NCBI GenBank assembly: GCA_018434945.1
Contig: JAHDOI010000057.1
Coordinates: 1 to 64,000 of the forward strand
Length of the DNA stretch: 64,000 nucleotides
Origin: Selenomonadales bacterium
GTDB taxonomy: Bacteria; Bacillota; Negativicutes; Sporomusales; UBA7701
Direction: 5' to 3'
In this document: positions 1 through 64,000 of the stretch, in pieces
How positions within the stretch are numbered: position 1 is the first letter of the stretch
Layout: the number at the start of each line of letters is the position of its first letter
Notes under the pieces: generated by a model
Databases searched by the model: none
Told to the model about the DNA's origin: nothing
The model's input: the letters and a program-made list of their open reading frames with translations, nothing else
Program-made: the position numbers and the translations under genes

Positions 1-32
1 CTTATAATATAAAAAAACCGGAGGTGCTGACC

Positions 33-269
33 ATGTGCAAAGATTGCGGCTGCCCAGCCCACGGCAGCTCCCAGGTCAAGTTTTTTGTCAAGGGCGCCGG
101 CGAAAACGCCAGGGAAGCGGAAAAATCTCTCCGCGGCCTGGCGGGCGTTTATTTCATCAGCATCAACAACATCGACGGCCTTACGACCGTCTACTACGAC
201 CCCAGCCGGACAACCTTCAACGACATAACCGCCAAACTCGCCGAACACCGTATCGAAGCCATCGCCTGA
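33..269 (+). CDS. HMA-like small metal-binding protein
   Basis: A 78-residue protein with the beta-alpha-beta-beta-alpha-beta order of the heavy-metal-associated (HMA) fold: strand near residues 14-21, helix 25-36, beta hairpin 39-55, then a last helix and strand. The CxxC usually found in the first loop of CopZ-type chaperones is missing. Instead the protein begins MCKDCGC, so any metal binding would be through this N-terminal cysteine cluster. ATG at 33 is chosen because GGAGGTG lies just upstream; an in-frame GTG at 24 falls inside that ribosome site. The upstream gene, if any, is outside the window. A metal carrier role is inferred from the fold only. Confidence 0.7.
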   Translation: MCKDCGCPAHGSSQVKFFVKGAGENAREAEKSLRGLAGVYFISINNIDGLTTVYYDPSRTTFNDITAKLAEHRIEAIA

Positions 270-295
270 CAGGCATCCGCCCCATGTCACCTGAT

Positions 296-326
296 AAAAA
301 ACCACGGACTTCAGTCCGTGGTTTTT
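296..326. terminator. Bidirectional intrinsic terminator
   Basis: A perfect 9-bp stem (302-310 with 313-321) is flanked by A5 on the left and T5 on the right, so it can stop transcription of the HMA-like gene from the left and of the larA-like gene from the right. Confidence 0.85.
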
Positions 327-384
327 ACTTTTACCGTCCCGGCTTTGCTCCAGAACTACCAGCTGACTGCGGCTATCCGTGCCG

Positions 385-1656
385 CTATTCGGTGAAATTG
401 CCTTCCGCGTCGAAGAGCATCTCCGCCGGCCCGCTCACCACCGTAAGCCGCGGGTTGGCCTTAGCCTCCTCCAGCAGCGACTCGGAAATGCGAATCTCCT
501 CGAGGTGCAGCGTGTCCTTTATCCTGACAACCCGGGCCTTCGTGAGATCGCGTGCGTTACATGTCTTGATAGCAGCTCTGACGACATCTATGTCGCTCTC
601 AAACACCGCCGGCATCTTGGTGGGAATCATTACCGTAGATGTCAGTCCGTTGCAGTAGGTCATCGGAAAATTTATCTTGTTGACGAGCCGGCGGGTAGCG
701 AAGTCGGCCGTCCCCATACCGTTGGCGTTGCCATGGGTGGCATCCGTCAGGTCGAGCACCGCCAGCTTGGCGATGTCCGGCCCGCCGGAAGCGTATGGCG
801 TGGGATAACGGCCGGTTATATTCGGGTCCATGCCGTCGCCCGAGATATCTTTGCCGATCCTGTCCACCAGCAGCACGTCGATTTGTGCGAACGGCAGGCT
901 GGCCATATTGGCCTTGGCTTCCACGAGCAATTTTTTATCGGTTTCGATCAGTTCTTCCGGTGTCACGACGACGACCTTCGCCACCTGATCATAGGCGTTT
1001 TCGACACTGCCCACGCCGAACATCACCGGCATCTTGGCAAGCACAACCCTGGCCATGGCGGGGATATGCTCGGCCATATATTTGAAGCTGAACGCGTGGC
1101 ACGATTCGGCTCCCTTCTGCTTGCCGAGACCGATGGTAATCATCTTCACCAGCCCGCTCTCGTTGGCGCCGCGGAACGCGGTATGCGGCTTGATGCGGTT
1201 GATGACCACGATACCGTCGGCGCCGTGGGCATATTCGTCGATATAAACAGGCAAACCGTTGTCCAGGCGGCCGATCTCCACTACCGCCATCGACGACTTG
1301 ATCGGACAGCCAGCGCTCTCCTCGGTCACCCCCAGGTTGGCCAGCACCTCCCGCTGCCCTTCGGCGGTTGCACCGCCATGGCTGCCCATGGCCGGAACGA
1401 CAAAGGGTTCGGCCCCCAGCCGTTTCAACTCCTCGACCGTAACCCGGGTCAAGGTGGGGATATCGGCCACACCCCGGCTGCCAACGGCCACCGCGACCTT
1501 CATCCCCGGACGAACCCGACGGCTGATTTCCTCCCTGGCGAGTTCCAGGCGGAGCGTTCCGGCCACATCCTCAAGCCGGGGTGCGGGAAAACTCTGCCGG
1601 ACCTTGATCATCCTCGGCAGCGGAATACCTCTGAGCAATTCCTGGATAACATCCAT
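385..1656 (-). CDS. LarA-like (DUF2088) lactate racemase domain protein
   Basis: A 423-residue cytosolic protein of the LarA/DUF2088 family, whose founding member is the nickel-pincer lactate racemase. Recognisable blocks are the glycine-rich MGSHGGATAEGQ near residues 90-100 and NRIKPHTAFRG near 155-165, where this family carries its cofactor-binding His and Lys residues. Length fits the roughly 420-residue branch of the family, whose substrate is generally not known. ATG at 1656 follows GGGAGGAATT. The SYLF gene lies 39 bases upstream on the same strand, so co-transcription is possible. No larB, larC or larE cofactor genes are in the window. The substrate could be another 2-hydroxy acid. 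Confidence 0.75.
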   Translation of the reverse strand: MDVIQELLRGIPLPRMIKVRQSFPAPRLEDVAGTLRLELAREEISRRVRPGMKVAVAVGSRGVADIPTLTRVTVEELKRLGAEPFVVPAMGSHGGATAEGQREVLANLGVTEESAGCPIKSSMAVVEIGRLDNGLPVYIDEYAHGADGIVVINRIKPHTAFRGANESGLVKMITIGLGKQKGAESCHAFSFKYMAEHIPAMARVVLAKMPVMFGVGSVENAYDQVAKVVVVTPEELIETDKKLLVEAKANMASLPFAQIDVLLVDRIGKDISGDGMDPNITGRYPTPYASGGPDIAKLAVLDLTDATHGNANGMGTADFATRRLVNKINFPMTYCNGLTSTVMIPTKMPAVFESDIDVVRAAIKTCNARDLTKARVVRIKDTLHLEEIRISESLLEEAKANPRLTVVSGPAEMLFDAEGNFTE

Positions 1657-1695
1657 GATTAATTCCTCCCGTATAAGTGCGAATAATGCTTCGTG

Positions 1696-2268
1696 CTAAT
1701 TAAGGTCGCTGTCCTTATAGTACCTCGTGCCCTTGGCGGTAAGTTCCAGCGCCAGGCCCTTGTCGGTCATCTGATACATCCATATGCCAGGCCCCACCAC
1801 CACGGCGCCCTGGAACGAATCGCCGCTTACGCCGTCCGTAACCGCGGCCGTCGTCTGGCCGCCAAACTTCCAGCCATCGGTAACGAAACTGTTGAAAGCC
1901 TTATCAGTCTCGAAAACGAAAATCACGCTGAATTTCTTTATGCCGAGACCGAAGCCGATATCTACCTCAGCCATCTTCATGAACACTTCTTCGCCGCTGC
2001 CATTGTTGACCGCCATGCCTTTGCCGCCGCCGCCACCGAAAAGGAACAACTTGAAACCGTGGTTGCTGAACACGGCGTACCCGGCGGCGCTCTCGATAGC
2101 CCCCTGGGCGCTCGGCTTCTCTTTGTAAAGCCGTCCGAGCGTATTGTCCGCCATCTTGCGCACCTCGTCACGCCGATCCTCGACGCTGGCCGCCGCCGCC
2201 ATCGGGACGACAAGCGCCATCACCAGCATTAGAATCGCCAATACCCTGGCCACCAGCGCCATCCTCAT
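1696..2268 (-). CDS. SYLF (YSC84-like) domain secreted protein
   Basis: A 190-residue protein with an N-terminal Sec signal (hydrophobic stretch at residues 5-22 ending in AAAA) and a SYLF/YSC84 domain: VRKMADNTLGRLYKEKPSAQ, a glycine-rich GGGGGKG loop, a KMAEVDIGFGLG segment and a C-terminal GAVVVGPGIWMYQMTDKG segment. SYLF proteins bind phosphoinositides in eukaryotes; bacterial ones are envelope proteins of unsettled role. ATG at 2268 is preferred over upstream codons because GAGGGGGG sits seven bases before it. It lies directly upstream of the larA-like gene. Confidence 0.75.
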   Translation of the reverse strand: MRMALVARVLAILMLVMALVVPMAAAASVEDRRDEVRKMADNTLGRLYKEKPSAQGAIESAAGYAVFSNHGFKLFLFGGGGGKGMAVNNGSGEEVFMKMAEVDIGFGLGIKKFSVIFVFETDKAFNSFVTDGWKFGGQTTAAVTDGVSGDSFQGAVVVGPGIWMYQMTDKGLALELTAKGTRYYKDSDLN

Positions 2269-2579
2269 GAACAACCCCCCTCGAAATCTTTTGCAGAGAA
2301 CGGGCAACCCCGGCTTATACACAAATTATATTTTCGGTGCATGACATTATATTCCTGCCGCGCACTTCCCAAGAAGGCTTTTCCCCGCCAATCTGCCGCC
2401 TCGTCCCACATCCCGGATTTTTTTTCCGGCACCGAGAGGATTTTCCCTCCACAGCTATAATTAATCAAAATATATTGAATAATGCCGCCATGAAAAAACC
2501 GTTTCACATCGTGGAAAAGGAGGGTTGTCCTGATATTTTATCTAGCCTTTCAGTACTTATTTAAGAGGAGGACTTGCCA
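2269..2579. other. Divergent intergenic region (311 bases)
   Basis: AT-rich spacer between the SYLF gene (left) and tctC (right). On the minus strand two TATAAT hexamers (2346-2351 and 2325-2330) could be -10 boxes for the SYLF gene, and on the plus strand TATAAT occurs at 2456-2461, but none has a convincing -35 box at the right distance. No small gene was seen. Confidence 0.4.
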
Positions 2580-3539
2580 ATGAAAAAAGCTTTCGCGTTG
2601 CTTCTTGTCTGTTTGTTCGTCGTCGTCGTCGCCGGGTGTGGCGGCCAAGCCGAGAAATTCCCGACAAAACCGGTCACCCTTATCGTTCCCTGGGCGGCCG
2701 GCGGCGGCACCGACGCCATAGCCCGCGGCCTCGCAAAAAATACCGAGAAAGCGCTCGGCCAGACGATTACTGTCAATAACGTCACCGGCGGCGGCGGCGC
2801 TGTCGGCCACGGCGCCGGCCTCAACGCCAAAAACGACGGCTACACCGTAACCATGATCACCTTCGAGCTCCTGTCCCTGCCGCCTCAGAAACTCGTTCCC
2901 TTCACCTATAAAGATTATGACCTCCTGATGCGGCTCAACACCGACCCCGCCGCGCTGACCGTAAAAGCCGACTCCCCCTTTAAAACAGTCAAAGATTTCG
3001 TTGATTACGCCAAGGCCAACCCCGGCAAAGTCAACGTCGGCAATTCCGGCCCCGCTTCCGTGTGGCACATCGCCGCCGGCCTGCTTGAGGAAAAAGCCGG
3101 CATCAAACTCAACCACGTGCCTTTCAACGGCGCGGCTCCGGCCGTGACCGACCTTGTCGGCGGCCACATTCAGGCCGTGACCGTCAGCCCCGCCGAAGTG
3201 CAGAGCCAGGTTAAGGCCGGCAAACTCAAGATGCTCGCCGTCATGAGCGACAAGCGCGACCCCAACTTCCCCGACGTGCCCACCTTCAAAGAAGCCGGCT
3301 TCGATATCACCTTCGCCACCTGGCGCGGCTTGGCCGTTCCCAAAAACACCCCCGACAACGTGAAGAAAGTACTGGCCGACGCCTTCAAGAAGGGCTTCGA
3401 CACGCCCCAATTCCAGGATTTCGCCAAGAAAGCCGGCCTGGGCCTGGCGTACGCTCCCGCAGCCGAGTTCAAGACCTTCCTTGACCAAACGTCCGCCAAC
3501 ACCGAAGCTGTCATGAAAAAACTCAACCTGACGAAATAA
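2580..3539 (+). CDS. tctC: TTT transporter solute-binding protein TctC
   Basis: A 319-residue extracytoplasmic receptor of the tripartite tricarboxylate transporter (Bug/TctC) family. It has a lipoprotein signal with lipobox VAGC at residues 18-21 and the family signatures LIVPWAAGGGTDAIAR (ligand carboxylate loop) and ITVNNVTGGGGAVG. ATG at 2580 follows AAGAGGAGG; a TTG six bases earlier is less likely. It is the first gene of tctC-tctB-tctA. A strong hairpin separates it from tctB, which would favour more receptor than membrane subunits. The ligand is unknown. Citrate is the archetype, but the neighbouring dgoK-eda genes suggest a sugar acid. Confidence 0.9.
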   Translation: MKKAFALLLVCLFVVVVAGCGGQAEKFPTKPVTLIVPWAAGGGTDAIARGLAKNTEKALGQTITVNNVTGGGGAVGHGAGLNAKNDGYTVTMITFELLSLPPQKLVPFTYKDYDLLMRLNTDPAALTVKADSPFKTVKDFVDYAKANPGKVNVGNSGPASVWHIAAGLLEEKAGIKLNHVPFNGAAPAVTDLVGGHIQAVTVSPAEVQSQVKAGKLKMLAVMSDKRDPNFPDVPTFKEAGFDITFATWRGLAVPKNTPDNVKKVLADAFKKGFDTPQFQDFAKKAGLGLAYAPAAEFKTFLDQTSANTEAVMKKLNLTK

Positions 3540-3550
3540 CAGCTGGCACG

Positions 3551-3580
3551 GGGCAAATGCCGGGAAACCGGCATTTGCCC
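3551..3580 (+). promoter_or_regulatory. Intercistronic hairpin between tctC and tctB
   Basis: A perfect 13-bp GC-rich stem (3551-3563 with 3568-3580) is closed by a GAAA tetraloop. No T-run follows, so it is more likely an mRNA 3' stabiliser or processing barrier for the tctC segment than a terminator. Confidence 0.7.
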
Positions 3581-3632
3581 TCCTGTCTTGCCCGCAGCTA
3601 GTGTCGCCCACCGGCAGAAAGGATGTAGTCCC

Positions 3633-4088
3633 GTGAAAATACCCGACATAATTGCCGGCATACTCGGTCTGTTGATCTCCGTCCACGTAATTTACACCGC
3701 TCATTTCTTCCCCGAAGACAAAGTGCTTCTCCTCGGGCCAAGCTTCTTCCCCACCGTCCTGGCCGCCGGCCTGGGCATCTTCAGCCTGCTGCTCCTCACC
3801 ACGGCCCTCAGGGGCAAATCGCGGCCGGGCGGCGACCCCTTCAACATCAATGATCCCGGCGTTCACCGGGCCGGCATATCGCTGCTGGCCACAATAGTCT
3901 ACTGCCTGGTGCTGAGCACGCTCGGTTTCATCCTCACCAGCACCGTGTTTCTTTTCGGCCTCATGCTCCTTCTTAAGCGGCGGGATTATCTCAAAATGGC
4001 CGCCGTCTCCCTCGGCGTCACGCTGCTAATTTACGGCATCTTCAACAGACTGCTGGACATCTCCTTGCCCGCAGGGTTTCTGGGCTAA
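3633..4088 (+). CDS. tctB: TTT transporter small membrane subunit TctB
   Basis: A 151-residue membrane protein of the TctB family with four predicted transmembrane segments (about residues 5-22, 38-58, 78-100 and 110-140). It starts KIPDIIAGILGLLI, as TctB proteins often do, and contains the LGPSFFPTVLA segment seen in the family. The GTG at 3633 is chosen because AAAGGA lies upstream and the hydrophobic segment then begins near the N-terminus. It sits 93 bases after tctC and 22 before tctA. The three encode one secondary, ion-coupled solute importer. Confidence 0.85.
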   Translation: MKIPDIIAGILGLLISVHVIYTAHFFPEDKVLLLGPSFFPTVLAAGLGIFSLLLLTTALRGKSRPGGDPFNINDPGVHRAGISLLATIVYCLVLSTLGFILTSTVFLFGLMLLLKRRDYLKMAAVSLGVTLLIYGIFNRLLDISLPAGFLG

Positions 4089-4110
4089 GACACGATAAAG
4101 GTGGTTTACC

Positions 4111-5628
4111 ATGGAACTAGAGTTACTGCTCAAGGGCTTTTCCGTCGTCCTTCAGCCCAGCTGCTTCGGCCTTATCCTCCTCGGAACGGTGTCCGGCGTA
4201 CTGATCGGGTCACTGCCAGGGCTTACGGCCACCATGGGCGTGGCGCTGCTCATCCCCTTCACCTTCGGCCTGCCTGTCCACCAGGGCGTGGGCATGCTTC
4301 TCGGCATCTTCTGCGGCGCCATCTACGGCGGCTCGATTTCCGCCATCCTGATAAGGACCCCCGGCACTCCCGCCGCCGCGGCCACCGTCCTCGACGGCTA
4401 CCCCTTAAATCAAAAGGGCGAAGCAGGCCGGGCCCTCTCCATGTCCATCTTCGCCTCCTTCGTCGGTGGCTTCTCCGGCGCCCTCATCATGACGTTCGCC
4501 TCGCCGCAGATCTCCAAGGTCGCTCTCGAATTCAGCGCTCCCGAATACTTCGGCCTGGCCATCTTCGGCCTGAGCATCATTATCTCCATCTCCGGCAACT
4601 CAATCGTCAAAGGCATCATCTCCGGCTTTTTCGGCATGCTCATCTCCACGATCGGTCTCGACCCCATGGCCGGCTATCCCCGCTTCACCTTCGGATCCAT
4701 GGACCTTTTCGAAGGCCCGGCCTTCATCCCCACCCTCATCGGCCTGTTCGCCCTTTCCGAGGTCTTCAAGGGCGTCGAGGTGCTCTATAAGCAGGAAGCG
4801 GTCAAGATGGTCAAACAGCAGCTCCTCCCGTCCCTGGCCGACATCAAGCGGACCTGGGTTACCATCCTCAAATCGACCGCCATCGGCACCTTCATCGGCT
4901 CCGTGCCGGGAGCGGGCAGCGACATCTCCGCCTTCGTCGCCTATGGGGAAGCCAAGCGGTCCTCCAAGAATCCCGAAAACTTCGGCAAAGGCGAAATCTC
5001 AGGCGTGGCCGCGGCCGAGGCGGCCAACAACGCCTGCACCGGCGGCGCCATGATCCCCATGCTCTCTCTCGGCGTTCCCGGCGACGCCGTCACCGCCGTA
5101 CTCCTCGGCGCTCTCGTCATCCAGGGTCTTCAGCCGGGACCGCTGCTCTTCAAGGACCACATCGACATCGTCTACAGTATCTTCGCCGGCATGATGATGG
5201 CCAACTTTTTCATGTTCCTCGTCGGCATCTTCGGCATCCGCTTCTTTGTCAAGATAATCTCGATCGAGCGCAGTTTCCTCATCCCGATCATATTCCTGTT
5301 GTCGATCGTCGGCGCCTACTCAATGCGCAACAGCCTGTTCGATGTCGGCCTGGCCATAGTCTTCGGCATCATCGGCTATTTCATGCAGCGCTACGACTTC
5401 CCGGCCTCGCCCATCCTCCTCTCCCTTATCCTCGGTCCTCTGGCCGAAAGCAGCCTGCGGCGGGCCATGATCGTTTCCCAGGGCGACTTTTCCATCCTCT
5501 TTACCCGCCCCATCAGCCTAACGCTCATTATCCTCGCCGTCGCCTCCCTGATCGCCTCGGCGATAATGCAAGTGCGGCTGGAGAAAAAAATGCTGGCCGA
5601 ACAAACCAGGCAGGACAACTCCGACTAG
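4111..5628 (+). CDS. tctA: TTT transporter large membrane subunit TctA
   Basis: A 505-residue polytopic membrane protein of the TctA family, the translocating subunit of tripartite tricarboxylate transporters. Family signatures are GSLPGLTATMGVALLIPFT near residues 30-48, the GxYGGSISAILIRTPGTPAA loop near 72-91 and the second-half repeat GSVPGAGSDISAFVAY near 265-280, which shows the internal two-fold repeat. ATG at 4111 follows AAAGGTGG. It is the last gene of the operon and ends at a shared terminator with eda. A second paralogue lies at 20292. Confidence 0.92.
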   Translation: MELELLLKGFSVVLQPSCFGLILLGTVSGVLIGSLPGLTATMGVALLIPFTFGLPVHQGVGMLLGIFCGAIYGGSISAILIRTPGTPAAAATVLDGYPLNQKGEAGRALSMSIFASFVGGFSGALIMTFASPQISKVALEFSAPEYFGLAIFGLSIIISISGNSIVKGIISGFFGMLISTIGLDPMAGYPRFTFGSMDLFEGPAFIPTLIGLFALSEVFKGVEVLYKQEAVKMVKQQLLPSLADIKRTWVTILKSTAIGTFIGSVPGAGSDISAFVAYGEAKRSSKNPENFGKGEISGVAAAEAANNACTGGAMIPMLSLGVPGDAVTAVLLGALVIQGLQPGPLLFKDHIDIVYSIFAGMMMANFFMFLVGIFGIRFFVKIISIERSFLIPIIFLLSIVGAYSMRNSLFDVGLAIVFGIIGYFMQRYDFPASPILLSLILGPLAESSLRRAMIVSQGDFSILFTRPISLTLIILAVASLIASAIMQVRLEKKMLAEQTRQDNSD

Positions 5629-5651
5629 CAACCCTTATTATCCAGAAAATG

Positions 5652-5697
5652 AAAAAAAGCCTGTGCCCTCAAATTAACAGAGGGAACGGGCTTTTTC
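5652..5697. terminator. Bidirectional terminator between tctA and eda
   Basis: A long, slightly imperfect stem (5654-5670 with 5680-5696) is flanked by an A-run and a T-run, so it can serve both tctA and the convergent dgoK-eda transcript. Confidence 0.85.
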
Positions 5698-5715
5698 ATT
5701 TACCGCAGCGGGCGT

Positions 5716-6357
5716 TCAGGCGCCCCGGGCCAGCCTCACCGCCGCAACCATAGCAGCTGCCTTTATCCTCACCGCTTCCCAGTCGCCGACCGCCACAGCC
5801 GCCTGATCCACCAGCTGGCTGCCGGCGCCGACCGCAGCCGCCCCCGCTTTGATGAAATCGCCGGCGTTGCCGGCGTTCACGCCGCCCACGGCCATCGTCC
5901 TGATGTGCGGCAACGGCCCCTTAAGTTCGCGAAAATAATTGGGCCCCAGCGTTCCGGCCGGGAAAACTTTTACCATCTCGGCTCCCAGGTTGTAAGCCCG
6001 CACCGCCTCCGTTGGCGTCATCGTGCCCACGACCGCCGGCACGCCCAAAATAATCGCCGCAGCCAGCGTATCCTCCGCCAGATGCGGCGTCAGGAGGAAC
6101 ATCGCTCCGGCAGCCACCGCCGAGCGGGCAGCCTCGCCGTCCATGACCGTGCCGGCACCGACCGGAATAGACCCGCCCAGCTCATCGCGCAGCGCCTTAA
6201 TACCGTCCAGCGCGCCATCGCTGTTCATAGTCACCTCGATCGCTCCCACCCCTGCGGCGAACAGGGCGCGCCCCAGCGACACCATCCGCGCCGGCTCGAC
6301 TCCCCGTAAGATCGCAACAACTCCATTGGCGGCTAGCTTCTCAAGAACGATGTGCAT
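5716..6357 (-). CDS. eda: KDPG/KHG-family 2-keto-3-deoxy sugar acid aldolase
   Basis: A 213-residue class I aldolase cleaving a 2-keto-3-deoxy-6-phospho sugar acid to pyruvate and glyceraldehyde 3-phosphate. Visible motifs are GVVAILRG (residues 11-18, with the catalytic-site Arg), AIEVTMNS (Glu), GAGTVMD and the Schiff-base lysine in VKVFPAGTLGP near residue 134. Length is typical. It lies 34 bases downstream of dgoK with its own GGGG-rich ribosome site, so kinase and aldolase probably act in sequence. Whether the physiological substrate is KDPG, KDPGal or 4-hydroxy-2-oxoglutarate cannot be told from sequence; the dgoK neighbour favours KDPGal or KDPG. Confidence 0.88.
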   Translation of the reverse strand: MHIVLEKLAANGVVAILRGVEPARMVSLGRALFAAGVGAIEVTMNSDGALDGIKALRDELGGSIPVGAGTVMDGEAARSAVAAGAMFLLTPHLAEDTLAAAIILGVPAVVGTMTPTEAVRAYNLGAEMVKVFPAGTLGPNYFRELKGPLPHIRTMAVGGVNAGNAGDFIKAGAAAVGAGSQLVDQAAVAVGDWEAVRIKAAAMVAAVRLARGA

Positions 6358-6391
6358 CTCATCCGACCCCTTTATACGGCTTAATGAGCGG

Positions 6392-7390
6392 CTATCTTAC
6401 TATGCCGCGTTCCCTGGCGACCGTCATCGCCCCGTACCCGGCGATATCCTCAAGCACCTCGTCAGCGACCGGCTGCAGTTGTCCCCGGAAATAGCCGTCC
6501 TTCCGCAGCACGGAATGGAACGCCGCGCGCATTTCCCGTTTTCCGGTTATTAAAACCGGCATCTCCGGCCGGACGGAAAACGCACTGCTGTGGCGCAGCG
6601 CCGTCAGGTCGGTCTGAATCATTGCCCCCAGAAGAAAACTCGCTTTTTCTTCAACGCCGCACGAGGTGAACTGGTCGAGAATCCTTACTGTGAAGCAGGC
6701 CCTGCTTAGACCCACCTGGCGCGCGCACTCGGCCCCCTTCAGCACCATCTGTTCGTCGACGCTGCTGGCGAACGAATTGTGCAAAGCGTTAGCAAGAATA
6801 GTGTTGTTCGTGATGACGCTGAGCAGTTCTCCCGCCAGAGTCGTCAGGCAGCCGGCGATACGCCGCCGGTCGTCCAGGACGATGAACTTGGTGTGAGACC
6901 CGGGCAGGATGAAAATCGCCGGTCCGTTCAGGCCGAGCCTGCGGACGAGTCCGAAGGTCTCGACTTCCTCGCCCCGCATGATATCCATCTTCTCGCAATT
7001 GTCGATGTCGACCGCCCCGATACTGTTTTTGACGCCGGGGATAAACCAGATCGGCTTGTCAGCCACCTCGGGAATGACGGCGTCCACCATCCCAGCCGCA
7101 AGCTCGCCGATGCCGACCGGCGCGGGCAGATGAGGCACCTCGTGAAGTCCGACATTGGAAGTGATCATCCCCGAAGCCACGATCGCCCCGGCCTCGGCTA
7201 CGGTGATGCCCGCCTCGGCGCACGCAGCGGCGAGCGCCTCTCGTACCCCCTGCTGCAGTTTTGCCCTGCTGCCGGTCACGGCCGTATCCCTGACGCCGAC
7301 CGCCGCGAACGTCCCAGCCACAACCCGGTCGTGGCGCCAGACCTTCACCCGCGTATTCGTCGTCCCTGTATCGACAGTAACATAAAACAC
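6392..7390 (-). CDS. dgoK: 2-dehydro-3-deoxygalactonokinase (DgoK family)
   Basis: A 332-residue sugar acid kinase of the DgoK family in the ASKHA superfamily. The phosphate-1 loop VTVDTGTTNTRVKVW is at the N-terminus. VASGMITSNVGLHEVPHLPAPVG (near residues 75-97, DgoK-specific), WFIPGVKN and the ILPGSHTKF segment follow. GTG at 7390 places the phosphate loop at the usual distance and has a GAGGGTGA ribosome site; longer starts are possible. The product would be the substrate of the aldolase encoded next. A strong promoter lies about 70 bases upstream. Confidence 0.87.
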   Translation of the reverse strand: MFYVTVDTGTTNTRVKVWRHDRVVAGTFAAVGVRDTAVTGSRAKLQQGVREALAAACAEAGITVAEAGAIVASGMITSNVGLHEVPHLPAPVGIGELAAGMVDAVIPEVADKPIWFIPGVKNSIGAVDIDNCEKMDIMRGEEVETFGLVRRLGLNGPAIFILPGSHTKFIVLDDRRRIAGCLTTLAGELLSVITNNTILANALHNSFASSVDEQMVLKGAECARQVGLSRACFTVRILDQFTSCGVEEKASFLLGAMIQTDLTALRHSSAFSVRPEMPVLITGKREMRAAFHSVLRKDGYFRGQLQPVADEVLEDIAGYGAMTVARERGIVR

Positions 7391-7459
7391 CTTTTCATCA
7401 CCCTCGGTAGCATGTCGCCTGGAAAATTCCGGCACAAACGGCGATCACGTATTTTTTTC

Positions 7460-7489
7460 ATTATAGTTCGGAGCGGGAAAAACTGTCAA
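7460..7489 (-). promoter_or_regulatory. Sigma-A promoter of dgoK-eda
   Basis: On the minus strand a perfect -35 TTGACA (7484-7489) is followed after 18 bases by a perfect -10 TATAAT (7460-7465), about 70 bases before the dgoK start. Confidence 0.8.
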
Positions 7490-7501
7490 TCGACCTGGCC
7501 G

Positions 7502-8854
7502 TCAGGAGCGGCGGCGCGATGGCTGCGGCCTGACGACGATAGCCGCCTCTTCAACCGGGCAACCGTTCTCGCAGGCCCCGCACCCGACACACAGCTCAGA
7601 TGACACGCTTGGCCGATGCAGCGCGTCGGAAGTGATCGCGTGCCGCGGGCACTGTTCCTTGCACAACAGGCAAAGCTTCCTCTCTGTCCATCCGAGGCAA
7701 CGGGTCCGATCCACTTCCGCCAACCCGATGACCGTTTTCTCTACAGGCAAGTGGGCTATCGCCCCCGTCGGGCAGACTTTCTGGCAATCCTGGGTCAACT
7801 CGCAGCGCGCCTCCCTGGGAACGATCATCGGTGTGAGGAATGCCGCCGCGCCCATACTAAGGGGCGCCGCTTTCAGGCATTTGCCCGGACAAGCCTTGAT
7901 ACAACGGCCGCAGCGACTGCAGCGAGCCAGGAATTCGGCTTCCGCCAGCGCCCCCGGCGGCCTGAGAAGCTCGGCGCCTCCCGCTGTCGTCAGGGCGGGA
8001 GCGGCAGCAGCGGCCACCGTCAGCGCTACCCCGGCGCGGATGATTTCCCGCCTCGTAAACAGGCCTCCCGCACCGCTTTGGGACGACCCGCTCGTCCTCG
8101 TCCCCAGTGAGATGCCCTCGCTGACAGGACACCGCTCGGCGCATCTGCCGCACAGCAGGCAATCGTCTCCCGCCGAGCCCGAGCCGGGGACGAAAGCCCC
8201 AGTCGGACACGCCTGCGAGCACGACCCGCACTTGACACAGCCAGGCGGCTCTTTGACCGCCCATACCCGCCAGCGGGCCACCAGCGACATGAGCAGGCCC
8301 GACGGACACAGGTAAACGCACCAGAAGCGGGGAAAGGCGATCACGCCTAAGACGAGCAGGGCGGCGGCCATCAAGGGAACCTGCCCGAGCCACAGCCGCG
8401 ACAACTCGGATGTCAGCAGGTGAAAGGGACTCAGGTATATCGTCCAACCGCTGCCTAAGAGCAGCAGCGCCAACAGCAGCAACAGCCAGAAAAAACGCCA
8501 GATGCGCAGACGGCGCGTCCAGGCCGGCGGGCCTTTCCGGCGGCCTCGGACAGCCCCCTGCAGGCTTTGCAGAACGGCAAGCATGCCCCCCAGAGGGCAA
8601 AGCCAGCCGCAAAAGAACCTGCCGGTCGCAAAAGTTAACAGTACCGTGGCCAACGGCAGCCATCCCCATGACGGAAACGCCCCCTCCCATCGCAAATGAG
8701 CGACGAGAAGCAGCGGATCGAGGCGCGACAACCACAGCAACAGCCCGGTATCCGGCGGCAGCGGGTACTGGTGCCTGGCGACCAGCACCAAAACAACCGC
8801 CAGCATCGCCGCCGGCAGAAGCGTCCGCCAATAGCGCAAACCGGTAAGCTTCAT
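7502..8854 (-). CDS. NapH/NapG-like fused membrane polyferredoxin
   Basis: A 450-residue protein combining two parts. Residues 1-250 resemble NapH/NosR-type membrane ferredoxins: hydrophobic helices, two CxxxCP motifs (CGWLCP at 82-87, CVYLCP at 179-184) and two cytosolic 4Fe-4S motifs (206-217 and 232-243). Residues 265-450 resemble NapG/MauM: an internal twin-arginine motif TRREII at 267-272 followed by an Ala-rich hydrophobic stretch, then four more cysteine clusters (CSRCGRC, CELTQDCQKVC, CLLCKEQC, CVGCGAC). ATG at 8854 follows AAAGGTG. It is probably a membrane electron-transfer module. No nitrate reductase or other terminal oxidoreductase is adjacent, so its partner is unknown. Confidence 0.8.
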   Translation of the reverse strand: MKLTGLRYWRTLLPAAMLAVVLVLVARHQYPLPPDTGLLLWLSRLDPLLLVAHLRWEGAFPSWGWLPLATVLLTFATGRFFCGWLCPLGGMLAVLQSLQGAVRGRRKGPPAWTRRLRIWRFFWLLLLLALLLLGSGWTIYLSPFHLLTSELSRLWLGQVPLMAAALLVLGVIAFPRFWCVYLCPSGLLMSLVARWRVWAVKEPPGCVKCGSCSQACPTGAFVPGSGSAGDDCLLCGRCAERCPVSEGISLGTRTSGSSQSGAGGLFTRREIIRAGVALTVAAAAAPALTTAGGAELLRPPGALAEAEFLARCSRCGRCIKACPGKCLKAAPLSMGAAAFLTPMIVPREARCELTQDCQKVCPTGAIAHLPVEKTVIGLAEVDRTRCLGWTERKLCLLCKEQCPRHAITSDALHRPSVSSELCVGCGACENGCPVEEAAIVVRPQPSRRRS

Positions 8855-8975
8855 AAGACGCACCTTTCGCAACCGAATATACCGCCGCGCATTATTGCGC
8901 AGTATGCAATAATACTCATTCTTCATCAGCCGGACGTATCCCTATGACCGCCGGCACGAGTGGCGGCAAAAAATT

Positions 8976-9001
8976 TAAAAGCCGCAAATCGCGGCTTTTA
9001 A
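8976..9001. terminator. Terminator after histidine kinase gene
   Basis: A GCCGC/GCGGC stem with a five-base loop is flanked by AAAA and TTTT. On the minus strand it follows the histidine kinase stop codon by a few bases and is followed by a T-rich tail. Confidence 0.75.
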
Positions 9002-9007
9002 TCGTCC

Positions 9008-11041
9008 CTAACCCGACACAATCGGGATAATGATCGTGAACGTCGTACCCTGGCCAGGTTCGCTGGTTACGCAAATCTCCCCGCCGTGCTTCTTGACAAT
9101 ATCGTAGGTGACGCTCAAACCAAGGCCCGTCCCCTTTCCGACCTCTTTTGTGGTAAAGAACGGCTCGAATATCCTGTTCAGCAACTGGGGGGGAATGCCA
9201 CAGCCCGTATCGGAAATACTGACATAGATATTGCCGCCCTCGGCCCAGGTCCTGACGCTGATCTCACCCCATTTGTCAATCGCCTGGGTCGCGTTCACGA
9301 AGACATTCATGAACACCTGATTGAGCTGGCCGATATTGCACTTGGTCAGCGGCAGTTCACCGTAGTCCTTGTTCAGGGACGCTTTATACTTCATCTCGTT
9401 CCACACGATATTGATCGCGCTCTCGACACCTTCATTGATATTCGCCGGCCTGCTTTCGCTCTCAACCCGTGCAAAACCCTTCAGATCCTGTACGATATCC
9501 TTTACCCGACCCGCGCCTTCCAGTGTCTCGTTAATAAGGCTCTCCACGTCGTGGATGACGTAATCCACCTTCAGCGCCTGTCTGGCATCCTCCAGCTTAC
9601 CGAACATTGCCGCCGTTTCTTCCCTGTCGCCCTCACCGGCGCGGATGCTGGCCAATTCCGCCACAGTCTCTTCCTGAACGGCAATGAAACTGGTCAGCCG
9701 CCCCAAATAGTCATGCAGCGACTCCAGATTACTGATGATGAACGACATCGGGTTGTTGATTTCATGGGCCACGCCGGCGGCCAGCTGCCCGATCGAAGCC
9801 ATCTTGTCCTGCTGATAGGCCTGGAGCTGGATAGTATTCAACTCGGCATACGCCTCGGCAAGTTCGTCGTTCCTGTGCTTAAGCTCGCCTTCGGTCCGGC
9901 GGCGCATCGCCACTTCGTCCCACAGTTCGCGGTTGGTGCTCTGAAGCTCCTCGTTCATCGCCAGATGCTCTTCGTTCATGACCTTAAGTTCCTCGTTCAG
10001 GGCAGACAACTCGCGCGTCCGTTCCTCAACCTTCGCCTCCAGAAAGGTGCGGGCGGCGCGCAGGTCTTCCTCGTATGCCTTCTGTCGGGCCACGAACCGC
10101 AGCAGCAGCAGGATACAAATAAGTATTCCCAGGCATATCAGCCCTACGACCGGGTAATAGTTGCCCATGCTCTCTTCGGCCCGCTGCATGATTTCCTGTT
10201 GGTCGATGCCCACCACCACGGCCAGCGGATAAGCCAGCAGCGCCCGATAACTGTGGATCCGGGTTATCCCTTCGTCCTGCCGACTAGCGACATACTGGCC
10301 GGCATCGCTGACCGCAAGTTGCCGCATCAGCTCCGTGCCGTTCAAGTCTTGGCCGGCCACTGTTGACGTGCCCGCCTGCCTTGCCCGCACGATACCGTCA
10401 CGGCCCACCAGAACGACCGCAGAGTTTTTGCCAAGATCGACTTGTTTGTAGAAATCGCTGAAATAATAAGGGTCGACCGCAACCACCGCCACGCCGCCGA
10501 AAGAGCCGTCCGGCTTGTTTATGCGGCGTGTCATCTGTATCGCCCACTTGCCTGCCAGTCGTCCCATAATCGGCTTGCCGACATACAACCGTTCGCTGTC
10601 GTAGTCGATATGTACCCTAAAGTACTCACGGTCGCTGAAGTTGGCGGACACGAACGGCTCATTGCTGCCGGCAACAAGATCGCCGTTCTCGTCGATCACG
10701 CCCATAATTAGGAAAGGATCACTGGGCAGCATGCCGTAGCGCACATAGCCGGCGACATCTATCGCCCGGCCCTCACGTTCGTATATGTTTTTCAGGAAAA
10801 GGGTCGCCTGATCGGCGCTCCTCAATGTCCGCAGGGTATGTTCCTCGAAAGCGCGGGCCAAATTGGCCGTCTCCTTCGCGGCAATCTTCAGTTCTTTATG
10901 TTTCTCGTTCTCAACGGCGTTATAAAAAGCCATGATAACAGAAAAAATCAGGAAGATACCGAAAATCACTACTCCAAAGCTTAGATTGCGCAGAGCGGGC
11001 GAATCGCCGCTGAACGCATCGCCGATGCTGACTTTCTGCAA
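9008..11041 (-). CDS. Sensor histidine kinase with dCache input domain
   Basis: A 677-residue membrane sensor kinase. It has one transmembrane helix near residues 20-42, an extracellular double-Cache (PDC-like) domain to about 280, and a second helix near 295-318. A long coiled coil (about 325-410) rich in Glu and Leu leads to the histidine phosphorylation motif in QLAAGVAHEINNPMSF near residue 430. The C-terminal ATPase has DTGCGIP and GTGLGLSVTYDI. TTG at 11041 is chosen because GGGGAGGTGA lies six bases upstream; the ATG at 11068 has no ribosome site. It follows the HDOD response regulator gene by 65 bases, so the two probably form one pathway. A small-molecule ligand is likely but unidentified. 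Confidence 0.88.
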   Translation of the reverse strand: MQKVSIGDAFSGDSPALRNLSFGVVIFGIFLIFSVIMAFYNAVENEKHKELKIAAKETANLARAFEEHTLRTLRSADQATLFLKNIYEREGRAIDVAGYVRYGMLPSDPFLIMGVIDENGDLVAGSNEPFVSANFSDREYFRVHIDYDSERLYVGKPIMGRLAGKWAIQMTRRINKPDGSFGGVAVVAVDPYYFSDFYKQVDLGKNSAVVLVGRDGIVRARQAGTSTVAGQDLNGTELMRQLAVSDAGQYVASRQDEGITRIHSYRALLAYPLAVVVGIDQQEIMQRAEESMGNYYPVVGLICLGILICILLLLRFVARQKAYEEDLRAARTFLEAKVEERTRELSALNEELKVMNEEHLAMNEELQSTNRELWDEVAMRRRTEGELKHRNDELAEAYAELNTIQLQAYQQDKMASIGQLAAGVAHEINNPMSFIISNLESLHDYLGRLTSFIAVQEETVAELASIRAGEGDREETAAMFGKLEDARQALKVDYVIHDVESLINETLEGAGRVKDIVQDLKGFARVESESRPANINEGVESAINIVWNEMKYKASLNKDYGELPLTKCNIGQLNQVFMNVFVNATQAIDKWGEISVRTWAEGGNIYVSISDTGCGIPPQLLNRIFEPFFTTKEVGKGTGLGLSVTYDIVKKHGGEICVTSEPGQGTTFTIIIPIVSG

Positions 11042-11106
11042 AGTATCACCTCCCCAATGGCCACACAAAGCCCGTTCGGCAGCATGTTAAACCCTGCTCT
11101 TTCGCC

Positions 11107-12285
11107 TCAGGTCTCCGTTCTCATTCTCCTAACAAGCGGCTCCAGATCTTCTTCGCGGATGTCAAGTAATTTAAGAACGCCCGGCTCCAGCGCCTGGGCA
11201 AATTCCGGGCTTACGATCTTCCACGCGTAGTAGTCGGCGATATGGACCGCCGCGACCAGTTCCTTATTCATAATCCCGTCCCGCAAAGGTTCATGGTGAT
11301 AGAGCGCCGTCTCCACGATCGGGTACGGCAGACCCCACCAATTGAGCAGGTAGGCTCCGAATTCCTGGTGACCGACCTTGAGAACCTCCTTTTCGAGCCG
11401 AACGAAATTCCTGTCCCCGCCGGCCATATATTCCCGCACAATCCCCTCGTACTGGTCCGGGTAGTAGTGCAGGCACATCAGCAAACCGATATCGCTAAGC
11501 AGCGCCGCAGTCTCAAACGTATCAGGCACCTGTTTCCCCAGCAGTTCCGAGTAAATCTGCACCATCAGCCTGTTTGCCGCGATCGCCTTGTTGGTGAGCG
11601 TCTTTAGGCTTAGCTGCGGCATCTTGATGTTGACAAACCCGAACAGGCTGCACAACAACACAATAGTTTTTACGACCCTAAGACCCAGAATGGTTATAGC
11701 CTTGGCTATCGACACCGTTTTAACATTGTGAAAAGCGCCGTTCGCCACCCTGAGTACCGCCGCGGCCACAACAGGATCGCTCTCGATCACTTCGGCGATC
11801 TGGTTTACGTCCGCTCCCTGCTCCGTCAGCAGGCCGACTGACTCGAAAATCCCCGGAGCGGCCGATAAATTTTCCAGGCCCTTGGCGAAATCCAGCATCG
11901 TATTGTTGTTAAACAACTCCCTGGCCGCCAATATCTGGGAGAGCTTCTCCTTCAGGTCCTGGCCTTCCCACGGTTTGAGAAGATACATATTGCTCGAGCC
12001 GTCGACGATGCTGTTGAGGATCGCGTTTTCCTCGGCGTAGCCGCTGAGGATCAGCCGGGTCGTCTGCGGATATAATGCCTTGACCTTGCGGAGAAACTGA
12101 TGTCCGTCCATTCCCGGCATCCGGATATCCGAAACAACCACGTCAACCGGTGTGGCCGCCAGCATGGCCAAGCCGGTTTCACCGCTTTCGGCGGTAAGCA
12201 CCTCGTAGCCGCTGTCGAACAACAGTCTGTCTATCGCCCGCAGGATCGCCTTCTCGTCATCGACAAATAGAATCCGGTTGCCCAC
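11107..12285 (-). CDS. Response regulator with HDOD output domain
   Basis: A 392-residue cytosolic protein. An N-terminal receiver domain (residues 1-120) has the acidic pair DDE at 9-11, the phospho-acceptor Asp in VVVSDIRMPGMDG near 54 and the conserved Lys in LLKPWEG near 104. It is followed by an HDOD domain (about 140-340), a degenerate HD-type module common in bacterial signalling without clear catalytic function. The GTG start at 12285 follows a GGGGGG stretch. It is encoded immediately upstream of the dCache kinase on the same strand and is presumably its partner. Confidence 0.88.
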   Translation of the reverse strand: MGNRILFVDDEKAILRAIDRLLFDSGYEVLTAESGETGLAMLAATPVDVVVSDIRMPGMDGHQFLRKVKALYPQTTRLILSGYAEENAILNSIVDGSSNMYLLKPWEGQDLKEKLSQILAARELFNNNTMLDFAKGLENLSAAPGIFESVGLLTEQGADVNQIAEVIESDPVVAAAVLRVANGAFHNVKTVSIAKAITILGLRVVKTIVLLCSLFGFVNIKMPQLSLKTLTNKAIAANRLMVQIYSELLGKQVPDTFETAALLSDIGLLMCLHYYPDQYEGIVREYMAGGDRNFVRLEKEVLKVGHQEFGAYLLNWWGLPYPIVETALYHHEPLRDGIMNKELVAAVHIADYYAWKIVSPEFAQALEPGVLKLLDIREEDLEPLVRRMRTET

Positions 12286-12317
12286 ATCAGGCGCCCCCCA
12301 TAAGAAATTGCCGCGGG

Positions 12318-12347
12318 ATTATCACAGCATCATACAACAGGCCGCAA
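12318..12347 (-). promoter_or_regulatory. Candidate promoter of the HDOD regulator-kinase operon
   Basis: On the minus strand TTGCGG (12342-12347) is followed after 18 bases by GATAAT (12318-12323), which is preceded by the extended -10 element TG. It lies about 33 bases before the GTG start. Confidence 0.5.
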
Positions 12348-12521
12348 AATGCCTACAGACGCACTGTGCCGCAAGGCGGCTCAAAGAAATCACAGGGTGA
12401 AGATATAGAGGAAAATTTCGACATCGACTTCCACTGTCCTGTCTGGCCGGCATTTTTTCTCACCCAGTCTCCCTGCCATATTTCCGTCCTGGACATAATA
12501 TCAGCGTGAGGGGGAAACAGC

Positions 12522-15170
12522 ATGACCAGATACGTTCTTTTCTTCGCCGAAATAAACCGTTCCAGCCTGGCCAGCGTAGGTGGCAAAGGGGCGAATCTCG
12601 CCGAACTCTGGCACATACCGGGCATCTCGGTCCCGGAGGGGTTCTGTGTAACCACGGACGCGTATGCCGCCTTCACCGCCACCAGCCCGGAATTCGCCGA
12701 CCTTGTCAGGGCACTGGACGCGATCGACGGCGAATCGATGGCCGAGCTCAAGTCGGCCGGCAAAAGAATCAGGGCCCACCTTGAATCCCTCGCCATCCCC
12801 GTTCAGATCGAGCAGGCAATATTGCAGGCCTGGCGAAAAACCGGTCCCGGCCATCACTACGCCATCCGCTCCAGCGCCACCGCCGAAGACCTGCCCGGAG
12901 CTTCCTTCGCCGGTCAGCAGGACACTTTCCTAAATATATCCGGCGAGGCGAATATCCTCGAATACATCCGCAGATGCTGGGCATCCCTGTTCACCGATCG
13001 GGCCATCGCTTACCGGCGGCAAAACGGTTTCGACCACCACAATGTGCGGTTGTCCGTCGTCGTGCAGCGGATGGTTTTCCCCGAAGTTTCCGGTATAATG
13101 TTCACCGCCGACCCAGTCACAGGCAACCGCGCCATCGTCTCCATCGACGCCAGCTTCGGCCTGGGAGAAGCACTGGTGTCCGGCATAGTATCCGCCGATA
13201 TGTACAAAGTGAGAGGCGATGAAATTATCGCCAAAAAATTATCCCGGAAAGAAGTTGCCATCCGGGCCATAGCCGGGGGCGGCACGGAGAAAACACCCGT
13301 CGCCGGCGATAGACAGACGGCGGCCGCCCTCTCGGACGAATCCGCAATAAGATTGGCCTCCGTAGGACGCAGCATCGAAGAACACTTCGGCTGTCCGCAG
13401 GATATCGAATGGTGCATTGCCGACGGCCAAATAAGCATCGTCCAGAGTAGACCGATAACGACCCTCTACCCTGTCCCTGCTGCAGCTGACAACCACCTGC
13501 ACCTCTATCTGTCGCTCGGGCACCCCCAGATGATGACCGCGGCAATGAAGCCACTGGGAATATCGGCTCTGCGAACCCTGGCGCCATTCGGCAAACCGAC
13601 ACCCCACGCCGAGAGCGATCTGCTGCTGGAAGCAGGCAGCAGGCTATACATAGACATAACCCCTGCGCTTGCCTATCGGGAAGTGCGGAAAATGCTGCCC
13701 GAACTGCTGCGCAACGTCGACGAAGCGATCGGCCGGGCTGTGGAGGAATTCATCGGCCGGAAAGATTTCCGCCTGGCCGCCCCGTCGGCAAAAAGCCTGC
13801 CCATCAGCCTCGCCGGCCCCTTATTCCCGACCGCTTTCGCCATCCTGGGGAATATCCTTTACCGCGACAACGATCAAGTTATCACCGAACTCAACCGCTT
13901 CATCACCGACAGGGTAACCGAAAACAGAAACAAGCTGCAGACCGTTTCCGGCCCCGAGAGAATCGCCCTGATCCAGGAAATGCTCTCCTCCCTCCTGCCG
14001 ACGATCTTCCCCCGCCTGGCACCCTACATGGTCCCGGCGCTCGCCACCTATAAACTCATCGAGCATCTGTCCCGCCGATGGCTGGGAGACGCCGCCGAGC
14101 TGGGCAGTATCGGCAAATCCCCTCCCGGCAACGTGACCAGCGAGATGGGGCTGGCGCTCGGCGACGTGGCCGACGCGGCCCGCGATCACCCGGCTGTCGT
14201 CGAATACCTGCGGCAGGCTAACGACGAGACCTTTCTCGACGGATTGCGGGCAGTCCCCGGCGGCGAGCAGCTTTTGCCCGCTCTCGTCAATTTTTTCGCC
14301 CGCTACGGGATGCGCTGCCCCGGCGAAATCGACCTCACCCGGCCGCGGTGGCGCGAATCCCCCACCCAGCTTGTGCCCGCCATTCTCAGCCACATAGCCG
14401 GCATGTCGCCTGGCCAGCATCGCAGGGATTATGCCGCCGGCAAAGAAGAAGCGGATGCCGCCGTCGAACGCCTTCTTGGCCGCATCAGACGGACCCCGGG
14501 GGGGCTGTTGAGGGCGAAGCGCATGCGACGCCTCATCCAGGTGCACCGCGCGCTCATCGGGATAAGGGAGCATCCCAAGTATTTTCTCGTCCAGCACCTC
14601 GATATCGCTAAACAGGCGCTCATGCTGGAGGCCGCAATCCTGGAAGCCGAAGGGGTATTGGCAGCGCCGGAGGATATCTTCTGGCTGTCGCTGCCAGAAA
14701 TCGCCCGCACCGTTGAGACCAAAAGACTCGACAGGGTGCTCCTCGCCGAGCGCCGGGAAAAATATGACCGCGACGCCAAGCTGACACCGCCCCGCACCAT
14801 GACGAGCGAGGGCGAAATCGTCACTGGCAAGCCCCGCGCCGACGCCCCGCCCGGGGCGCTTGCAGGCAGCGCCGTATCCGCCGGCGTCGTGGAGGGCCGG
14901 GCCAGAGTTATCCTCAGCCTCGAAGAAGCGCAGCTCAAGAAAGGCGATATCCTTGTTACTCCCTATACCGACCCCGGCTGGACGCCGCTGTTCCCGCTCG
15001 CAGCAGGCCTCGTCACCGAAGTGGGCGGCCTCATGACCCACGGAGCCGTCGTCGCACGCGAATACGGCATCCCGGCGGTCGTAGGCGTCGACGGGGCCAC
15101 CGGCATAATCAAGGATGGCCAACATATCAGGGTCGACGGCACCCGCGGCATCGTGGAAATACTGTTCTAG
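12522..15170 (+). CDS. rph: Rifampicin phosphotransferase / PEP-synthase-like enzyme
   Basis: An 882-residue three-part dikinase. An ATP-grasp/PPDK N-terminal domain (residues 1-320; VGGKGANLAEL near 20, IRSSATAEDLPGASFAGQQDT near 114-134, DIEWC near 300) is followed by a long central region (about 320-770). The swivelling phosphohistidine domain ends the protein with LMTHGAVVAREYGIP. The catalytic His is at about residue 840, 42 residues before the C-terminus. In Listeria RPH the active His is placed the same way, and overall length also fits RPH (about 870) better than classical PEP synthase (about 790). RPH inactivates rifamycins using ATP. Many environmental homologues are annotated only as PEP synthase, and resistance is not proven by sequence. 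Its own terminator follows. Confidence 0.75.
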   Translation: MTRYVLFFAEINRSSLASVGGKGANLAELWHIPGISVPEGFCVTTDAYAAFTATSPEFADLVRALDAIDGESMAELKSAGKRIRAHLESLAIPVQIEQAILQAWRKTGPGHHYAIRSSATAEDLPGASFAGQQDTFLNISGEANILEYIRRCWASLFTDRAIAYRRQNGFDHHNVRLSVVVQRMVFPEVSGIMFTADPVTGNRAIVSIDASFGLGEALVSGIVSADMYKVRGDEIIAKKLSRKEVAIRAIAGGGTEKTPVAGDRQTAAALSDESAIRLASVGRSIEEHFGCPQDIEWCIADGQISIVQSRPITTLYPVPAAADNHLHLYLSLGHPQMMTAAMKPLGISALRTLAPFGKPTPHAESDLLLEAGSRLYIDITPALAYREVRKMLPELLRNVDEAIGRAVEEFIGRKDFRLAAPSAKSLPISLAGPLFPTAFAILGNILYRDNDQVITELNRFITDRVTENRNKLQTVSGPERIALIQEMLSSLLPTIFPRLAPYMVPALATYKLIEHLSRRWLGDAAELGSIGKSPPGNVTSEMGLALGDVADAARDHPAVVEYLRQANDETFLDGLRAVPGGEQLLPALVNFFARYGMRCPGEIDLTRPRWRESPTQLVPAILSHIAGMSPGQHRRDYAAGKEEADAAVERLLGRIRRTPGGLLRAKRMRRLIQVHRALIGIREHPKYFLVQHLDIAKQALMLEAAILEAEGVLAAPEDIFWLSLPEIARTVETKRLDRVLLAERREKYDRDAKLTPPRTMTSEGEIVTGKPRADAPPGALAGSAVSAGVVEGRARVILSLEEAQLKKGDILVTPYTDPGWTPLFPLAAGLVTEVGGLMTHGAVVAREYGIPAVVGVDGATGIIKDGQHIRVDGTRGIVEILF

Positions 15171-15196
15171 GCAAAGATACCTTCTGCAGAGAACAA

Positions 15197-15228
15197 AAGG
15201 AAAAGCCGCGCAAACGCGGCTTTTCCTT
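15197..15228. terminator. Terminator after the rph-like gene
   Basis: A 14-bp perfect stem (15197-15210 with 15215-15228) with CAAA loop; the outer pairs are A/T runs, so it can act in both directions. Confidence 0.85.
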
Positions 15229-15305
15229 ATTCGTCAGTCATCGGGATGGGGCCGGGGACGGCCTGCGCCGATGCCGACAATTTATAGGGACCGGCCAGCA
15301 TAATT

Positions 15306-15428
15306 TCAGAAGTGATGGAGGCGGCCACCCTGCGTGATAGCCATCCCCAGGAGCAAAGCCAGGAATGTTATAGTCGCTGTAACCATTGCGCCAAGTAACA
15401 TGCTTAGTGTTATCTGCCTCATCTGCAT
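15306..15428 (-). CDS. 40-residue single-span membrane protein
   Basis: A short open frame encoding 40 residues, beginning MQMRQITLSMLLGAMVTATI. Residues 7-31 form one hydrophobic transmembrane segment, and the end (QGGRLHHF) is basic and His-rich. GGGAGAAGAG lies just before the ATG at 15428, a good ribosome site. It starts 40 bases after the cheW stop on the same strand, so it is probably the last cistron of the unknown gene-cheW operon. No family was recognised. Small size makes chance occurrence possible, but ribosome site, position and hydrophobic pattern argue for a real gene. Confidence 0.55.
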   Translation of the reverse strand: MQMRQITLSMLLGAMVTATITFLALLLGMAITQGGRLHHF

Positions 15429-15468
15429 CTCTTCTCCCGGCTATTATACCACTGCCGCGAATAATGCT

Positions 15469-15894
15469 TCAGCCCGCCAGCGCCGGTCCCGACATCACCT
15501 GCCCTATATCGAGCAGGATGATGACCCGATCATGGAATTTATAAGCCTTCCTGAGATTTTGGCTGCCAGTTTCGGCTGGTTCCATGCTGACAAAGTTCTC
15601 CGGCATTGTCTGGACGACTTCCGTAACCGTATCCACCGTCAGGCCGACTTCCGTGTTCCGGGTTTCCACGATAACGATCTGCCTGTTCACGTCTGTGATC
15701 GCCGGCAGCCCCATCTTGGCGGCGAAATCGACCACCGGGACGACCTTGCCCCTGACGTTGATAACCCCTTCGAAATAGGCCGGTGTCCCCGGCAGCTTGC
15801 TCACCGGCAGATAATTGATAATCTCCCTGACCTTATCTACCAGGATCGCGTATTCTTCACGGCATAAGCGGAAAACCACCATCTGCATACTCAT
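15469..15894 (-). CDS. cheW: CheW-like chemotaxis coupling protein
   Basis: A 141-residue CheW-domain protein. Motifs are MQMVVFRLCREEYAILVDKV at the start, the YFEGVINVRGKVVPVVDF block near residues 40-57, and VDTVTEVVQ with the C-terminal RVIILLDIGQVM. CheW couples methyl-accepting receptors to the CheA kinase. No cheA, receptor or flagellar gene is in the window, so the partner array is encoded elsewhere. ATG at 15894 follows AAGGGAG; longer in-frame starts run into the upstream gene. It lies 17 bases after the 125-residue gene and is very probably co-transcribed with it. Confidence 0.88.
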   Translation of the reverse strand: MSMQMVVFRLCREEYAILVDKVREIINYLPVSKLPGTPAYFEGVINVRGKVVPVVDFAAKMGLPAITDVNRQIVIVETRNTEVGLTVDTVTEVVQTMPENFVSMEPAETGSQNLRKAYKFHDRVIILLDIGQVMSGPALAG

Positions 15895-15911
15895 AGCATC
15901 TGCTCCCTTCG

Positions 15912-16289
15912 CTACTGCATCAGCCGCGAAACCCTTCTGCCGCCGCGGGCGCGTCGCAGCCCCTCGTTGAGGAAACAATAATCGTTGATCATCTTCTCCA
16001 GCTTTTCCAGCCTGGTGATGTTTTCGGGAGCAGAAAGATTCGCCAGATCGAGAGAGTCTTTCACCCTTTCGCGCTCACGCTCGATAGCTTTCAGCATCTT
16101 CGTCAGCTTCGATCTTCTCGCCGACAGAACCGTAATCAAGCTGCCGAACGGCGTGTTCAAACCCTGCATCAGCTCGGAAAGCTCCTCGCTGCCGATGGTA
16201 TTGGTGAATAAGCCCTCCCTTATTGCCTCACGCACCCTGACGATATCGCCCATCTCCTGGGTGGTAAGACCCTCACGAATCATTTTCAT
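15912..16289 (-). CDS. Hypothetical helical protein co-transcribed with cheW
   Basis: A 125-residue protein of no recognised family, predicted entirely helical, soluble and highly charged. The central part (SARRSKLTKMLKAIERERER near residues 62-82) looks like a coiled coil, and the C-terminus is strongly basic (RRARGGRRVSR). ATG at 16289 follows AGGAGGTG with a six-base gap, an excellent ribosome site; the upstream in-frame ATG at 16313 has none. Its stop is 17 bases before cheW. By context it may be an accessory of a chemosensory array, but this is only inference. Confidence 0.7.
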   Translation of the reverse strand: MKMIREGLTTQEMGDIVRVREAIREGLFTNTIGSEELSELMQGLNTPFGSLITVLSARRSKLTKMLKAIERERERVKDSLDLANLSAPENITRLEKLEKMINDYCFLNEGLRRARGGRRVSRLMQ

Positions 16290-16542
16290 CCCGGACACCT
16301 CCTGCGAAATCACGCGCCAAAATACTATATCTCTGTTTACAGTTTAGAATAGGCGCATATCAAGTAACTTCAGCAATTAGATGTATATCCGGCATTTATT
16401 TCGCGAGCTGGACAAGCCGCTATTTCCGACAACAGACAGCCATTTTAAAAAAATGTCCGCAAATCTGTCGAAAGTTGGAGGAAACTTACATAATCCCGTC
16501 TAATTACTATTTAATGTCATTTTGGTTGTCGAAGGTGAATTG

Positions 16543-17211
16543 ATGAACGGCGAAGATAATACCCCCCGCGTACTGATCGTCGATGACGACGAAAACTACC
16601 TGGCCTCGGTCAGACGCGTGCTCCACGGACAATGTGAAATACTGACGACCAAGGATCCCCTTCAGGCGCTGAAAATCGTCGAACACCAGGGGCCTTTCGC
16701 TGTGATAATTTCCGATTACCGCATGCCGGTCATGAATGGCATCGAACTATTCTCGCGCATCCTAATGATCGACAAGAAAGTACAGCGCATCCTGCTCACC
16801 GGCTATCCCGAACTCCAGATGGCGATCGACGCCGTCAACCACGGCAAAATAACCGCCTTCCTGACCAAACCCACCCCTTCGGTTTCCTTGCGGTCGGTCG
16901 TCATGGAAGCGGCTCAGACCTATCGGGAAAGCCATGCCAACGGACAGGGGCAGGAAATCCCGGAAGCGCCGGACAAAGAACCGGCGGCCGGGCAAATCGA
17001 CGCCAAACTGTTCGCCCCCCTGACCGTGAAGGAAAAAGAGATCCTCGCCCTGGTGGCCAAGGGTTTCTCGAACGCCGAGATCTCCACGAACATGACCATT
17101 ACCGTCGGCACGGTTAAGACTCACATCAACAACCTGTTCTGGAAATTGGACGTCAACAGCCGCACGAAAATGATCGCCAAAGCGATCGAGCTAGGCCTGA
17201 TAAAGACCTGA
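16543..17211 (+). CDS. Response regulator, REC plus LuxR-type HTH
   Basis: A 222-residue transcriptional regulator. The receiver domain spans residues 1-125, with VLIVDDDENY near the N-terminus, phospho-acceptor Asp in VIISDYRMPVMNG near residue 54 and LTKPTP near 105. A linker rich in Gln, Glu and Pro (about 128-155) leads to a LuxR/FixJ-type helix-turn-helix, LTVKEKEILALVAKGFSNAE followed by TVGTVKTHINNLFWKL. ATG at 16543 follows GAAGGTG. No cognate kinase is adjacent on this strand; the dCache kinase at 9008 already has a partner. It faces the cheW operon divergently across about 250 bases. Confidence 0.87.
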   Translation: MNGEDNTPRVLIVDDDENYLASVRRVLHGQCEILTTKDPLQALKIVEHQGPFAVIISDYRMPVMNGIELFSRILMIDKKVQRILLTGYPELQMAIDAVNHGKITAFLTKPTPSVSLRSVVMEAAQTYRESHANGQGQEIPEAPDKEPAAGQIDAKLFAPLTVKEKEILALVAKGFSNAEISTNMTITVGTVKTHINNLFWKLDVNSRTKMIAKAIELGLIKT

Positions 17212-17218
17212 CAAAAGA

Positions 17219-17248
17219 TGAAGGCACCTGCTTAGCAGGTGCCTTCAG
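17219..17248. repeat. 30-bp palindromic hairpin, copy 1
   Basis: A 30-base sequence able to fold as a near-perfect hairpin (AGGCACCTGC / GCAGGTGCCT arms). It starts eight bases after the response regulator stop and is repeated identically at 17386-17415. No T-run follows, but position suggests a terminator-like role. Confidence 0.85.
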
Positions 17249-17385
17249 ACTGTCGATAAAGGCCCATCTGCGGCGTTGCTCCTCAGAGCGCTTGCTTGCG
17301 TACGTCCCAAGTACGCGGCGCGGCGCGCTCTTCCGGTGCGCCTTGCATCTGGACCTTTCTCACCAGTCTTACTTTGTCAACAACC
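17249..17385. repeat. 137-base imperfect palindromic element between two identical hairpins
   Basis: The sequence between the repeated hairpins is itself a long imperfect palindrome: AAAGGCCCATCTGC near 17259 matches, inverted, GCATCTGGACCTTT ending at 17358, with a GCGTAC / GTACGC core near 17299-17315. It contains no open frame of note. The layout resembles a non-autonomous, REP- or MITE-like intergenic element. No second copy was found in the window. Confidence 0.6.
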
Positions 17386-17415
17386 TGAAGGCACCTGCTT
17401 AGCAGGTGCCTTCAG
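17386..17415. repeat. 30-bp palindromic hairpin, copy 2
   Basis: Exact copy of 17219-17248. It is followed by a short T-rich stretch and lies 17 bases from the stop codon of the convergent B3/4-domain gene, for which it could terminate transcription. Confidence 0.85.
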
Positions 17416-17432
17416 GTTTATACTCCGGGCCA

Positions 17433-18098
17433 CTAGCTTATAATCCCGCGGTACCCGGGTTTCGCCGCCGGAGCCAGCAGGCTGACGTTGGCGAAAATAT
17501 CGTCAAGATGACGTTCGACCAGCATCAGGTCCACCCCCGGCGGAGCGTAGACGACGAACAGCGCCCGGGTGGTGGCGGCCGTTATCCGTGTCCGGCTGTC
17601 AGGCCCGCACAACACGCAGGAAAAAATGCCGGCTCTATCCCGCATCAGCATATCGTCCGCCTTGGTAACCTGCTCCCTGCCGCCGATGCCGATATAACCC
17701 TCCCCATCCGCGGCCACATCCAGTATCAGCGGCGCCTCGACTATATCCCGGTCGTGGCCCGCCGTCAGCAGACCGTTCTTTACCTCGGCCATGAACATCG
17801 CTTCGACGAGCGCCGCCGTGCGGGGGAAGGGTTTGCCCTTCAACGCGACAGACTCCATCTGCAGCAGAACAGGGTAAGTCTTGCCGAACCGCTTGTAATA
17901 CTCCCGGTAAGCGGCAACAGCCCCGCAGGACAGCAGCTCCTCACGCGTCCGGTATTGCGCCCGCAGCATCTCCGCAAGCTCGACTTTCCTCGCCTCCAGC
18001 CGCTCGTCGAATGCGGGGTTTACGACGCCATCGACCGTCATCAGGCCGACACATGCGCCAGGATAGGCATTTCGCCACTCTCTTGTAACTTGCAGCAT
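17433..18098 (-). CDS. B3/4 (tRNA-binding-like) domain protein
   Basis: A 221-residue protein with the B3/B4 domain known from the phenylalanyl-tRNA synthetase beta subunit and from stand-alone proteins (COG3382). Recognisable are YPGACVGLMTVDGVVN near residues 12-27, KRFGKTYPVLLQMESVALKG near 69-88 and the GREQVTKADDMLM segment near 144. Stand-alone members may act on amino acids or mischarged tRNA, but function is not settled. The start at 18098 places VTREW near the N-terminus and has a GGAGTGAGG ribosome site. It lies 21 bases downstream of the flavodoxin-like gene, so the two are probably one operon next to the divergent MocR regulator. Confidence 0.8.
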   Translation of the reverse strand: MLQVTREWRNAYPGACVGLMTVDGVVNPAFDERLEARKVELAEMLRAQYRTREELLSCGAVAAYREYYKRFGKTYPVLLQMESVALKGKPFPRTAALVEAMFMAEVKNGLLTAGHDRDIVEAPLILDVAADGEGYIGIGGREQVTKADDMLMRDRAGIFSCVLCGPDSRTRITAATTRALFVVYAPPGVDLMLVERHLDDIFANVSLLAPAAKPGYRGIIS

Positions 18099-18119
18099 AT
18101 CCTCACTCCGTTCCCTTCG

Positions 18120-18698
18120 TTAAATCGCTTTCACCGTGCCACGGCCGGACGCAAGCTCCTGGCCGAGCTTCGCCGCAACTAGCAGCGCGTCCTCCCGCTC
18201 CAGCACCTGCCCTTTGCGCGCCATCCCGCCGACGACCACCGTCCCGGCAAGTTCCATCTCCAGATACCTGAGCGACCGGACGAAAAAATCCACTACCGGC
18301 GAGGCTGTGGCCTGGTCGTCCTCCTCATACGGAACGACGACTGCAGCCTTTTTGCCGCGCACACCGCCGCGGTTACGGTCGCAGTTATAATAAACGAGCC
18401 GGTCCACGAACCCCTTCATAAGCGCCGTAGGAGCGTACCAGTACACAGGCGTACCCAGCACCAGCGCATCGGCGTCGTTAATCGCCCGGTACAACGCATT
18501 CATATCGTCATTTTTCGTGCACTCGCGGCCCTGCCAGCAGGCGTGGCAGCCGTCGCACTCCTTCACCGTGAGACCGCCGAGGTAAACGGTTTCCGCGTTG
18601 GCGCCGGCCTCCCGTGCTCCGGCCAGAACGCGCTCGACGAGAATATCGGTGTTCCCGCCGCGCCGCGGGCTGCCCACGATACCTAATATCCTTATCAT
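18120..18698 (-). CDS. NAD(P)H-dependent flavodoxin-like reductase with iron-sulfur motif
   Basis: A 192-residue flavodoxin-fold protein of the NADPH-dependent FMN reductase / iron-sulfur flavoprotein type. It has the FMN phosphate loop GSPRRGGNTDIL at residues 9-20, the cysteine cluster CDGCHACWQGREC near 48-60, and LGTPVYWYAPTALMKGFVDR near 83-102. The spacing of the cysteines (Cx2Cx2Cx5C) is that of 4Fe-4S archaeal-type flavoproteins. ATG at 18698 is chosen because AAGGAG lies nine bases upstream. It is transcribed away from mocR and precedes the B3/4 gene. A redox role is likely; the substrate is unknown. Confidence 0.85.
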   Translation of the reverse strand: MIRILGIVGSPRRGGNTDILVERVLAGAREAGANAETVYLGGLTVKECDGCHACWQGRECTKNDDMNALYRAINDADALVLGTPVYWYAPTALMKGFVDRLVYYNCDRNRGGVRGKKAAVVVPYEEDDQATASPVVDFFVRSLRYLEMELAGTVVVGGMARKGQVLEREDALLVAAKLGQELASGRGTVKAI

Positions 18699-18762
18699 AA
18701 TGAGATTCTCCTTTACGATTATCCCCTCACATAATAAAATAACACCAGGAATTGGATATGTG

Positions 18763-18800
18763 TAGTGCCAATTTTCCGCAAAATCAATAGTACCAATTTT
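18763..18800. promoter_or_regulatory. Direct-repeat operator candidate for MocR
   Basis: Two near-identical 13-mers, TAGTGCCAATTTT (18763-18775) and TAGTACCAATTTT (18788-18800), repeat with a 25-base period just upstream of mocR and between it and the divergent reductase gene. MocR-type regulators such as GabR bind direct repeats in their own promoter regions. Confidence 0.55.
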
Positions 18801-18815
18801 TGCGAGGTGACGGCG

Positions 18816-20222
18816 ATGTATACACTGGCGCTCGACCGCACGGCCAAACTCCCCCTCATCAGGCAGCTCTACGGCGAAATACGGCAAAGGATCCTCGACG
18901 GCCGCCTGAAGGAGTACGAAAACTTGCCCGCGACCAGGAAGCTTGCCGCCCACTACCGCATCTCGCGCAACGTCGTCATGGAAGCTTACGAACTGCTCCG
19001 CACCGAAGGCTTCATCGAAAGCCGCCAGGGCGCCTTCACTTTCGTGGCCCAGGGCGCCCGCCTCAGCCGCCCGCCGCTGCCGCAGCCGACCGCTCTTCCC
19101 GACCTCGGGCCATCCGCCGACATTATTGATTTCCGTCACGGCCTGCCGGCCCTCGACCTCTTCCCCCGCGCCGCCTGGCAGCGAACCGTCGCCAGGACGA
19201 TGGCGTCGGTCCCCGATCGCACGCTGGGTTACGGCGATGTGGCCGGCTGCCTGGAACTCCGCGCGGCGCTGGTCGCCTACCTTGCCAAAACCAGAGGCGT
19301 CACCTGCTCGCCGGAGCAAATCGTCGTCACCGCTGGCGCCACGCCGGCCCTCGCTTTGATAGCCAAACTGCTGCTGACCGGCAACAAGAAGGTCATCATC
19401 GGCGACCCTGTCAACCAGGATATTTACAGATACCTGGCAACCCTCGGCTGCGAACTCGACCCCGTCCCCCTCGACGATCACGGCCTGCAAACAACGCTGC
19501 TCCCCGGTTGCACTTCCAAGCCGCCCGCCTTCACCCTCGTCACACCGTCGCACCAGTTCCCCACCGGCGGCCTCTTACCCATCCAGCGACGCATCCAGCT
19601 CATAAACTTCGCCCGGTCGACCGGCTCCTATATCGTCGAGGACGACTATGAGAACGAATACGCCTATGAAGGGAACCCTGTCAGCTCCCTTCAGGGGCTT
19701 GCCCCCGAAAAGGTCGCCTACATCGGCACATTCAGCAAAACGCTCGCCCCCTTCCTGCGCCTGGGCTACGTCGTACTCCCTCCCGTGCTGCTTGCCGCTT
19801 TCCACGCTCAAGGCTGGTTCGCCACCCATCAGCCATCGTCCGTCTGTCAGCTCGCCCTGGCTTCCTTCATCGCCACCGGCCAGCTAAAACGCCACATCGC
19901 CAGGATGGTCAAAGCCTATCAGTCCAGGCGCGCCGTCGTCGTCCGCGAGCTTGGCCGCCGCTTCGGCGACAACTGCCGGATAATGAGCGGGCCGGCCGGC
20001 CTGCACCTCACCGCCGCTTTCGCCGGTGCCGAATTCACGCCAGCCGTGCTTGGCCACATCGAGCGCCATGGGGTCCGCGTCTATCCGGTCAGGGAGCACG
20101 TCGTCGCCAGAGACGCCGGCGGCTTCGCCGATCAGCTCATCCTCGGCCACGCCAGCCTGTGCGAAGAGAAAATAGTCACCGGTATAGCCAGGCTAAGCCA
20201 GGCTCTCGCCACCCTTCCCTGA
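18816..20222 (+). CDS. MocR-family (GntR HTH plus aminotransferase) regulator
   Basis: A 468-residue MocR/PdxR-type transcription factor. The N-terminal winged helix (residues 1-75) is of GntR type (LIRQLYGEIRQRILDGRL, LPATRKLAAHYRISRNVVMEAY). A linker leads to a fold-type I aminotransferase domain (about 100-465) with GYGDVAGCLELR, TPSHQFPTGG and the PLP-lysine motif TFSKTLAPFLRLGY near residue 312. Such proteins bind PLP and usually control a divergent neighbouring operon. Here that is the flavodoxin-B3/4 pair. ATG at 18816 follows GCGAGGTGA. A direct-repeat operator candidate lies just upstream. Confidence 0.9.
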   Translation: MYTLALDRTAKLPLIRQLYGEIRQRILDGRLKEYENLPATRKLAAHYRISRNVVMEAYELLRTEGFIESRQGAFTFVAQGARLSRPPLPQPTALPDLGPSADIIDFRHGLPALDLFPRAAWQRTVARTMASVPDRTLGYGDVAGCLELRAALVAYLAKTRGVTCSPEQIVVTAGATPALALIAKLLLTGNKKVIIGDPVNQDIYRYLATLGCELDPVPLDDHGLQTTLLPGCTSKPPAFTLVTPSHQFPTGGLLPIQRRIQLINFARSTGSYIVEDDYENEYAYEGNPVSSLQGLAPEKVAYIGTFSKTLAPFLRLGYVVLPPVLLAAFHAQGWFATHQPSSVCQLALASFIATGQLKRHIARMVKAYQSRRAVVVRELGRRFGDNCRIMSGPAGLHLTAAFAGAEFTPAVLGHIERHGVRVYPVREHVVARDAGGFADQLILGHASLCEEKIVTGIARLSQALATLP

Positions 20223-20227
20223 CGCGC

Positions 20228-20268
20228 AAAAAAACGGCAGACCGCTTCGGCGGCTCTGCCGTTTTTTT
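20228..20268. terminator. Bidirectional terminator between mocR and tctA
   Basis: An AAAAAAACGGCAG / CTGCCGTTTTTTT stem with an inner GC-rich hairpin; the flanking A- and T-runs allow use from both convergent genes. Confidence 0.9.
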
Positions 20269-20291
20269 ATTTCCTCACTTCCCAAGGCGAC

Positions 20292-21800
20292 CTACCCGGC
20301 CGCGCTCTTTTTCCCGAGGCGTCGCCGCATCAGCGAGACGATCGGCGGCAGCATTATCATCAGCGCGACGACCCCGAGAAGCGTGGCCGAAATGGGCCTG
20401 GTAAGGAATACGGAAAAATCGCCGTTGGAAATCAGCAGCGCCTGACTGAGCGACTTTTCCAGAATACCGCCGAGGACGAACGCCAGCAGCAGCGGTCCTA
20501 GCTCGAAATCCAGCTTGCGGAGAATATAGCCCATAACGCCGAAGATCAGCATCATCGCCACGTCGGTGACGTTGTTCTTGATACTGTAGACCCCGACCGA
20601 ACAGATCAGCACAACCGTCGGCGCCAGTATAGCGTATGGTATCCTCAGCATCTGAACCCACAGGCCGACCATCGGCAGATTTAGCACAAGCAGGATGACG
20701 TTGCCGATATACATCGAGGCGATGACGCCCCAGAAAACGTCGGGATGGTCTTGGATCAGGAAGGGTCCCGGCTGGACGCCCTGGATTAGCAGAGCGGCAT
20801 AGATCATCGCGATCGCCGGGTTGCCGGGTATGCCCAGGGTCAGCATAGGGATGAAGGACGCGCTTGCGGCCGCATTGTTAGCCGACTCCGGTCCCGCGAC
20901 CCCCTCGATGACCCCCTGCCCGAAATTCTCCGGCTCGCTCGAAGCCTTTTTCTCAACCGCGTACGCCACCAGCGAAGCGATGACCGCCCCGCCGCCAGGC
21001 AGCAGGCCGACGAAAAACCCCACCAGCGAGCCGCGCAGCACGGCCCATTTCGACCGCGCCCAGTCGGCCAGCGTCGGCCAGAGGTTTGTGATCTTCGTCG
21101 TCACGAGTTCGTTCTTGATCTTCTCCTCGAGGTTAAGGAAAATCTCGCCGATGCCGAACACGCCCATCGCCAGTGTAAGAAAATCCAGCCCGTCCATCAA
21201 GATCATCGTGCCGAAGGTATAGCGCTCCTTGCCGCTGATCGGGTCTAGGCCCACGGTCGCGAGCAGCAGGCCGAAAACGACCATCAGCACCCCCTTGATG
21301 ATCGAGCGGCCGGACAAATAAGCCGCCAGCATCAACCCGAGGACGGTGAGGGAAAAATACTCGGCGGGGCCGAAGTTCAGGGCGAACCTTGCCAATGGCG
21401 GCGCGATGAACGACAGGCCGATGATGCCGACCGTCCCGGCGAAGAACGAGCCGACGGCCGCCATGCCAAGCGCGGCTCCGGCCCGGCCCTTCTTGGCCAT
21501 CTGATAACCGTCGATGCACGTCACCACCGACGCCGCTTCGCCCGGCATGTTCAAGAGGATCGAGGTCGTCGAGCCGCCGTACATTGCACCGTAATAGATA
21601 CCCGCCATCATGATTATCGAAGTGAGCGGCGATCCCAGCGCGTAACTAAGCGGCAGCAGCAGCGAAATCGTGGCCGCCGGCCCCAGTCCGGGCAGCACGC
21701 CAACGGCCGTGCCCAGTACCGCCCCCAGGAAACCGAACATCAGGTTCTCCGGCGTCACCGCGAGAGCGAAGCCTTGCATAAGAGACTGTATCTCGGTCAT
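20292..21800 (-). CDS. tctA: TTT transporter large membrane subunit TctA (second copy)
   Basis: A 502-residue TctA-family membrane protein, paralogue of the one at 4111. It has GVLPGLGPAATISLLLPLSY near residues 37-56, YYGAMYGGSTTSILLNMPGE near 68-87 and the second-repeat motif GLLPGGGAVIASLVAY near 262-277. It is the last gene of a six-gene minus-strand operon (uronate-isomerase-like, tctC, M24-like, Gfo/Idh, tctB, tctA). ATG at 21800 follows GGAGGG. The ligand is probably a sugar acid or its derivative, judged only from the enzymes in the operon. Confidence 0.92.
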   Translation of the reverse strand: MTEIQSLMQGFALAVTPENLMFGFLGAVLGTAVGVLPGLGPAATISLLLPLSYALGSPLTSIIMMAGIYYGAMYGGSTTSILLNMPGEAASVVTCIDGYQMAKKGRAGAALGMAAVGSFFAGTVGIIGLSFIAPPLARFALNFGPAEYFSLTVLGLMLAAYLSGRSIIKGVLMVVFGLLLATVGLDPISGKERYTFGTMILMDGLDFLTLAMGVFGIGEIFLNLEEKIKNELVTTKITNLWPTLADWARSKWAVLRGSLVGFFVGLLPGGGAVIASLVAYAVEKKASSEPENFGQGVIEGVAGPESANNAAASASFIPMLTLGIPGNPAIAMIYAALLIQGVQPGPFLIQDHPDVFWGVIASMYIGNVILLVLNLPMVGLWVQMLRIPYAILAPTVVLICSVGVYSIKNNVTDVAMMLIFGVMGYILRKLDFELGPLLLAFVLGGILEKSLSQALLISNGDFSVFLTRPISATLLGVVALMIMLPPIVSLMRRRLGKKSAAG

Positions 21801-21812
21801 CGTCCGCCCTCC

Positions 21813-22259
21813 TCAGATCAGCAGTCCGCGCGGCAGCGACAGATGCAGCAGGACGGCAAAAACAACGTAGACCGCGACCGTGCCGATAACCGCCACCAGG
21901 CCCACTTTCGGCCACCGCTCCTGTTCGACGCCTCTCAGCCAGGCGCCGAACAGGAAGAATGTAGCCGTCGCGAAGCCCAGGAAGTCAAGTGCCTGCGTAT
22001 AAAGCAGAATGATAACCGCCGCGATAGCGGGACGCCGGAAACGGCCGGCCGCCATCGGCGGCTGGGCTGCAGCGTCCGCTTCGCGGTTGCTTGCATAGTA
22101 AACGACGGCTACGACGGCCAGCAGCACCGCCAGCCAAAAGGGGAAGAACCCCGGCCCCGGAGCGTCGAAACTGCCGAAGCCGATATCGACCGCTTTAGCG
22201 GCTGCGCCCGCAGCGATAACAAAGAAGGCCAGGGCCGCTCTTCGCTGCCACTTTTTCAT
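21813..22259 (-). CDS. tctB: TTT transporter small membrane subunit TctB (second copy)
   Basis: A 148-residue TctB-family membrane protein with four predicted helices (about residues 8-25, 38-56, 75-105 and 118-142) and the PGPGFFPFWLAVLL segment characteristic of TctB near 33-46. It is separated from tctA by 12 bases and from the Gfo/Idh dehydrogenase gene by 18. In this operon the receptor gene tctC is not adjacent but three genes upstream, unlike the compact tctCBA at 2580-5628. Confidence 0.85.
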   Translation of the reverse strand: MKKWQRRAALAFFVIAAGAAAKAVDIGFGSFDAPGPGFFPFWLAVLLAVVAVVYYASNREADAAAQPPMAAGRFRRPAIAAVIILLYTQALDFLGFATATFFLFGAWLRGVEQERWPKVGLVAVIGTVAVYVVFAVLLHLSLPRGLLI

Positions 22260-22277
22260 ATTGCCTCCCGATAATCC

Positions 22278-23303
22278 TTATGTCAGCGTTATTTTCCGCC
22301 CCTCGCGGGATGATTCGTATATGCCCAGCACGATCTGCAGCGACTTGATGCCCTCTTCGCCCGTCACCAGCGGATCGCGGCCCTGCCCGATAGCTGTGAT
22401 GATATCCTCCATCTGGGCGCGGTGATTGACGTCGGAGATGGCCGGCGAATTTGTCGCCCCGTAGGACACCTTCACGGCATCCAGGTAGTCTTCCGCCCGG
22501 CAGCCCTCGACCTGCCACTCGGTCACCAGGCCGCCCGTTATGGTTAAAGAGCCCTTAGTGCCGTGGATCTCTATCCTTTCCTTGTAGCCGGGGGTAACGG
22601 CTGTCGTCCCTTCGATCACCCCCAGGGCGCCGCAGGAGAATTCCACCGCCGCGACCCCCAGATCCTCGGTCTCGATCCTGTGGATGGACGTGCGGGTCAT
22701 CCCGGCCACACTCTTCACTCCGCCCATGAACCACTGCAGCAGATCGATGGTATGGATGGCCTGATTTATCAGCGCCCCGCCGCCCTCCACGCTCCACGTG
22801 CCGCGCCAGGCGTTGCTGGCGTAATACTGGGGCGTGCGGTACCACTTCACATACGCGTCGCCGAGAATGAGGTCGCCCAACAGTCCGGCGTCGAGCGCCG
22901 CTTTCACCCGTTGGGCCGCGGGCGTGAAGCGGTTCTGGAAAATCACCGCCAGGGTGAGCTTCGCCGCCCGGTATGCCTCGATAAGTTTGCGGGCCTTGGC
23001 CACACTGATATCCATCGGTTTTTCAAGGATCAGGTGCTTGCCGGCAGCGGCGGCCTGGAGGCCGAAATCCACATGCATGCCAGGCGGCAGGCAGATGCTG
23101 ACGACATCCGTCTCCTTGTCCGCCAGCGCCTCCTCGTACGATTTGAACGCCTTAAGTCCGTACTTGGCGGCGAACTCGGCCGTTGACGCCGGGTTGCGCC
23201 CGTAGACTCCGGAAATGCGCGCCGCCGGTATCGCCTGCAGGGCGGTGACATGCGTGTTGGCCACCATACCGGGGCCGACTATTGCCACACCTAAAGGTGC
23301 CAT
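22278..23303 (-). CDS. Gfo/Idh/MocA-family NAD(P)-dependent dehydrogenase
   Basis: A 341-residue oxidoreductase. The N-terminal Rossmann domain has VAIVGPGMVANTHVTALQAI (residues 7-26), followed by DVVSICLPPGMH and the family hallmark EKPMDISVAKAR near residue 94, with the catalytic-site Lys. The C-terminal domain has GGGALINQAIHTIDLLQW near 174-191, including the conserved His/Asp region. Such enzymes oxidise or reduce hydroxyl groups of sugars, inositols and sugar acids. The operon context (uronate-isomerase-like protein and TTT transporter) supports a sugar acid substrate; the precise one cannot be told. Confidence 0.88.
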   Translation of the reverse strand: MAPLGVAIVGPGMVANTHVTALQAIPAARISGVYGRNPASTAEFAAKYGLKAFKSYEEALADKETDVVSICLPPGMHVDFGLQAAAAGKHLILEKPMDISVAKARKLIEAYRAAKLTLAVIFQNRFTPAAQRVKAALDAGLLGDLILGDAYVKWYRTPQYYASNAWRGTWSVEGGGALINQAIHTIDLLQWFMGGVKSVAGMTRTSIHRIETEDLGVAAVEFSCGALGVIEGTTAVTPGYKERIEIHGTKGSLTITGGLVTEWQVEGCRAEDYLDAVKVSYGATNSPAISDVNHRAQMEDIITAIGQGRDPLVTGEEGIKSLQIVLGIYESSREGRKITLT

Positions 23304-23314
23304 CGTCTCTCCTC

Positions 23315-24424
23315 CTAATCAATGACAAGCATGCCGGGTCTGACAAAATCCACCCCGCCCACCGTCGACTTTATGCGGGGATAGATCACCGGCCTGGTGA
23401 TCATCAGCGGGCCGCCCGCTGTCGCGATGAACCCGTCCTCGGTCTTCGTGCCGGTGATAGACGGGTTCCAGCAGAAAGCCTGGTTCTCGGCTACGATCTC
23501 CGTCGTCTGGGCGGTCACTTTGTAGTCGCGTCCGTAATAGCCCATCGAGCCGCCCTGGTGATGGAGCCGCCACTCGTCCGCGACGCCGAACTCCCGGTAG
23601 GCGGCCAGCGCGGCGTTGAACGCGTCGACCGCCGGGGCGCCCGGTTTCGTCGCCGCGATCATGCGGCACTCCACCTCGTTGTTGTCGAGGAACTGCTGCG
23701 CCAGCTTCGCGTCCGGCCTGCCGAAGTGGAGCATGCGGGTGACAGTGGTTATCAGCCCTTTATAGCGGGCGTTGATGCACACCATAACATAACGTTTGAC
23801 CATTTTGTCGGTCGCGAGGGGGTGGCGGTACTGATAAATACGCTCATCAGAGGCGACCATGATCGCCGTCGGATCAATGAGTTCCTTCCAGAGATCGGGG
23901 CCGACGCGGCCGGCGATTTCGCACTCCTTGTCTCCCGGCCGGATGCCGAGCATCACTTTCTCGATCACCGCCGACAGCTTCTCGCCCAGAAACATGTAGC
24001 GTTCGATCTCGCTTTCGGTCAGCGAATAGCGGAGTTTTTTGAGCTCGCCGTCGGCGTTCGTGCAGGACGCGAAACCAGTATCGGCGGCCACGGAGCCCAA
24101 ATCGCCCACGACCTTGCCAACAAGCTCGGCCTCCTTGTCCTCGTGCCACCCATGTTCGAGCAGTTTGAAGCCCAGATCGGCAAGACCCTCCTCGTCCATC
24201 ATCCGCGCCGCCTCTATCTTGTTGGCGATACAGTAGCGGGCGTCTTTGGTGACGAGCAGCGAGGTCACCCCCATCTCGGTGGCTATCCCGACCATGTTGC
24301 GTCCGCCGGCAGTAAACCAGGAGAAATTGGGCTGTTTTTTCAGCAGGACGGCGCTGTAACCTTTCGCCGCCATCAGGGCGGCCAACCGCTGATGTTTGAT
24401 ATTGATTTCGTCGATCCTGTTCAT
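23315..24424 (-). CDS. Degenerate M24 (aminopeptidase P/creatinase-fold) protein
   Basis: A 369-residue protein with creatinase-type N-terminal and pita-bread C-terminal domains of family M24. Compared with PepP, the usual metal ligands are mostly lost: the two Asp of the DxG...D motif fall on Cys and Thr in VCINARYKGLITTVTR (near 210-225), and the EPG glutamate falls on Asn in CWNPSITG (near 317). A His-rich HHQGGSMGYYG and the final Glu in KTEDGF remain. It is therefore unlikely to be a normal metallopeptidase and may be a lyase, hydrolase or binding protein of the pathway. ATG at 24424 follows GGACAGGAG. A terminator-like hairpin lies just upstream. Confidence 0.75.
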   Translation of the reverse strand: MNRIDEINIKHQRLAALMAAKGYSAVLLKKQPNFSWFTAGGRNMVGIATEMGVTSLLVTKDARYCIANKIEAARMMDEEGLADLGFKLLEHGWHEDKEAELVGKVVGDLGSVAADTGFASCTNADGELKKLRYSLTESEIERYMFLGEKLSAVIEKVMLGIRPGDKECEIAGRVGPDLWKELIDPTAIMVASDERIYQYRHPLATDKMVKRYVMVCINARYKGLITTVTRMLHFGRPDAKLAQQFLDNNEVECRMIAATKPGAPAVDAFNAALAAYREFGVADEWRLHHQGGSMGYYGRDYKVTAQTTEIVAENQAFCWNPSITGTKTEDGFIATAGGPLMITRPVIYPRIKSTVGGVDFVRPGMLVID

Positions 24425-24440
24425 AATCTCCTGTCCCTTC

Positions 24441-24466
24441 AAAAAATTAGGGACCCGAAGGCCCCT
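24441..24466 (-). terminator. Intrinsic terminator/attenuator after tctC within the operon
   Basis: On the minus strand AGGGGCC-TTCG-GGTCCCT (a UUCG tetraloop hairpin) is followed by AATTTTTTG. It lies between tctC and the M24-like gene of the same operon, so partial termination would give more receptor than downstream proteins. Confidence 0.75.
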
Positions 24467-24492
24467 TTATCGCAATACACAGCCGGGACGAC

Positions 24493-25488
24493 TTATTTGT
24501 AGCGGTCGCCCAATTTCGCCTTCTTGATGAGGTTCATATATTGCTCATCTTCGGCCTTGAGGAATTTGCCGAAATCCTCGACACCCAGATACTTCAGGTC
24601 GACGCTCAGCTCTTCGGCCCTAGCCTTGAATGCCGCATCTTCCATAGTCTTTTTGAAGATATCGTGCATCTGCTTCACGATTGCCGGGGGGGTATCCTTG
24701 GGCGCCAGCACACCGCGCCACATGGTGAACTTGAAGTCTACGCCCTGCTCCTTGGCGGTGGCCACGTTCGGGAATTTGGCCAGGCGTTTTTCGCCGAAGA
24801 CGCCGAGGATGCGCAGCTGACCGGCATGGGCCTGAGGAACGCCTTCAGGCGCCGACACCATAACCGCATCGACATGTTTGCCCAGCACGGCGGTGATCTG
24901 CGGCCCGCCGCCCTGGAAAGGCACATGTTTGAACTTGACATCGCCGACGAAGTGTTCGAAAGCCAGGGCCGCCAGGTGGGTGCCGCCGCCCGAGCCGCCG
25001 TTGCCGACAGTCACCGCTCCGGGGCGTTTCTTGGCGTCGGCGAGCAGTTCCTTGAGATCCTTATAGGGGGAATCCTTGTGAACCATGATCATGCAAGGAT
25101 TGTCGGCGATCAGGATCACGGGGGCGAATGTATTGATATCAAACTTCACCGCACTCATATGGATTTTGGAGACCATCGGCGATGCGGCCGCCACGATCCC
25201 GTAGCCGTCACCCTTGTACTTCATGGCCTCGGTGTAGCCGATGGCCGCACCGCCGCCGGGGACGTTCTTTACGATCAGTTGCTGGTTGTCGGCATACTTG
25301 GGGAAGACGTTGCCAAGGGCGCGGAACAGCACATCGGTCGCGCCGCCGGCATCCCAGGGAATGATGATTTCCACCGCCTTGGTCGGATACTTGGGCGCCT
25401 CGGCCTTCTGCGCCGCCGGGCCGCCGCAGCCGGCAAGAACCAGGGACATCGCCAGCAGGAAAGCCAGGATCACAACGAGTTTACGCAT
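24493..25488 (-). CDS. tctC: TTT transporter solute-binding protein TctC (second copy)
   Basis: A 331-residue TctC/Bug-family receptor with a lipoprotein signal (lipobox LAGC near residues 19-22) and family motifs IIIPWDAGGATDVLFR near 43-58 and IVKNVPGGGAAIGYTEA near 72-88. ATG at 25488 follows GAGGAGGGG. It is the second gene of the operon, after the uronate-isomerase-like gene, and is followed by an attenuator hairpin. The ligand-loop differs from the first TctC (DAGGATD against AAGGGTD), which suggests a different ligand. Confidence 0.9.
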   Translation of the reverse strand: MRKLVVILAFLLAMSLVLAGCGGPAAQKAEAPKYPTKAVEIIIPWDAGGATDVLFRALGNVFPKYADNQQLIVKNVPGGGAAIGYTEAMKYKGDGYGIVAAASPMVSKIHMSAVKFDINTFAPVILIADNPCMIMVHKDSPYKDLKELLADAKKRPGAVTVGNGGSGGGTHLAALAFEHFVGDVKFKHVPFQGGGPQITAVLGKHVDAVMVSAPEGVPQAHAGQLRILGVFGEKRLAKFPNVATAKEQGVDFKFTMWRGVLAPKDTPPAIVKQMHDIFKKTMEDAAFKARAEELSVDLKYLGVEDFGKFLKAEDEQYMNLIKKAKLGDRYK

Positions 25489-25603
25489 TACAGTTCCCCT
25501 CCTCAAATTAATGGGTCAAGGCGAAACTATTATTATTTGATAATTCTGTCAGTATGTTGGATTTCCTTCCAGCGGAGAAAATATTTGCCTGTCTGCCGCC
25601 CTC

Positions 25604-26857
25604 TTACAGCGGCGTCTTGCCTAGGAACCGCCAGAAGTTGCCCCCCATCAGGCCCTCGGCGTCGCGCTTCAGCTCCGCCTCGTCGAGCTTCCAGCCGGTC
25701 GCGAGCAGATCGCCGTACTTATCGACCATAACCTTGCCGATGATCTTCCGCGAATGGTCCCACTTGTAAATCAGCTGGTCGAGAATACGGGCGTCCGAAT
25801 GCTGGGGCACGAAACTAAGGCCTAGCAGTTCCATGCGCATGCGCGTTATCTCCTCGATGAGCGACGGGTTGTTCAGGAACCACCAGCAGCCGAACACCAG
25901 CAGGTTGCGGAATTTGCGCGCCGTCACCGCCAGCTCGTGCTGGTTTTCGCGCGCCAGCATCGTGACAAGGAACTTGTTGTCGGGATACTTCTCGCACAGG
26001 TATTCCACCGGCCGTACGGAACTCTTGCCCACCGAATCGCCGGCATCGCCCAGTTTATGGTTGACGAGCTTGTTGACGCCGATCATCATCGCGAACGGGA
26101 CATCGAGCTCTTGTGAAACCGGTATCACGCACTCCTCGACAAGCCGCGACCGGAGCGAATCCTCGGGCACCATGAACGACGGCGGCAGGGACACGGCCAT
26201 GTACATCGCCTTCATCCGCTTGATCCAGTCACGCAGGAAGCGTTTGACCTCCTCGACACTCTTGCGGTCGAGTCTCTTATCTGCGTCGTAGCCCCACTCG
26301 CGCAGCAGCAGGTGAGACTGGTCGTACCCGTTGAGCAGCGGGTCGATCCTCAGTGCCGCCAGGAAGCGGGGGTCGTCATAGCCGCCTCCCAGCCACACGG
26401 CACGCTCTTTGGCGTTGAAGGGGTCGTTCGTCATCACGACCGCTTTGACGCCGGAAATAGCGAAGACCTTGTCGATAAACTGACCCGGGGTGAAGGAAGC
26501 GCAAAACTCCCGGAAAGAGGCCAGATTGCGCGAACCTACGTCAAGGCCGAGCTTCGCCAGCACGGTGAGAACGCCCCGCTGGCCCTCGCTGACCGGCGAA
26601 TTCTCGCTGAACAGGTTCCGCCAGATCATTTCCGCCTGCTCTTTCTTGCTCAGCGCAAAATACCGCTCGTACGGCATGCCGGTATAGCGGAAGTTCTCCG
26701 CGATCAGGTAATGATAAGTGACCAGCTCGTCCACGCCCCACAGCAGCAGGTCGCCGAACCCCTCCGCAAAGATATGGGTGTGCAGATCGGTGACCGGTGC
26801 AGCCGCTAAAGCCCGTTCGACCGCCTGCGGCAAATTTTCCTTCGTAATCATGGCCAT
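25604..26857 (-). CDS. Uronate isomerase-like amidohydrolase-fold protein
   Basis: A 417-residue protein related to glucuronate/uronate isomerase (UxaC) within the amidohydrolase superfamily. The N-terminal metal motif is TDLHTHIF near residues 23-30, followed by LLLWGVDELVTYHYL near 36-50. Further down are FVPQHSDARILDQLIYKW and a C-terminal GGNFWRFLGK. UxaC interconverts hexuronates and ketohexuronates; this branch is divergent from E. coli UxaC, so the substrate is uncertain. ATG at 26857 follows AAGGGATG. As the first gene of the six-gene operon it probably catalyses an early step on the imported acid. Confidence 0.75.
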   Translation of the reverse strand: MAMITKENLPQAVERALAAAPVTDLHTHIFAEGFGDLLLWGVDELVTYHYLIAENFRYTGMPYERYFALSKKEQAEMIWRNLFSENSPVSEGQRGVLTVLAKLGLDVGSRNLASFREFCASFTPGQFIDKVFAISGVKAVVMTNDPFNAKERAVWLGGGYDDPRFLAALRIDPLLNGYDQSHLLLREWGYDADKRLDRKSVEEVKRFLRDWIKRMKAMYMAVSLPPSFMVPEDSLRSRLVEECVIPVSQELDVPFAMMIGVNKLVNHKLGDAGDSVGKSSVRPVEYLCEKYPDNKFLVTMLARENQHELAVTARKFRNLLVFGCWWFLNNPSLIEEITRMRMELLGLSFVPQHSDARILDQLIYKWDHSRKIIGKVMVDKYGDLLATGWKLDEAELKRDAEGLMGGNFWRFLGKTPL

Positions 26858-26997
26858 AAACAATCATCCCTTCTGATTGATCGGCAAACGCACGCTTGCC
26901 CCGGAGAGCTCCGGCATATTATTCCATCTAAATAAATACTACATGTGCTGGCGATTGCCTGCCGAAACCATGGACAAGAAATAAATTTTCACAATAT

Positions 26998-27010
26998 GAA
27001 AACTGTTTTC
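26998..27010. promoter_or_regulatory. 13-bp palindrome in the uronate-isomerase/dctP divergent region
   Basis: GAAAACTGTTTTC is a perfect odd palindrome 23 bases upstream of the dctP -35 box and 140 bases from the divergent operon start. Its shape resembles KdgR- or cre-like operators but matches neither consensus fully. Confidence 0.4.
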
Positions 27011-27033
27011 GCACACTCCGCGAAATCAGACTA

Positions 27034-27062
27034 TTGTAAATTTAATGAATTTTAGGTAAAAT
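27034..27062 (+). promoter_or_regulatory. Sigma-A promoter of dctP
   Basis: TTGTAA (27034-27039), 17-base spacer, TAAAAT (27057-27062), about 70 bases before the dctP ATG. Confidence 0.6.
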
Positions 27063-27132
27063 TTTCTTAGGCTACTATCGCTTGCCTCGCAGTGATTAGC
27101 GACCTGAAAAATTATGAAAGGGAGAATTAAAA

Positions 27133-28110
27133 ATGAGAAACGCAGCCCGTATCTTTGCCCTGTGCTTCGTGTTGCTGTTTGCTTTTGGCTCTCTTTCCGC
27201 CGCGGCCGCCGACCAGACAGTCCTCAAGGTGGCCACCCCGTTCAAGCCCGGCCACATCCTCGCCGACGCCGGCGAAAAATTCAAAGCGATCGTCGAAACC
27301 GACAGCAAAGGGAGAATCGCCGTCCAGCTCATCGTCGCCCAGGCATCGGAGGAAGACGTGAACATCCAGTGTTCCAAGGGAACGGTCGACATTCAGCTGA
27401 CCGGCGGACGGCCGCTTGAGGTCTTCTCGCCCCAGTACTTTTTCTTCAACGCTCCTTACGTGATAAAAGACTATGAGCATTTTGTCCGCGTCTGGAACGG
27501 CCCCCTCGGCCAAAAAGCCAAAGACCAGATCGTCAAGAACGGCAGCATGGTATCGATGGGCACCGTCTTCCGCGGCTTGCGCCAGACCACTTCCAACAGC
27601 CCCCTCCTCAGGCCCGACGACCTGGTCGGCCTTAAACTCCGTCTGCCGGTCGTCCCCACCTGGATCGCCGTCTGGAAAGAACTCGGCACCGAACCGGTAC
27701 CCATAACCCTCCCCGACCTCTACCAGGCCCTTAAAGACGGGCGGGCCGAAGCCTCGGAGGGCGACCTGCCCCAGATCGTATCCTTCAAGCTCCACGAAGT
27801 CCAGTCCGACCTCAGCATCACCAACCACCTGGTTGCCGTCGGCTGGGTCATGATGAACAAAACCGCCAGCGACAAACTGTCTCCCGCTGACCGCAAGCTG
27901 GTCATGGACTCCATGGCCAAAGCCTGCGAATGGGCCACCGCCAAAACCAAGACAAACGAAAATAACCTCCTGGCCCAGCTGAAAGCCGCCGGCATGACTA
28001 TCTCCACCCCTGACGCCGCCGCCATCCGCGCCAAGGCCAAACCGGCCGTCGAGCAGCTGTTCAAAACCGCCTGGCCGGTGACCACCTGGCAGGAGGTCCT
28101 CGCCCAATAG
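27133..28110 (+). CDS. dctP: TRAP transporter solute-binding protein (DctP family), orphan
   Basis: A 325-residue periplasmic receptor of the DctP/TRAP family. A cleavable Sec signal (residues 1-26, ending SAAAA) lacks a lipobox. The mature part has VATPFKPGHILADAGEKFK, VDIQLTGGRPLEVFSPQYFF and GLKLRLPVVPTWIAVWKELG near 161-180, which includes the usual carboxylate-binding Arg. AGGGAG precedes ATG 27133. No DctQ or DctM membrane subunit lies beside it: a terminator and the convergent nuo operon follow directly. It either serves membrane subunits encoded elsewhere or has a sensory role. It faces the uronate-isomerase operon divergently. Confidence 0.88.
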   Translation: MRNAARIFALCFVLLFAFGSLSAAAADQTVLKVATPFKPGHILADAGEKFKAIVETDSKGRIAVQLIVAQASEEDVNIQCSKGTVDIQLTGGRPLEVFSPQYFFFNAPYVIKDYEHFVRVWNGPLGQKAKDQIVKNGSMVSMGTVFRGLRQTTSNSPLLRPDDLVGLKLRLPVVPTWIAVWKELGTEPVPITLPDLYQALKDGRAEASEGDLPQIVSFKLHEVQSDLSITNHLVAVGWVMMNKTASDKLSPADRKLVMDSMAKACEWATAKTKTNENNLLAQLKAAGMTISTPDAAAIRAKAKPAVEQLFKTAWPVTTWQEVLAQ

Positions 28111-28137
28111 CGGCTCACAGCTTTACCCTTAAGCCAA

Positions 28138-28169
28138 GAAAGACCCCCGCCATTACGCGGGGGTCTTTC
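28138..28169. terminator. Bidirectional terminator between dctP and nuoN
   Basis: A perfect 13-bp stem (28138-28150 with 28157-28169) with loop CATTAC and A/T-flanked ends; used by convergent dctP and nuo transcripts. Confidence 0.88.
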
Positions 28170-28188
28170 CTTTCGCTCCAGGCGAGCG

Positions 28189-29607
28189 CTACTGGAAGAA
28201 ATTCTGCGCCACGCGGCTGGCGAGGGCGGCGAGCGGCGTGGGATATACGCCGCACAGCACCGTGAGGGCCAGGCTGGCCAGCGCCGCCCAGCGGAGCGCG
28301 GCACAGCCGTCCGCCGTGGGCGCTCCCGCCGGTTCGCCGAGATACATGGCTTTGACGACCAATAGATAGTAATAAACCGATACCATCGACATTACGAAGC
28401 CGAGGAGGGCCAGCCAGAACCAGCCCTTCTCCAGGACGGCGAGGAAAAGGTAGAGCTTGCCGACGAAACCGGCCAGCGGCGGAATGCCGGCCATTGAAAG
28501 CAGCGCCACCGTCATCGCCGCCGCGAGCAGGGGCGAGCTGCGCGCCAGCCCGCGGTAGGCGGCGATATCGTCCGAGCCGGTCTCGTCCCTCACCGCCGCC
28601 ACGACGGCGAACGCGCCGGCGGAAGCGAAAACATACAGGGCGGTGTAGAAAATGATCCCCTTTACGCCATCCGGGCCGGCGGCCACCAGCCCGGTCAGCA
28701 GGTAGCCGGCCTGGGCGATCGACGAGTAGGCCAGCAGCCTTTTGACGTTGGTCTGGAGAATGGCGGCCAGGTTGCCGGCAATCATGCTGGCCGCCGCGAG
28801 CCAGGCGATTATCAGCGGCCAGTTGTAGGGCGCATCCGCGAAGGCTGTCAGAAAAACGCGGGTCAGGACCGCGAACGACGCCGCCTTCGACGCCATCGCC
28901 AGCAGGGCGGTTATCGGCACGGGGGCGCCCTCGTAGACATCAGGCACCCACATTCCGAAAGGCACGGCGGCGATTTTGAAAGCGAACCCAGCCAGGAAGA
29001 AGACGATGCCGACGAGAGCGGCCGGGGAGGCCGACAGGCGGGCGGCGATTTCCGGCAGGACAACCGTCCCGGTATAGCCGTAAATCAGGCTCATGCCATA
29101 GAGCAGAACGGCGGTCGACGCCGCGCCGAGGATAAGGTACTTCACCCCGGCCTCGCTCGACTTGCCGTCGCCGAGGTTGAAGCCGACGAGGACGAAGAAG
29201 GTGATCGTCATCAGCTCCATGCCGACGAACAGGGTCACGAGGTCATTGGCCGACGCCATCACCATCATGCCGGCGAGCGAGAAGAGCATCAGCCCGTAAA
29301 ACTCGCCGGTGTAAGGCGCGAATCCGTCGGCGGTGCGCACGGAGAACAGTATTGTCAGCATATAGGCGGCCAGGAAAACCTGCTTGAAGAACACGGCGTA
29401 ATCGTCGACACGGAACATGCCTCCGTAGAGGCTCGCGTTCAAGCCATACTGGGTGAAGGCGTGGACGAATATGCCCGCCAGCCCGAGCAGAGTAAGATAA
29501 CCGAGGGCGCGGCGCGGCTCCCCGGCCGGCATGAGCAGGTCGAGCGCGACCACGAAACAGGCAAGCGCCACGGTCACGATCTCGGTTGTCAGCAAACTCA
29601 GGTCCAT
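28189..29607 (-). CDS. nuoN: Complex I subunit N (antiporter-like)
   Basis: A 472-residue polytopic membrane protein, one of the three antiporter-like proton-pumping subunits of respiratory complex I. It has about 14 hydrophobic segments and the family block LVGFNLGDGKSSEAGVKYLI followed by GMWVPDVYEGAPVPITALLA near 253-272. ATG at 29607 overlaps the nuoM stop by one base (TGATG), so translation is coupled; an in-frame GTG one codon earlier is possible. It is the last gene of nuoABCDHIJKLMN and ends at a shared terminator. Confidence 0.93.
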   Translation of the reverse strand: MDLSLLTTEIVTVALACFVVALDLLMPAGEPRRALGYLTLLGLAGIFVHAFTQYGLNASLYGGMFRVDDYAVFFKQVFLAAYMLTILFSVRTADGFAPYTGEFYGLMLFSLAGMMVMASANDLVTLFVGMELMTITFFVLVGFNLGDGKSSEAGVKYLILGAASTAVLLYGMSLIYGYTGTVVLPEIAARLSASPAALVGIVFFLAGFAFKIAAVPFGMWVPDVYEGAPVPITALLAMASKAASFAVLTRVFLTAFADAPYNWPLIIAWLAAASMIAGNLAAILQTNVKRLLAYSSIAQAGYLLTGLVAAGPDGVKGIIFYTALYVFASAGAFAVVAAVRDETGSDDIAAYRGLARSSPLLAAAMTVALLSMAGIPPLAGFVGKLYLFLAVLEKGWFWLALLGFVMSMVSVYYYLLVVKAMYLGEPAGAPTADGCAALRWAALASLALTVLCGVYPTPLAALASRVAQNFFQ

Positions 29608-31142
29608 CACAGTCCACCTCCCATCCTCGCCGCCAGAGCGATGCCGTCGAGGATGGCGGCCAGGGGGGCCACCCCGCTGCCGGCCATCTTCATCAGCAAC
29701 GCGGGGAAAACACCGAAGACTACGAGTACGGCGCCCAGGACGACGAGGGGCACGAGCGCCGGTCCGCCGGTGTCGGGCAGGTGATCGAACCTGACCTGGC
29801 GGGGTCCGAAGAGCACGTTGGCCAACAACCGCAGCGTATAAAGCGCCGTCAGGACGATGCCGGCGACGGCCAGCACGCTGAGAACGGGAAAACGGGCGAA
29901 AGCGCCGACGAAGATGGTGAACTCGGGGACGAAGCTGATAAGGCCGGGGAGCCCGAGGGACGCCATGCCCGCCAGCATCAGCCCGGTGGCGGCGTACGGC
30001 ATCTGGTGGGCGAGGCCGCCGAGTTCATCCATGTTGCGGGTGTGGGTCTGCCCGTACAGGTAGCCTATCAGGGCGAAGAACAGGGCGCTCATCACGCCGT
30101 GGGCGAACATATTGGCAACGGCGCCGCTTATGCCGACGACGTTCAGCGCGGCGATGCCGATAAGCACGAAGCCCATGTGGGAAACGGACGAGTAACCGAC
30201 GACATACTTCAGGTCGCGCTGCGAGATGGCGATAAAGGCGGCGTAGAGGACATTGACCACCCCGAGGGCGGCGATGGCCGGCGCCCAGTACTTGGCGCCC
30301 AGGGGCAGGACGGCGATGCCGAGGCGGATGAGGCCGTAGCCGCCGATCTTCTTCAGCACCCCGGCGTGGATCATCGACACGGCTGTCGGCGCGCCGGCGT
30401 AGCCGTCCGGCGACCAACTGTGGAACGGCCACATCGAGATGAGCGAGCCGAACCCCAGCAGGAGCAGAAAGAACACCGGCACCTGGAAGCTCTCGGGCAG
30501 GTGCCCGAGGGCGGCGGCCGCGGCCAGCCCCTCCATGAGGAATGTGCGCTCGCCCGGCGGGTAAGCCTGGATATACAGGGCCAGCACGCCGACGAGCAGA
30601 AAAGCCGAGCCGACGAGCAGATATATCGTCAGCTTCATCCCTGCGTACTCCTTGGTCACCCGCTTGCTCGACCCCCACAGGATGACGAGGATGTAGATGG
30701 GAATGACGACAAGCTCGTAGAAGAGCAGGAAAATGAACAGGTCGCGGGTCAGGAAAGTGCCGACGACGCCGGCTATCAAGAGGAGGAGGAGGAGGACGAA
30801 GAACTCCTTGACCCTCTCCTCAGTCCCCCAGGAAGAGAACACGGCCGAGAAGCCGATGAGGGCGGTGAGCAGGACCATCGGCAGCGATAGGCCGTCGACC
30901 CCCATGGCGTAAGTTACGCCCAGCTCCGGCACCCACGGCACACTTTCGGTGAACTGCATGCCGCCGCGGACGAAATCATAGGCGAAATAGCAGTACAGAG
31001 CTAGCATCAGAGCTGTGCCCATGGCGAAGGCGGCGACGTATTTGACCGTCTGGCGGGCTTCGCGGGGCAGGAGGACGATGGCCAGCGCCCCGAGAACGGG
31101 GGCGACGAGGATTGTCGTTAGGATGGGGAAACCTGCGCTCAC
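29607..31142 (-). CDS. nuoM: Complex I subunit M (antiporter-like)
   Basis: A 511-residue antiporter-like membrane subunit of complex I. Signatures include YAMGVDGLSLPMVLLTALIG near residues 74-93, FYELVVIPIYILV, PFHSWSPDGYAGAPTAVSMI near 232 and the SVSHMGFVLIG segment near 312. The GTG at 31142 is chosen: GGGAGGTG lies seven bases upstream and the codon overlaps the nuoL TGA (GTGA). Upstream in-frame codons belong to a shadow frame inside nuoL. It works with NuoL and NuoN in ion translocation. Confidence 0.92.
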   Translation of the reverse strand: MSAGFPILTTILVAPVLGALAIVLLPREARQTVKYVAAFAMGTALMLALYCYFAYDFVRGGMQFTESVPWVPELGVTYAMGVDGLSLPMVLLTALIGFSAVFSSWGTEERVKEFFVLLLLLLIAGVVGTFLTRDLFIFLLFYELVVIPIYILVILWGSSKRVTKEYAGMKLTIYLLVGSAFLLVGVLALYIQAYPPGERTFLMEGLAAAAALGHLPESFQVPVFFLLLLGFGSLISMWPFHSWSPDGYAGAPTAVSMIHAGVLKKIGGYGLIRLGIAVLPLGAKYWAPAIAALGVVNVLYAAFIAISQRDLKYVVGYSSVSHMGFVLIGIAALNVVGISGAVANMFAHGVMSALFFALIGYLYGQTHTRNMDELGGLAHQMPYAATGLMLAGMASLGLPGLISFVPEFTIFVGAFARFPVLSVLAVAGIVLTALYTLRLLANVLFGPRQVRFDHLPDTGGPALVPLVVLGAVLVVFGVFPALLMKMAGSGVAPLAAILDGIALAARMGGGL

Positions 31143-33067
31143 AATCCTGCACCTCCCCACAGGGCGGCAGCCTTGGCGGCCGCGGGTCCGGCAGCCGCCA
31201 TCCACACAACCAGCAGAAAGATGGCGGCGAAGAAAATTAACGCATAATGCTGAACCTGGCCGGTCTGCAGCCGGCGGAGCCTGTCTCCACCCGCCTCGGC
31301 CAGCCGGCCGCAGCCGTTGACCACGCCGTCGACCACCTTGATGTCGAACCAGGCCAAAATGCGGCCCAGGCTGTCGACGACGGTGCGGTCGAACCACAGG
31401 TACAGTTCGTCGACATAGAATTTATGGAAACTGAGGGTATAGAGCGGCCCCGCTTTTGCCGCCACCGTGTCCGGCGACCAGCGGCCCGAGCCGTAGAGCA
31501 GCCACGCCGCGCCTATGGCCAGTACGGACAGCGCCGTCGAAGTGCCGGCGATCGCCCAGTCGATGCCGGCGTGATGGGGCGGGCCGAACCGGACCCATTC
31601 CCCGAAATGCAGGAAGTAGCCGGCGGCCCCGCTCGTGACGGCTAGCGCGGCCAGAACAACGAGCACCGCGCGCATCGGCCACGGGCCCTCGTGGGGGTGC
31701 TCATGCGCCTCGTCCCAGCGCGGCTGACCGTAAAATACGGCGAAAAACATCCGCGCCATGTAAAAGGCGGTCATCGCGGCGGTGAGCGTCGCCAGCGCGA
31801 ACAACGGCAGGCTTACGCCCGCTGCGGCGGCGAGGATCTCGTCCTTGGAGAAAAAGCCGGCGAACGGCGGGATGCCTGCGATGGCCAGCACGCCGATGCC
31901 CATCGCCGCCCACGTCAGCGGCATGTATTTCTTCAGGCCGCCGAGGGCGAAGATGTCGGCCCGGTCGTGGAGGGCATGCAGCACCGAGCCGGCCGCCAGG
32001 AACATCAGCGCCTTGAAGAAAGCGTGGGTCATGAGGTGGAACATCGAGGCGGTGAGGCTGCCGACGCCGAGGGCGAGCATCATATACCCGAGCTGGCTGA
32101 CGGTCGAATAAGCGAGAATGCGCTTGATCTCCCGCTGCGTCAGGGCGATGGCGGCGGCGAAGAAGGCGGTGAAGCCGCCCACCCAGGCGACAACTGCCAG
32201 CGCTGAGGGCAGGGTGTGGAACAGCAGATAGGCGCGGGCCACCAGATACACCCCGGCCACGACCATCGTCGCCGCATGGATAAGCGCCGAAACGGGCGTG
32301 GGGCCTTCCATGGCGTCGGGCAGCCATACGTGGAGGGGGAACTGGCCCGATTTACCCACCGGCCCGAGGAATATCAGCAGGGCGACGACCGTCAGGACCG
32401 CATCGCCATACTCTTTCACATACTTGGGGATGAGCGTGTCGAGACTGGCGAAATCGAGGGTACCGAACATTATCTGCAGCGCCAGGATGCCGAGCAGCAG
32501 GCCGAAATCGCCCGCCCTTGTCGTGATGAACGCCTTCTTGGCCGCCTCGCGGGCCGAAATCTTATAAAAATAGTAGCCGATCAGCAGGTAGGAACTCAGC
32601 CCCACCAACTCCCAGAAAACGAACATCTGCAGGAAGTTGACGGCCACGACCAGCCCGAGCATCGACGCCCCGAACAGCGACAGAAAGGCGAAAAACCTCG
32701 GGAAGCCGCCGTCGCCGTGCATATAGCCGAGGGAGTATATCTCGACAAGCAGCGCCACCAGTGTCACGACGACGATCATCAGCGCCGACAGGGGATCGAT
32801 GAGCACGCCCATGTCGATGTGGAGGCCGGGCACCTCGAACCAGGTAACTTTGAGCACGAAGGGATTATCGCGGGTGAAGCCGGCCAGGAGCGTCTTGGCC
32901 GCCACGCCCAGCGACAGCAGGAACGACGCGGCCATCGCCGCGATAGCGGCGGCGGCGCTGAAGAAGTTGCTTGCCCGGAAAACGGCCATGATGACGATGA
33001 AAGCGGCCGCCGGCAGGACGGGGATAAGCCACGACAGCTGGAGCGCGGTATCAAATATATTCATCAT
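31139..33067 (-). CDS. nuoL: Complex I subunit L (antiporter-like, distal)
   Basis: A 642-residue membrane subunit, the distal antiporter-like pump of complex I, with the long C-terminal lateral helix that makes NuoL larger than M and N. Motifs are MGVLIDPLSALMIVVVTLVA near 86-105, WELVGLSSYLLIGYY near 151-165, LHVWLPDAMEGPTPVSALIH near 254-273 and the YSTVSQLGYMMLALGVG segment near 333. Two ATG codons start the frame after GGGAGGGGAGG; the first is given. It lies 13 bases after nuoK and overlaps nuoM by four bases. Confidence 0.93.
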   Translation of the reverse strand: MMNIFDTALQLSWLIPVLPAAAFIVIMAVFRASNFFSAAAAIAAMAASFLLSLGVAAKTLLAGFTRDNPFVLKVTWFEVPGLHIDMGVLIDPLSALMIVVVTLVALLVEIYSLGYMHGDGGFPRFFAFLSLFGASMLGLVVAVNFLQMFVFWELVGLSSYLLIGYYFYKISAREAAKKAFITTRAGDFGLLLGILALQIMFGTLDFASLDTLIPKYVKEYGDAVLTVVALLIFLGPVGKSGQFPLHVWLPDAMEGPTPVSALIHAATMVVAGVYLVARAYLLFHTLPSALAVVAWVGGFTAFFAAAIALTQREIKRILAYSTVSQLGYMMLALGVGSLTASMFHLMTHAFFKALMFLAAGSVLHALHDRADIFALGGLKKYMPLTWAAMGIGVLAIAGIPPFAGFFSKDEILAAAAGVSLPLFALATLTAAMTAFYMARMFFAVFYGQPRWDEAHEHPHEGPWPMRAVLVVLAALAVTSGAAGYFLHFGEWVRFGPPHHAGIDWAIAGTSTALSVLAIGAAWLLYGSGRWSPDTVAAKAGPLYTLSFHKFYVDELYLWFDRTVVDSLGRILAWFDIKVVDGVVNGCGRLAEAGGDRLRRLQTGQVQHYALIFFAAIFLLVVWMAAAGPAAAKAAALWGGAGL

Positions 33068-33080
33068 TGCCTCCCCTCCC

Positions 33081-33395
33081 TTACCACTTCATCCAGTCCA
33101 GCTCTTCGGTGCTGGTGGTGGCGCGGTCGCGGTATATGCTGAATATCAGGGCCAGGCCGACGGCGACCTCGGCGGCGGCGACCGTTATCGTGAATACCGC
33201 GAACAGCTGGCCGACGAACGCGTCGGGGGTGATGAACCGCGAGAACGCCACCATGTTCAGGTTTACCGCGTTGAGCATCAGTTCGATCGACATGAGGATG
33301 GCCACAAGATTACGCTTGGTAAGCAGGCCGTAGACACCGAGGCAGAACAGCAGTGCGGCGACGGTCAGGTAGTGCTCAAGTCCGATGGCTGCCAC
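33081..33395 (-). CDS. nuoK: Complex I subunit K
   Basis: A 104-residue membrane subunit with three transmembrane helices, homologous to NuoK/MrpC. The block [20 protein letters not shown] near residues 27-46 holds the buried Glu of helix 2 needed for proton coupling; a second Glu lies in [12 protein letters not shown] near 75. It overlaps nuoJ by 20 bases and is followed by nuoL after 13 bases. Confidence 0.93.
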
Positions 33396-33888
33396 GGTTC
33401 TCCCCTCCTCTAGCCAGGATGATGGCGCCGATCATCGCCGCCAGCAGCAGGACGGCCGCCGCCTCGAAGGCGATGGCGAACTCGCCGAGCAGCAGCCCGG
33501 CAATCGCGCCCGCCGTTTCTCCGGGCGGCGGTTGGGCCACGACCGGCCATTTTGTCGTCAGCACGGCCGCCAGCATACCGGCGGCAAGGAGCACGACGAC
33601 GACCAGCAGGCCGCGGCCCATCCTGTTGGGCGGGTTGCTGTTCTTCATATCCCCCTTCTGGGTGAGCATGACGCCGATGACGACGATGACGGCGACGGCG
33701 CCGTTGTAGACGAGCAACTGGACGGCGGCCAGAAAGTCGGCGGCCAGCAGGATGTATAGCCCGGCCACGCCGATGAATGTGACCGCGAGCAGCAGGGCGC
33801 TGTGGACGAGGTTGCGTTTGAACACCACCCCGGCGGCGGCAGCCAGCACCACTGCCGCCAACAGATAGAACGCAGCAACGCTAGCCAA
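33376..33888 (-). CDS. nuoJ: Complex I subunit J
   Basis: A 170-residue membrane subunit with five predicted helices. The motif [20 protein letters not shown] near residues 53-72 is diagnostic for NuoJ and contains the pi-bulge region of helix 3. The start is TTG at 33888 with a GGGGGGATAAGG ribosome site and overlaps the end of nuoI by eight bases, so it is translationally coupled. Confidence 0.9.
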
Positions 33889-34285
33889 CCTTATCCCCCC
33901 TTTGGTCCGCGGCCAGGCAGTCGGTGCTCAGGCCTTCGCGCCGGTAGCAGGCAGCTTCGTAATCCTGCGACCAGGACAGAGCCTGCACCGGGCAGGCCTC
34001 GAGACACACGTTGCAGAACAGGCACAGGCCGGCATGGTACGTGTAGGCGGTGAGGCGTTTCTTCTTATCCTCACCCGTTTCCGCCGCCATGTCGATCACC
34101 GCGTTCGGGCAGGCCATGGCGCACAGGCCGCAGGCGATGCACCGGCCGCGGTCGAGAACGAGGCTGCCGCCGCGGAAGCGGGGCGTCATAGGAATCTTCT
34201 TCTCGGGATATTCCACCGTGTTGGGGCGATCGAAAAACCGCCTCAGCGTTATCGACATCCCCTTGACGAGTCCTCTGCCGATCAT
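33881..34285 (-). CDS. nuoI: Complex I subunit I (2x 4Fe-4S)
   Basis: A 134-residue cytosolic ferredoxin-like subunit carrying clusters N6a and N6b. Motifs are CIACGLCAMACP near residues 51-62 and CLFCNVCLEACP near 88-99. With no NuoE, F or G in the operon, this is the likely electron entry point from ferredoxin or another donor, as proposed for other 11-subunit complexes. ATG at 34285 follows GGGGGTAAC, three bases after the nuoH stop. Confidence 0.93.
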   Translation of the reverse strand: MIGRGLVKGMSITLRRFFDRPNTVEYPEKKIPMTPRFRGGSLVLDRGRCIACGLCAMACPNAVIDMAAETGEDKKKRLTAYTYHAGLCLFCNVCLEACPVQALSWSQDYEAACYRREGLSTDCLAADQRGDKVG

Positions 34286-34288
34286 TCG

Positions 34289-35296
34289 TTACCCCCTCCA
34301 CTGCTGCGCGATATAGATTCCTATCCCGGTTACGACGACGTTGACCAGGGCGAGGGGCAGCAGACCCTTCCAGCCGAAGGACATCAGCTGGTCGACCCTG
34401 ATGCGGGGGAAGGTCCAGCGAAACCACATGAAGACATAAATCATCATCACAACCTTGGCGGTGAACCACAGCCAGCCGGGCAGCCAGGGCCCCTGCCAGC
34501 CGCCGAGGAACACAGTCGCGGCGATGGCCGACACGGCTACCAGGTTGGCGTACTCGGCGAGAAAGAACAGCGACCAGCGCATCCCGCTGTACTCGGTGAA
34601 CGGACCGGCGATGATCTCCGACTCGGCCTCGACAAGATCGAACGGGGTGCGGTTGGTCTCGGCGGTCGCGGCGATGACGTACACCAGGAACGCCGCCGGT
34701 TGGATGAGGATAAACCAAAAGTCCCGCTGCGCGCCGACGATATCGCTCATCTTCATCGAGCCTGTCAGCATCACCACGCCGAGCAGGGAAAAGACCAGGG
34801 GAATCTCATAGCTTATCATCTGGGCGACGGTACGCATCCCGCCCAGCAGCGCGTATTTGTTGTTCGAGGCCCAGCCAGCCATCAGAAAGGGCAGTGTGGC
34901 CTGCGAAGAGATGGCCACGAAATAGAAGATGCCGATGTTGAGGTCGGCGAAAACCAGCCCGGCGTCCAGCGGCAGCACCGCATAGGCGGCTACGGCCGGC
35001 ACGAACAGCAGCACCGGAGCCAGCGCCCATACGCGGCGCTCGGCGGCCCGGGGCACTATATCCTCCTTGGAAAGGAGCTTGAGCATGTCGGCGGTCGTCT
35101 GCAGGATGCCCCACGGCCCGACACGGTTGGGCCCGATCCTCATCTGCATGAAGGCGCTGACCTTGCGCTCCGCGTACACAAGCACGATTGCCGATGCCAT
35201 AATCACCGCGAAGATCGCGCCGATCTGCACGGCGATCATGGCGAGGTCGGCCAGCCAGGCCGGTCCGCCGATCATCTCCTCCACTAACGGCCGCAT
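34289..35296 (-). CDS. nuoH: Complex I subunit H (quinone-site membrane subunit)
   Basis: A 335-residue membrane subunit with eight predicted helices that forms the quinone chamber. Family motifs are [22 protein letters not shown] near residues 42-63, [10 protein letters not shown] near 73, and [27 protein letters not shown] near 142-168 with the charged E-channel residues. ATG at 35296 is preferred because GGGAGGTG lies upstream; a longer frame begins seven codons earlier. The 76 bases before it, where nuoEFG would lie in 14-subunit operons, contain no gene. Confidence 0.92.
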
Positions 35297-35372
35297 CCCC
35301 TGCACCTCCCTTGCCATGGCGGCGTCCCGCGCTCAATCCTAATGAAGTCGGCGGCACCATGCTCACCGTCCA

Positions 35373-36473
35373 CTAGCAATCCACCTCCCCCATCACCGGG
35401 TCGAGCGTCGCCAGTGCGGCCACGACGTCGGCGATCTTGCCGCCGCGGCACAGCTCGTCGACAGCCATAAGATTCTGGAACGAGGGCCGCCGCACGTGAA
35501 ACCGGTACGGCTTTGCCGACCCATCGCTGACAATATAGAAACCCAGCTCGCCGCGGGGATTCTCAACCCGGTGATACACCTCGCCGGGCGGCGGCTTGAG
35601 GATCTTCGGCACCTTGGCCATCACCGGACCGTCTGGCAGCTTTTCCAGTGCCTGGGCGACGATCGAGGCGCTCTCCACCATCTCCTCCATACGTACGATG
35701 TAGCGATCCCAGTTATCGCCCTTTTCGCCCACCGGCACCTTGAAGCTGAACCGGTCATAGATGCCGTACGGCTCGTCGCGGCGCAGGTCGACATCAACGC
35801 CGGCGGCCCGCAGGCAGGGCCCGGTCAGCCCGAGGGCCAGCGCCCGTTCGCGCCCGACGACCGAACTGTCCTTAAGGCGGTAGTAAAATATCTCGTTGCC
35901 GGAAATCAGCCCATGGTACTCGTCCATGATTGCCGGGAAATCGGCCAGGAAGGTGCGCGCGCCGCTCAGAAACGCCTCGTCCACATCGGCCATCAGCCCC
36001 CCGATGCGGATATAATTGAAGGTCATGCGGGCGCCGCAGGCAGCGTCGAAAAGATCGAGGATTCGTTCGCGGTCGCGGAAAGCATACATCATCCCGGTCG
36101 TGCCGCCGAGATCGATGGCGATCGAGGCGAGAAAGATCAGATGGCTGGCGATGCGGCCGAGTTCGGCCATGATGACGCGCAGGTATTCGGCCCTCTCCGG
36201 CACCTCGATCGCGGCCAGCTTCTCCACCGCCTGGCAGTAGCCGAGGTTGGTGTTCATCGCTGCGAGATAATCCAGCCGGTCGGTATAGGGTATGATCTGC
36301 GCATAAGTGCGGCTCTCGGCCAGCTTCTCGATGCCGCGGTGGAGATAGCCCAGCTCGGGTGTGGCGCTCACCACCGTCTCGCCGTCGAGCTCGAGGATGA
36401 CGCGGAGCACGCCGTGGGTGCCGGGATGCTGCGGCCCCATATTGAGGGTATAGACTTCGGTGCGGGTAGTCAT
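35373..36473 (-). CDS. nuoD: Complex I subunit D
   Basis: A 366-residue cytosolic subunit of the connecting arm, homologous to the large subunit of [NiFe] hydrogenases but without the nickel-binding cysteines. N-terminal [14 protein letters not shown] (residues 12-25) with the quinone-site His, GYLHRGIEK near 42 and the C-terminal [13 protein letters not shown] are visible. It is separate from nuoC (not fused), with four bases between them. The C-terminal Asp-Pro-Val-Met-Gly-Glu-Val-Asp is typical. Confidence 0.93.
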
Positions 36474-36477
36474 GGCG

Positions 36478-36948
36478 TCACCTCGTCGCCGGCCGCGGCG
36501 GCAGGCTGTAGTCTTTGCGGAGCGGGTGCCCCTCGAAACCTTCGGGCAGAAGGATGCGGGTCAGATTTGGATGACCGGTGAACGTCACCCCAAGAAGGTC
36601 ATAAGTTTCGCGTTCAGCGAACTCGGCCGCCGGCCAGAGGCCGGTCACCGACGGCAGGGCGGCGGCACCTTTCGTCACGCCCGTCCTAACCGCCAGCTTG
36701 TGTCCGCAGGCGGATGAATACAGGTGATAGACAACCTCCAGCCGGTCGGGATAGTCCACGGCGGTGAGGTCGCCGAGCGTGTCCATCAGGAAGGGCTCGT
36801 CGCCGCGGAGAGTCTTGAGGACGGCATAAACCTCGTCCGCCGGCGCGGTCACGACCGTCAGACCGTCCCCGGGACGGTCGCCAAACCCGATGCGCGGAAA
36901 CAGCCCGGCGAGGTAACGGAGAAGAACCGGCTCGATGTTAGCGGCCAT
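36478..36948 (-). CDS. nuoC: Complex I subunit C
   Basis: A 156-residue hydrophilic subunit of the connecting arm (30-kDa subunit family). Recognisable are the [20 protein letters not shown] strand region near residues 58-77, [19 protein letters not shown] near 104-122 and the terminal [17 protein letters not shown] near 137-153. It overlaps nuoB by 11 bases and precedes nuoD by four. Confidence 0.93.
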
Positions 36949-37465
36949 AGCGGATCACTCCCCTCGTGAGCTGCGGTTTGGCGATCTTCGCCTTGAGCTG
37001 GAGGATGCCGTCGATAAGCGCCTCGGGGCGCGGTGGGCAGCCGGGCACGTACACATCCACGGGGATGACGTAGTCCACCCCGGGAACCACGGAATAAGAA
37101 TCGGCGAAAGGACCGCCCGTGCTTGCGCAGCTGCCCATCGCGATCACCCATTTCGGTTCCGGCATCTGCTCGTAGAGGCGCTTGAGCACCGGCGCCATCT
37201 TCCAGGTCAGCGTGCCGGCGGTGATGAGCAGGTCGGCCTGGCGGGGCGACGGCCGGAAAACCTCGTAGCCGAACCGGGCCAGGTCGAAGCGGCCGGCGGC
37301 GGCGCTCATCATCTCGATGGCGCAGCAGGCGAGACCGCTGGTCAGCGGCCAGAGGGAATTGGAGCGGGCCCAGCCCAGAACGGCGTCGAGCGATGTAAGG
37401 ATGAAATTCTCGCGGAGGAGTTCCCGCGCGGCGCTTTCCTCGGCGGGGCGCAGCGTCATTGCCAT
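36938..37465 (-). CDS. nuoB: Complex I subunit B (cluster N2)
   Basis: A 175-residue subunit that binds the terminal 4Fe-4S cluster N2. The tandem Cys of [10 protein letters not shown] near residues 44-53, the Cys of GSCASTGG near 108 and of [12 protein letters not shown] near 139 are all present. ATG at 37465 is chosen because AAAGGAG lies seven bases upstream; it overlaps the nuoA stop by ten bases. The open frame extends further upstream only as a shadow of nuoA. Confidence 0.93.
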
Positions 37466-37812
37466 TCGAGCGCTCCTTTCCGCCAGGCGTAGCAAAGGCC
37501 GAGCACAAGAATGGCCACGAAAATCAGCATCTCCACGAAGGCGAACGTCCCCATCACCTGAAACTTGACTGCCCACGGGTAAAGGAAGACCGTCTCGATG
37601 TCGAACACGACGAAAACTAGGGCGTATAGGAAATAGCTGGTTTTGAACTGCACCCACGTCTTGCCGATGGTATCGACGCCGCATTCGTAAGTCGAAAGCT
37701 TCTCGGTCGTCGGCTTCTTTGTCTGGATGTAAGCGGAAACGAACAACGGGATGAAGGGGAAAATAAGCGCGACCGCCATCAGCAAGGCGATGGCCCCGTA
37801 ATCCTGCAGCAT
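37456..37812 (-). CDS. nuoA: Complex I subunit A
   Basis: A 118-residue membrane subunit with three helices. The loop between helices 1 and 2 has [19 protein letters not shown] near residues 38-56, including the conserved Cys, followed by [16 protein letters not shown] near 68-83. It is the first gene of nuoABCDHIJKLMN. GAAGGAGGG precedes the ATG. A Rex-like operator candidate lies about 105 bases upstream. Confidence 0.93.
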
Positions 37813-37916
37813 AAATACCCTCCTTCTTCACCTGCGGTTTTTTATATTGTACAGCGCCGGGCTGCCGGGAGTGTAATTCTAATTCCCGGGGGTGGGATAA
37901 GGAAATGTTATAGGTT

Positions 37917-37934
37917 TTGTGAATATTCGCACAT
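37917..37934. promoter_or_regulatory. Rex-like operator candidate upstream of nuoA
   Basis: TTGTGAA-TATT-CGCACAT: the left half matches the Rex consensus TTGTGAA exactly and the right half keeps the CACA core with the correct N8 spacing. Rex senses NADH/NAD+. No rex gene is in the window. Confidence 0.4.
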
Positions 37935-37944
37935 ATTACACAAA

Positions 37945-37980
37945 TTGAAACGGCCCCGGTTTCCCGGAAGCCGTTTGTAA
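37945..37980 (-). terminator. Probable terminator after panE
   Basis: A hairpin with AAACGGC / GCCGTTT arms and an inner CCGG pairing; on the minus strand it follows the panE stop and ends in a weak T-rich tail. Confidence 0.55.
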
Positions 37981-37988
37981 AACTCTGT

Positions 37989-38903
37989 TCAGTAATTCTT
38001 TTCGATTGTTTTCACAAGCTCGATCAGCGTCTCGTTGGTCGGCGTCGGGATGCCGAACCGCTGGCCGAGCTTAATGACCTCGCCGTTGAGGGCGGCGATC
38101 TCGGTCGGCCTTTTGCGGAGGATGTCCTGCAGCATCGACGTGCGGTTGTCGCGGGTGGAGCGCATCAGTCCGAGCAGATGCTCCAACGGGTTGTCATACG
38201 GCAGACGGATGTCCTGGACCTTAGCCACCGCCTCCACCTCGGCCAGCACCTTCTTCATAACAGCCACCGAATCGTCGCATTCCGCCAACTGTCCGTTCGT
38301 AAGGCCGGTTATCGCCGATACCGGGTTGAGGGCGGCGTTGAGGGCCAGCTTGCCCCACAGCAGCTGGGGAAGATTGCTTGCCACCGTCGTATACAGCCCC
38401 GAGCGGGAAAAAGTGGCGGCGATTTCGTACACCTCGCGGCTGGCATGGCCGTCCAGCTTGCCGATATGGGTCGCTCCCTTGCCGCCGTCGCGCACCCTGC
38501 CGGGGCCGAGCATCATCGCCCCCATTGCGTTCGTGCCCACGATCACCCGTTGCGCCCCCAGCACCTCGGCAAGTTTTTCCGCGTTGCCGAGCCCGTTCTG
38601 CAGCGTCAGCACCATCGTATCCGGCCCCATCAGGCCGGCGGCGGCGTTGGCCGCCTGGCGGGTGGCGTTGGCCTTCACCATTATTACGACAAGATCGGCG
38701 ACCCCCACATCCTCGGCCCGGGTCGTCGCCGGCAGGCGCAGCACGACGGTGCCCTCCGGCGAAACGATCATGAGCCCCTCCTCGTTTACCGCCCTGACAT
38801 GTTCTTCCCACGAATCAAGCAGCCAGACCTGTTCGCCGCCCTGGGCCAGACGGCCCCCGTACAGGCTGCCCATGGCTCCGGCGCCGACGATGGCGATCTT
38901 CAC
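37989..38903 (-). CDS. panE: Ketopantoate reductase-family (PanE/ApbA) dehydrogenase
   Basis: A 304-residue NADPH-dependent 2-dehydropantoate 2-reductase family protein. The Rossmann motif [20 protein letters not shown] lies at residues 3-22, [10 protein letters not shown] near 72 carries the family Lys, TLQNGLGN near 98, and [22 protein letters not shown] near 178-199 holds the catalytic Lys/Asn region. PanE makes pantoate for CoA synthesis. Many bacteria carry paralogues acting on other 2-keto acids, and no panB or panC is nearby, so assignment to the pathway is not certain. ATG at 38903 follows GGGAGGGGAAGG. Confidence 0.85.
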
Positions 38904-39012
38904 AGCCTTCCCCTCCCTTTCTTCATTTGGCCACCAAGTTCGGTCATTTTTCAGAAAACTCCTCCCGCCCTTCCATACAGCTTTCTTATGAGGCTGAAGC
39001 CAGCGGCGATAA

Positions 39013-39046
39013 AAACAGGCGGCGGCACCGTTCAGGTGCCGCCGCC
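39013..39046 (-). terminator. Terminator after the glutamate-synthase-like gene
   Basis: A perfect 12-bp GC-rich stem (39018-39029 with 39035-39046); on the minus strand it is followed by TGTTTTTAT. Confidence 0.8.
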
Positions 39047-39071
39047 TTGGCTATAGCTTAAGAGAAGTCGT

Positions 39072-40703
39072 TTAACCTTGCAGGATCTTGTAAGCGCGAT
39101 CATCCAGGGCATCGGTGATGAACGGGAGCTTCGTCTCCCGCTGCGTTTCCCTGTTGCCGGCGACAATATCGCCGCGGTCGATCTCGGCCGTCGAGAACTT
39201 GCGCGCCCCGGCCATGAGCTGCTGAAGGCCGGCGTTCAGTTTATCCGCACAGGTCCAAATCGCGATCGCCCCGTAGGGGATATCCTTCATCCCGTCTTTG
39301 CCGACCTTCCTCTGCACATCCTGGTAGCCGGCGAAAATCTCCTGCGGCGAAGACCCGCAATCGCTCAAGCTCGCCGGCAGGGACTCCCAGTTGCCATTCA
39401 AGGCCTTGCGGCGCTCCGGATTCAACGCGCCCTCGATATTGGCCCCCAGGAACCCGGGGATCATTATCGCCCTGCCCATGCAGATCAGCTTGACAAACGG
39501 CGCGCCCAGCGCCAGTGCCTTGAACATCTGGTCTTCGCGGGCCAGGCCGCCGCCGAACGCCATATCAACAACCCGATTCCCGGCCTTGGCCAGCACGGAC
39601 GCGTACTCGTAAGCCTTGGCGTGAAGCATGATCGACGGCACGCCCCAGGTCTCCATCATATTCCACGGGCTCATCCCCGTGCCGCCGCCCGAGCCGTCGA
39701 TCGTCAGCAGATCGAGCTTGGCGTCGGTCGCGAACTTGATCGCCATCGCCAGCGCTTCCATGCCGTACGAGCCGGTTTTGAGCGAAATGCGCTTATAGCC
39801 GATATCGCGCAGATACTGGACGTTCGCCATGAAATCTTCCCTGACCTGGTCGGCGGACGACAGATTGGTGTAGCCCAGCCGGCTGTGGCGGGCGAACGAC
39901 TTGATAGCCCCGAACTTATACGCATCCCGGACCTCCGGCAGCGTCGGATCGGGATCGACGATATAACCCCTGTTCTTTAGGAAGGTCGCGTATTCGAGAT
40001 CCTTCACCTGGATTTCGCCGCCGATATCTTTCGCGCCCTGGCCCCACTTGAGCTCGATCACCACTTTGTCGCCGTACTTGTCGATGACGTACTTCGCGAC
40101 ACCGTTACGGGCGTCCTCGACGTTCATCTGGACGATGATCGCCCCGTAGCCGTCGTAGTAACGCAGATAGCAGTCGATGCGGCGGTCGAGTTCCGGCGCC
40201 TTCGTGATCCTGCCGTTTTCCATCACCGACGCCTTGTCGACCCCGACCACGTTCTCGCCGATGACGATCGGGATGCCGACGAGCGCCGCGCCGATCGCGA
40301 ACGATTCCCAGTACTTAGCGGCGATAAAGGTCGACCCCAGCGCCCCCGTCATCAGCGGCATCCGGCACTTGGTCTTGACCTCCTGGCCGAACTCGCACTC
40401 GGTGCTGACATTGGGGAAAATGCAATCATCCTGGGAGTTCGACAGCCCCGGGGGCAGCCCCTGGGCACCGTAGTTGTAGCCCTGAATCCGGAGCGCGCCG
40501 TACGACACACCTAAGTGGGTTGTGTTGCCGCTGCCGGCGGTCACCGCGCCGAAATCCCGCGGATAAAGCATCTTTCTCCCGCGGATACTCGACAGCCAGG
40601 TTTCGCACTTTCCCTGGCAATCGGCCCGGCACAGCGAACACAGCCCCGACTCAAGCCGGTTACCCCTGTTGACTGTCCCGAGAACATCGTTAATCTTATC
40701 CAT
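39072..40703 (-). CDS. FMN-binding glutamate synthase-family protein
   Basis: A 543-residue protein made largely of the FMN/3Fe-4S synthase domain of glutamate synthase, without the glutaminase domain or the NADPH-binding small subunit. The N-terminus has an unusual cysteine cluster CSLCRADCQGKC near residues 22-33. The TIM barrel includes LLTIDGSGGGTGMSPWNMME near 316-335, DMAFGGGLAREDQMFKALALG near 365-385, and KLICMGRAIMIPGF. Archaeal-type and Clostridial homologues are often stand-alone and of unclear substrate. ATG at 40703 follows GAGAGGTGG. Candidate ferredoxin-linked amidotransfer or oxidoreductase function is inferred only. Confidence 0.8.
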   Translation of the reverse strand: MDKINDVLGTVNRGNRLESGLCSLCRADCQGKCETWLSSIRGRKMLYPRDFGAVTAGSGNTTHLGVSYGALRIQGYNYGAQGLPPGLSNSQDDCIFPNVSTECEFGQEVKTKCRMPLMTGALGSTFIAAKYWESFAIGAALVGIPIVIGENVVGVDKASVMENGRITKAPELDRRIDCYLRYYDGYGAIIVQMNVEDARNGVAKYVIDKYGDKVVIELKWGQGAKDIGGEIQVKDLEYATFLKNRGYIVDPDPTLPEVRDAYKFGAIKSFARHSRLGYTNLSSADQVREDFMANVQYLRDIGYKRISLKTGSYGMEALAMAIKFATDAKLDLLTIDGSGGGTGMSPWNMMETWGVPSIMLHAKAYEYASVLAKAGNRVVDMAFGGGLAREDQMFKALALGAPFVKLICMGRAIMIPGFLGANIEGALNPERRKALNGNWESLPASLSDCGSSPQEIFAGYQDVQRKVGKDGMKDIPYGAIAIWTCADKLNAGLQQLMAGARKFSTAEIDRGDIVAGNRETQRETKLPFITDALDDRAYKILQG

Positions 40704-40741
40704 AAGTCCACCTCTCAAACCAAAAAAAATGTAACTATTGT

Positions 40742-40772
40742 ATAATATACAGATATTTTGTTCCTCTGTCTA
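40742..40772 (-). promoter_or_regulatory. Candidate promoter of the glutamate-synthase-like gene
   Basis: Minus-strand TAGACA (40767-40772), a 19-base spacer and TATTAT (40742-40747), about 40 bases before the ATG. The long spacer lowers confidence. Confidence 0.4.
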
Positions 40773-40834
40773 TGCACTCAATGAATGTTTTTTGTATACA
40801 TTTATCTGTGTATATCGGTATCTCGCATAATGAA

Positions 40835-40867
40835 ACAAAAGAACGGCCGCCACCACTCGTGACGGCC
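40835..40867 (-). terminator. Terminator after the M20 peptidase gene
   Basis: Minus-strand GGCCGTCAC / GTGGCGGCC hairpin followed by GTTCTTTTGTTT, 21 bases after the peptidase stop codon. Confidence 0.7.
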
Positions 40868-40888
40868 ATCGGGAGCCAATTTTCGTCA

Positions 40889-42154
40889 TCACCCGGGATT
40901 GCGCAAATAGTCGTAGGCGGTCAGGGTATGGATTGTCGCCAGCTTCATCAGGTCCTCGACCTCGATATACTCGTCGGGGCCGCCAAGATTATAGCCGTGA
41001 AGCCCGCAGTTAACGGCAGGCACATTCTTCAGCAGCCTGTATAACCGGGAATCCGAAGCCCCCACCCGCATGTTCGTGACGACCTCCTGTCCCCACACCG
41101 CGCGGCAATTCTGTGCCGTCAGCGTGAAAATCTCATGGCCGGGGTCGGACCAGTTCGGCGCCCAGGAACGGACTGTTTTAAAAGCCAGTCCGTCCAGCGG
41201 GCCGACGACAGCTTGCGCCTTCGCCTCCACCTCGGCCAGCGTGACCCCGGCCGGAATCCTTATATCGCCGCGCGTAACCGCGGCCGCCGGGATCAGGTTG
41301 GGCGACGTCCCGCCCTCGATCATCCCGAAGTTCACCGTCACCCGCTGGAGAACCTCCGTCTCCCCGCTCCCCGACAACGACTCCGACAGCGGCCCCGCGG
41401 CGGCGATCGCGGCGGCGACCTCGGGAGGCTCGGCTGCCGGCATGCCCTCGAGCGCCGCTTTCAGCTTCGCCATACCGTCCACCAGGCGGTCGATGGCGTT
41501 GATCCCTCTATGGACATGAGCGCCGTGCCCGGCCTTGCCAACAGCCGCCAGCTCGAACCACAGCAGCCCCTTTTCACCGAAGCGCAGCACCCTCGATGTG
41601 CCGATATCCCCGGATATCATCGCGTCACCGGTGGCATGAGGCACAGTGTCAAGCAGGTACTTAGTACCCAGCACCCCCATGCTCTCCTCATCGCCGGCCA
41701 GCGTGATCACCAGTTCCCCCGGCCACGCTTCGCGGCAGCCGGCAAGCAGCATGAATGCCAGGAGATAGCTCGCTATCCCGCCCTTCATATCCGCTGCTCC
41801 CCGCCCGTACAGGCGGTCGCCGACAAGCTCCCCGCCGAAGGGATCCACCGTCCAGGCCTCCCTGTCCCCGGCCGGGAACGTATCGAGGTGGCCGTTGAAA
41901 ACCAGCCGCCTGCCCGGCCGCCCGCCCCTGATCCTGGCCACGAGGTTGACCACCGGCTCCTCCTGCGTCGGGTAGGAAAGCTCGACCCCCGGCACCTTGC
42001 CCAGTATCTCGCCGACGGCCTTGGCCACCGCGCGGGTATCGGACGGGGGATTCTCGCTCGGGATTCGCACCAAGTGCGAACAGATCGCCGCAAGTTCGCC
42101 GCCCCGCTCCCTCACCGCCGCGACCAGGGCCTGCCTGACATCTTCCGCCATCAT
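40889..42154 (-). CDS. M20-family metallopeptidase (ArgE/DapE-like)
   Basis: A 421-residue zinc-dependent amidohydrolase/peptidase of family M20. Metal ligands are visible in FNGHLDTFP near residues 86-94 (His, Asp), YGRGAADMKGG near 115-125 (bridging Asp), and TLAGDEESMG near 150 (catalytic and ligand Glu). A dimerisation domain follows, with GKAGHGAHVHRGINAI near 207-222. Members include acetylornithine deacetylase, succinyl-diaminopimelate desuccinylase and carboxypeptidases, and the exact substrate is not evident. Two ATG codons start the frame (42154, 42151); the second has the better distance from GGAGG. No biosynthetic partner is adjacent. Confidence 0.85.
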   Translation of the reverse strand: MMAEDVRQALVAAVRERGGELAAICSHLVRIPSENPPSDTRAVAKAVGEILGKVPGVELSYPTQEEPVVNLVARIRGGRPGRRLVFNGHLDTFPAGDREAWTVDPFGGELVGDRLYGRGAADMKGGIASYLLAFMLLAGCREAWPGELVITLAGDEESMGVLGTKYLLDTVPHATGDAMISGDIGTSRVLRFGEKGLLWFELAAVGKAGHGAHVHRGINAIDRLVDGMAKLKAALEGMPAAEPPEVAAAIAAAGPLSESLSGSGETEVLQRVTVNFGMIEGGTSPNLIPAAAVTRGDIRIPAGVTLAEVEAKAQAVVGPLDGLAFKTVRSWAPNWSDPGHEIFTLTAQNCRAVWGQEVVTNMRVGASDSRLYRLLKNVPAVNCGLHGYNLGGPDEYIEVEDLMKLATIHTLTAYDYLRNPG

Positions 42155-42196
42155 GCAGCCTCCTTCGGCTTTAAAAGGCTCATTATACCTTATCTG

Positions 42197-43357
42197 TCAA
42201 TAATGATACCAGACAGGCAGACAAGGCGCAATCCGCAGACAACCTACCGCAGGCGGGGCACATAGACGCCCCGGCCCGCTATGTCCGGGCGCCGTTCCTC
42301 TCCCGGCGAGGACCGCACCGGCAGCGGCGCGGCAACCCTGTACACCTGTCTGACGACCTGCTCGGGCGTCACACCGCTCATACACACGGCTCCTCCCCTG
42401 GGACACGCTTTCCTGTAACAGGACGAACACGCCTGCGGGCTGACCACGATGGCGTTCTTCCCCCCCCGGCGGGGCGAGCCGAGCCGGGTCGGTCGGTCCG
42501 AAAATACCCACCGTCGGCGTCCCCACAGCAGCCGCCATATACAGCGGTCCGGTATCTCCCGCCACCACCACCGCCGCCTTCGCCAGCAACGCGGCCAGTT
42601 CCAGCAGTCCGGTCCGGCCTGCCGCGTTCGCCACCGGCACGCCGGCCGCCGCGGCTATCTCCCTCGTCACCGGCACCTCCGCCCGGCCGCCGCACAGCAC
42701 CACGGAAAAATCGCCGGCCAACAGCCGGGCGGTTCGCGCGAACAAAGCCGCCGGCCAATTCTTTGCCGGCCACGTCGTCCCCGGCACCAGCACCGCCAGC
42801 CGCCCCCCGCGGGGCAAAGCCAGCTCGCCCAGCAGACCCTCGGCCACCCGCGCGGCCTCCTCCGGCACGGCCAGCGTCATCCGCCGCTCAGCAGGCACGA
42901 TACCCAGCGGCCGCAGCACCCCCAGGTACCTCTCCGTTACGTGACGGCCAAGCGGCGGCGCCGTTTCGTCCATAAACAGCGCGTTGAGCTCCTTCGTACC
43001 GCTCATGCCGATGCGCCGCTCGGTGTCCGCCAGCCTGGCGATCATCCCGCTCAGAAACAAGCCGTGCACATCGAGAACGGCGTAATAGCGCCTCCCCGCC
43101 AGGGTCCGGCGCAGCTCCCGCCACATCGCCGCTGCCTTTCGCAGCTCGAAGTCCCGCAGGTGCCGCTCGAACCGCTCCCGCGACCAGACGATCGTCTCGT
43201 CGACATGCGGATTGTATCTCACAAGATCGGCGGCAACCTCGCCCACAAGCCAGGTTATCCTGCAGTCCGGCCACGCCGCCTTCAGCGATGCGGCCACCGG
43301 CGTGCAGTGAACAACGTCGCCGATCGCGCTCAGCCTGATGATCAGTATCTCCCTCAT
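42197..43357 (-). CDS. Glycosyltransferase family 9 (heptosyltransferase-like), frameshifted near the C-terminus
   Basis: A GT9 protein starting MREILIIRLSAIGDVVHCTP, the usual N-terminus of lipopolysaccharide heptosyltransferase-type enzymes, with VLVPGTTWPAKNWP near residues 187-200 and the donor-site GDTGPLYMAAAVGTPTVGIFGPTDPARL near 262-289. Such enzymes add heptose or related sugars to an outer-membrane glycolipid, which fits a diderm cell. After PPGG the frame given here becomes atypical. One G fewer in a run of eight (42460-42467 on the plus strand as C8) restores the normal family ending, encoded to 42244. So this is either a real frameshift, a slippage-variable gene, or a base-call error. 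ATG at 43357 follows GGAGGTGG. Confidence 0.8.
   Translation of the reverse strand: MREILIIRLSAIGDVVHCTPVAASLKAAWPDCRITWLVGEVAADLVRYNPHVDETIVWSRERFERHLRDFELRKAAAMWRELRRTLAGRRYYAVLDVHGLFLSGMIARLADTERRIGMSGTKELNALFMDETAPPLGRHVTERYLGVLRPLGIVPAERRMTLAVPEEAARVAEGLLGELALPRGGRLAVLVPGTTWPAKNWPAALFARTARLLAGDFSVVLCGGRAEVPVTREIAAAAGVPVANAAGRTGLLELAALLAKAAVVVAGDTGPLYMAAAVGTPTVGIFGPTDPARLAPPGGEERHRGQPAGVFVLLQESVSQGRSRVYERCDARAGRQTGVQGCRAAAGAVLAGRGTAPGHSGPGRLCAPPAVGCLRIAPCLPVWYHY
42244..42447 (-). pseudogene. Displaced C-terminal segment of the GT9 gene (other frame)
   Basis: This frame encodes VSPQACSSCYRKACPRGG, then CMSGVTPEQVVRQV, the Cys-rich ending typical of GT9 enzymes. It is out of frame by one base with the body of the gene because of the G8 run at 42460-42467. 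Joined at seven G it would give a 370-residue protein, the usual family length. Confidence 0.75.
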
Positions 43358-43526
43358 CGGGCGGACCACCTCCGCCTTTAATCGACTGCTTATATTATTG
43401 TAAGAACTTTTCCGCCGATTATCGTCCGCCCGTGTCAGCCAAATTCTGTCTTACCGCCGTCGCGAGAACAAACAGGCGGTTAAACGTGCGCTTTAGCTCG
43501 CCGCGCATGGTCGAAGTTGGCATTGA

Positions 43527-43555
43527 TGGTAAAACCGGCCAAAAAATAGTATAAT
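43527..43555 (+). promoter_or_regulatory. Candidate promoter of the C69 dipeptidase gene
   Basis: A perfect -10 TATAAT (43550-43555) with a weak -35 TGGTAA (43527-43532) 17 bases upstream, about 98 bases before the GTG start. Confidence 0.5.
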
Positions 43556-43653
43556 AGCAGCAGGCTATTTCCCAAGCTGCCGTCAGCTGGTGCAACAAAA
43601 AAGCCGGAAAGGGGATTAAAAAGGCCATCTGTTACTCGAAAGGAGCGATCATT

Positions 43654-45396
43654 GTGAAGAGATTACTGCTATTGCTGCTTATCCTGATCTGCACGACTGT
43701 CGCCGCCTCTCCCGTGTCTGCCTGCACCACGACCATCGTAGGCAAAGACGCCTCCGCCGACGGGTCAGTGCTGGTTTCCCACTCTGACGACGGTTTGAGC
43801 GACGGCAGGCTTGTTTATGTCCCGGCAAAAGACCATAAACCGGGTTCGCTCCGGCCAGTATTCTATTCCCACTGCGCCCTGGACTTCAAACCCCAGTGGG
43901 GAGCGAGCGAAGTACATCGCATAGTAACCAAGGATCGCGGCCCCGGATACGATACCGGCGACGCCCCCCCGAGCGTACCGCTGGGCTATATCCCCCAGGT
44001 CGCCCATACATACGCTTATTTTGACGCCAACTACGGCATCATGAACGAACATCAGGTCTCCATCGGAGAATGCACCGATAAAGCCAAGGTGCACCCCGAG
44101 CCCGAACCGGGCAAGCGGATCTTTTACTCTTCAGAGCTCTCCCGTGTCGCGCTCGAGCGGACCAAAACGGCCCGCGAGGCCGTGAAACTCATGGGCGAAC
44201 TCATCGAAAAATACGGCTACTACGGCACCGGCGAGACCTTGCTCGTGGCCGACCCCAACGAAGGCTGGGTCATGGAAATGTGCGGCTACGACATGGACGG
44301 CACCGGCGGCGTGTGGGTGGCCCAGCGCGTGCCTGACGACCAGTTCTTCGTGGCCGCTAACCAGTTCCGCATCCGCGAAGTTCGTGAAGGCGACCCGGAT
44401 ATGATGTATTCCGCCAATATATTCGCAGTCGCCCGGCAAAAGGGCTGGTGGGCCCCCGCGAACGGCCCCCTCGACTTCACCAGTGTTTACGGCGACGGCG
44501 AATTCCACCACCCCTACTATTCCCTCCGCCGCGTATGGCGCGCCCAGTCCCTGGCGGCGCCATCGCTCAACCTGCCGGCCTGGGTCGAAGGACCGTTCAC
44601 GCGCGCCTATCCGTTTGCCATCAAACCGGACCGCAAGCTGACCGTCAAAGACCTCTTCTCCATCCACCGCGACAACTATGAAGGGACGGAATTCGACCTC
44701 ACCAAAGGTCTGGCGGCGGGCCCCTTCGGGAACCCCAACCGTTTTGAAGGCCAGGCCGAATCCGTGGCCGATAAGGAAGGCCGCCTCACCCCGCTGGTCG
44801 GAGAATTCGAACGCCCGCTGAACATCTACCGTTGCGTCTATGCTTATGTCAACCAATCTCGCAGCTGGCTTCCCGACGCCATCGGCGGACTTACCTGGTT
44901 CGGCCCCGACCGCCCGGCCACGGCCGTACTGATGCCCTTCTACGCCGGCGCGCTCGACCTGCCTGCTCCCATACAACACGCCGACATTCTCAAATTCGAC
45001 CGCGGCAGCATGTGGACGGCCTTCAACTATGTGGCCAACTACGCCATGCTGAAATACTCGTACATGATCAAAGACATCCATGTAGTCCGCGACCGGTTCG
45101 AAACAACCGCCTTTGCCAAACAGCGCGAGGTGGAAGATAGCGCCCTGGCTCTCTGGAACAACGGCGACGAAAAAGGCGCCCGTCGCCTGCTCACCGGCTA
45201 CAGCGACACCCTCGCCAGCGACGTCCTCAGGGAATGGTGGACGCTGTCGGAAACCCTTTACCTGAAATACAACGACGGTTACCTGAACACCAGCAAAGGC
45301 ATCGCCCAGGCCGTGTTCTACCCAACGTGGTGGCTCAAGCAAGTCGGCTTTGAAGACGGGCCCACCAGTTACCAGAAAAAACAACCGGCGCGATAG
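43654..45396 (+). CDS. Secreted C69-family dipeptidase
   Basis: A 580-residue exported N-terminal-nucleophile hydrolase of peptidase family C69 (PepD-like). A Sec signal (residues 1-23, hydrophobic LLLLLLILI) is cut before CTTTIVGKDASADGSVL, which exposes the catalytic Cys at the new N-terminus. NYGIMNEHQVSIGECT near 129-144, ETLLVADPNEGWVMEM near 195-210 and FFVAANQFRIRE near 229 are family blocks. It would cleave dipeptides outside the cytoplasmic membrane, a nutritional role. The GTG start has AAAGGAG upstream. It stands alone, transcribed away from the GT9 gene. Confidence 0.88.
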   Translation: MKRLLLLLLILICTTVAASPVSACTTTIVGKDASADGSVLVSHSDDGLSDGRLVYVPAKDHKPGSLRPVFYSHCALDFKPQWGASEVHRIVTKDRGPGYDTGDAPPSVPLGYIPQVAHTYAYFDANYGIMNEHQVSIGECTDKAKVHPEPEPGKRIFYSSELSRVALERTKTAREAVKLMGELIEKYGYYGTGETLLVADPNEGWVMEMCGYDMDGTGGVWVAQRVPDDQFFVAANQFRIREVREGDPDMMYSANIFAVARQKGWWAPANGPLDFTSVYGDGEFHHPYYSLRRVWRAQSLAAPSLNLPAWVEGPFTRAYPFAIKPDRKLTVKDLFSIHRDNYEGTEFDLTKGLAAGPFGNPNRFEGQAESVADKEGRLTPLVGEFERPLNIYRCVYAYVNQSRSWLPDAIGGLTWFGPDRPATAVLMPFYAGALDLPAPIQHADILKFDRGSMWTAFNYVANYAMLKYSYMIKDIHVVRDRFETTAFAKQREVEDSALALWNNGDEKGARRLLTGYSDTLASDVLREWWTLSETLYLKYNDGYLNTSKGIAQAVFYPTWWLKQVGFEDGPTSYQKKQPAR

Positions 45397-45768
45397 CCAC
45401 AGCCCTGACAGGCACATCTCCGGCAATTGATGTGCCTGTCGCCCCACACACCGGCCGTATCCAAAAAGTGACATAAACGGTTGCGGCTCAGGACACCCTA
45501 CATTAAGGGCGGAGCGCATAATCGCCTCCCCCTGGCTGTATCAGGACGCCTTCATGCTGCCCGCCGCGCTAATCGCACAAAAACCAGAGTATATCGGGAT
45601 TAACTGGGATTTAAGCATATTGATATATTGAGATACGGCGCGGGTGAAGACAGACTGGTACGAAAAAAACCTCGCCACTTCCGGCCCGGCATAAGACATT
45701 GTTGGTAGCCTTGGTGGTTCCCGGCTCTGACATCCCGGCAAAAGCGGCATTATATGGGAGGGATCGAC
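45397..45768. other. Intergenic region (372 bases) with a hairpin
   Basis: Between the dipeptidase and ribonuclease J genes. A GACAGGCACAT / ATGTGCCTGTC hairpin at 45407-45440 follows the dipeptidase stop and may terminate it, although there is no T-run. The rest holds no convincing gene, riboswitch or -35/-10 pair that I can see. Confidence 0.45.
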
Positions 45769-47430
45769 TTGGACAATCAGGACAAGCTTATGATCATCCC
45801 CCTTGGCGGACTCGGCGAGATCGGCAAGAACCTCACGGTATTCAGATATGGCGACGACATCGTCGTCCTGGACTGCGGGCTTGCGTTCCCCGACGAAGAC
45901 ATGCTGGGCATCGATCTCGTAATACCCGACATGACCTACCTCCTCGACAACAAGGACAAAATCCGCGCCGTCGTCCTCACCCACGGTCATGAGGACCACA
46001 TCGGCTCGCTTTTCTATCTTCTGCGCAACGCCGACGTCCCCGTCTACGGCTCCAGGCTCACTCTCGGCCTGGTGGAAGGCCGCCTCAAAGAAAACAACGT
46101 CACCGACCGCAAGCTGATTCCGGTCGCCGCCGGGGACACGATCAAGGCCGGACGGTTCGAAATCGGCTTCATCCGCGTCAACCACTCGATCGCCGACGCT
46201 CTGGGCGTCTACTTCCGCACCCCGGTGGGGGTAGTCGTCCACACCGGCGACTTCAAGATCGACCAGACCCCGGTCGACGGTAAAATCATCGACATCCACA
46301 AGTTCGCCGAACTTGGCGACCATGGCGTGCTTGTCCTCCTGTCCGACAGCACGAATGCCGAACGGCCGGGATATACAAAATCGGAGCTCACCGTCAGCGA
46401 GGCGCTGGACGCGATGTTCGCCGATGTCAGCGGGCGGATAATCCTCACCACCTTCGCCTCCAACGTCTCCCGCCTGCAGCAGGCCATCAACGCCGGCTGC
46501 AAATACGGCCGCAAGGTCGCCGTACTGGGCAGGAGCATGGTTAACGTCGTCACCAAAGCCATCGAGCTTGGCTATATCGTCGTTCCCGAGGGCGTCCTCA
46601 TCGACATCGACGAGATCAACCGCTACCCCGCCAACCGCATCCTCATCCTCACCACCGGCAGCCAGGGCGAGCCGATGGCCGCCCTCAGCCGCCTGGCGAA
46701 CGGCAGCCACCGCAACGTCGAGCTCAACCCCGGCGACACGGTGGTCATCTCGGCCACGCCCATCCCCGGCAACGAGCGTTCGGTCGGCAGGATCATCGAC
46801 GGCCTTCTGCGGCTCGGCGTGGAAGTTATCTACGAAAAGTCCTCAGGCATCCACGTTTCCGGCCACGCCAGCCAGGAAGAGCTCAAACTCATCCTCAACC
46901 TCGTCCGCCCCAAATACCTCATCCCCGTCCACGGCGAATTCCGCATGCTGAAAAGCCACGGCAAAATTGCCGAAGGCGTCGGCATCCCCAAAGAAAACAT
47001 CTTCTTCGGCGAAAATGGCCATGTATTCGAATTCACCGCCGACAGCGGCCGCTTCGCGGGTAAAGTGCCCGCCGGCCAGGTCTTCGTCGACGGCTCCGGT
47101 ATCGGCGACGTCGGCAACATCGTCATCAGAGACCGTCGCCAACTGTCGCAGGAGGGCGTCATGATCGTCGTCCTCGCCCTTGACAAGCAGCGGGGCTGCC
47201 TGGTATCGGGGCCGGACATCATTTCGCGCGGCTTCATCTACATGCGCGACTCCGAAGAACTGATAAGGGAAGCCCGCAAAGTCGTCAAAGACGTGCTCGA
47301 ACGCGGCGAGAACAAACCGATAACAGAATGGGCCCCTGTGAAAAGCAGCGTCCGCGACGCCCTCGGCAAATACCTGTTCAACAAAACCGGCCGCAAACCG
47401 GTTATCCTCACAATCATCATCGAATTATAA
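45769..47430 (+). CDS. rnj: Ribonuclease J
   Basis: A 553-residue metallo-beta-lactamase/beta-CASP nuclease with 5'-3' exo- and endonuclease activity in mRNA decay and rRNA maturation. Motifs are IPLGGLGEIGKNL near residue 10, the zinc motif LTHGHEDHIGS near 69-79, VVHTGDFKID near 160, LLSDSTNAERPG near 189-200 and the beta-CASP GSQGEPMAALSRLA near 300. The C-terminal domain ends FNKTGRKPVILTIIIEL. TTG at 45769 is chosen because GGGAGGGATC lies just upstream; an in-frame ATG at 45754 lies inside that ribosome site. Single-gene unit with its own terminator. Confidence 0.93.
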   Translation: MDNQDKLMIIPLGGLGEIGKNLTVFRYGDDIVVLDCGLAFPDEDMLGIDLVIPDMTYLLDNKDKIRAVVLTHGHEDHIGSLFYLLRNADVPVYGSRLTLGLVEGRLKENNVTDRKLIPVAAGDTIKAGRFEIGFIRVNHSIADALGVYFRTPVGVVVHTGDFKIDQTPVDGKIIDIHKFAELGDHGVLVLLSDSTNAERPGYTKSELTVSEALDAMFADVSGRIILTTFASNVSRLQQAINAGCKYGRKVAVLGRSMVNVVTKAIELGYIVVPEGVLIDIDEINRYPANRILILTTGSQGEPMAALSRLANGSHRNVELNPGDTVVISATPIPGNERSVGRIIDGLLRLGVEVIYEKSSGIHVSGHASQEELKLILNLVRPKYLIPVHGEFRMLKSHGKIAEGVGIPKENIFFGENGHVFEFTADSGRFAGKVPAGQVFVDGSGIGDVGNIVIRDRRQLSQEGVMIVVLALDKQRGCLVSGPDIISRGFIYMRDSEELIREARKVVKDVLERGENKPITEWAPVKSSVRDALGKYLFNKTGRKPVILTIIIEL

Positions 47431-47444
47431 GCCTGCCTCGCCCC

Positions 47445-47478
47445 AAGGCGCGGAACGATGACGTTCCGCGCCTTTTAA
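47445..47478 (+). terminator. Terminator after rnj
   Basis: A perfect 12-bp stem (47445-47456 with 47463-47474) followed by TTTTAA, 15 bases after the rnj stop. Confidence 0.85.
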
Positions 47479-47557
47479 CTCGCAGGTATACCAATTTCCG
47501 ATTCAGCCACGACGCAGGAATTACGAAAAACGCAGCAGCAAAATTTTTTTGCCCGAC

Positions 47558-47577
47558 TTTGAGAAATTTTTCACAAA
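47558..47577. promoter_or_regulatory. Rex-like operator upstream of the hnd operon
   Basis: TTTGAGAA-ATTT-TTCACAAA differs from a perfect Rex palindrome (TTTGTGAA-N4-TTCACAAA) at one base and lies directly before the -35 box. A weaker copy, AAGTTAA-AATT-TTCACAA (47617-47634), lies just after the -10 box. Confidence 0.55.
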
Positions 47578-47581
47578 ATTA

Positions 47582-47610
47582 TTGCCAACCAAGTCCCGGG
47601 GGTGTACACT
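47582..47610 (+). promoter_or_regulatory. Sigma-A promoter of the hnd operon
   Basis: TTGCCA (47582-47587), 17-base spacer, TACACT (47605-47610), about 44 bases before hndA. Confidence 0.6.
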
Positions 47611-47653
47611 AAAAGTAAGTTAAAATTTTCACAATATCAATGGAGGTCACGCC

Positions 47654-48130
47654 ATGAAAGCTGCGATCGACTTCGGGGAAATGGATGCCATTCTGACAAA
47701 ATACGGACACAAAGCGAACAATATAATCCCCATCCTCCAGGACACCCAGGCGAAATACCGCTACCTCCCCCGCGAAGCCTTCTCCTACCTTTCCGAGAAA
47801 CTGGGCATCAGCACCGCCAAGATTTACAGCGTCGCGACCTTTTACGAGAACTTCTCCCTCGAACCCAAGGGCAAATACGTCATAAAGGTCTGTGACGGCA
47901 CCGCCTGCCATGTCAGGAAATCCATCCCCATCCTCGAACGCCTGCGGAAAGAACTCGCGCTGTCGGAAACCAAGGTGACGACCGACGACCTCCTCTTCAC
48001 CGTCGAAACCGTCTCCTGTCTCGGCGCGTGCGGCCTGGCCCCCGTGCTGACCGTCAACGACAAAGTCTACCCCGCCATGACGCCGGACAAGACCAGCGAG
48101 CTGCTTGCGAAACTCAAGGAGGCGAACTGA
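47654..48130 (+). CDS. hndA: Hydrogenase NuoE-like 2Fe-2S subunit (HndA)
   Basis: A 158-residue thioredoxin-like 2Fe-2S subunit of the NuoE/HndA family. The four ligands are in CDGTACHVR near residues 82-90 and CLGACGLAP near 121-129. It passes electrons between the NAD(P)H-handling flavoprotein and the hydrogenase subunit. ATG at 47654 follows GGAGGTCACG. It is the first gene of a four-gene operon under a promoter flanked by Rex-like sites, followed by the NuoF-like gene with one base between them. Confidence 0.92.
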   Translation: MKAAIDFGEMDAILTKYGHKANNIIPILQDTQAKYRYLPREAFSYLSEKLGISTAKIYSVATFYENFSLEPKGKYVIKVCDGTACHVRKSIPILERLRKELALSETKVTTDDLLFTVETVSCLGACGLAPVLTVNDKVYPAMTPDKTSELLAKLKEAN

Positions 48131-48131
48131 T

Positions 48132-50006
48132 ATGCTGCTAACGAGGGAAGATCTGCAGAACGCCCGGACACAGTACAAGACCGCCCTCGACGCCCAGCGG
48201 ACGAAAATCCTCGTCTGCGCCGGCACAGGCTGTGTCGCCGGCGGATCGCTCGACATCCACGCCGAACTCGTCAGACTGGTGAAAGAACGGGACATCTGCT
48301 GCGATGTGGACCTCGAGCACGAGCCCCACGACGACTCGGTCGGCGTCAAAAAAAGCGGCTGCCACGGTTTCTGCGAGATGGGGCCGCTGGTCAGGATCGA
48401 GCCGCAGGGCTGGCTGTATATAAAGGTCAAGCCCGAGGACTGTGCCGAGATCGTCGCCGAAACGGTCATCGGCGGCAAATTCATCGACAGGCTGGCCTAC
48501 AGGAAGAACGGCGAGACCTACCAGACCCAGGAGAACATCCCCTTTTACAAAAAGCAGACCCGGCTGGTACTTGAGCACTGCGGCCACATCGACGCCACCT
48601 CAATCAAAGAATACCTCGCCCTCAGCGGCTACGCCGCCCTCGAAAAAGCTCTTTTCGCCATGACGCCCGACGAGATCGTCACGGAGATCGACGAATCGAA
48701 CCTCAGGGGCCGCGGCGGCGGCGGTTATCCGGCCGGCCGCAAATGGTCCCAGGTCAAGAGGCAGAAAGAAAATCAAAAGTACGTCGTCTGCAACGGCGAC
48801 GAAGGCGACCCGGGCGCTTTCATGGACAGGAGCGTCATGGAAGGCGACCCCCACCGCATGCTCGAAGGCATGATCATCGCCGGCTACGCCTGCGGCGCCT
48901 CCCAAGGCTATATATATGTACGGGCCGAGTATCCCCTGGCGATCGACCGCCTGGAGACGGCGATCGCCGAAGCCAGGGAATGCGGGCTGCTGGGCAAGAA
49001 CATCCTCGGCTCAGGGTTCGACTTCGACATCGCGATCAGCAAAGGCGCCGGCGCCTTCGTCTGCGGCGAAGGCAGCGCCCTCACCGCCTCCATCGAGGGC
49101 AACCGCGGCATGCCGCGGGTCAAGCCGCCCCGCACAGTCGAACAGGGCTTGTTCGGCAAGCCCACCGTTCTCAACAACGTCGAAACCTTCGCCAACGTGC
49201 CGCTCATCATCCTTAAAGGAGCAGCCTGGTACAAGACTATCGGCCCGGAGAAAAGCCCCGGCACCAAAGCCTTCGCCCTCACCGGCAACATTGAGAACAC
49301 CGGCCTGATCGAAGTCCCCATGGGCACCACCCTCAAAGAAGTCATCTTCGACATCGGCGGCGGGATCCGCGGCGGCGCCGGCTTCAAGGCGGTGCAGATC
49401 GGCGGCCCCTCCGGCGGCTGCCTCACCAGCCGGCACCTCGACCTGCCGCTCGACTTCGACTCGCTCAAAAAAGCCGGTGCCATGATCGGCTCCGGCGGGC
49501 TGGTCGTCATGGACGAACACACCTGCATGGTCGAAGTGGCCCGCTTCTTCATGAACTTCACCCAGAACGAATCGTGCGGCAAATGCCTGCCCTGCCGCGA
49601 AGGCACCAAGCGCATGCTCGAGATCCTCGAGCGCATCGTCGCCGGTCAGGGCGAAGAAGGCGACATCGACATGCTGCTTGAGCTGGCAGACACCATCTCC
49701 TCCACCGCCCTGTGCGGCCTCGGCAAAACCGCCGCCTTCCCGGTCGTCAGCACGGTCAAATATTTCCGCGACGAATACGAAGCCCACGTCAACGAAAAAC
49801 GCTGTCCGTCCAAGACCTGCCAGAAGCTCAGGAAGATATTCATCGACGCCACCCTCTGCAAGGGCTGCTCGAAATGCGCGCGCCTCTGTCCGGTCGGAGC
49901 CATCTCGGGCGTCATCAAGGAACCGTTCGTCATCGATGCAGGCAAATGCGTAAAATGCGGCGCGTGTATCGAAGCATGCGCCTTCAAGGCGATAAAGGAG
50001 GACTGA
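48132..50006 (+). CDS. hndC: Hydrogenase NuoF-like flavoprotein subunit (HndC)
   Basis: A 624-residue flavoprotein. An N-terminal 2Fe-2S thioredoxin-like domain (residues 1-120; CAGTGCVAGG near 27-36, CHGFCEMGP) is followed by the NuoF core, with NADH-site GRGGGGYPAGRKW near 191-203, FMN-site GDEGDPGAFMDR near 220-231, and the 4Fe-4S ligands in ESCGKCLPCREGT near 477-489. The C-terminal ferredoxin domain carries CKGCSKCARLCP and CVKCGACIEAC. This architecture is typical of HydB/HndC of electron-bifurcating hydrogenases, where the FMN is the proposed bifurcation site. ATG at 48132 follows AAGGAGG. Confidence 0.92.
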   Translation: MLLTREDLQNARTQYKTALDAQRTKILVCAGTGCVAGGSLDIHAELVRLVKERDICCDVDLEHEPHDDSVGVKKSGCHGFCEMGPLVRIEPQGWLYIKVKPEDCAEIVAETVIGGKFIDRLAYRKNGETYQTQENIPFYKKQTRLVLEHCGHIDATSIKEYLALSGYAALEKALFAMTPDEIVTEIDESNLRGRGGGGYPAGRKWSQVKRQKENQKYVVCNGDEGDPGAFMDRSVMEGDPHRMLEGMIIAGYACGASQGYIYVRAEYPLAIDRLETAIAEARECGLLGKNILGSGFDFDIAISKGAGAFVCGEGSALTASIEGNRGMPRVKPPRTVEQGLFGKPTVLNNVETFANVPLIILKGAAWYKTIGPEKSPGTKAFALTGNIENTGLIEVPMGTTLKEVIFDIGGGIRGGAGFKAVQIGGPSGGCLTSRHLDLPLDFDSLKKAGAMIGSGGLVVMDEHTCMVEVARFFMNFTQNESCGKCLPCREGTKRMLEILERIVAGQGEEGDIDMLLELADTISSTALCGLGKTAAFPVVSTVKYFRDEYEAHVNEKRCPSKTCQKLRKIFIDATLCKGCSKCARLCPVGAISGVIKEPFVIDAGKCVKCGACIEACAFKAIKED

Positions 50007-50010
50007 CGCC

Positions 50011-51699
50011 GTGAGCACCGAGTTCATGCTGATCGACAACGTCCCGGTGGAAATAGCCGGGGAGAAAAACATCCTCGCCGTCATCCGCAAGGCAGGCATA
50101 GAACTGCCCACCTTCTGCTACTACTCCGAGTTGTCGGTCTACGGCGCCTGCCGCATGTGCGTCGTCGAAGACAAGTGGGGCGATATCCACGCCTCCTGCT
50201 CCACCCCGCCCAAGGCCGGCATGGAGATTCGCACAAATACCCCCCGGCTGCGCAAATACCGCAAGATGATTCTCGAACTCTTCCTTTCCAATCACTGCCG
50301 CGACTGCACCACCTGCGAGAAGAACGGCAAATGCAAACTGCAGGAACTCGCCCAGCGGTTCGGCATCAAACAGGTCCGCTTCAACAACACTTCCGGCGAA
50401 CCCGACCTCGATACCTCCTCGCTCTGCATCGTCCGCGACCGCAGCAAATGCATCCTCTGCGGCGACTGCGTCAGGATGTGCGACGAAGTCCAGAAAGTAG
50501 GCGCCATCGACTTCGCCCACCGCGGCTCGAAGATGCGCGTCAGCCCCGCCTTCGACGAACCGATCGCCAAAACGAACTGTGTCGGCTGCGGCCAATGCGC
50601 GGCCGTCTGCCCGACCGGCGCCATCGTCGTCCGCGACGACACCGCCCGGCTGTGGCACGACATCAGCGACAGGGACGCCAAAGTCGTCGTCCAGATCGCC
50701 CCGGCCGTCAGGGTCGGCATCGGCAAGGAATTCGGCCTCGCCGAAGGCGAGAACGTCATGGGCCGCATCGTCGCCGCCCTGAGGCGCATGGGCTTCGACG
50801 AAGTGTTCGACACCTCGACAGGCGCCGACCTCACCGTCCTCGAAGAAGCGGGCGAATTCCTGGCGAGGCTGCACAAGGGCGAGAAACTGCCGCTCTTCAC
50901 CTCCTGCTGTCCGGCATGGATCCAGTACGCCGAAAACAACTACCCCGAGCTTATGCCCAACATCTCCACCTGCCGCTCGCCGATGCAGATGTTCGCCTCG
51001 GTGCTCAAAGAACATTACCGCCATTCCAACCGGCGGGTCGTCGTCGTCGCCGTCATGCCCTGCACCGCCAAGAAATTCGAGGCTGCCCGCGACGAATTCC
51101 GGGAAGACGGCATCCCCAACGTCGATTACGTCATAACCACCCAGGAACTTGTCAAGATGATCCGCGAGTCCGGCATCGTCTTCTCCGAGGTAGAGCCGGA
51201 ATCGGTCGACATGCCGTTCGGAGCCGTCAGCGGCGCCGGCGTCATCTTCGGGGTGACGGGCGGCGTCACCGAGGCGGTGATAAGGCGCCTCGCGGACGAC
51301 AAATCCGTATCCGCGCTCCGGGCGCTGGCCTTCACCGGCGTCCGCGGCCTTAAGGGCGTCAAGGAAGCCAGCATCGAATACGCCGGCCGTGAAGTCAGGA
51401 TCGCTATCGTCAGCGGCCTCAGGAACGCCGACAACCTCATCAGACAGATAAAAAGCGGTGAAAAGCATTACGACTTCCTCGAAATCATGGCCTGTCCGGG
51501 CGGCTGCATCGCCGGCGCCGGCCAGCCGGTCACGAACGAGGAGGGCAGAAAGCGCCGCAGCGCCGGCCTGTACGATTCCGACCGCATGAGCAGCATCAAA
51601 CGCTCGGAGGAAAACCCGGTGATAATGGCCCTCTACAGCGGCCTGCTCAAAGGCAAAGTGCACAACCTGCTCCACGTGGAGTATCGCAGAAAGGCGTGA
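50011..51699 (+). CDS. hndD: [FeFe] hydrogenase catalytic subunit (HndD, group A)
   Basis: A 562-residue [FeFe] hydrogenase. A 2Fe-2S plant-ferredoxin-like N-terminal domain (CYYSELSVYGACRMC near 36-50) is followed by a His-Cys3 4Fe-4S site (HCRDCTTCEKNGKC near 95-108) and a two-cluster ferredoxin domain (CILCGDCVRMC, CVGCGQCAAVCP). The H-cluster domain has L1 TSCCPAW near 299, L2 MPCTAKK near 354 and L3 MACPGGCIAGAGQ near 493. Soluble and cytosolic, with HndA and HndC it forms a trimeric, probably bifurcating H2-evolving or -oxidising enzyme using ferredoxin and NAD(H). GTG start at 50011 follows AAGGAGG. Confidence 0.93.
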   Translation: MSTEFMLIDNVPVEIAGEKNILAVIRKAGIELPTFCYYSELSVYGACRMCVVEDKWGDIHASCSTPPKAGMEIRTNTPRLRKYRKMILELFLSNHCRDCTTCEKNGKCKLQELAQRFGIKQVRFNNTSGEPDLDTSSLCIVRDRSKCILCGDCVRMCDEVQKVGAIDFAHRGSKMRVSPAFDEPIAKTNCVGCGQCAAVCPTGAIVVRDDTARLWHDISDRDAKVVVQIAPAVRVGIGKEFGLAEGENVMGRIVAALRRMGFDEVFDTSTGADLTVLEEAGEFLARLHKGEKLPLFTSCCPAWIQYAENNYPELMPNISTCRSPMQMFASVLKEHYRHSNRRVVVVAVMPCTAKKFEAARDEFREDGIPNVDYVITTQELVKMIRESGIVFSEVEPESVDMPFGAVSGAGVIFGVTGGVTEAVIRRLADDKSVSALRALAFTGVRGLKGVKEASIEYAGREVRIAIVSGLRNADNLIRQIKSGEKHYDFLEIMACPGGCIAGAGQPVTNEEGRKRRSAGLYDSDRMSSIKRSEENPVIMALYSGLLKGKVHNLLHVEYRRKA

Positions 51700-51706
51700 G
51701 TGCATC

Positions 51707-51979
51707 ATGAAAATCAGGGTCTGCATCGGCAGCGCCTGCCACCTCAAAGGGTCCTACAACGTCATCAACTCCCTCCAGCAGCTCGTCGAGGAATACCACA
51801 TCGCCGACGAGGTCGAAATCCACGCTTCATTCTGCCTCGGCCTCTGCTCCCAGGCCGTGTCGGTAAAGATCGACGACGGCGACGTGCAGAGCGTTTCCGG
51901 GGCGACAGTCCGGGACTTCTTCGCCAATAACGTCCTGACAGTCGTGCGGCCGCCGTCCTGCGCCCACACGGCTAAATAA
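51707..51979 (+). CDS. Small 2Fe-2S thioredoxin-like ferredoxin
   Basis: A 90-residue protein with a single thioredoxin-like 2Fe-2S domain. Ligands are in CIGSACHLKGS (residues 5-15) and CLGLCSQAV near 43-51. It resembles the C-terminal half of NuoE and the small HndB-type subunits. It starts seven bases after hndD, so it belongs to the operon and may be a fourth subunit or an electron carrier. ATG at 51707. A strong terminator follows. Confidence 0.85.
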   Translation: MKIRVCIGSACHLKGSYNVINSLQQLVEEYHIADEVEIHASFCLGLCSQAVSVKIDDGDVQSVSGATVRDFFANNVLTVVRPPSCAHTAK

Positions 51980-51992
51980 GCGCCTGAACGTG

Positions 51993-52027
51993 AAAAAGCT
52001 ACCGAGGACCGACCTCGGTAGCTTTTT
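51993..52027. terminator. Shared terminator between the two hydrogenase operons
   Basis: A 15-bp perfect stem (51993-52007 with 52013-52027) beginning with A5 and ending with T5; serves convergent operons from both sides. Confidence 0.9.
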
Positions 52028-52051
52028 CCGTTCCGCCGATACGGCGCGGCT

Positions 52052-52744
52052 CTATAATCCCTTCTGATAATCGGAGGCTTCCGCCCGGCCCAACACCGGT
52101 TCGATATCCTTCTCCACCCACAGCGGGTTATGGTCCGCCGCCTCGGCCAGCGGCTGCGTGCCGTCGCCGAACATCGCCTTGAACTCGCCCCAGTTGTAAA
52201 CGCCGAGAAACATGTGGACAAGGAGGAAGAGCCCCATGTAGAGGCCGAGAAGGAGATGGACCGTATTGGTTATGCCGATCAGCTCCTTTGGGGCCACCGG
52301 GATGAAGGCGTACAGTATCCAGCCGCTGACGATCAGGATGGGTCCGAAAAACAACAGGCACAGGCCGAAAATCTTCTGGCCGGAATTGACCTTGCCCATA
52401 GGGGGCACGGGGATCTTTTTGCCAAGCAGCATCTTCTGCGGATAGCCGCCGCCCACGAGCAGCCAGCCCACATCACGGTCGTCCCACGCGAAATTGCGGC
52501 GCATGAAGCCGGCGACGCGGTCGAGGCAGAACACCGCATAAAGGACGCAGGCGACGGTGAGGATGGCGGCGCCGACGATGTGGATCTTCATCGCCAGGTT
52601 GACAAATCCTTCGCTCCCCGGTTTGTACCAGATGATAAAGCCGGTGAACGCGGCCGGCAGGAAACCGAAGATCAGCCCCCAGTGGAAGAGGCGGGAGCAC
52701 ACCGGATGCTTGAGGACGCGCGGTCCGTCGTCGCGGTGGGTCAT
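52052..52744 (-). CDS. Cytochrome b subunit (formate dehydrogenase gamma/hydrogenase type)
   Basis: A 230-residue di-heme membrane cytochrome b related to FdnI/FdoI. Four predicted helices carry His at HPVCSRLFHWG near residues 13-23, KIHIVGA near 54 and HLLLGLYMGLFLLVHMF near 168-184, fitting two b hemes. It would move electrons between the exported hydrogenase and the quinone pool. ATG at 52744 overlaps the small-subunit stop (TGATG), and GGGAGGGAAAA precedes it. It is the last gene of hydA-hydB-cytochrome b. Confidence 0.88.
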   Translation of the reverse strand: MTHRDDGPRVLKHPVCSRLFHWGLIFGFLPAAFTGFIIWYKPGSEGFVNLAMKIHIVGAAILTVACVLYAVFCLDRVAGFMRRNFAWDDRDVGWLLVGGGYPQKMLLGKKIPVPPMGKVNSGQKIFGLCLLFFGPILIVSGWILYAFIPVAPKELIGITNTVHLLLGLYMGLFLLVHMFLGVYNWGEFKAMFGDGTQPLAEAADHNPLWVEKDIEPVLGRAEASDYQKGL

Positions 52745-53064
52745 CAGCTTTTCCCTCCCAGCTTGGCGCGGTTGACGTAGGTAGTGTGGAACAGTTCTTC
52801 CGCCAGCGGGCTGAGGGGCTTGCCGGCGAACTTCCCGTACATCTCGGCAACCGCCGGGTTGTTGTGGCTCTGGCGGATTTTCGCCTTGGCGTCGTCCTTG
52901 TACATGCCGGCGGCGCGCAGCTTTATGTATTTTGTACGGTCGACAAAGATGTCGGTCGTGACGTAGGCGCCCGCCCACAGCAGGGCGGCTCCCGCGCCGG
53001 CGAGGCCGAGGAACTCGCGGCGCGACACCTTGATCGCCTTTTCCACGTAATCGTAATTGGCCAT
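52744..53064 (-). CDS. hydB: [FeFe] hydrogenase small subunit with Tat signal
   Basis: A 106-residue protein. An N-terminal twin-arginine signal (SRREFLGLAGAGAALLWAGA near residues 14-33) is followed by the iron-hydrogenase small-subunit domain (RAAGMYKDDAKAKIRQSHNN, then MYGKFAGKPLSPLAEELFHT). In Desulfovibrio HydAB the small subunit carries the signal and exports the large subunit with it. The signal may remain as a membrane anchor here, close to the cytochrome. It lies 12 bases after hydA. Confidence 0.9.
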   Translation of the reverse strand: MANYDYVEKAIKVSRREFLGLAGAGAALLWAGAYVTTDIFVDRTKYIKLRAAGMYKDDAKAKIRQSHNNPAVAEMYGKFAGKPLSPLAEELFHTTYVNRAKLGGKS

Positions 53065-53076
53065 GTCAGTCCCTCC

Positions 53077-54339
53077 CTATGACCAAGGCAGAATGGCCTT
53101 GTACTTGTCTATCCACGACGTCCCCATCGGGTTGACCGGCTGCCCGCCGCCGTTGACGCAGCCGCCCGGGCAGTTCATCACCTCGATGAAGTGGTAAGGC
53201 GACTTGCCGGCGGCCACGTCGGCCACGACTGGGGCGAGGTTCTCCTTGATGCCATGGACCACAGCCACTTTGAGGGTGATCTCCTTGCCGGTCTTGGCAT
53301 CCTTCATGGCGACGCTCGCTTCCTTCACCCCTTTGAGGCCGCGCACCGATGCGAATTCCAGGGTTGCAAGCTCCTGGCCGGTGATGACGAAATAGGCGGT
53401 CCTGAGCGCCGCTTCCATGACACCGCCGGTATTGCCGAAAATGGTGCCTGCGCCGCTGTAGCGGGCGAGCGGATTGTCGGCATCGGTGAAGCCTGCGGCG
53501 GCCGTCAGCGAGATATTCATCTTTTTTAGCAGCCTGGCCAGATCCCGGGTCGTGAGGACCGTGTCGACATCGGGATACAACCCCGTCTTGCCCTGCTTGC
53601 GCCAGTATGCGGCCGCACTGGCGAATTCCGGCCTTGACGCCTCGAACTTCTTGGCGGTGCAGGGCATGATGCCGACGACATACATGTTTTCAGGTTCGAC
53701 CTTGAAAACGTCCCTGGCGCCGTATGTTTTCGCGAGCGCGCCCGCCATCTGCTGCGGAGATTTCGCCGAGGAGAGGTGGGGCAGAATTTCGGGGTAGTTG
53801 AGTTCGGCGTGGCGCACCCAGGCCGGACAGCAGGAGGTGAACTGGGGCAGCGGCCCGAGGTGGTGGCTGTGGGCCGGTTCGCCCAGCGCATAGTGGCGGA
53901 TCTTGGCGATAAGCTCGCTGCCCTCCTCCATGATGCACTGGTCGGCGGCGAAGTTATTATCGAATATTTTAAATCCGGCCTGTTTCATTGCTCCATAAAG
54001 CTTTTCGGTGGTGAGAGTGCCGGGCTCCAGGCCGAATTCCTCGCCGATGGCGACACGGACGGCGGGGGCGATGACGCCGACAACGGCGGCGCGGCTGTCT
54101 TTGAGTTTGGCGATGACGGCATTGACGCTGTCGGCTGTGTCCCGCGGCGCTCCAAAGGGGCAGTTCACCAGACACTGGCCGCAAAAAAGGCATTTTTCGT
54201 TGTCCACGCCGTGTACGGCGCCGTACTTGCCGGTGATGGCGCCGGTGGGGCAGAAAGCCTTGCAGGAATCGCACCCCTTGCACTTTTTGCGGTCGATCTC
54301 AATAACTGAAGACAGCTCTTTTTGCCGAAAACCGATCAT
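53077..54339 (-). CDS. hydA: [FeFe] hydrogenase large subunit, exported type
   Basis: A 420-residue [FeFe] hydrogenase with two N-terminal 4Fe-4S clusters (CKGCDSCKAFCP near 20-31, CLFCGQCLVNCP near 50-61) and the H-cluster domain with L1 TSCCPAW near 168, L2 MPCTAKK near 228 and L3 MNCPGGCVNGGGQP near 390. Length and cluster set match the periplasmic Desulfovibrio HydA. There is no signal peptide of its own; export should rely on the Tat signal of the small subunit. GGGAGGGGG precedes ATG 54339. First gene of a three-gene operon. Confidence 0.92.
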   Translation of the reverse strand: MIGFRQKELSSVIEIDRKKCKGCDSCKAFCPTGAITGKYGAVHGVDNEKCLFCGQCLVNCPFGAPRDTADSVNAVIAKLKDSRAAVVGVIAPAVRVAIGEEFGLEPGTLTTEKLYGAMKQAGFKIFDNNFAADQCIMEEGSELIAKIRHYALGEPAHSHHLGPLPQFTSCCPAWVRHAELNYPEILPHLSSAKSPQQMAGALAKTYGARDVFKVEPENMYVVGIMPCTAKKFEASRPEFASAAAYWRKQGKTGLYPDVDTVLTTRDLARLLKKMNISLTAAAGFTDADNPLARYSGAGTIFGNTGGVMEAALRTAYFVITGQELATLEFASVRGLKGVKEASVAMKDAKTGKEITLKVAVVHGIKENLAPVVADVAAGKSPYHFIEVMNCPGGCVNGGGQPVNPMGTSWIDKYKAILPWS

Positions 54340-54371
54340 AGAACCCCCTCCCAGGCATTTTTATGGTATGA

Positions 54372-54382
54372 TGGTCTGACCA
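54372..54382. promoter_or_regulatory. TGGTCTGACCA palindrome before hydA
   Basis: An 11-base odd palindrome between the candidate hydA -10 box and the ATG. It has the TGGTNNGACCA shape bound by FadR-subfamily GntR regulators; such a regulator is not in the window. Confidence 0.4.
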
Positions 54383-54391
54383 CTCATATAA

Positions 54392-54421
54392 ATATTAGGT
54401 TATATGGTTATAAATTGTCAA
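54392..54421 (-). promoter_or_regulatory. Candidate hydA promoter
   Basis: Minus-strand perfect -35 TTGACA (54416-54421), 18-base spacer, TAATAT (54392-54397), about 52 bases before the ATG. Confidence 0.6.
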
Positions 54422-54708
54422 CCGATTTTTTTCAATATTTTGAAAGTGAAAAAAGGCACAAAGTGCCAGCTCGCGGGATGTATTTCCCTGGCCGTCAGCG
54501 GTATATGAATCGGCCGCCGCGATTATATTCCTCCCCGATTTTATCATTGTTCTCTCCGGATGAAGGAATAATCTTCATACTATAGAAAAAGGTGTAATTA
54601 GTATTACTCGAAACGCTATTATGCGACAAATTCCCCTGGCCGATGCGGAGTTCCCCGGGATTATCATTCAGCCGGCGATGGCCGGCAGAGCAGACAGGAG
54701 ATGTTGTG

Positions 54709-55047
54709 ATGAAAATTGCGTCCTACCACGAGAAGGGTTTTCTGGTGATAAAGGTTGAAGGGCGGATGGATATCGCCACTTCCCCGGAATTCGAGAAAAA
54801 CTGCGCAGCCTTAACGGAGCAAGGCAACCAGAACGTCGTCCTCGACTTTTCCGACCTCGAATACATCAGCAGCGCCGGCCTGCGCAGCATCCTTGCCATC
54901 GCCAAAAAACTCAAAAGCACCGGCGGCAGCCTGTCCTTATGCGCCCTGACCGGCCTTGTCAAGGAAGTTTTCGACCTCTCGGGCTTCGATAATTTCCTGC
55001 CGATCTACACCGACGCGGAACATGCCCTGGCAGGTGACGGCAAGTGA
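54709..55047 (+). CDS. STAS-domain anti-sigma factor antagonist
   Basis: A 112-residue single STAS-domain protein of the SpoIIAA/RsbV type. The phospho-acceptor loop is VVLDFSDLEYISSAGLRSIL near residues 43-62, with the target Ser in ISSAG. In its unphosphorylated form it would bind the anti-sigma kinase encoded next. ATG at 54709 follows CAGGAGATG. Its stop overlaps the start of the kinase gene (GTGA), so the two are translationally coupled. First gene of a four-gene operon. Confidence 0.88.
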   Translation: MKIASYHEKGFLVIKVEGRMDIATSPEFEKNCAALTEQGNQNVVLDFSDLEYISSAGLRSILAIAKKLKSTGGSLSLCALTGLVKEVFDLSGFDNFLPIYTDAEHALAGDGK

Positions 55048-55463
55048 CGCGGACAGCGGAAAGCACCTTCATCGCCAGCATCGACAATATCCCCCAGATG
55101 GTGGCGTTCGTTTCCGATGCGGCCACTGCGGCCGGCGTCCATCCTCGGCGTGTGATGCACCTCGAACTGGCCACCGAAGAAGCGGTCACCAATATCTGCA
55201 GCTATGCCTACGAAGTCCCTCCCGGCCGGTTGTCAATCCGCGTATCCCGTTCCGCAGATACGTTAAGGGTGGAATTCATCGATAACGGCGTGCCCTTCGA
55301 CCCTCTGGCCGCGGACGCGCCCGACCTTCAGGCCGACCTGGAAAACCGCGAAGTCGGCGGTTTGGGGATTTTCCTCATCAGGCGCCTGCTCGACGAAGTC
55401 CACTACCACCGCCGCGATGACCAGAACATCCTGTCGCTGGTAATCAAGCATGACCCTGCATAA
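55044..55463 (+). CDS. HATPase serine kinase (RsbW/SpoIIAB-like anti-sigma factor)
   Basis: A 139-residue GHKL ATPase of the anti-sigma kinase type. The N box is HLELATEEAVTNICSYAY near residues 39-56, the G1 box FIDNGVPFDPL near 77-87 and the G2 box GGLGIFLIRRLLDEV near 104-118. It would phosphorylate the STAS protein and, when free, bind a target, classically a sigma factor. No sigma factor gene is in the operon, so the output is unknown. GTG at 55044 overlaps the STAS stop by four bases, and the end overlaps the next gene by 14. Confidence 0.87.
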   Translation: MTRTAESTFIASIDNIPQMVAFVSDAATAAGVHPRRVMHLELATEEAVTNICSYAYEVPPGRLSIRVSRSADTLRVEFIDNGVPFDPLAADAPDLQADLENREVGGLGIFLIRRLLDEVHYHRRDDQNILSLVIKHDPA

Positions 55464-56424
55464 AACCCTTCTCGCCCTCGCCGCCGTCCTGGCGGCTCTG
55501 CTTACCCCGGCGCCGCCGGCCGTCGCCGCGGGGAAGCCGGTGGAGCTGATGCTTCAGTGGACACACCAGGCCCAGTTTGCCGGCTATTACGTCGCTGCAG
55601 CCAAGGGCATATATCAGGCTCACGGCCTCGATGTGAGGATAATCCAGGGCGGGCCCGGCCTTGACCCTATGAACGAGCTTGCCAACGGCGATGTCGACTT
55701 CGTCACCGCCTGGCTGCCGACCGCCCTCACCCGGCGCCAGGACGGACTGCCGCTCGTCAATGTCGCCCAGGTCGTCAACAGGTCCAACCTGCTGCTGATA
55801 GGCTGGAAAGACGGGCCGGGAGGGTCTTCCCGAGACTTGAGCGGCCGCAGGATAAGCATCTGGGAGGGAGACTTCCGGGCGCCCTACCTGGCATGGCTGC
55901 AATCCGAAGGCGTGGAGCCGGCCGCGATCCACCCCCAGTACTACTCGGTAAACCTCTTCCTCCGCAAAGGTGTCGACGCCTGTTCCGCCATGTACTACAA
56001 CGAGTATCACATGCTCTACCAGGCCGGCGTGAATGAGGACGAACTGAGTGTCTTCTTTCTCAAAGACTACGGCTTCGGCTTCCCCGAGGACGGCCTCTAT
56101 TGCACCGAAGGCACCCTCCGGCTGGACCGCGAAATGGTCGCGGCGTTCCGCGCGGCCTCGCTGGAAGGCTGGCTTTACGCTGCCCGGCATCCGGAGGAAG
56201 CCCTGGACATAGTGATGGAATACGTGACCACCGCCAACGTAGCCACCAACCGCTCCCACATGAAATGGATGCTGGAGAAAATCCTGGCAAGCATCGTACC
56301 GGTTGCCGATTCCTGGACCCTCGGCGAACTGGCCCGCAGTGATTACGAAAAAACGGTGCTGATGATGAAGGGGCAAAACATGCTCCACAATCCCCCCTCG
56401 TACGAAGCGTTTACAGGGAGGTGA
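55450..56424 (+). CDS. NMT1/THI5-like solute-binding protein in a signalling operon
   Basis: A 324-residue exported binding protein. The Sec signal spans residues 1-26 (LLALAAVLAALL, then AVAAG) with no lipobox, so it should be soluble in a periplasm. The mature part matches the NMT1/THI5 (ThiY/SsuA-type) fold: LMLQWTHQAQFAGYYVAAAKGIY near 33-55, GLDVRIIQGGPGLDP near 59-73 and the NGDVDFVTAW segment near 79-88. No ABC permease or ATPase lies nearby. It overlaps the anti-sigma kinase gene by 14 bases and is followed after six bases by the phosphatase, which suggests that it senses a ligand for the phosphatase. Ligand unknown. Confidence 0.85.
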   Translation: MTLHKTLLALAAVLAALLTPAPPAVAAGKPVELMLQWTHQAQFAGYYVAAAKGIYQAHGLDVRIIQGGPGLDPMNELANGDVDFVTAWLPTALTRRQDGLPLVNVAQVVNRSNLLLIGWKDGPGGSSRDLSGRRISIWEGDFRAPYLAWLQSEGVEPAAIHPQYYSVNLFLRKGVDACSAMYYNEYHMLYQAGVNEDELSVFFLKDYGFGFPEDGLYCTEGTLRLDREMVAAFRAASLEGWLYAARHPEEALDIVMEYVTTANVATNRSHMKWMLEKILASIVPVADSWTLGELARSDYEKTVLMMKGQNMLHNPPSYEAFTGR

Positions 56425-56430
56425 CGGCCC

Positions 56431-58359
56431 GTGTTCCATAACATCAGTATCCGTTGGCGCCTGTTCGCTTTCGTACTTGCCGCCGCCGGCATAATACTGG
56501 CTGTGGTCATCGGCTACGGTTATCTCGAGGCGCGCGAACTGCTTGAGGAAGAACTGGAAGCCAAAGCCTGGCAGCTTTCCAACGCCACCGCCAATAAAAT
56601 AGTCACGGTCGAAAAGGCCGTCGCGAAGGTCGCCGGTGGGCTGGCAGCGACAGTGGCCGTGCATTCAGGCCCGCAAACCGACTATTACCCGCTGCTGGAG
56701 CGGCTGCTTGCCGAAACCGAGGAATTATCCGGGATCGCCATAGCCTGGGACCCGGGCTACCGGCAGCGGGGCGGCATCGCCGTCTCCCCCGCGGTGCACC
56801 GTGAAGGCAACCGGATAGAACGCAGCGATCTGTCGGCCTCCGGCGCCAACTATACGGTCACCGACTGGTACGCCCTGCCGCGCAACCTTCTCCGCCCCAG
56901 CTGGAGCGAACCATATGCGACCGGCAGCGGCGGCGACTCGCTGATGGTGACCTACTCCGTCCCCCTCAGTGCCAAAACCGGCAACAACTCTTTCCTCGGC
57001 GTCGTAAAATGCGACGTTTCGCTTGAGTGGCTGCGCGAACTCCTCATGGCGCTGCCGCTCGAGAAAAACGGCTACGCCTTCCTGCTGTCCCGCAACGGCA
57101 CATATGTCGCCCATCCGCAAAACAACTTCATCCTGAAAGAAAATATCTTCAGCAGGGCCGAGGAACAAGATAACGCCCTCCTCCGCAAACTGGGCCGCGA
57201 AATGGTGAAAGGGCGCAGCGGCTTCATCCGCTACGACAGCATCGTCAGCGACGAAAAAGGGTGGCTGCTCTACCAGCCGATACCTTCCACCGGTTGGGTC
57301 CTGGGGGTGTTCTTCCCCCAGGAAGCGATGTCCGCAAAAGTCGCCGAGCTTAGCCGCAAAGAAGCGGCGATCGGGCTGCTCGGTTTCCTGCTACTCCTTC
57401 CCGTCATGCTGCTGATAGCCCGCTCCATCACCCGCCCGCTGCTTCAGCTTGACAAAGCCGCCAGGATACTGGCCACCGGCGACCTCGACGCCCCGCTTCC
57501 CGAGCTGCGCGGCAAAAACGAAGTCGCGCGGCTGGCCGACTCGTTCACAACCATGCGGGACGAACTCAAAGTCCATTTGGCCATGCTGGAACAGACCGCG
57601 GCCAACCGCGAGCGGATCGAGAGCGAACTGAGGATCGCCCGCGATATCCAGATGGGCCTCGTCCCCAAAACATTCCCGCCCTTTCCCTCCCGACGGGACT
57701 TCGAGCTTTTCGCCGTCATGACCCCGGCCCGTCAGGTCGGCGGGGATCTATACGACTTTTTCATGCCCGACGACGACCACCTCTGCATAGCCATCGGCGA
57801 CGTTTCCGGCAAAGGCGTGCCCGCGGCGCTGTTCATGGCGGTCACCCGTACTATGCTGCGGGCCTTCCTCCACAACGGCGACTCTCCCGGCGAAGCCCTG
57901 CGCCACCTGAACGACGACCTTGCCCAAAACAACGACTACTGCATGTTCGTAACCGTCTTCTGCCTGGTTGTCCATCTGCCCAGCGGCACCTGCCGCTTCG
58001 CGAACGGCGGTCACAACCTGCCGTGCATCATTCGCGCCGGCGGCGATATATGCTTCCTTCCCAAAACGCAGGGAGCGGCCCTGGGGGTCATGGAGGGGCT
58101 GCAGGTCGCTGAAAACGAAATCGTGCTCGCTCCGGGCGACACCGTCTTCCTTTACACCGACGGCGTCACCGAAGCCATGAACCTGCAGGGGGAACTGTTC
58201 GGCGACAACAGGATGACGGCTGAATTGTCCCGGCAGCGGGCCCTGAGCTGCACCGGCCTGCTCGGCGCGGTCACCGAAGCTGTCGCAGCCCACGCCGATG
58301 GAGCCGAACAGTCTGACGACATCACCATGGTGGCCTTCCGCTATTTCGGGCAGCGCTGA
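56431..58359 (+). CDS. Membrane PP2C (SpoIIE/RsbU-type) phosphatase with dCache and HAMP
   Basis: A 642-residue receptor phosphatase. Helix 1 (about residues 10-31), an extracytoplasmic double-Cache domain (about 40-300), helix 2 (about 310-328), HAMP (ARSITRPLLQLDKAARILATGD), a coiled coil, and a C-terminal PP2C domain (about 410-640). Metal and catalytic motifs are GGDLYDFF, GDVSGKGVPAALFMA near 455-469, FANGGHNLP, FLYTDGVTEA and QSDDITMVAF. It would dephosphorylate the STAS protein of the same operon in response to an external signal. The GTG start lies six bases after the binding-protein gene. A terminator follows. Confidence 0.9.
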   Translation: MFHNISIRWRLFAFVLAAAGIILAVVIGYGYLEARELLEEELEAKAWQLSNATANKIVTVEKAVAKVAGGLAATVAVHSGPQTDYYPLLERLLAETEELSGIAIAWDPGYRQRGGIAVSPAVHREGNRIERSDLSASGANYTVTDWYALPRNLLRPSWSEPYATGSGGDSLMVTYSVPLSAKTGNNSFLGVVKCDVSLEWLRELLMALPLEKNGYAFLLSRNGTYVAHPQNNFILKENIFSRAEEQDNALLRKLGREMVKGRSGFIRYDSIVSDEKGWLLYQPIPSTGWVLGVFFPQEAMSAKVAELSRKEAAIGLLGFLLLLPVMLLIARSITRPLLQLDKAARILATGDLDAPLPELRGKNEVARLADSFTTMRDELKVHLAMLEQTAANRERIESELRIARDIQMGLVPKTFPPFPSRRDFELFAVMTPARQVGGDLYDFFMPDDDHLCIAIGDVSGKGVPAALFMAVTRTMLRAFLHNGDSPGEALRHLNDDLAQNNDYCMFVTVFCLVVHLPSGTCRFANGGHNLPCIIRAGGDICFLPKTQGAALGVMEGLQVAENEIVLAPGDTVFLYTDGVTEAMNLQGELFGDNRMTAELSRQRALSCTGLLGAVTEAVAAHADGAEQSDDITMVAFRYFGQR

Positions 58360-58377
58360 TTACCGTAGAGGCAAAAC

Positions 58378-58408
58378 GAAAACGCGGCGCATCTCGCGCC
58401 GCGTTTTC
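58378..58408 (+). terminator. Terminator after the partner-switching operon
   Basis: A 13-bp stem (58378-58390 with 58396-58408) with ATCTC loop, AAAA/TTTT outer pairs, 18 bases after the phosphatase stop. Confidence 0.85.
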
Positions 58409-58612
58409 ATGCGATGCCGTCGGCCACACGTCCTCCCCATTGCCGTTCTCCGGCGCGGTCACCCTCGGCAGCCGGCAAATTTTTCCCGGCGAACCGTTTT
58501 CCTATATATGCAAAATACATATTTACGATTATAATTATCTTAGGATATTAATTTTCCACAGCAAACAACTCGAAAATAATTGCAAGGCGCTAGCGCCATT
58601 GGGAGGCTTGCG

Positions 58613-58930
58613 ATGAAAAGAATGCTTTTGTTCGCCGGTGCCGTTCTGCTACTGGCAGCCGTCGCTGTGTCCGTCTTCGGTCCGCACCGCCAGGAGCTGC
58701 AGCTTATCCACCGGGACGGCCCCCGCGCTCTCTACCTGGACACTGCTTCGATGCAAGTAATGAGCGAACCTGAGACCGGACTCCGCTACCTCGACGTCAC
58801 CGTGCGGCAGACCTACGACTTCACCGATAACTACGATCTCACCAGGTACTACGTGCTGGTTGACGCCAGAAAGCTCCAGCCGGTTACCGCCACCGGCTGC
58901 GACAAGGACGGAAAAGTGCTCGAGCTCTGA
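58613..58930 (+). CDS. Small exported protein, interrupted by in-frame TGA
   Basis: A 105-residue protein with an N-terminal hydrophobic signal or anchor (LLFAGAVLLLAAVAVSVFG near residues 4-22) and a beta-rich body (LQLIHRDGPRALYLDTASMQ, YLDVTVRQTYDFTDNY, RYYVLVDARK). This resembles small surface-adhesin-E-like exported proteins, but no family was assigned. ATG at 58613 follows GGGAGG. The frame stops at TGA 58928-58930 right after KVLEL, then continues for 35 more sense codons with protein-like sequence to a second TGA at 59036-59038. The gene is therefore probably a nonsense mutant, or less likely a readthrough or selenocysteine gene. Confidence 0.65.
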   Translation: MKRMLLFAGAVLLLAAVAVSVFGPHRQELQLIHRDGPRALYLDTASMQVMSEPETGLRYLDVTVRQTYDFTDNYDLTRYYVLVDARKLQPVTATGCDKDGKVLEL

Positions 58931-59038
58931 AACCTCATGGATACTACGGTCTCGTGGAGACCGCCCGACCCGGCCACCAACGAGGAAAAGATTTATGACG
59001 CCGCTTTGAACCACGCCCGCAAACGGCGGCTGCTCTGA
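58931..59038 (+). other. In-frame continuation after the TGA, with stem-loop
   Basis: Thirty-five codons in the same frame encode NLMDTTVSWRPPDPATNEEK, then IYDAALNHARK, similar in style to C-termini of small exported proteins. A 7-bp stem with GTG loop (58947-58953 with 58957-58963) starts 16 bases after the TGA. Confidence 0.5.
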
Positions 59039-59065
59039 CCGCTGTTCACCATCCCTGTCCGACAC

Positions 59066-59102
59066 AACAGGCACCGGTACCCAGGAGGTACCGGTGCCTG
59101 TT
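59066..59102. terminator. Bidirectional terminator-like hairpin
   Basis: A 15-bp perfect stem (59066-59080 with 59088-59102). It separates the small exported protein gene from the convergent dehydrogenase gene. T-runs are short. Confidence 0.7.
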
Positions 59103-59120
59103 CCCGTCTCCGGCGGCTTT

Positions 59121-60032
59121 TTAGCTTTTACCGCCGGCGAGATATGTCTCGATATTCTTAAGCACCTTCTCGCTCAGGCGCTCCATAGCCTGGCGGGTGC
59201 GCCCGCACGACCTGTTCAAACAGTTGACGTGGCGGTTGGCGAGCAGCTTGCCGGTCTCGTCGCCGAGCGCGGCGGCCGTATCGCAGAAAAACTCGTTGCC
59301 GCCGTGTTCCAGCCATCTGGCGAGGGCGGGAACATCGTGCGCCGGGCCTATGGAGGTATTGAACATTATCTTGTGATTGCCTAACCAGGCGAACTGCTCG
59401 TCGCCGAACAAGATGACGTTCTTGTTCAGGCAGGCGCAAACGGCATCGACCGTGCCCAGCAGTTCCCTGAGCGGCAGGTATTTAATGCCTTTCGCCTCCG
59501 CGTCCGGCTTGCGGGTTCGGCTGAAATAATACAGATCGGCTCCCAGCGCCTGAAGGCCGTCGGCAATCATCCGCCCGGAGGTGCCCAGGCCGACGATGCC
59601 GACCTTCAGCCCGGCAAGCTCCACCGGCTGTTCCTGCCACTGCTTGGCGCCGAAACCGTGCAGGTAGCGGATCAGTTCGCTCACTACATATTCTACGACC
59701 CCCTGGTCGCCGTAGTCGCGGATACCGGCCACCGCGATATTCCTGGCCCGCGCGGCGCGGATATCGACATTGGCGCTCTCCTCGGAATAGAGGCTGCAGC
59801 ACATGCCGATATAGCGGATGCCGGGGCAGGCGTCGAGAACACTTTCCCCAATCCGGCTGGTATAATTCAGCAGCACGGCGTCGGCATCGCCGATGCGGCC
59901 GATTATTTCCGCATCGTCCCGGGGAACGTCCCCAAACAGCACCACGTCTTGCGCGAAGTCGTGAAGCTTCCGCGCCGCCGGCGGAACCAGGCCAACCGGC
60001 TCAATGGCAACAATTTTTTTAAACAAATCCAT
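59121..60032 (-). CDS. D-2-hydroxyacid dehydrogenase-family protein, atypical active site
   Basis: A 303-residue protein of the D-isomer-specific 2-hydroxyacid dehydrogenase fold. The Rossmann motif KVGIVGLGTSGRMIADGLQA is near residues 143-162, with KIMFNTSIGPAHD near 221 and CGRTRQAMERLSEKV at the end. In the usual family motifs INTARG and TPHIAG the catalytic Arg and His are expected; here they fall on Ile (NTSIG) and Arg (LNRSCG), so normal dehydrogenase catalysis is doubtful. Such divergent members are common in anaerobic Firmicutes and lack a proven role. No operon partner. Confidence 0.75.
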   Translation of the reverse strand: MDLFKKIVAIEPVGLVPPAARKLHDFAQDVVLFGDVPRDDAEIIGRIGDADAVLLNYTSRIGESVLDACPGIRYIGMCCSLYSEESANVDIRAARARNIAVAGIRDYGDQGVVEYVVSELIRYLHGFGAKQWQEQPVELAGLKVGIVGLGTSGRMIADGLQALGADLYYFSRTRKPDAEAKGIKYLPLRELLGTVDAVCACLNKNVILFGDEQFAWLGNHKIMFNTSIGPAHDVPALARWLEHGGNEFFCDTAAALGDETGKLLANRHVNCLNRSCGRTRQAMERLSEKVLKNIETYLAGGKS

Positions 60033-60087
60033 GTCCTCCAGAGTAGGTCGCTTGGCACATTACCCGGGCGCAAACCTGCCGCGGCGG

Positions 60088-60546
60088 TTATCGGTGCACG
60101 GCCCCGGGCGCTTTTACGGCAATACCGTTTTCTTTTATGTACTCCATCAGCAGTTCGGCTGTCCGCCCGGTGATCTTCAGGCAGCCGCGAAGATGCTCTT
60201 TCGTCTCGAAAGGATGGGGATTGAGCGCCCGGCAGCACGTCCCGCCGAAGTTGCCGCTGAACCGCTCGTGGAAACCCGCGCTGACGAGGTACGCCTCGTC
60301 GCGGCTCTCCTCATTGCTCCTCCGCCCCGCAAGCGCCCCCAGCACCATTATCGAAGCAGCCAGCGCCCCGCACACACAGCCCGAGTGGCCGATACCCCCT
60401 CCGAACCCGGCCGCGAGCCGCAGGGCATCGTCGCCCAGCCCGAGACCGAGCGCCGTGTTGAACGACCGCAAAACCGCCTCGGCGCAGTTGTAGCCGTCCC
60501 GGAAATGTTGCCCGGCAAGCTGTCTGACATCAGTTTCACTATCCAT
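60088..60546 (-). CDS. C_GCAxxG_C_C family redox-type protein
   Basis: A 152-residue protein of the C_GCAxxG_C_C family. NCAEAVLRSF near residues 20-29 and GGGIGHSGCVCGALAASIMVLG near 49-70 carry the signature cysteines, with further Cys in FGGTCCRALN near 99-108 and LRGCLKITG near 119. The family is frequent in anaerobes, next to redox and metal-related genes, and biochemically uncharacterised; a role in electron transfer or cofactor binding is assumed. Its stop lies about 55 bases upstream of the dehydrogenase start, so co-transcription is possible. Confidence 0.85.
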   Translation of the reverse strand: MDSETDVRQLAGQHFRDGYNCAEAVLRSFNTALGLGLGDDALRLAAGFGGGIGHSGCVCGALAASIMVLGALAGRRSNEESRDEAYLVSAGFHERFSGNFGGTCCRALNPHPFETKEHLRGCLKITGRTAELLMEYIKENGIAVKAPGAVHR

Positions 60547-60851
60547 GCATTCTCCTCCTCCGTTCGAAAAAACCTGAAAAGCTGTCTTATATCTATATTA
60601 AAACACTGCAAAGCCTTTTTCAACGGTTATGCCAGGCCCTTCCGGAATCACGGGTGCCTGTCATGATGTCAGAAGCCCGCAAAGCCGGTGCGCATATTAA
60701 TCTTTTTCCGGCAGCTTTGCCGTGATTGTCCCTTACCCCCCGCAAGAAGAAGGTATTCCCCTTCCCCCCTTTGAAGAACTAAGAAAGACACATTTATTCA
60801 CTCGCCGGGCTCATACTAAAATCACCGCACAATAAGCTGGCTGGAGGAAAT
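60547..60851. other. Divergent intergenic region (305 bases)
   Basis: Between the C_GCAxxG_C_C gene and selO. GGAGG-type ribosome sites flank both genes, but no promoter with both boxes, hairpin of note or small gene was seen. Confidence 0.4.
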
Positions 60852-62327
60852 ATGGCGAAAGAAACACCGGAAAACGACGCCGGATGGAGACTGGATAACA
60901 GCTACGCCCGTCTCCCGAAAACATTTTTCAGCATCCTGAACCCGACGCCCGTAAAGTCACCGCAGCTGATTATCCTCAACATCCCCCTCGCGGCATCCCT
61001 GGGGCTGAATAGCCGGGAACTGCAAAGCGCGGGCGGCGTGGCGGCGCTCGCCGGCAACATTGTTCCCGCGGGCGCTTTGCCGCTTGCCCAAGCTTACGCA
61101 GGCCATCAGTTCGGGCATTTCACCATGTTGGGCGACGGCCGGGCCATTCTGCTCGGCGAGCAGCTCACTCCCCGGGGCGAGCGGTTCGACATCCAGCTCA
61201 AAGGCGCGGGGCGAACGCCATACTCCCGCGGCGGCGACGGCCGGGCGGCGCTCGGGCCGATGCTGCGCGAGTATATCATCAGCGAAGCGATGCATGCCCT
61301 GGGCATTGCCACCACCCGCAGCCTCGCTGTGGTCACGACCGGCGAACCGGTGATCCGCGAAACCGTTCTGCCAGGCGCGGTCCTGACCCGCGTCGCGGCC
61401 AGCCACCTGCGTGTGGGCACATTCCAGTACGCCTCCGCCCGGGGAAATCCCGGTGATCTCCGGTCCCTGGCCGACTATACGCTGTGGCGCCATTTCCCGG
61501 ACGCCGAACATAGCGACAACCGCTACCTCGCGCTGCTGCGGTCGGTAATCGCACGTCAGGCCAAACTGGTCGCCGGCTGGCAGCTGGTCGGCTTCATCCA
61601 CGGAGTCATGAACACCGACAACATGGCCCTCAGCGGCGAAACCATCGACTATGGACCCTGCGCCTTCATGGACGCCTACGACCCGGAAACGGTTTTCAGC
61701 TCCATCGACGTCACCGGCCGTTACGCGTATGGCAACCAGCCGCACATTGCCGGCTGGAATCTCGCGCGCTTCGCCGAAACCCTCCTGCCGCTGCTCCATC
61801 CCGACGAAACGCAGGCCGTCAGCCTCGCCCAGGACGCTCTGTCGGCGTATCCGGACTCATATAACGCCAACTGGCTCGCCGGCATGAGGGCCAAACTGGG
61901 CATCTTCAACGCCGAACCCGGCGACAAAGACCTTATTGAAGACCTTCTCGACATCATGAAGGAAAAGCGGGCCGACTACACAAATACCTTCCGCGGGCTA
62001 ACGACCGGCGATCAACGGGAAACGGCCCTGTTCGGCGCAGGCGAATTTACGCGCTGGCGGGAAAAGTGGCAGGCCAGACTGGGCAGACAGCCGCAGACCG
62101 CGGACGCCGCCAACAAGCTGATGCGCAGCAGCAACCCCGCGGTAATTCCCCGCAACCACCGGGTCGAAGCCGCTCTCGAAAGCGCCGTGAAACACGGCGA
62201 CCATACCGTCATGGCCAAGCTGCTCGACACCCTTTCCCAGCCCTACGCCTACTCGGCCGAACAGGATGAGTATTCACAGCCGCCCGCCCCCGCCGCATGC
62301 CCCTACAAAACCTTCTGCGGCACGTGA
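60852..62327 (+). CDS. selO: Protein adenylyltransferase SelO
   Basis: A 491-residue pseudokinase-fold AMP transferase (SelO/YdiU) that AMPylates proteins on Ser/Thr/Tyr. Motifs are [18 protein letters not shown] near residues 81-98, [20 protein letters not shown] near 115-134, and the active-site block [20 protein letters not shown] near 254-273. The C-terminus CPYKTFCGT keeps the conserved Cys that is selenocysteine in animals. Length is typical for bacterial SelO. ATG at 60852 follows GGAGGAAAT. No operon partner except a possible link to the downstream transporter. Confidence 0.92.
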
Positions 62328-62426
62328 AACGCAGAGCCTGCTCCGACAACCCGCCGCCACCTTAGGCTAAAACCGCCGCTGTCAGCATAAATATTAGCAT
62401 CCACACTGACTCGCGGAGGGAGAACC

Positions 62427-62849
62427 ATGGTCTTTCTCTACGCCTTCATCGCCGTGCTGTGCCTCGGCCTTGCCCCCTTCTTCGGCAAATCGGTCATCAA
62501 CTGTATCAATCCGCTTACCGCTTTCGCCATCAGGACCGTCATCGCCGCCGCTCTCGTTCTGGCCTGGGTGCTGCTAAGCCACACCTGTTTCGATATCAAA
62601 AGCCTGCCCTGGACCTTCTGGGTAATCGTCACCCTCGAAGCGGCAATCGCGGCCGTATTCGCCGACCTCGCCTATTTCTACGCCCTTGAGAAAGGCTCCA
62701 TCAACCAGGTCGCCCTCGTCATCTCCTGCGCGCCGCTCATTACAATGTTGACAGGTTATGTAGCCTTTGACGAAATGGTATCAAGCAAGCAAATCGTCGG
62801 CGCACTGCTCATCACCAGCGGCCTGGTCATCATCAACCTCGACTTCTGA
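62427..62849 (+). CDS. Half-size EamA/DMT-family transporter
   Basis: A 140-residue membrane protein with one EamA domain of about five helices (residues 3-20, 28-47, 60-80, 88-108 and 118-137), half the length of the usual ten-helix drug/metabolite transporters. Signatures are ALEKGSINQVALVISCAPLI near 87-106 and QIVGALLITSGLVIINL at the end. Half-size members work as dimers. ATG at 62427 follows CGGAGGGAG. It lies about 100 bases after selO with no clear terminator between. Substrate unknown. Confidence 0.85.
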   Translation: MVFLYAFIAVLCLGLAPFFGKSVINCINPLTAFAIRTVIAAALVLAWVLLSHTCFDIKSLPWTFWVIVTLEAAIAAVFADLAYFYALEKGSINQVALVISCAPLITMLTGYVAFDEMVSSKQIVGALLITSGLVIINLDF

Positions 62850-62855
62850 AGCCGC

Positions 62856-63686
62856 CTACCCCGTTCCCAGCTTCTCCCCGCACAGCTTGCAGAAGGCCGC
62901 ATCCCGGTCGTGATCCCGGCAGCCGCAGGAGGCGCAGGCCGCCTCCTCCCTTTTCCGCGACTGCTGCGCCAGTTCGACCGTCACTATCCCGGTCGGCACG
63001 GCGATGATCCCATAACCCAGGATCATCACGAGCGCGGCCAGCGCCCGTCCTGCGGTCGTTGTCGGCGTTATATCGCCGAAGCCCACCGTCGTAAGCGTCA
63101 CGACCGCCCAGTACATCCCCACCGGGATGCTGGAGAAGCCGTTCTCCGGACCCTCGATCATATACATCAGCGTTCCGATGACAACCACCAGCGTCAACAC
63201 GGTGCTGAGAAACACGGTGATCTTGAACCGGCTCGCCTTGAGCGCCCTTATCAGGACCTGCGCTTCGCCCACATACCGCCCGAGCTTCATAATCCGGAAA
63301 ACCCGCAGCAGCCGCAGCACCCTGATGACCAGGAAATACTGCATCCCGAAGCTGAACAGGCTGAAATAGGAAGGCAAAAAGGCCATCAGGTCAATCAGCC
63401 CCAGGGGGCTGCTCATATAACGCCACTTGTTCCGCACGCAGACCACCCTGAGCACATACTCGACGGTAAAGATGCCGGTGAAAACCCACTCCGCGGCAAA
63501 CAGCATCCGGTCGTATTTCGCCTCCAGACCGGGCACGCTCTCGAGGATAACCACCAGCAAGCTGAGCACGATCAGCCACAGCAAGGCCACGTCGAATGCC
63601 TTGCCCATTTTGGTATCCGCTTCGAATATGATAACGAACAGCCGCTCCCGCCAGTCCTGGGACAGCGGCTTCTGGTCGCGTTCCAT
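62856..63686 (-). CDS. Voltage-gated potassium channel-like protein with C-terminal zinc ribbon
   Basis: A 276-residue six-helix ion channel. S1-S4 include the voltage-sensor-like VIRVLRLLRVFRIMKLGR near residues 119-136, with Arg every third position; the pore loop has the K+ filter TTVGFGD near 211-217 between S5 and S6. After S6 a short tail carries CASCGC, then FCKLCGEK, a zinc-ribbon-like four-cysteine motif. ATG at 63686 is chosen because AGAGAGGT lies upstream. It is convergent with the EamA gene, six bases apart. Confidence 0.85.
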   Translation of the reverse strand: MERDQKPLSQDWRERLFVIIFEADTKMGKAFDVALLWLIVLSLLVVILESVPGLEAKYDRMLFAAEWVFTGIFTVEYVLRVVCVRNKWRYMSSPLGLIDLMAFLPSYFSLFSFGMQYFLVIRVLRLLRVFRIMKLGRYVGEAQVLIRALKASRFKITVFLSTVLTLVVVIGTLMYMIEGPENGFSSIPVGMYWAVVTLTTVGFGDITPTTTAGRALAALVMILGYGIIAVPTGIVTVELAQQSRKREEAACASCGCRDHDRDAAFCKLCGEKLGTG

Positions 63687-63885
63687 AACAAACCTCTCTT
63701 CGCCCATTCGCCCGTTTCACGGACCGTTAACTGTTTTATTCTGCCCCGGATATATGATTATCCTGCAAAGTCCCTCCCTTGACAACTGGCGCCGCCGCGT
63801 CTAGCATTAGAATTGACGGCAGCGCCGCCTGCGTCCTTTTCCGACAGACGGGGCAAGCCAGAAACGAGCGGGAGGACCGATACAC

Positions 63886-64000
63886 ATGGCGAAAACTCGT
63901 CCTGTTACCAGTCACCGGGTAACCGGCGGCGGCGGGGTCAGTCTCTATGCGGAAGAAACAGGCTGCGCCGACGGCCGGCCGATACTTTTCATCCACGGAT
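63886..64000 (+). CDS. Alpha/beta hydrolase, partial (window edge)
   Basis: The first 38 codons of a gene cut by the end of the window. GLY-rich GGGGVSLYAEE is followed by ILFIHG, the strand-3 and oxyanion HG motif of alpha/beta hydrolases such as haloperoxidase-like and lipase-like enzymes. ATG at 63886 follows GCGGGAGGA. Only the start is visible, so substrate class cannot be judged. Confidence 0.7.
   Translation, partial: MAKTRPVTSHRVTGGGGVSLYAEETGCADGRPILFIHG

Follow-up and report, generated by a model that had tools for sequence, protein, structure and literature searches.

The window, a stretch of 64,000 nucleotides from the start of contig JAHDOI010000057.1 of a Selenomonadales bacterium (genome G000), carries near its end a small gene that opens with ATG at 58613 and whose protein begins MKRMLLFAGAVLLLAAVAVSVFG. 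The reading frame meets a TGA at codon 106 and continues for 35 sense codons to a second TGA at 59036-59038 (Table 1). Both the coordinates and the frame agree with a preliminary description of this sequence, in which the in-frame TGA and the 35 codons beyond it were first pointed out. Because the gene has its own ribosome-binding site, a conserved upstream block and an inverted repeat on its 3' side, it looks free-standing. The sequence TATCTTAGGATATTAATT at 58536-58553 (+), which directly follows the TATAAT and is kept in three species, is a possible operator. As a regulon-wide motif this 18-mer was rejected, since the genome contains one exact site and the other sites have two mismatches and occur near the control level.

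Table 1. Features of the candidate gene and its flanks, with positions in the window.
Feature	Position	Strand	Basis and remarks
Selenoprotein gene candidate	58613..59038	+	141 codons read through the TGA; final stop TGA 59036-59038 included
In-frame TGA, codon 106, proposed selenocysteine codon	58928..58930	+	Kept in the G004 and G002 homologues
Proposed bSECIS hairpin, stem CGGTCTC/GAGACCG, loop GTG (58954-58956)	58947..58963	+	Within bSECIS limits in three species; a single compensated pair
Cys96 codon, the only Cys of the protein	58898..58900	+	Kept in three Sec-type homologues; absent from distant ones
Hydrophobic N-terminus (residues 6-21), probably a signal peptide or membrane anchor	58628..58675	+	Predicted from sequence and model helix 6-21
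Coding continuation past the TGA, which finishes the last strand and adds the C-terminal helix (residues 123-137)	58931..59035	+	Constraint like upstream, family match, model
Shine-Dalgarno-like GGGAGG, 6 nt before the ATG	58601..58606	+	Sequence; GGGAGG also in G004, GGAGAGG in G002
AT-rich upstream block with TATAAT at 58530-58535, probable promoter/operator	58502..58553	+	Alignment of three species
Inverted repeat GGCACCGGTACC...GGTACCGGTGCC 3' of the gene, probable transcription terminator	59070..59098	+	Predicted from sequence; G004 and G002 have repeats in the corresponding position

Six-frame homologue searches, run first on 100 and later on 380 genomes from the class, returned two close homologues, both from other species of the same genus, with identities of 83% (G004) and 62% (G002). 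Each contains one internal stop, a TGA at the same codon as in the window gene. The three Sec-type frames end together, and the single length difference past the TGA amounts to one codon. The preliminary description had held that homologues ending at the same place would speak against its proposal, and among the three close sequences none ends at the TGA or is without it. When genome contigs were searched with the alignment, the only match was the G002 contig JARKPR010000002.1 (Selenomonadales MAG), and a search of genome contigs with the single sequence gave no match. The neighbourhood in G004 is as in the window, with a SpoIIE-type phosphatase upstream and C_GCAxxG_C_C-like and SelO-like proteins downstream, these names being our own reading of the sequences. 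The flanks in G002 differ from both, so the gene with its TGA has been kept in two different settings. The Sec-type gene is missing from G001 and G005, though both have the selenocysteine system, and relaxed searches of G001, G003 and G005 for the gene gave weak matches or none.

Two of the neighbouring genes deserve description. The SelO-like (protein adenylyltransferase) gene at 60852-62327 (+), which lies 1.8 kb from the candidate, as in G004, encodes a Cys form ending in CPYKTFCGT, and the SelO family has Sec members. The C_GCAxxG_C_C-like protein at 60088-60546 (-), which adjoins the candidate gene in G004, is likewise a Cys form, and its family also has Sec forms (PMC13188914).

Coding constraint continues past the TGA. 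Between the window and G002, where synonymous sites have diverged strongly (dS 0.9-1.1), the ratio dN/dS, computed from separate estimates of dN and dS, is 0.24 before the TGA and 0.28 after it. In the other two pairs, the ratio is 0.16 and 0.20 upstream of the TGA and 0.35 and 0.57 downstream. A neutral simulation, which is crude and bears on a short downstream piece, gave p ~0.03 for the window against G002, p 0.10 for G004 against G002 and p 0.24 for the window against G004. Taken alone, the statistics on the downstream piece are modest. The alignment of distant homologues is the stronger point. These TGA-free proteins, from other families of the class, align across the TGA and have an EE..Y.A helix motif in common with the candidate. 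Nucleotide changes are concentrated at third codon positions of the sense frame, and these coincide with first positions of the antisense frame.

Bacterial SECIS (bSECIS) elements are defined by a loop of 3-9 nt, a stem of 4-16 bp, a G at loop position 1 or 2, a distance of 16-37 nt from the UGA to the loop and a minimum free energy (MFE) <= -7.5 kcal/mol (PMC13188914). In the window, a 7-bp stem begins 16 nt after the TGA and its GTG loop lies 23 nt after it (-9.4 kcal/mol), so that the geometry reported in the preliminary description, and its place within the bacterial range, holds. The corresponding hairpins have 8 bp, a GTG loop, 23 nt and -12.8 kcal/mol in G004 and 7 bp, a GTG loop, 20 nt and -11.5 kcal/mol in G002, and those of all three species (3/3) lie within every one of these limits. 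As positive controls, the fdhA UGA sites found in the genus passed the scan at -8.4 to -10.1, as did that of selD in G000 at -10.7. Compatible hairpins are frequent by chance, however. At E <= -7.5, one follows 9% of the positions inside long ORFs, a background count in which shadow frames are included, and 5/30 of the ordinary TGA stops of long ORFs in the window. For this reason, the hairpin alone is weak evidence. Only 2 of its 17 bases vary, and these are partners of each other, forming U-A in two species and C-G in the third; with three sequences and one compensated pair, this count of covariation is not significant by itself. When the protein was held fixed and synonymous codons were drawn by local usage, an equally good hairpin was obtained in 0/2000 cases for the window, 5.7% for G004 and 3.6% for G002. 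Over longer stretches of 45 and 60 nt, the total MFE does not stand out consistently, and an Rfam search returned no cis element. What goes beyond chance is the joint conservation, in three species, of the TGA, an open frame behind it and the hairpin.

The machinery for selenocysteine insertion, which the preliminary description had proposed to look for, is present in the genome. In G000, selA (C52:12646-13989) stands directly before selB (C52:14025-15863), selD contains one TGA (C52:29651) and is itself Sec-containing, a tRNA-Sec with the anticodon tca is encoded at C73:12856, and the fdhA genes contain TGA. The same set of genes is found in G004 and G001. In G002, the candidate gene is accompanied by two tRNA-Sec genes and a UGA-containing fdhA; selA, selB and selD were not found in this draft genome. 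Because the three sel genes of G000 lie within 18 kb on one contig, a single gap in the G002 draft MAG could remove all of them together. The two tRNA-Sec genes of G002 (L020 and L026; G002:C3:114974 and 52777) are ~62 kb apart on one contig, which is unusual. Neither tRNA-Sec nor sel genes were found in G003, an assembly that is 87% complete and from which the candidate gene is also absent. Despite this, G003 has two fdhA genes that hold the Sec UGA (L063 and L085), and the missing genes are probably assembly gaps. A genome-wide use of TGA for Trp is unsupported, as the candidate gene and a neighbour end in TGA and the TGA of fdhA stands at a known Sec site.

The AlphaFold2 model of the protein has a mean pLDDT of 84, with block means of 80-95 past the TGA. 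In it, the chain past the TGA closes the last strand and then folds into the C-terminal helix 123-137, and a 105-residue product would be without this part. The N-terminal hydrophobic segment would probably lead to export to the periplasm or to anchoring. In fold, the whole domain matches Haemophilus influenzae protein E (3zh7; Z 10.4, 103 residues, 2.8 A), with 12% identity and no Pfam profile match, and the adhesin function is not implied. TdeM of Pseudomonas aeruginosa (9m3l, deposited as an endolytic muramidase) also matches (Z 11.8, 106 residues, 3.1 A; Foldseek E 0.005), with 8% identity and a likeness in fold alone that does not imply the function. Unrelated structural matches come next in the list at Z 6.6 and below. 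Judged by fold, the protein belongs with the protein E (surface-adhesin protein E) group, and a search for membership by sequence profile gave no match in the Pfam or PDB sequence libraries.

Cys96 is the single conserved Cys of the three Sec-type proteins and does not occur in distant homologues. In the model, it ends strand 88-96, and residue 106 is within strand 102-107. If these strands pair as a hairpin, C96 and U106 would not be neighbours. An intramolecular S-Se bond between them was considered and set aside, since the modelled strand positions are against it and it would be unlikely without movement; the partner may be another molecule. By analogy with other selenoproteins, which is the only ground for proposing it, the most likely role would be in extracytoplasmic redox chemistry or in the binding of selenium or metal.

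Distant relatives are found among the uncharacterised exported proteins of Negativicutes (e.g., L030, L032, L033 and the G000:C11 paralogue L002), which are 20-34% identical across parts of the domain or most of it, the region past the TGA included. These proteins are without the TGA and without Cys96, and the residue at the Sec position is variable. In the G000 paralogue, it is Gly (VLELU in the candidate, ILELG in the paralogue), and no distant homologue has Cys there. In the alignment at the TGA, suggested in the preliminary description as a check, both close homologues have TGA and the distant ones have varied residues other than Cys. A variable residue without a stem-loop, which was to have spoken against the proposal, is seen in distant homologues of 20-30% identity and in no close homologue. 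Most Sec sites have Cys counterparts, which is usual and not required. Because the residues in the distant homologues are varied and none is Cys, Sec seems, judging from the alignment, to have been acquired at a site with no ancestral Cys. Such a gain is unusual and slightly weakens the case for selenocysteine. The longer exported paralogue, represented by L002 (G000:C11; 313 codons), L044 (G004:C6) and L075 (G001), seems to consist of two copies of the same domain, and G001 has it without the Sec-type gene.

Based on this evidence, UGA106 very probably encodes selenocysteine in a small, probably periplasmic protein, because the TGA is conserved, coding constraint extends past it, the conserved stem-loop has a compensated pair, and sel genes and tRNA-Sec are present. 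Counted against this are the small number of close sequences (three), the distant homologues without Cys, the apparent separation of positions 96 and 106 in the model, the sel genes not found in the G002 draft and the frequency of SECIS-like hairpins by chance. Of the two possibilities raised in the preliminary description, selenocysteine and readthrough, the TGA, the constraint, the stem-loop and the sel genes favour the former. In programmed readthrough without selenium, a near-cognate tRNA (e.g., that for Trp) would read the UGA at low efficiency with the aid of the hairpin, giving short and long forms. Conservation of the UGA with a downstream hairpin would agree with this, as would the distant homologues without Cys at position 106. 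Nevertheless, it is an unlikely explanation, given a genome with the full Sec system, hairpins whose spacing, loop and stem fit the bSECIS rules in 3/3 species, a short form that would be without the last helix kept by the whole family and a clade-specific Cys that accompanies the UGA.

It is very improbable that the TGA is a true stop and that the downstream stretch is kept as a separately started peptide, as an antisense ORF (141 codons, 58649-59074, minus strand) or as an RNA element. Most of the gene does have an open antisense frame in each of the three species. The codon positions at which changes occur, mostly third in the sense and first in the antisense frame, led to the rejection of an antisense gene. 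Moreover, the part past the TGA aligns with the C-terminal end of distant homologues from the same protein family. The preliminary description regarded a nonsense mutation as the simpler explanation. For one sequence, a nonsense mutation or a sequencing error in a gene being lost is indeed the simplest reading, and the gene is absent from two other genomes of the genus. This view did not survive the comparison of species. The same TGA occurs in three separately assembled species with selection on both sides of it, which rules out a relic and leaves this explanation scarcely credible.

With selenocysteine at codon 106, SelB, bound to the hairpin that starts 16 nt past the UGA, would hand Sec-tRNA(Sec) to the ribosome, and selenocysteine would be inserted. 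Translation would then proceed for 35 codons, finishing the protein-E-like domain with the rest of its last beta strand and its C-terminal helix, and would end at the second UGA. The N-terminal hydrophobic segment would probably direct the protein to the periplasm, where the Sec, perhaps together with the clade-specific Cys96, may take part in redox chemistry or bind metal or selenium species.

The candidate is like the known bacterial selenoproteins whose UGA is read by means of SelB and a bSECIS element (FdhA and SelD): it has an in-frame UGA, a hairpin that follows at 16-37 nt and has G among its first loop positions, and accompanying sel genes and tRNA-Sec. In contrast to known selenoproteins, it has no sequence relation to the listed families, no Cys counterpart and no UxxC/CxxU motif. 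The table of a 2026 review (PMC13188914) comprises 119 families and subfamilies of prokaryotic selenoproteins, many of which have thiol-redox motifs, and we found no match in it to either the motif or the fold of the candidate. Searches of Pfam, NCBIfam and PDB sequences gave no family match for the protein, and literature searches on selenoproteins in Negativicutes or Sporomusa gave nothing relevant among the papers listed. The candidate most likely represents a new selenoprotein family, not found described in the literature and family list searched. The fuller proposal, which we favour by a little, is that of a new family in diderm Firmicutes with Sec at a non-Cys site of a protein-E-like exported domain, a clade-specific Cys and a function in extracytoplasmic redox or selenium/metal handling.

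Pairs of Cys and TGA are a standard route by which selenoproteins are found. If the proposal is true, such searches would miss this candidate family, since none of its homologues has Cys at the Sec position, and annotation would be expected to truncate such genes. It also suggests that Sec may be gained at sites not previously occupied by Cys, and it would offer a small protein for studying the role of a solitary Sec beyond the cytoplasm.
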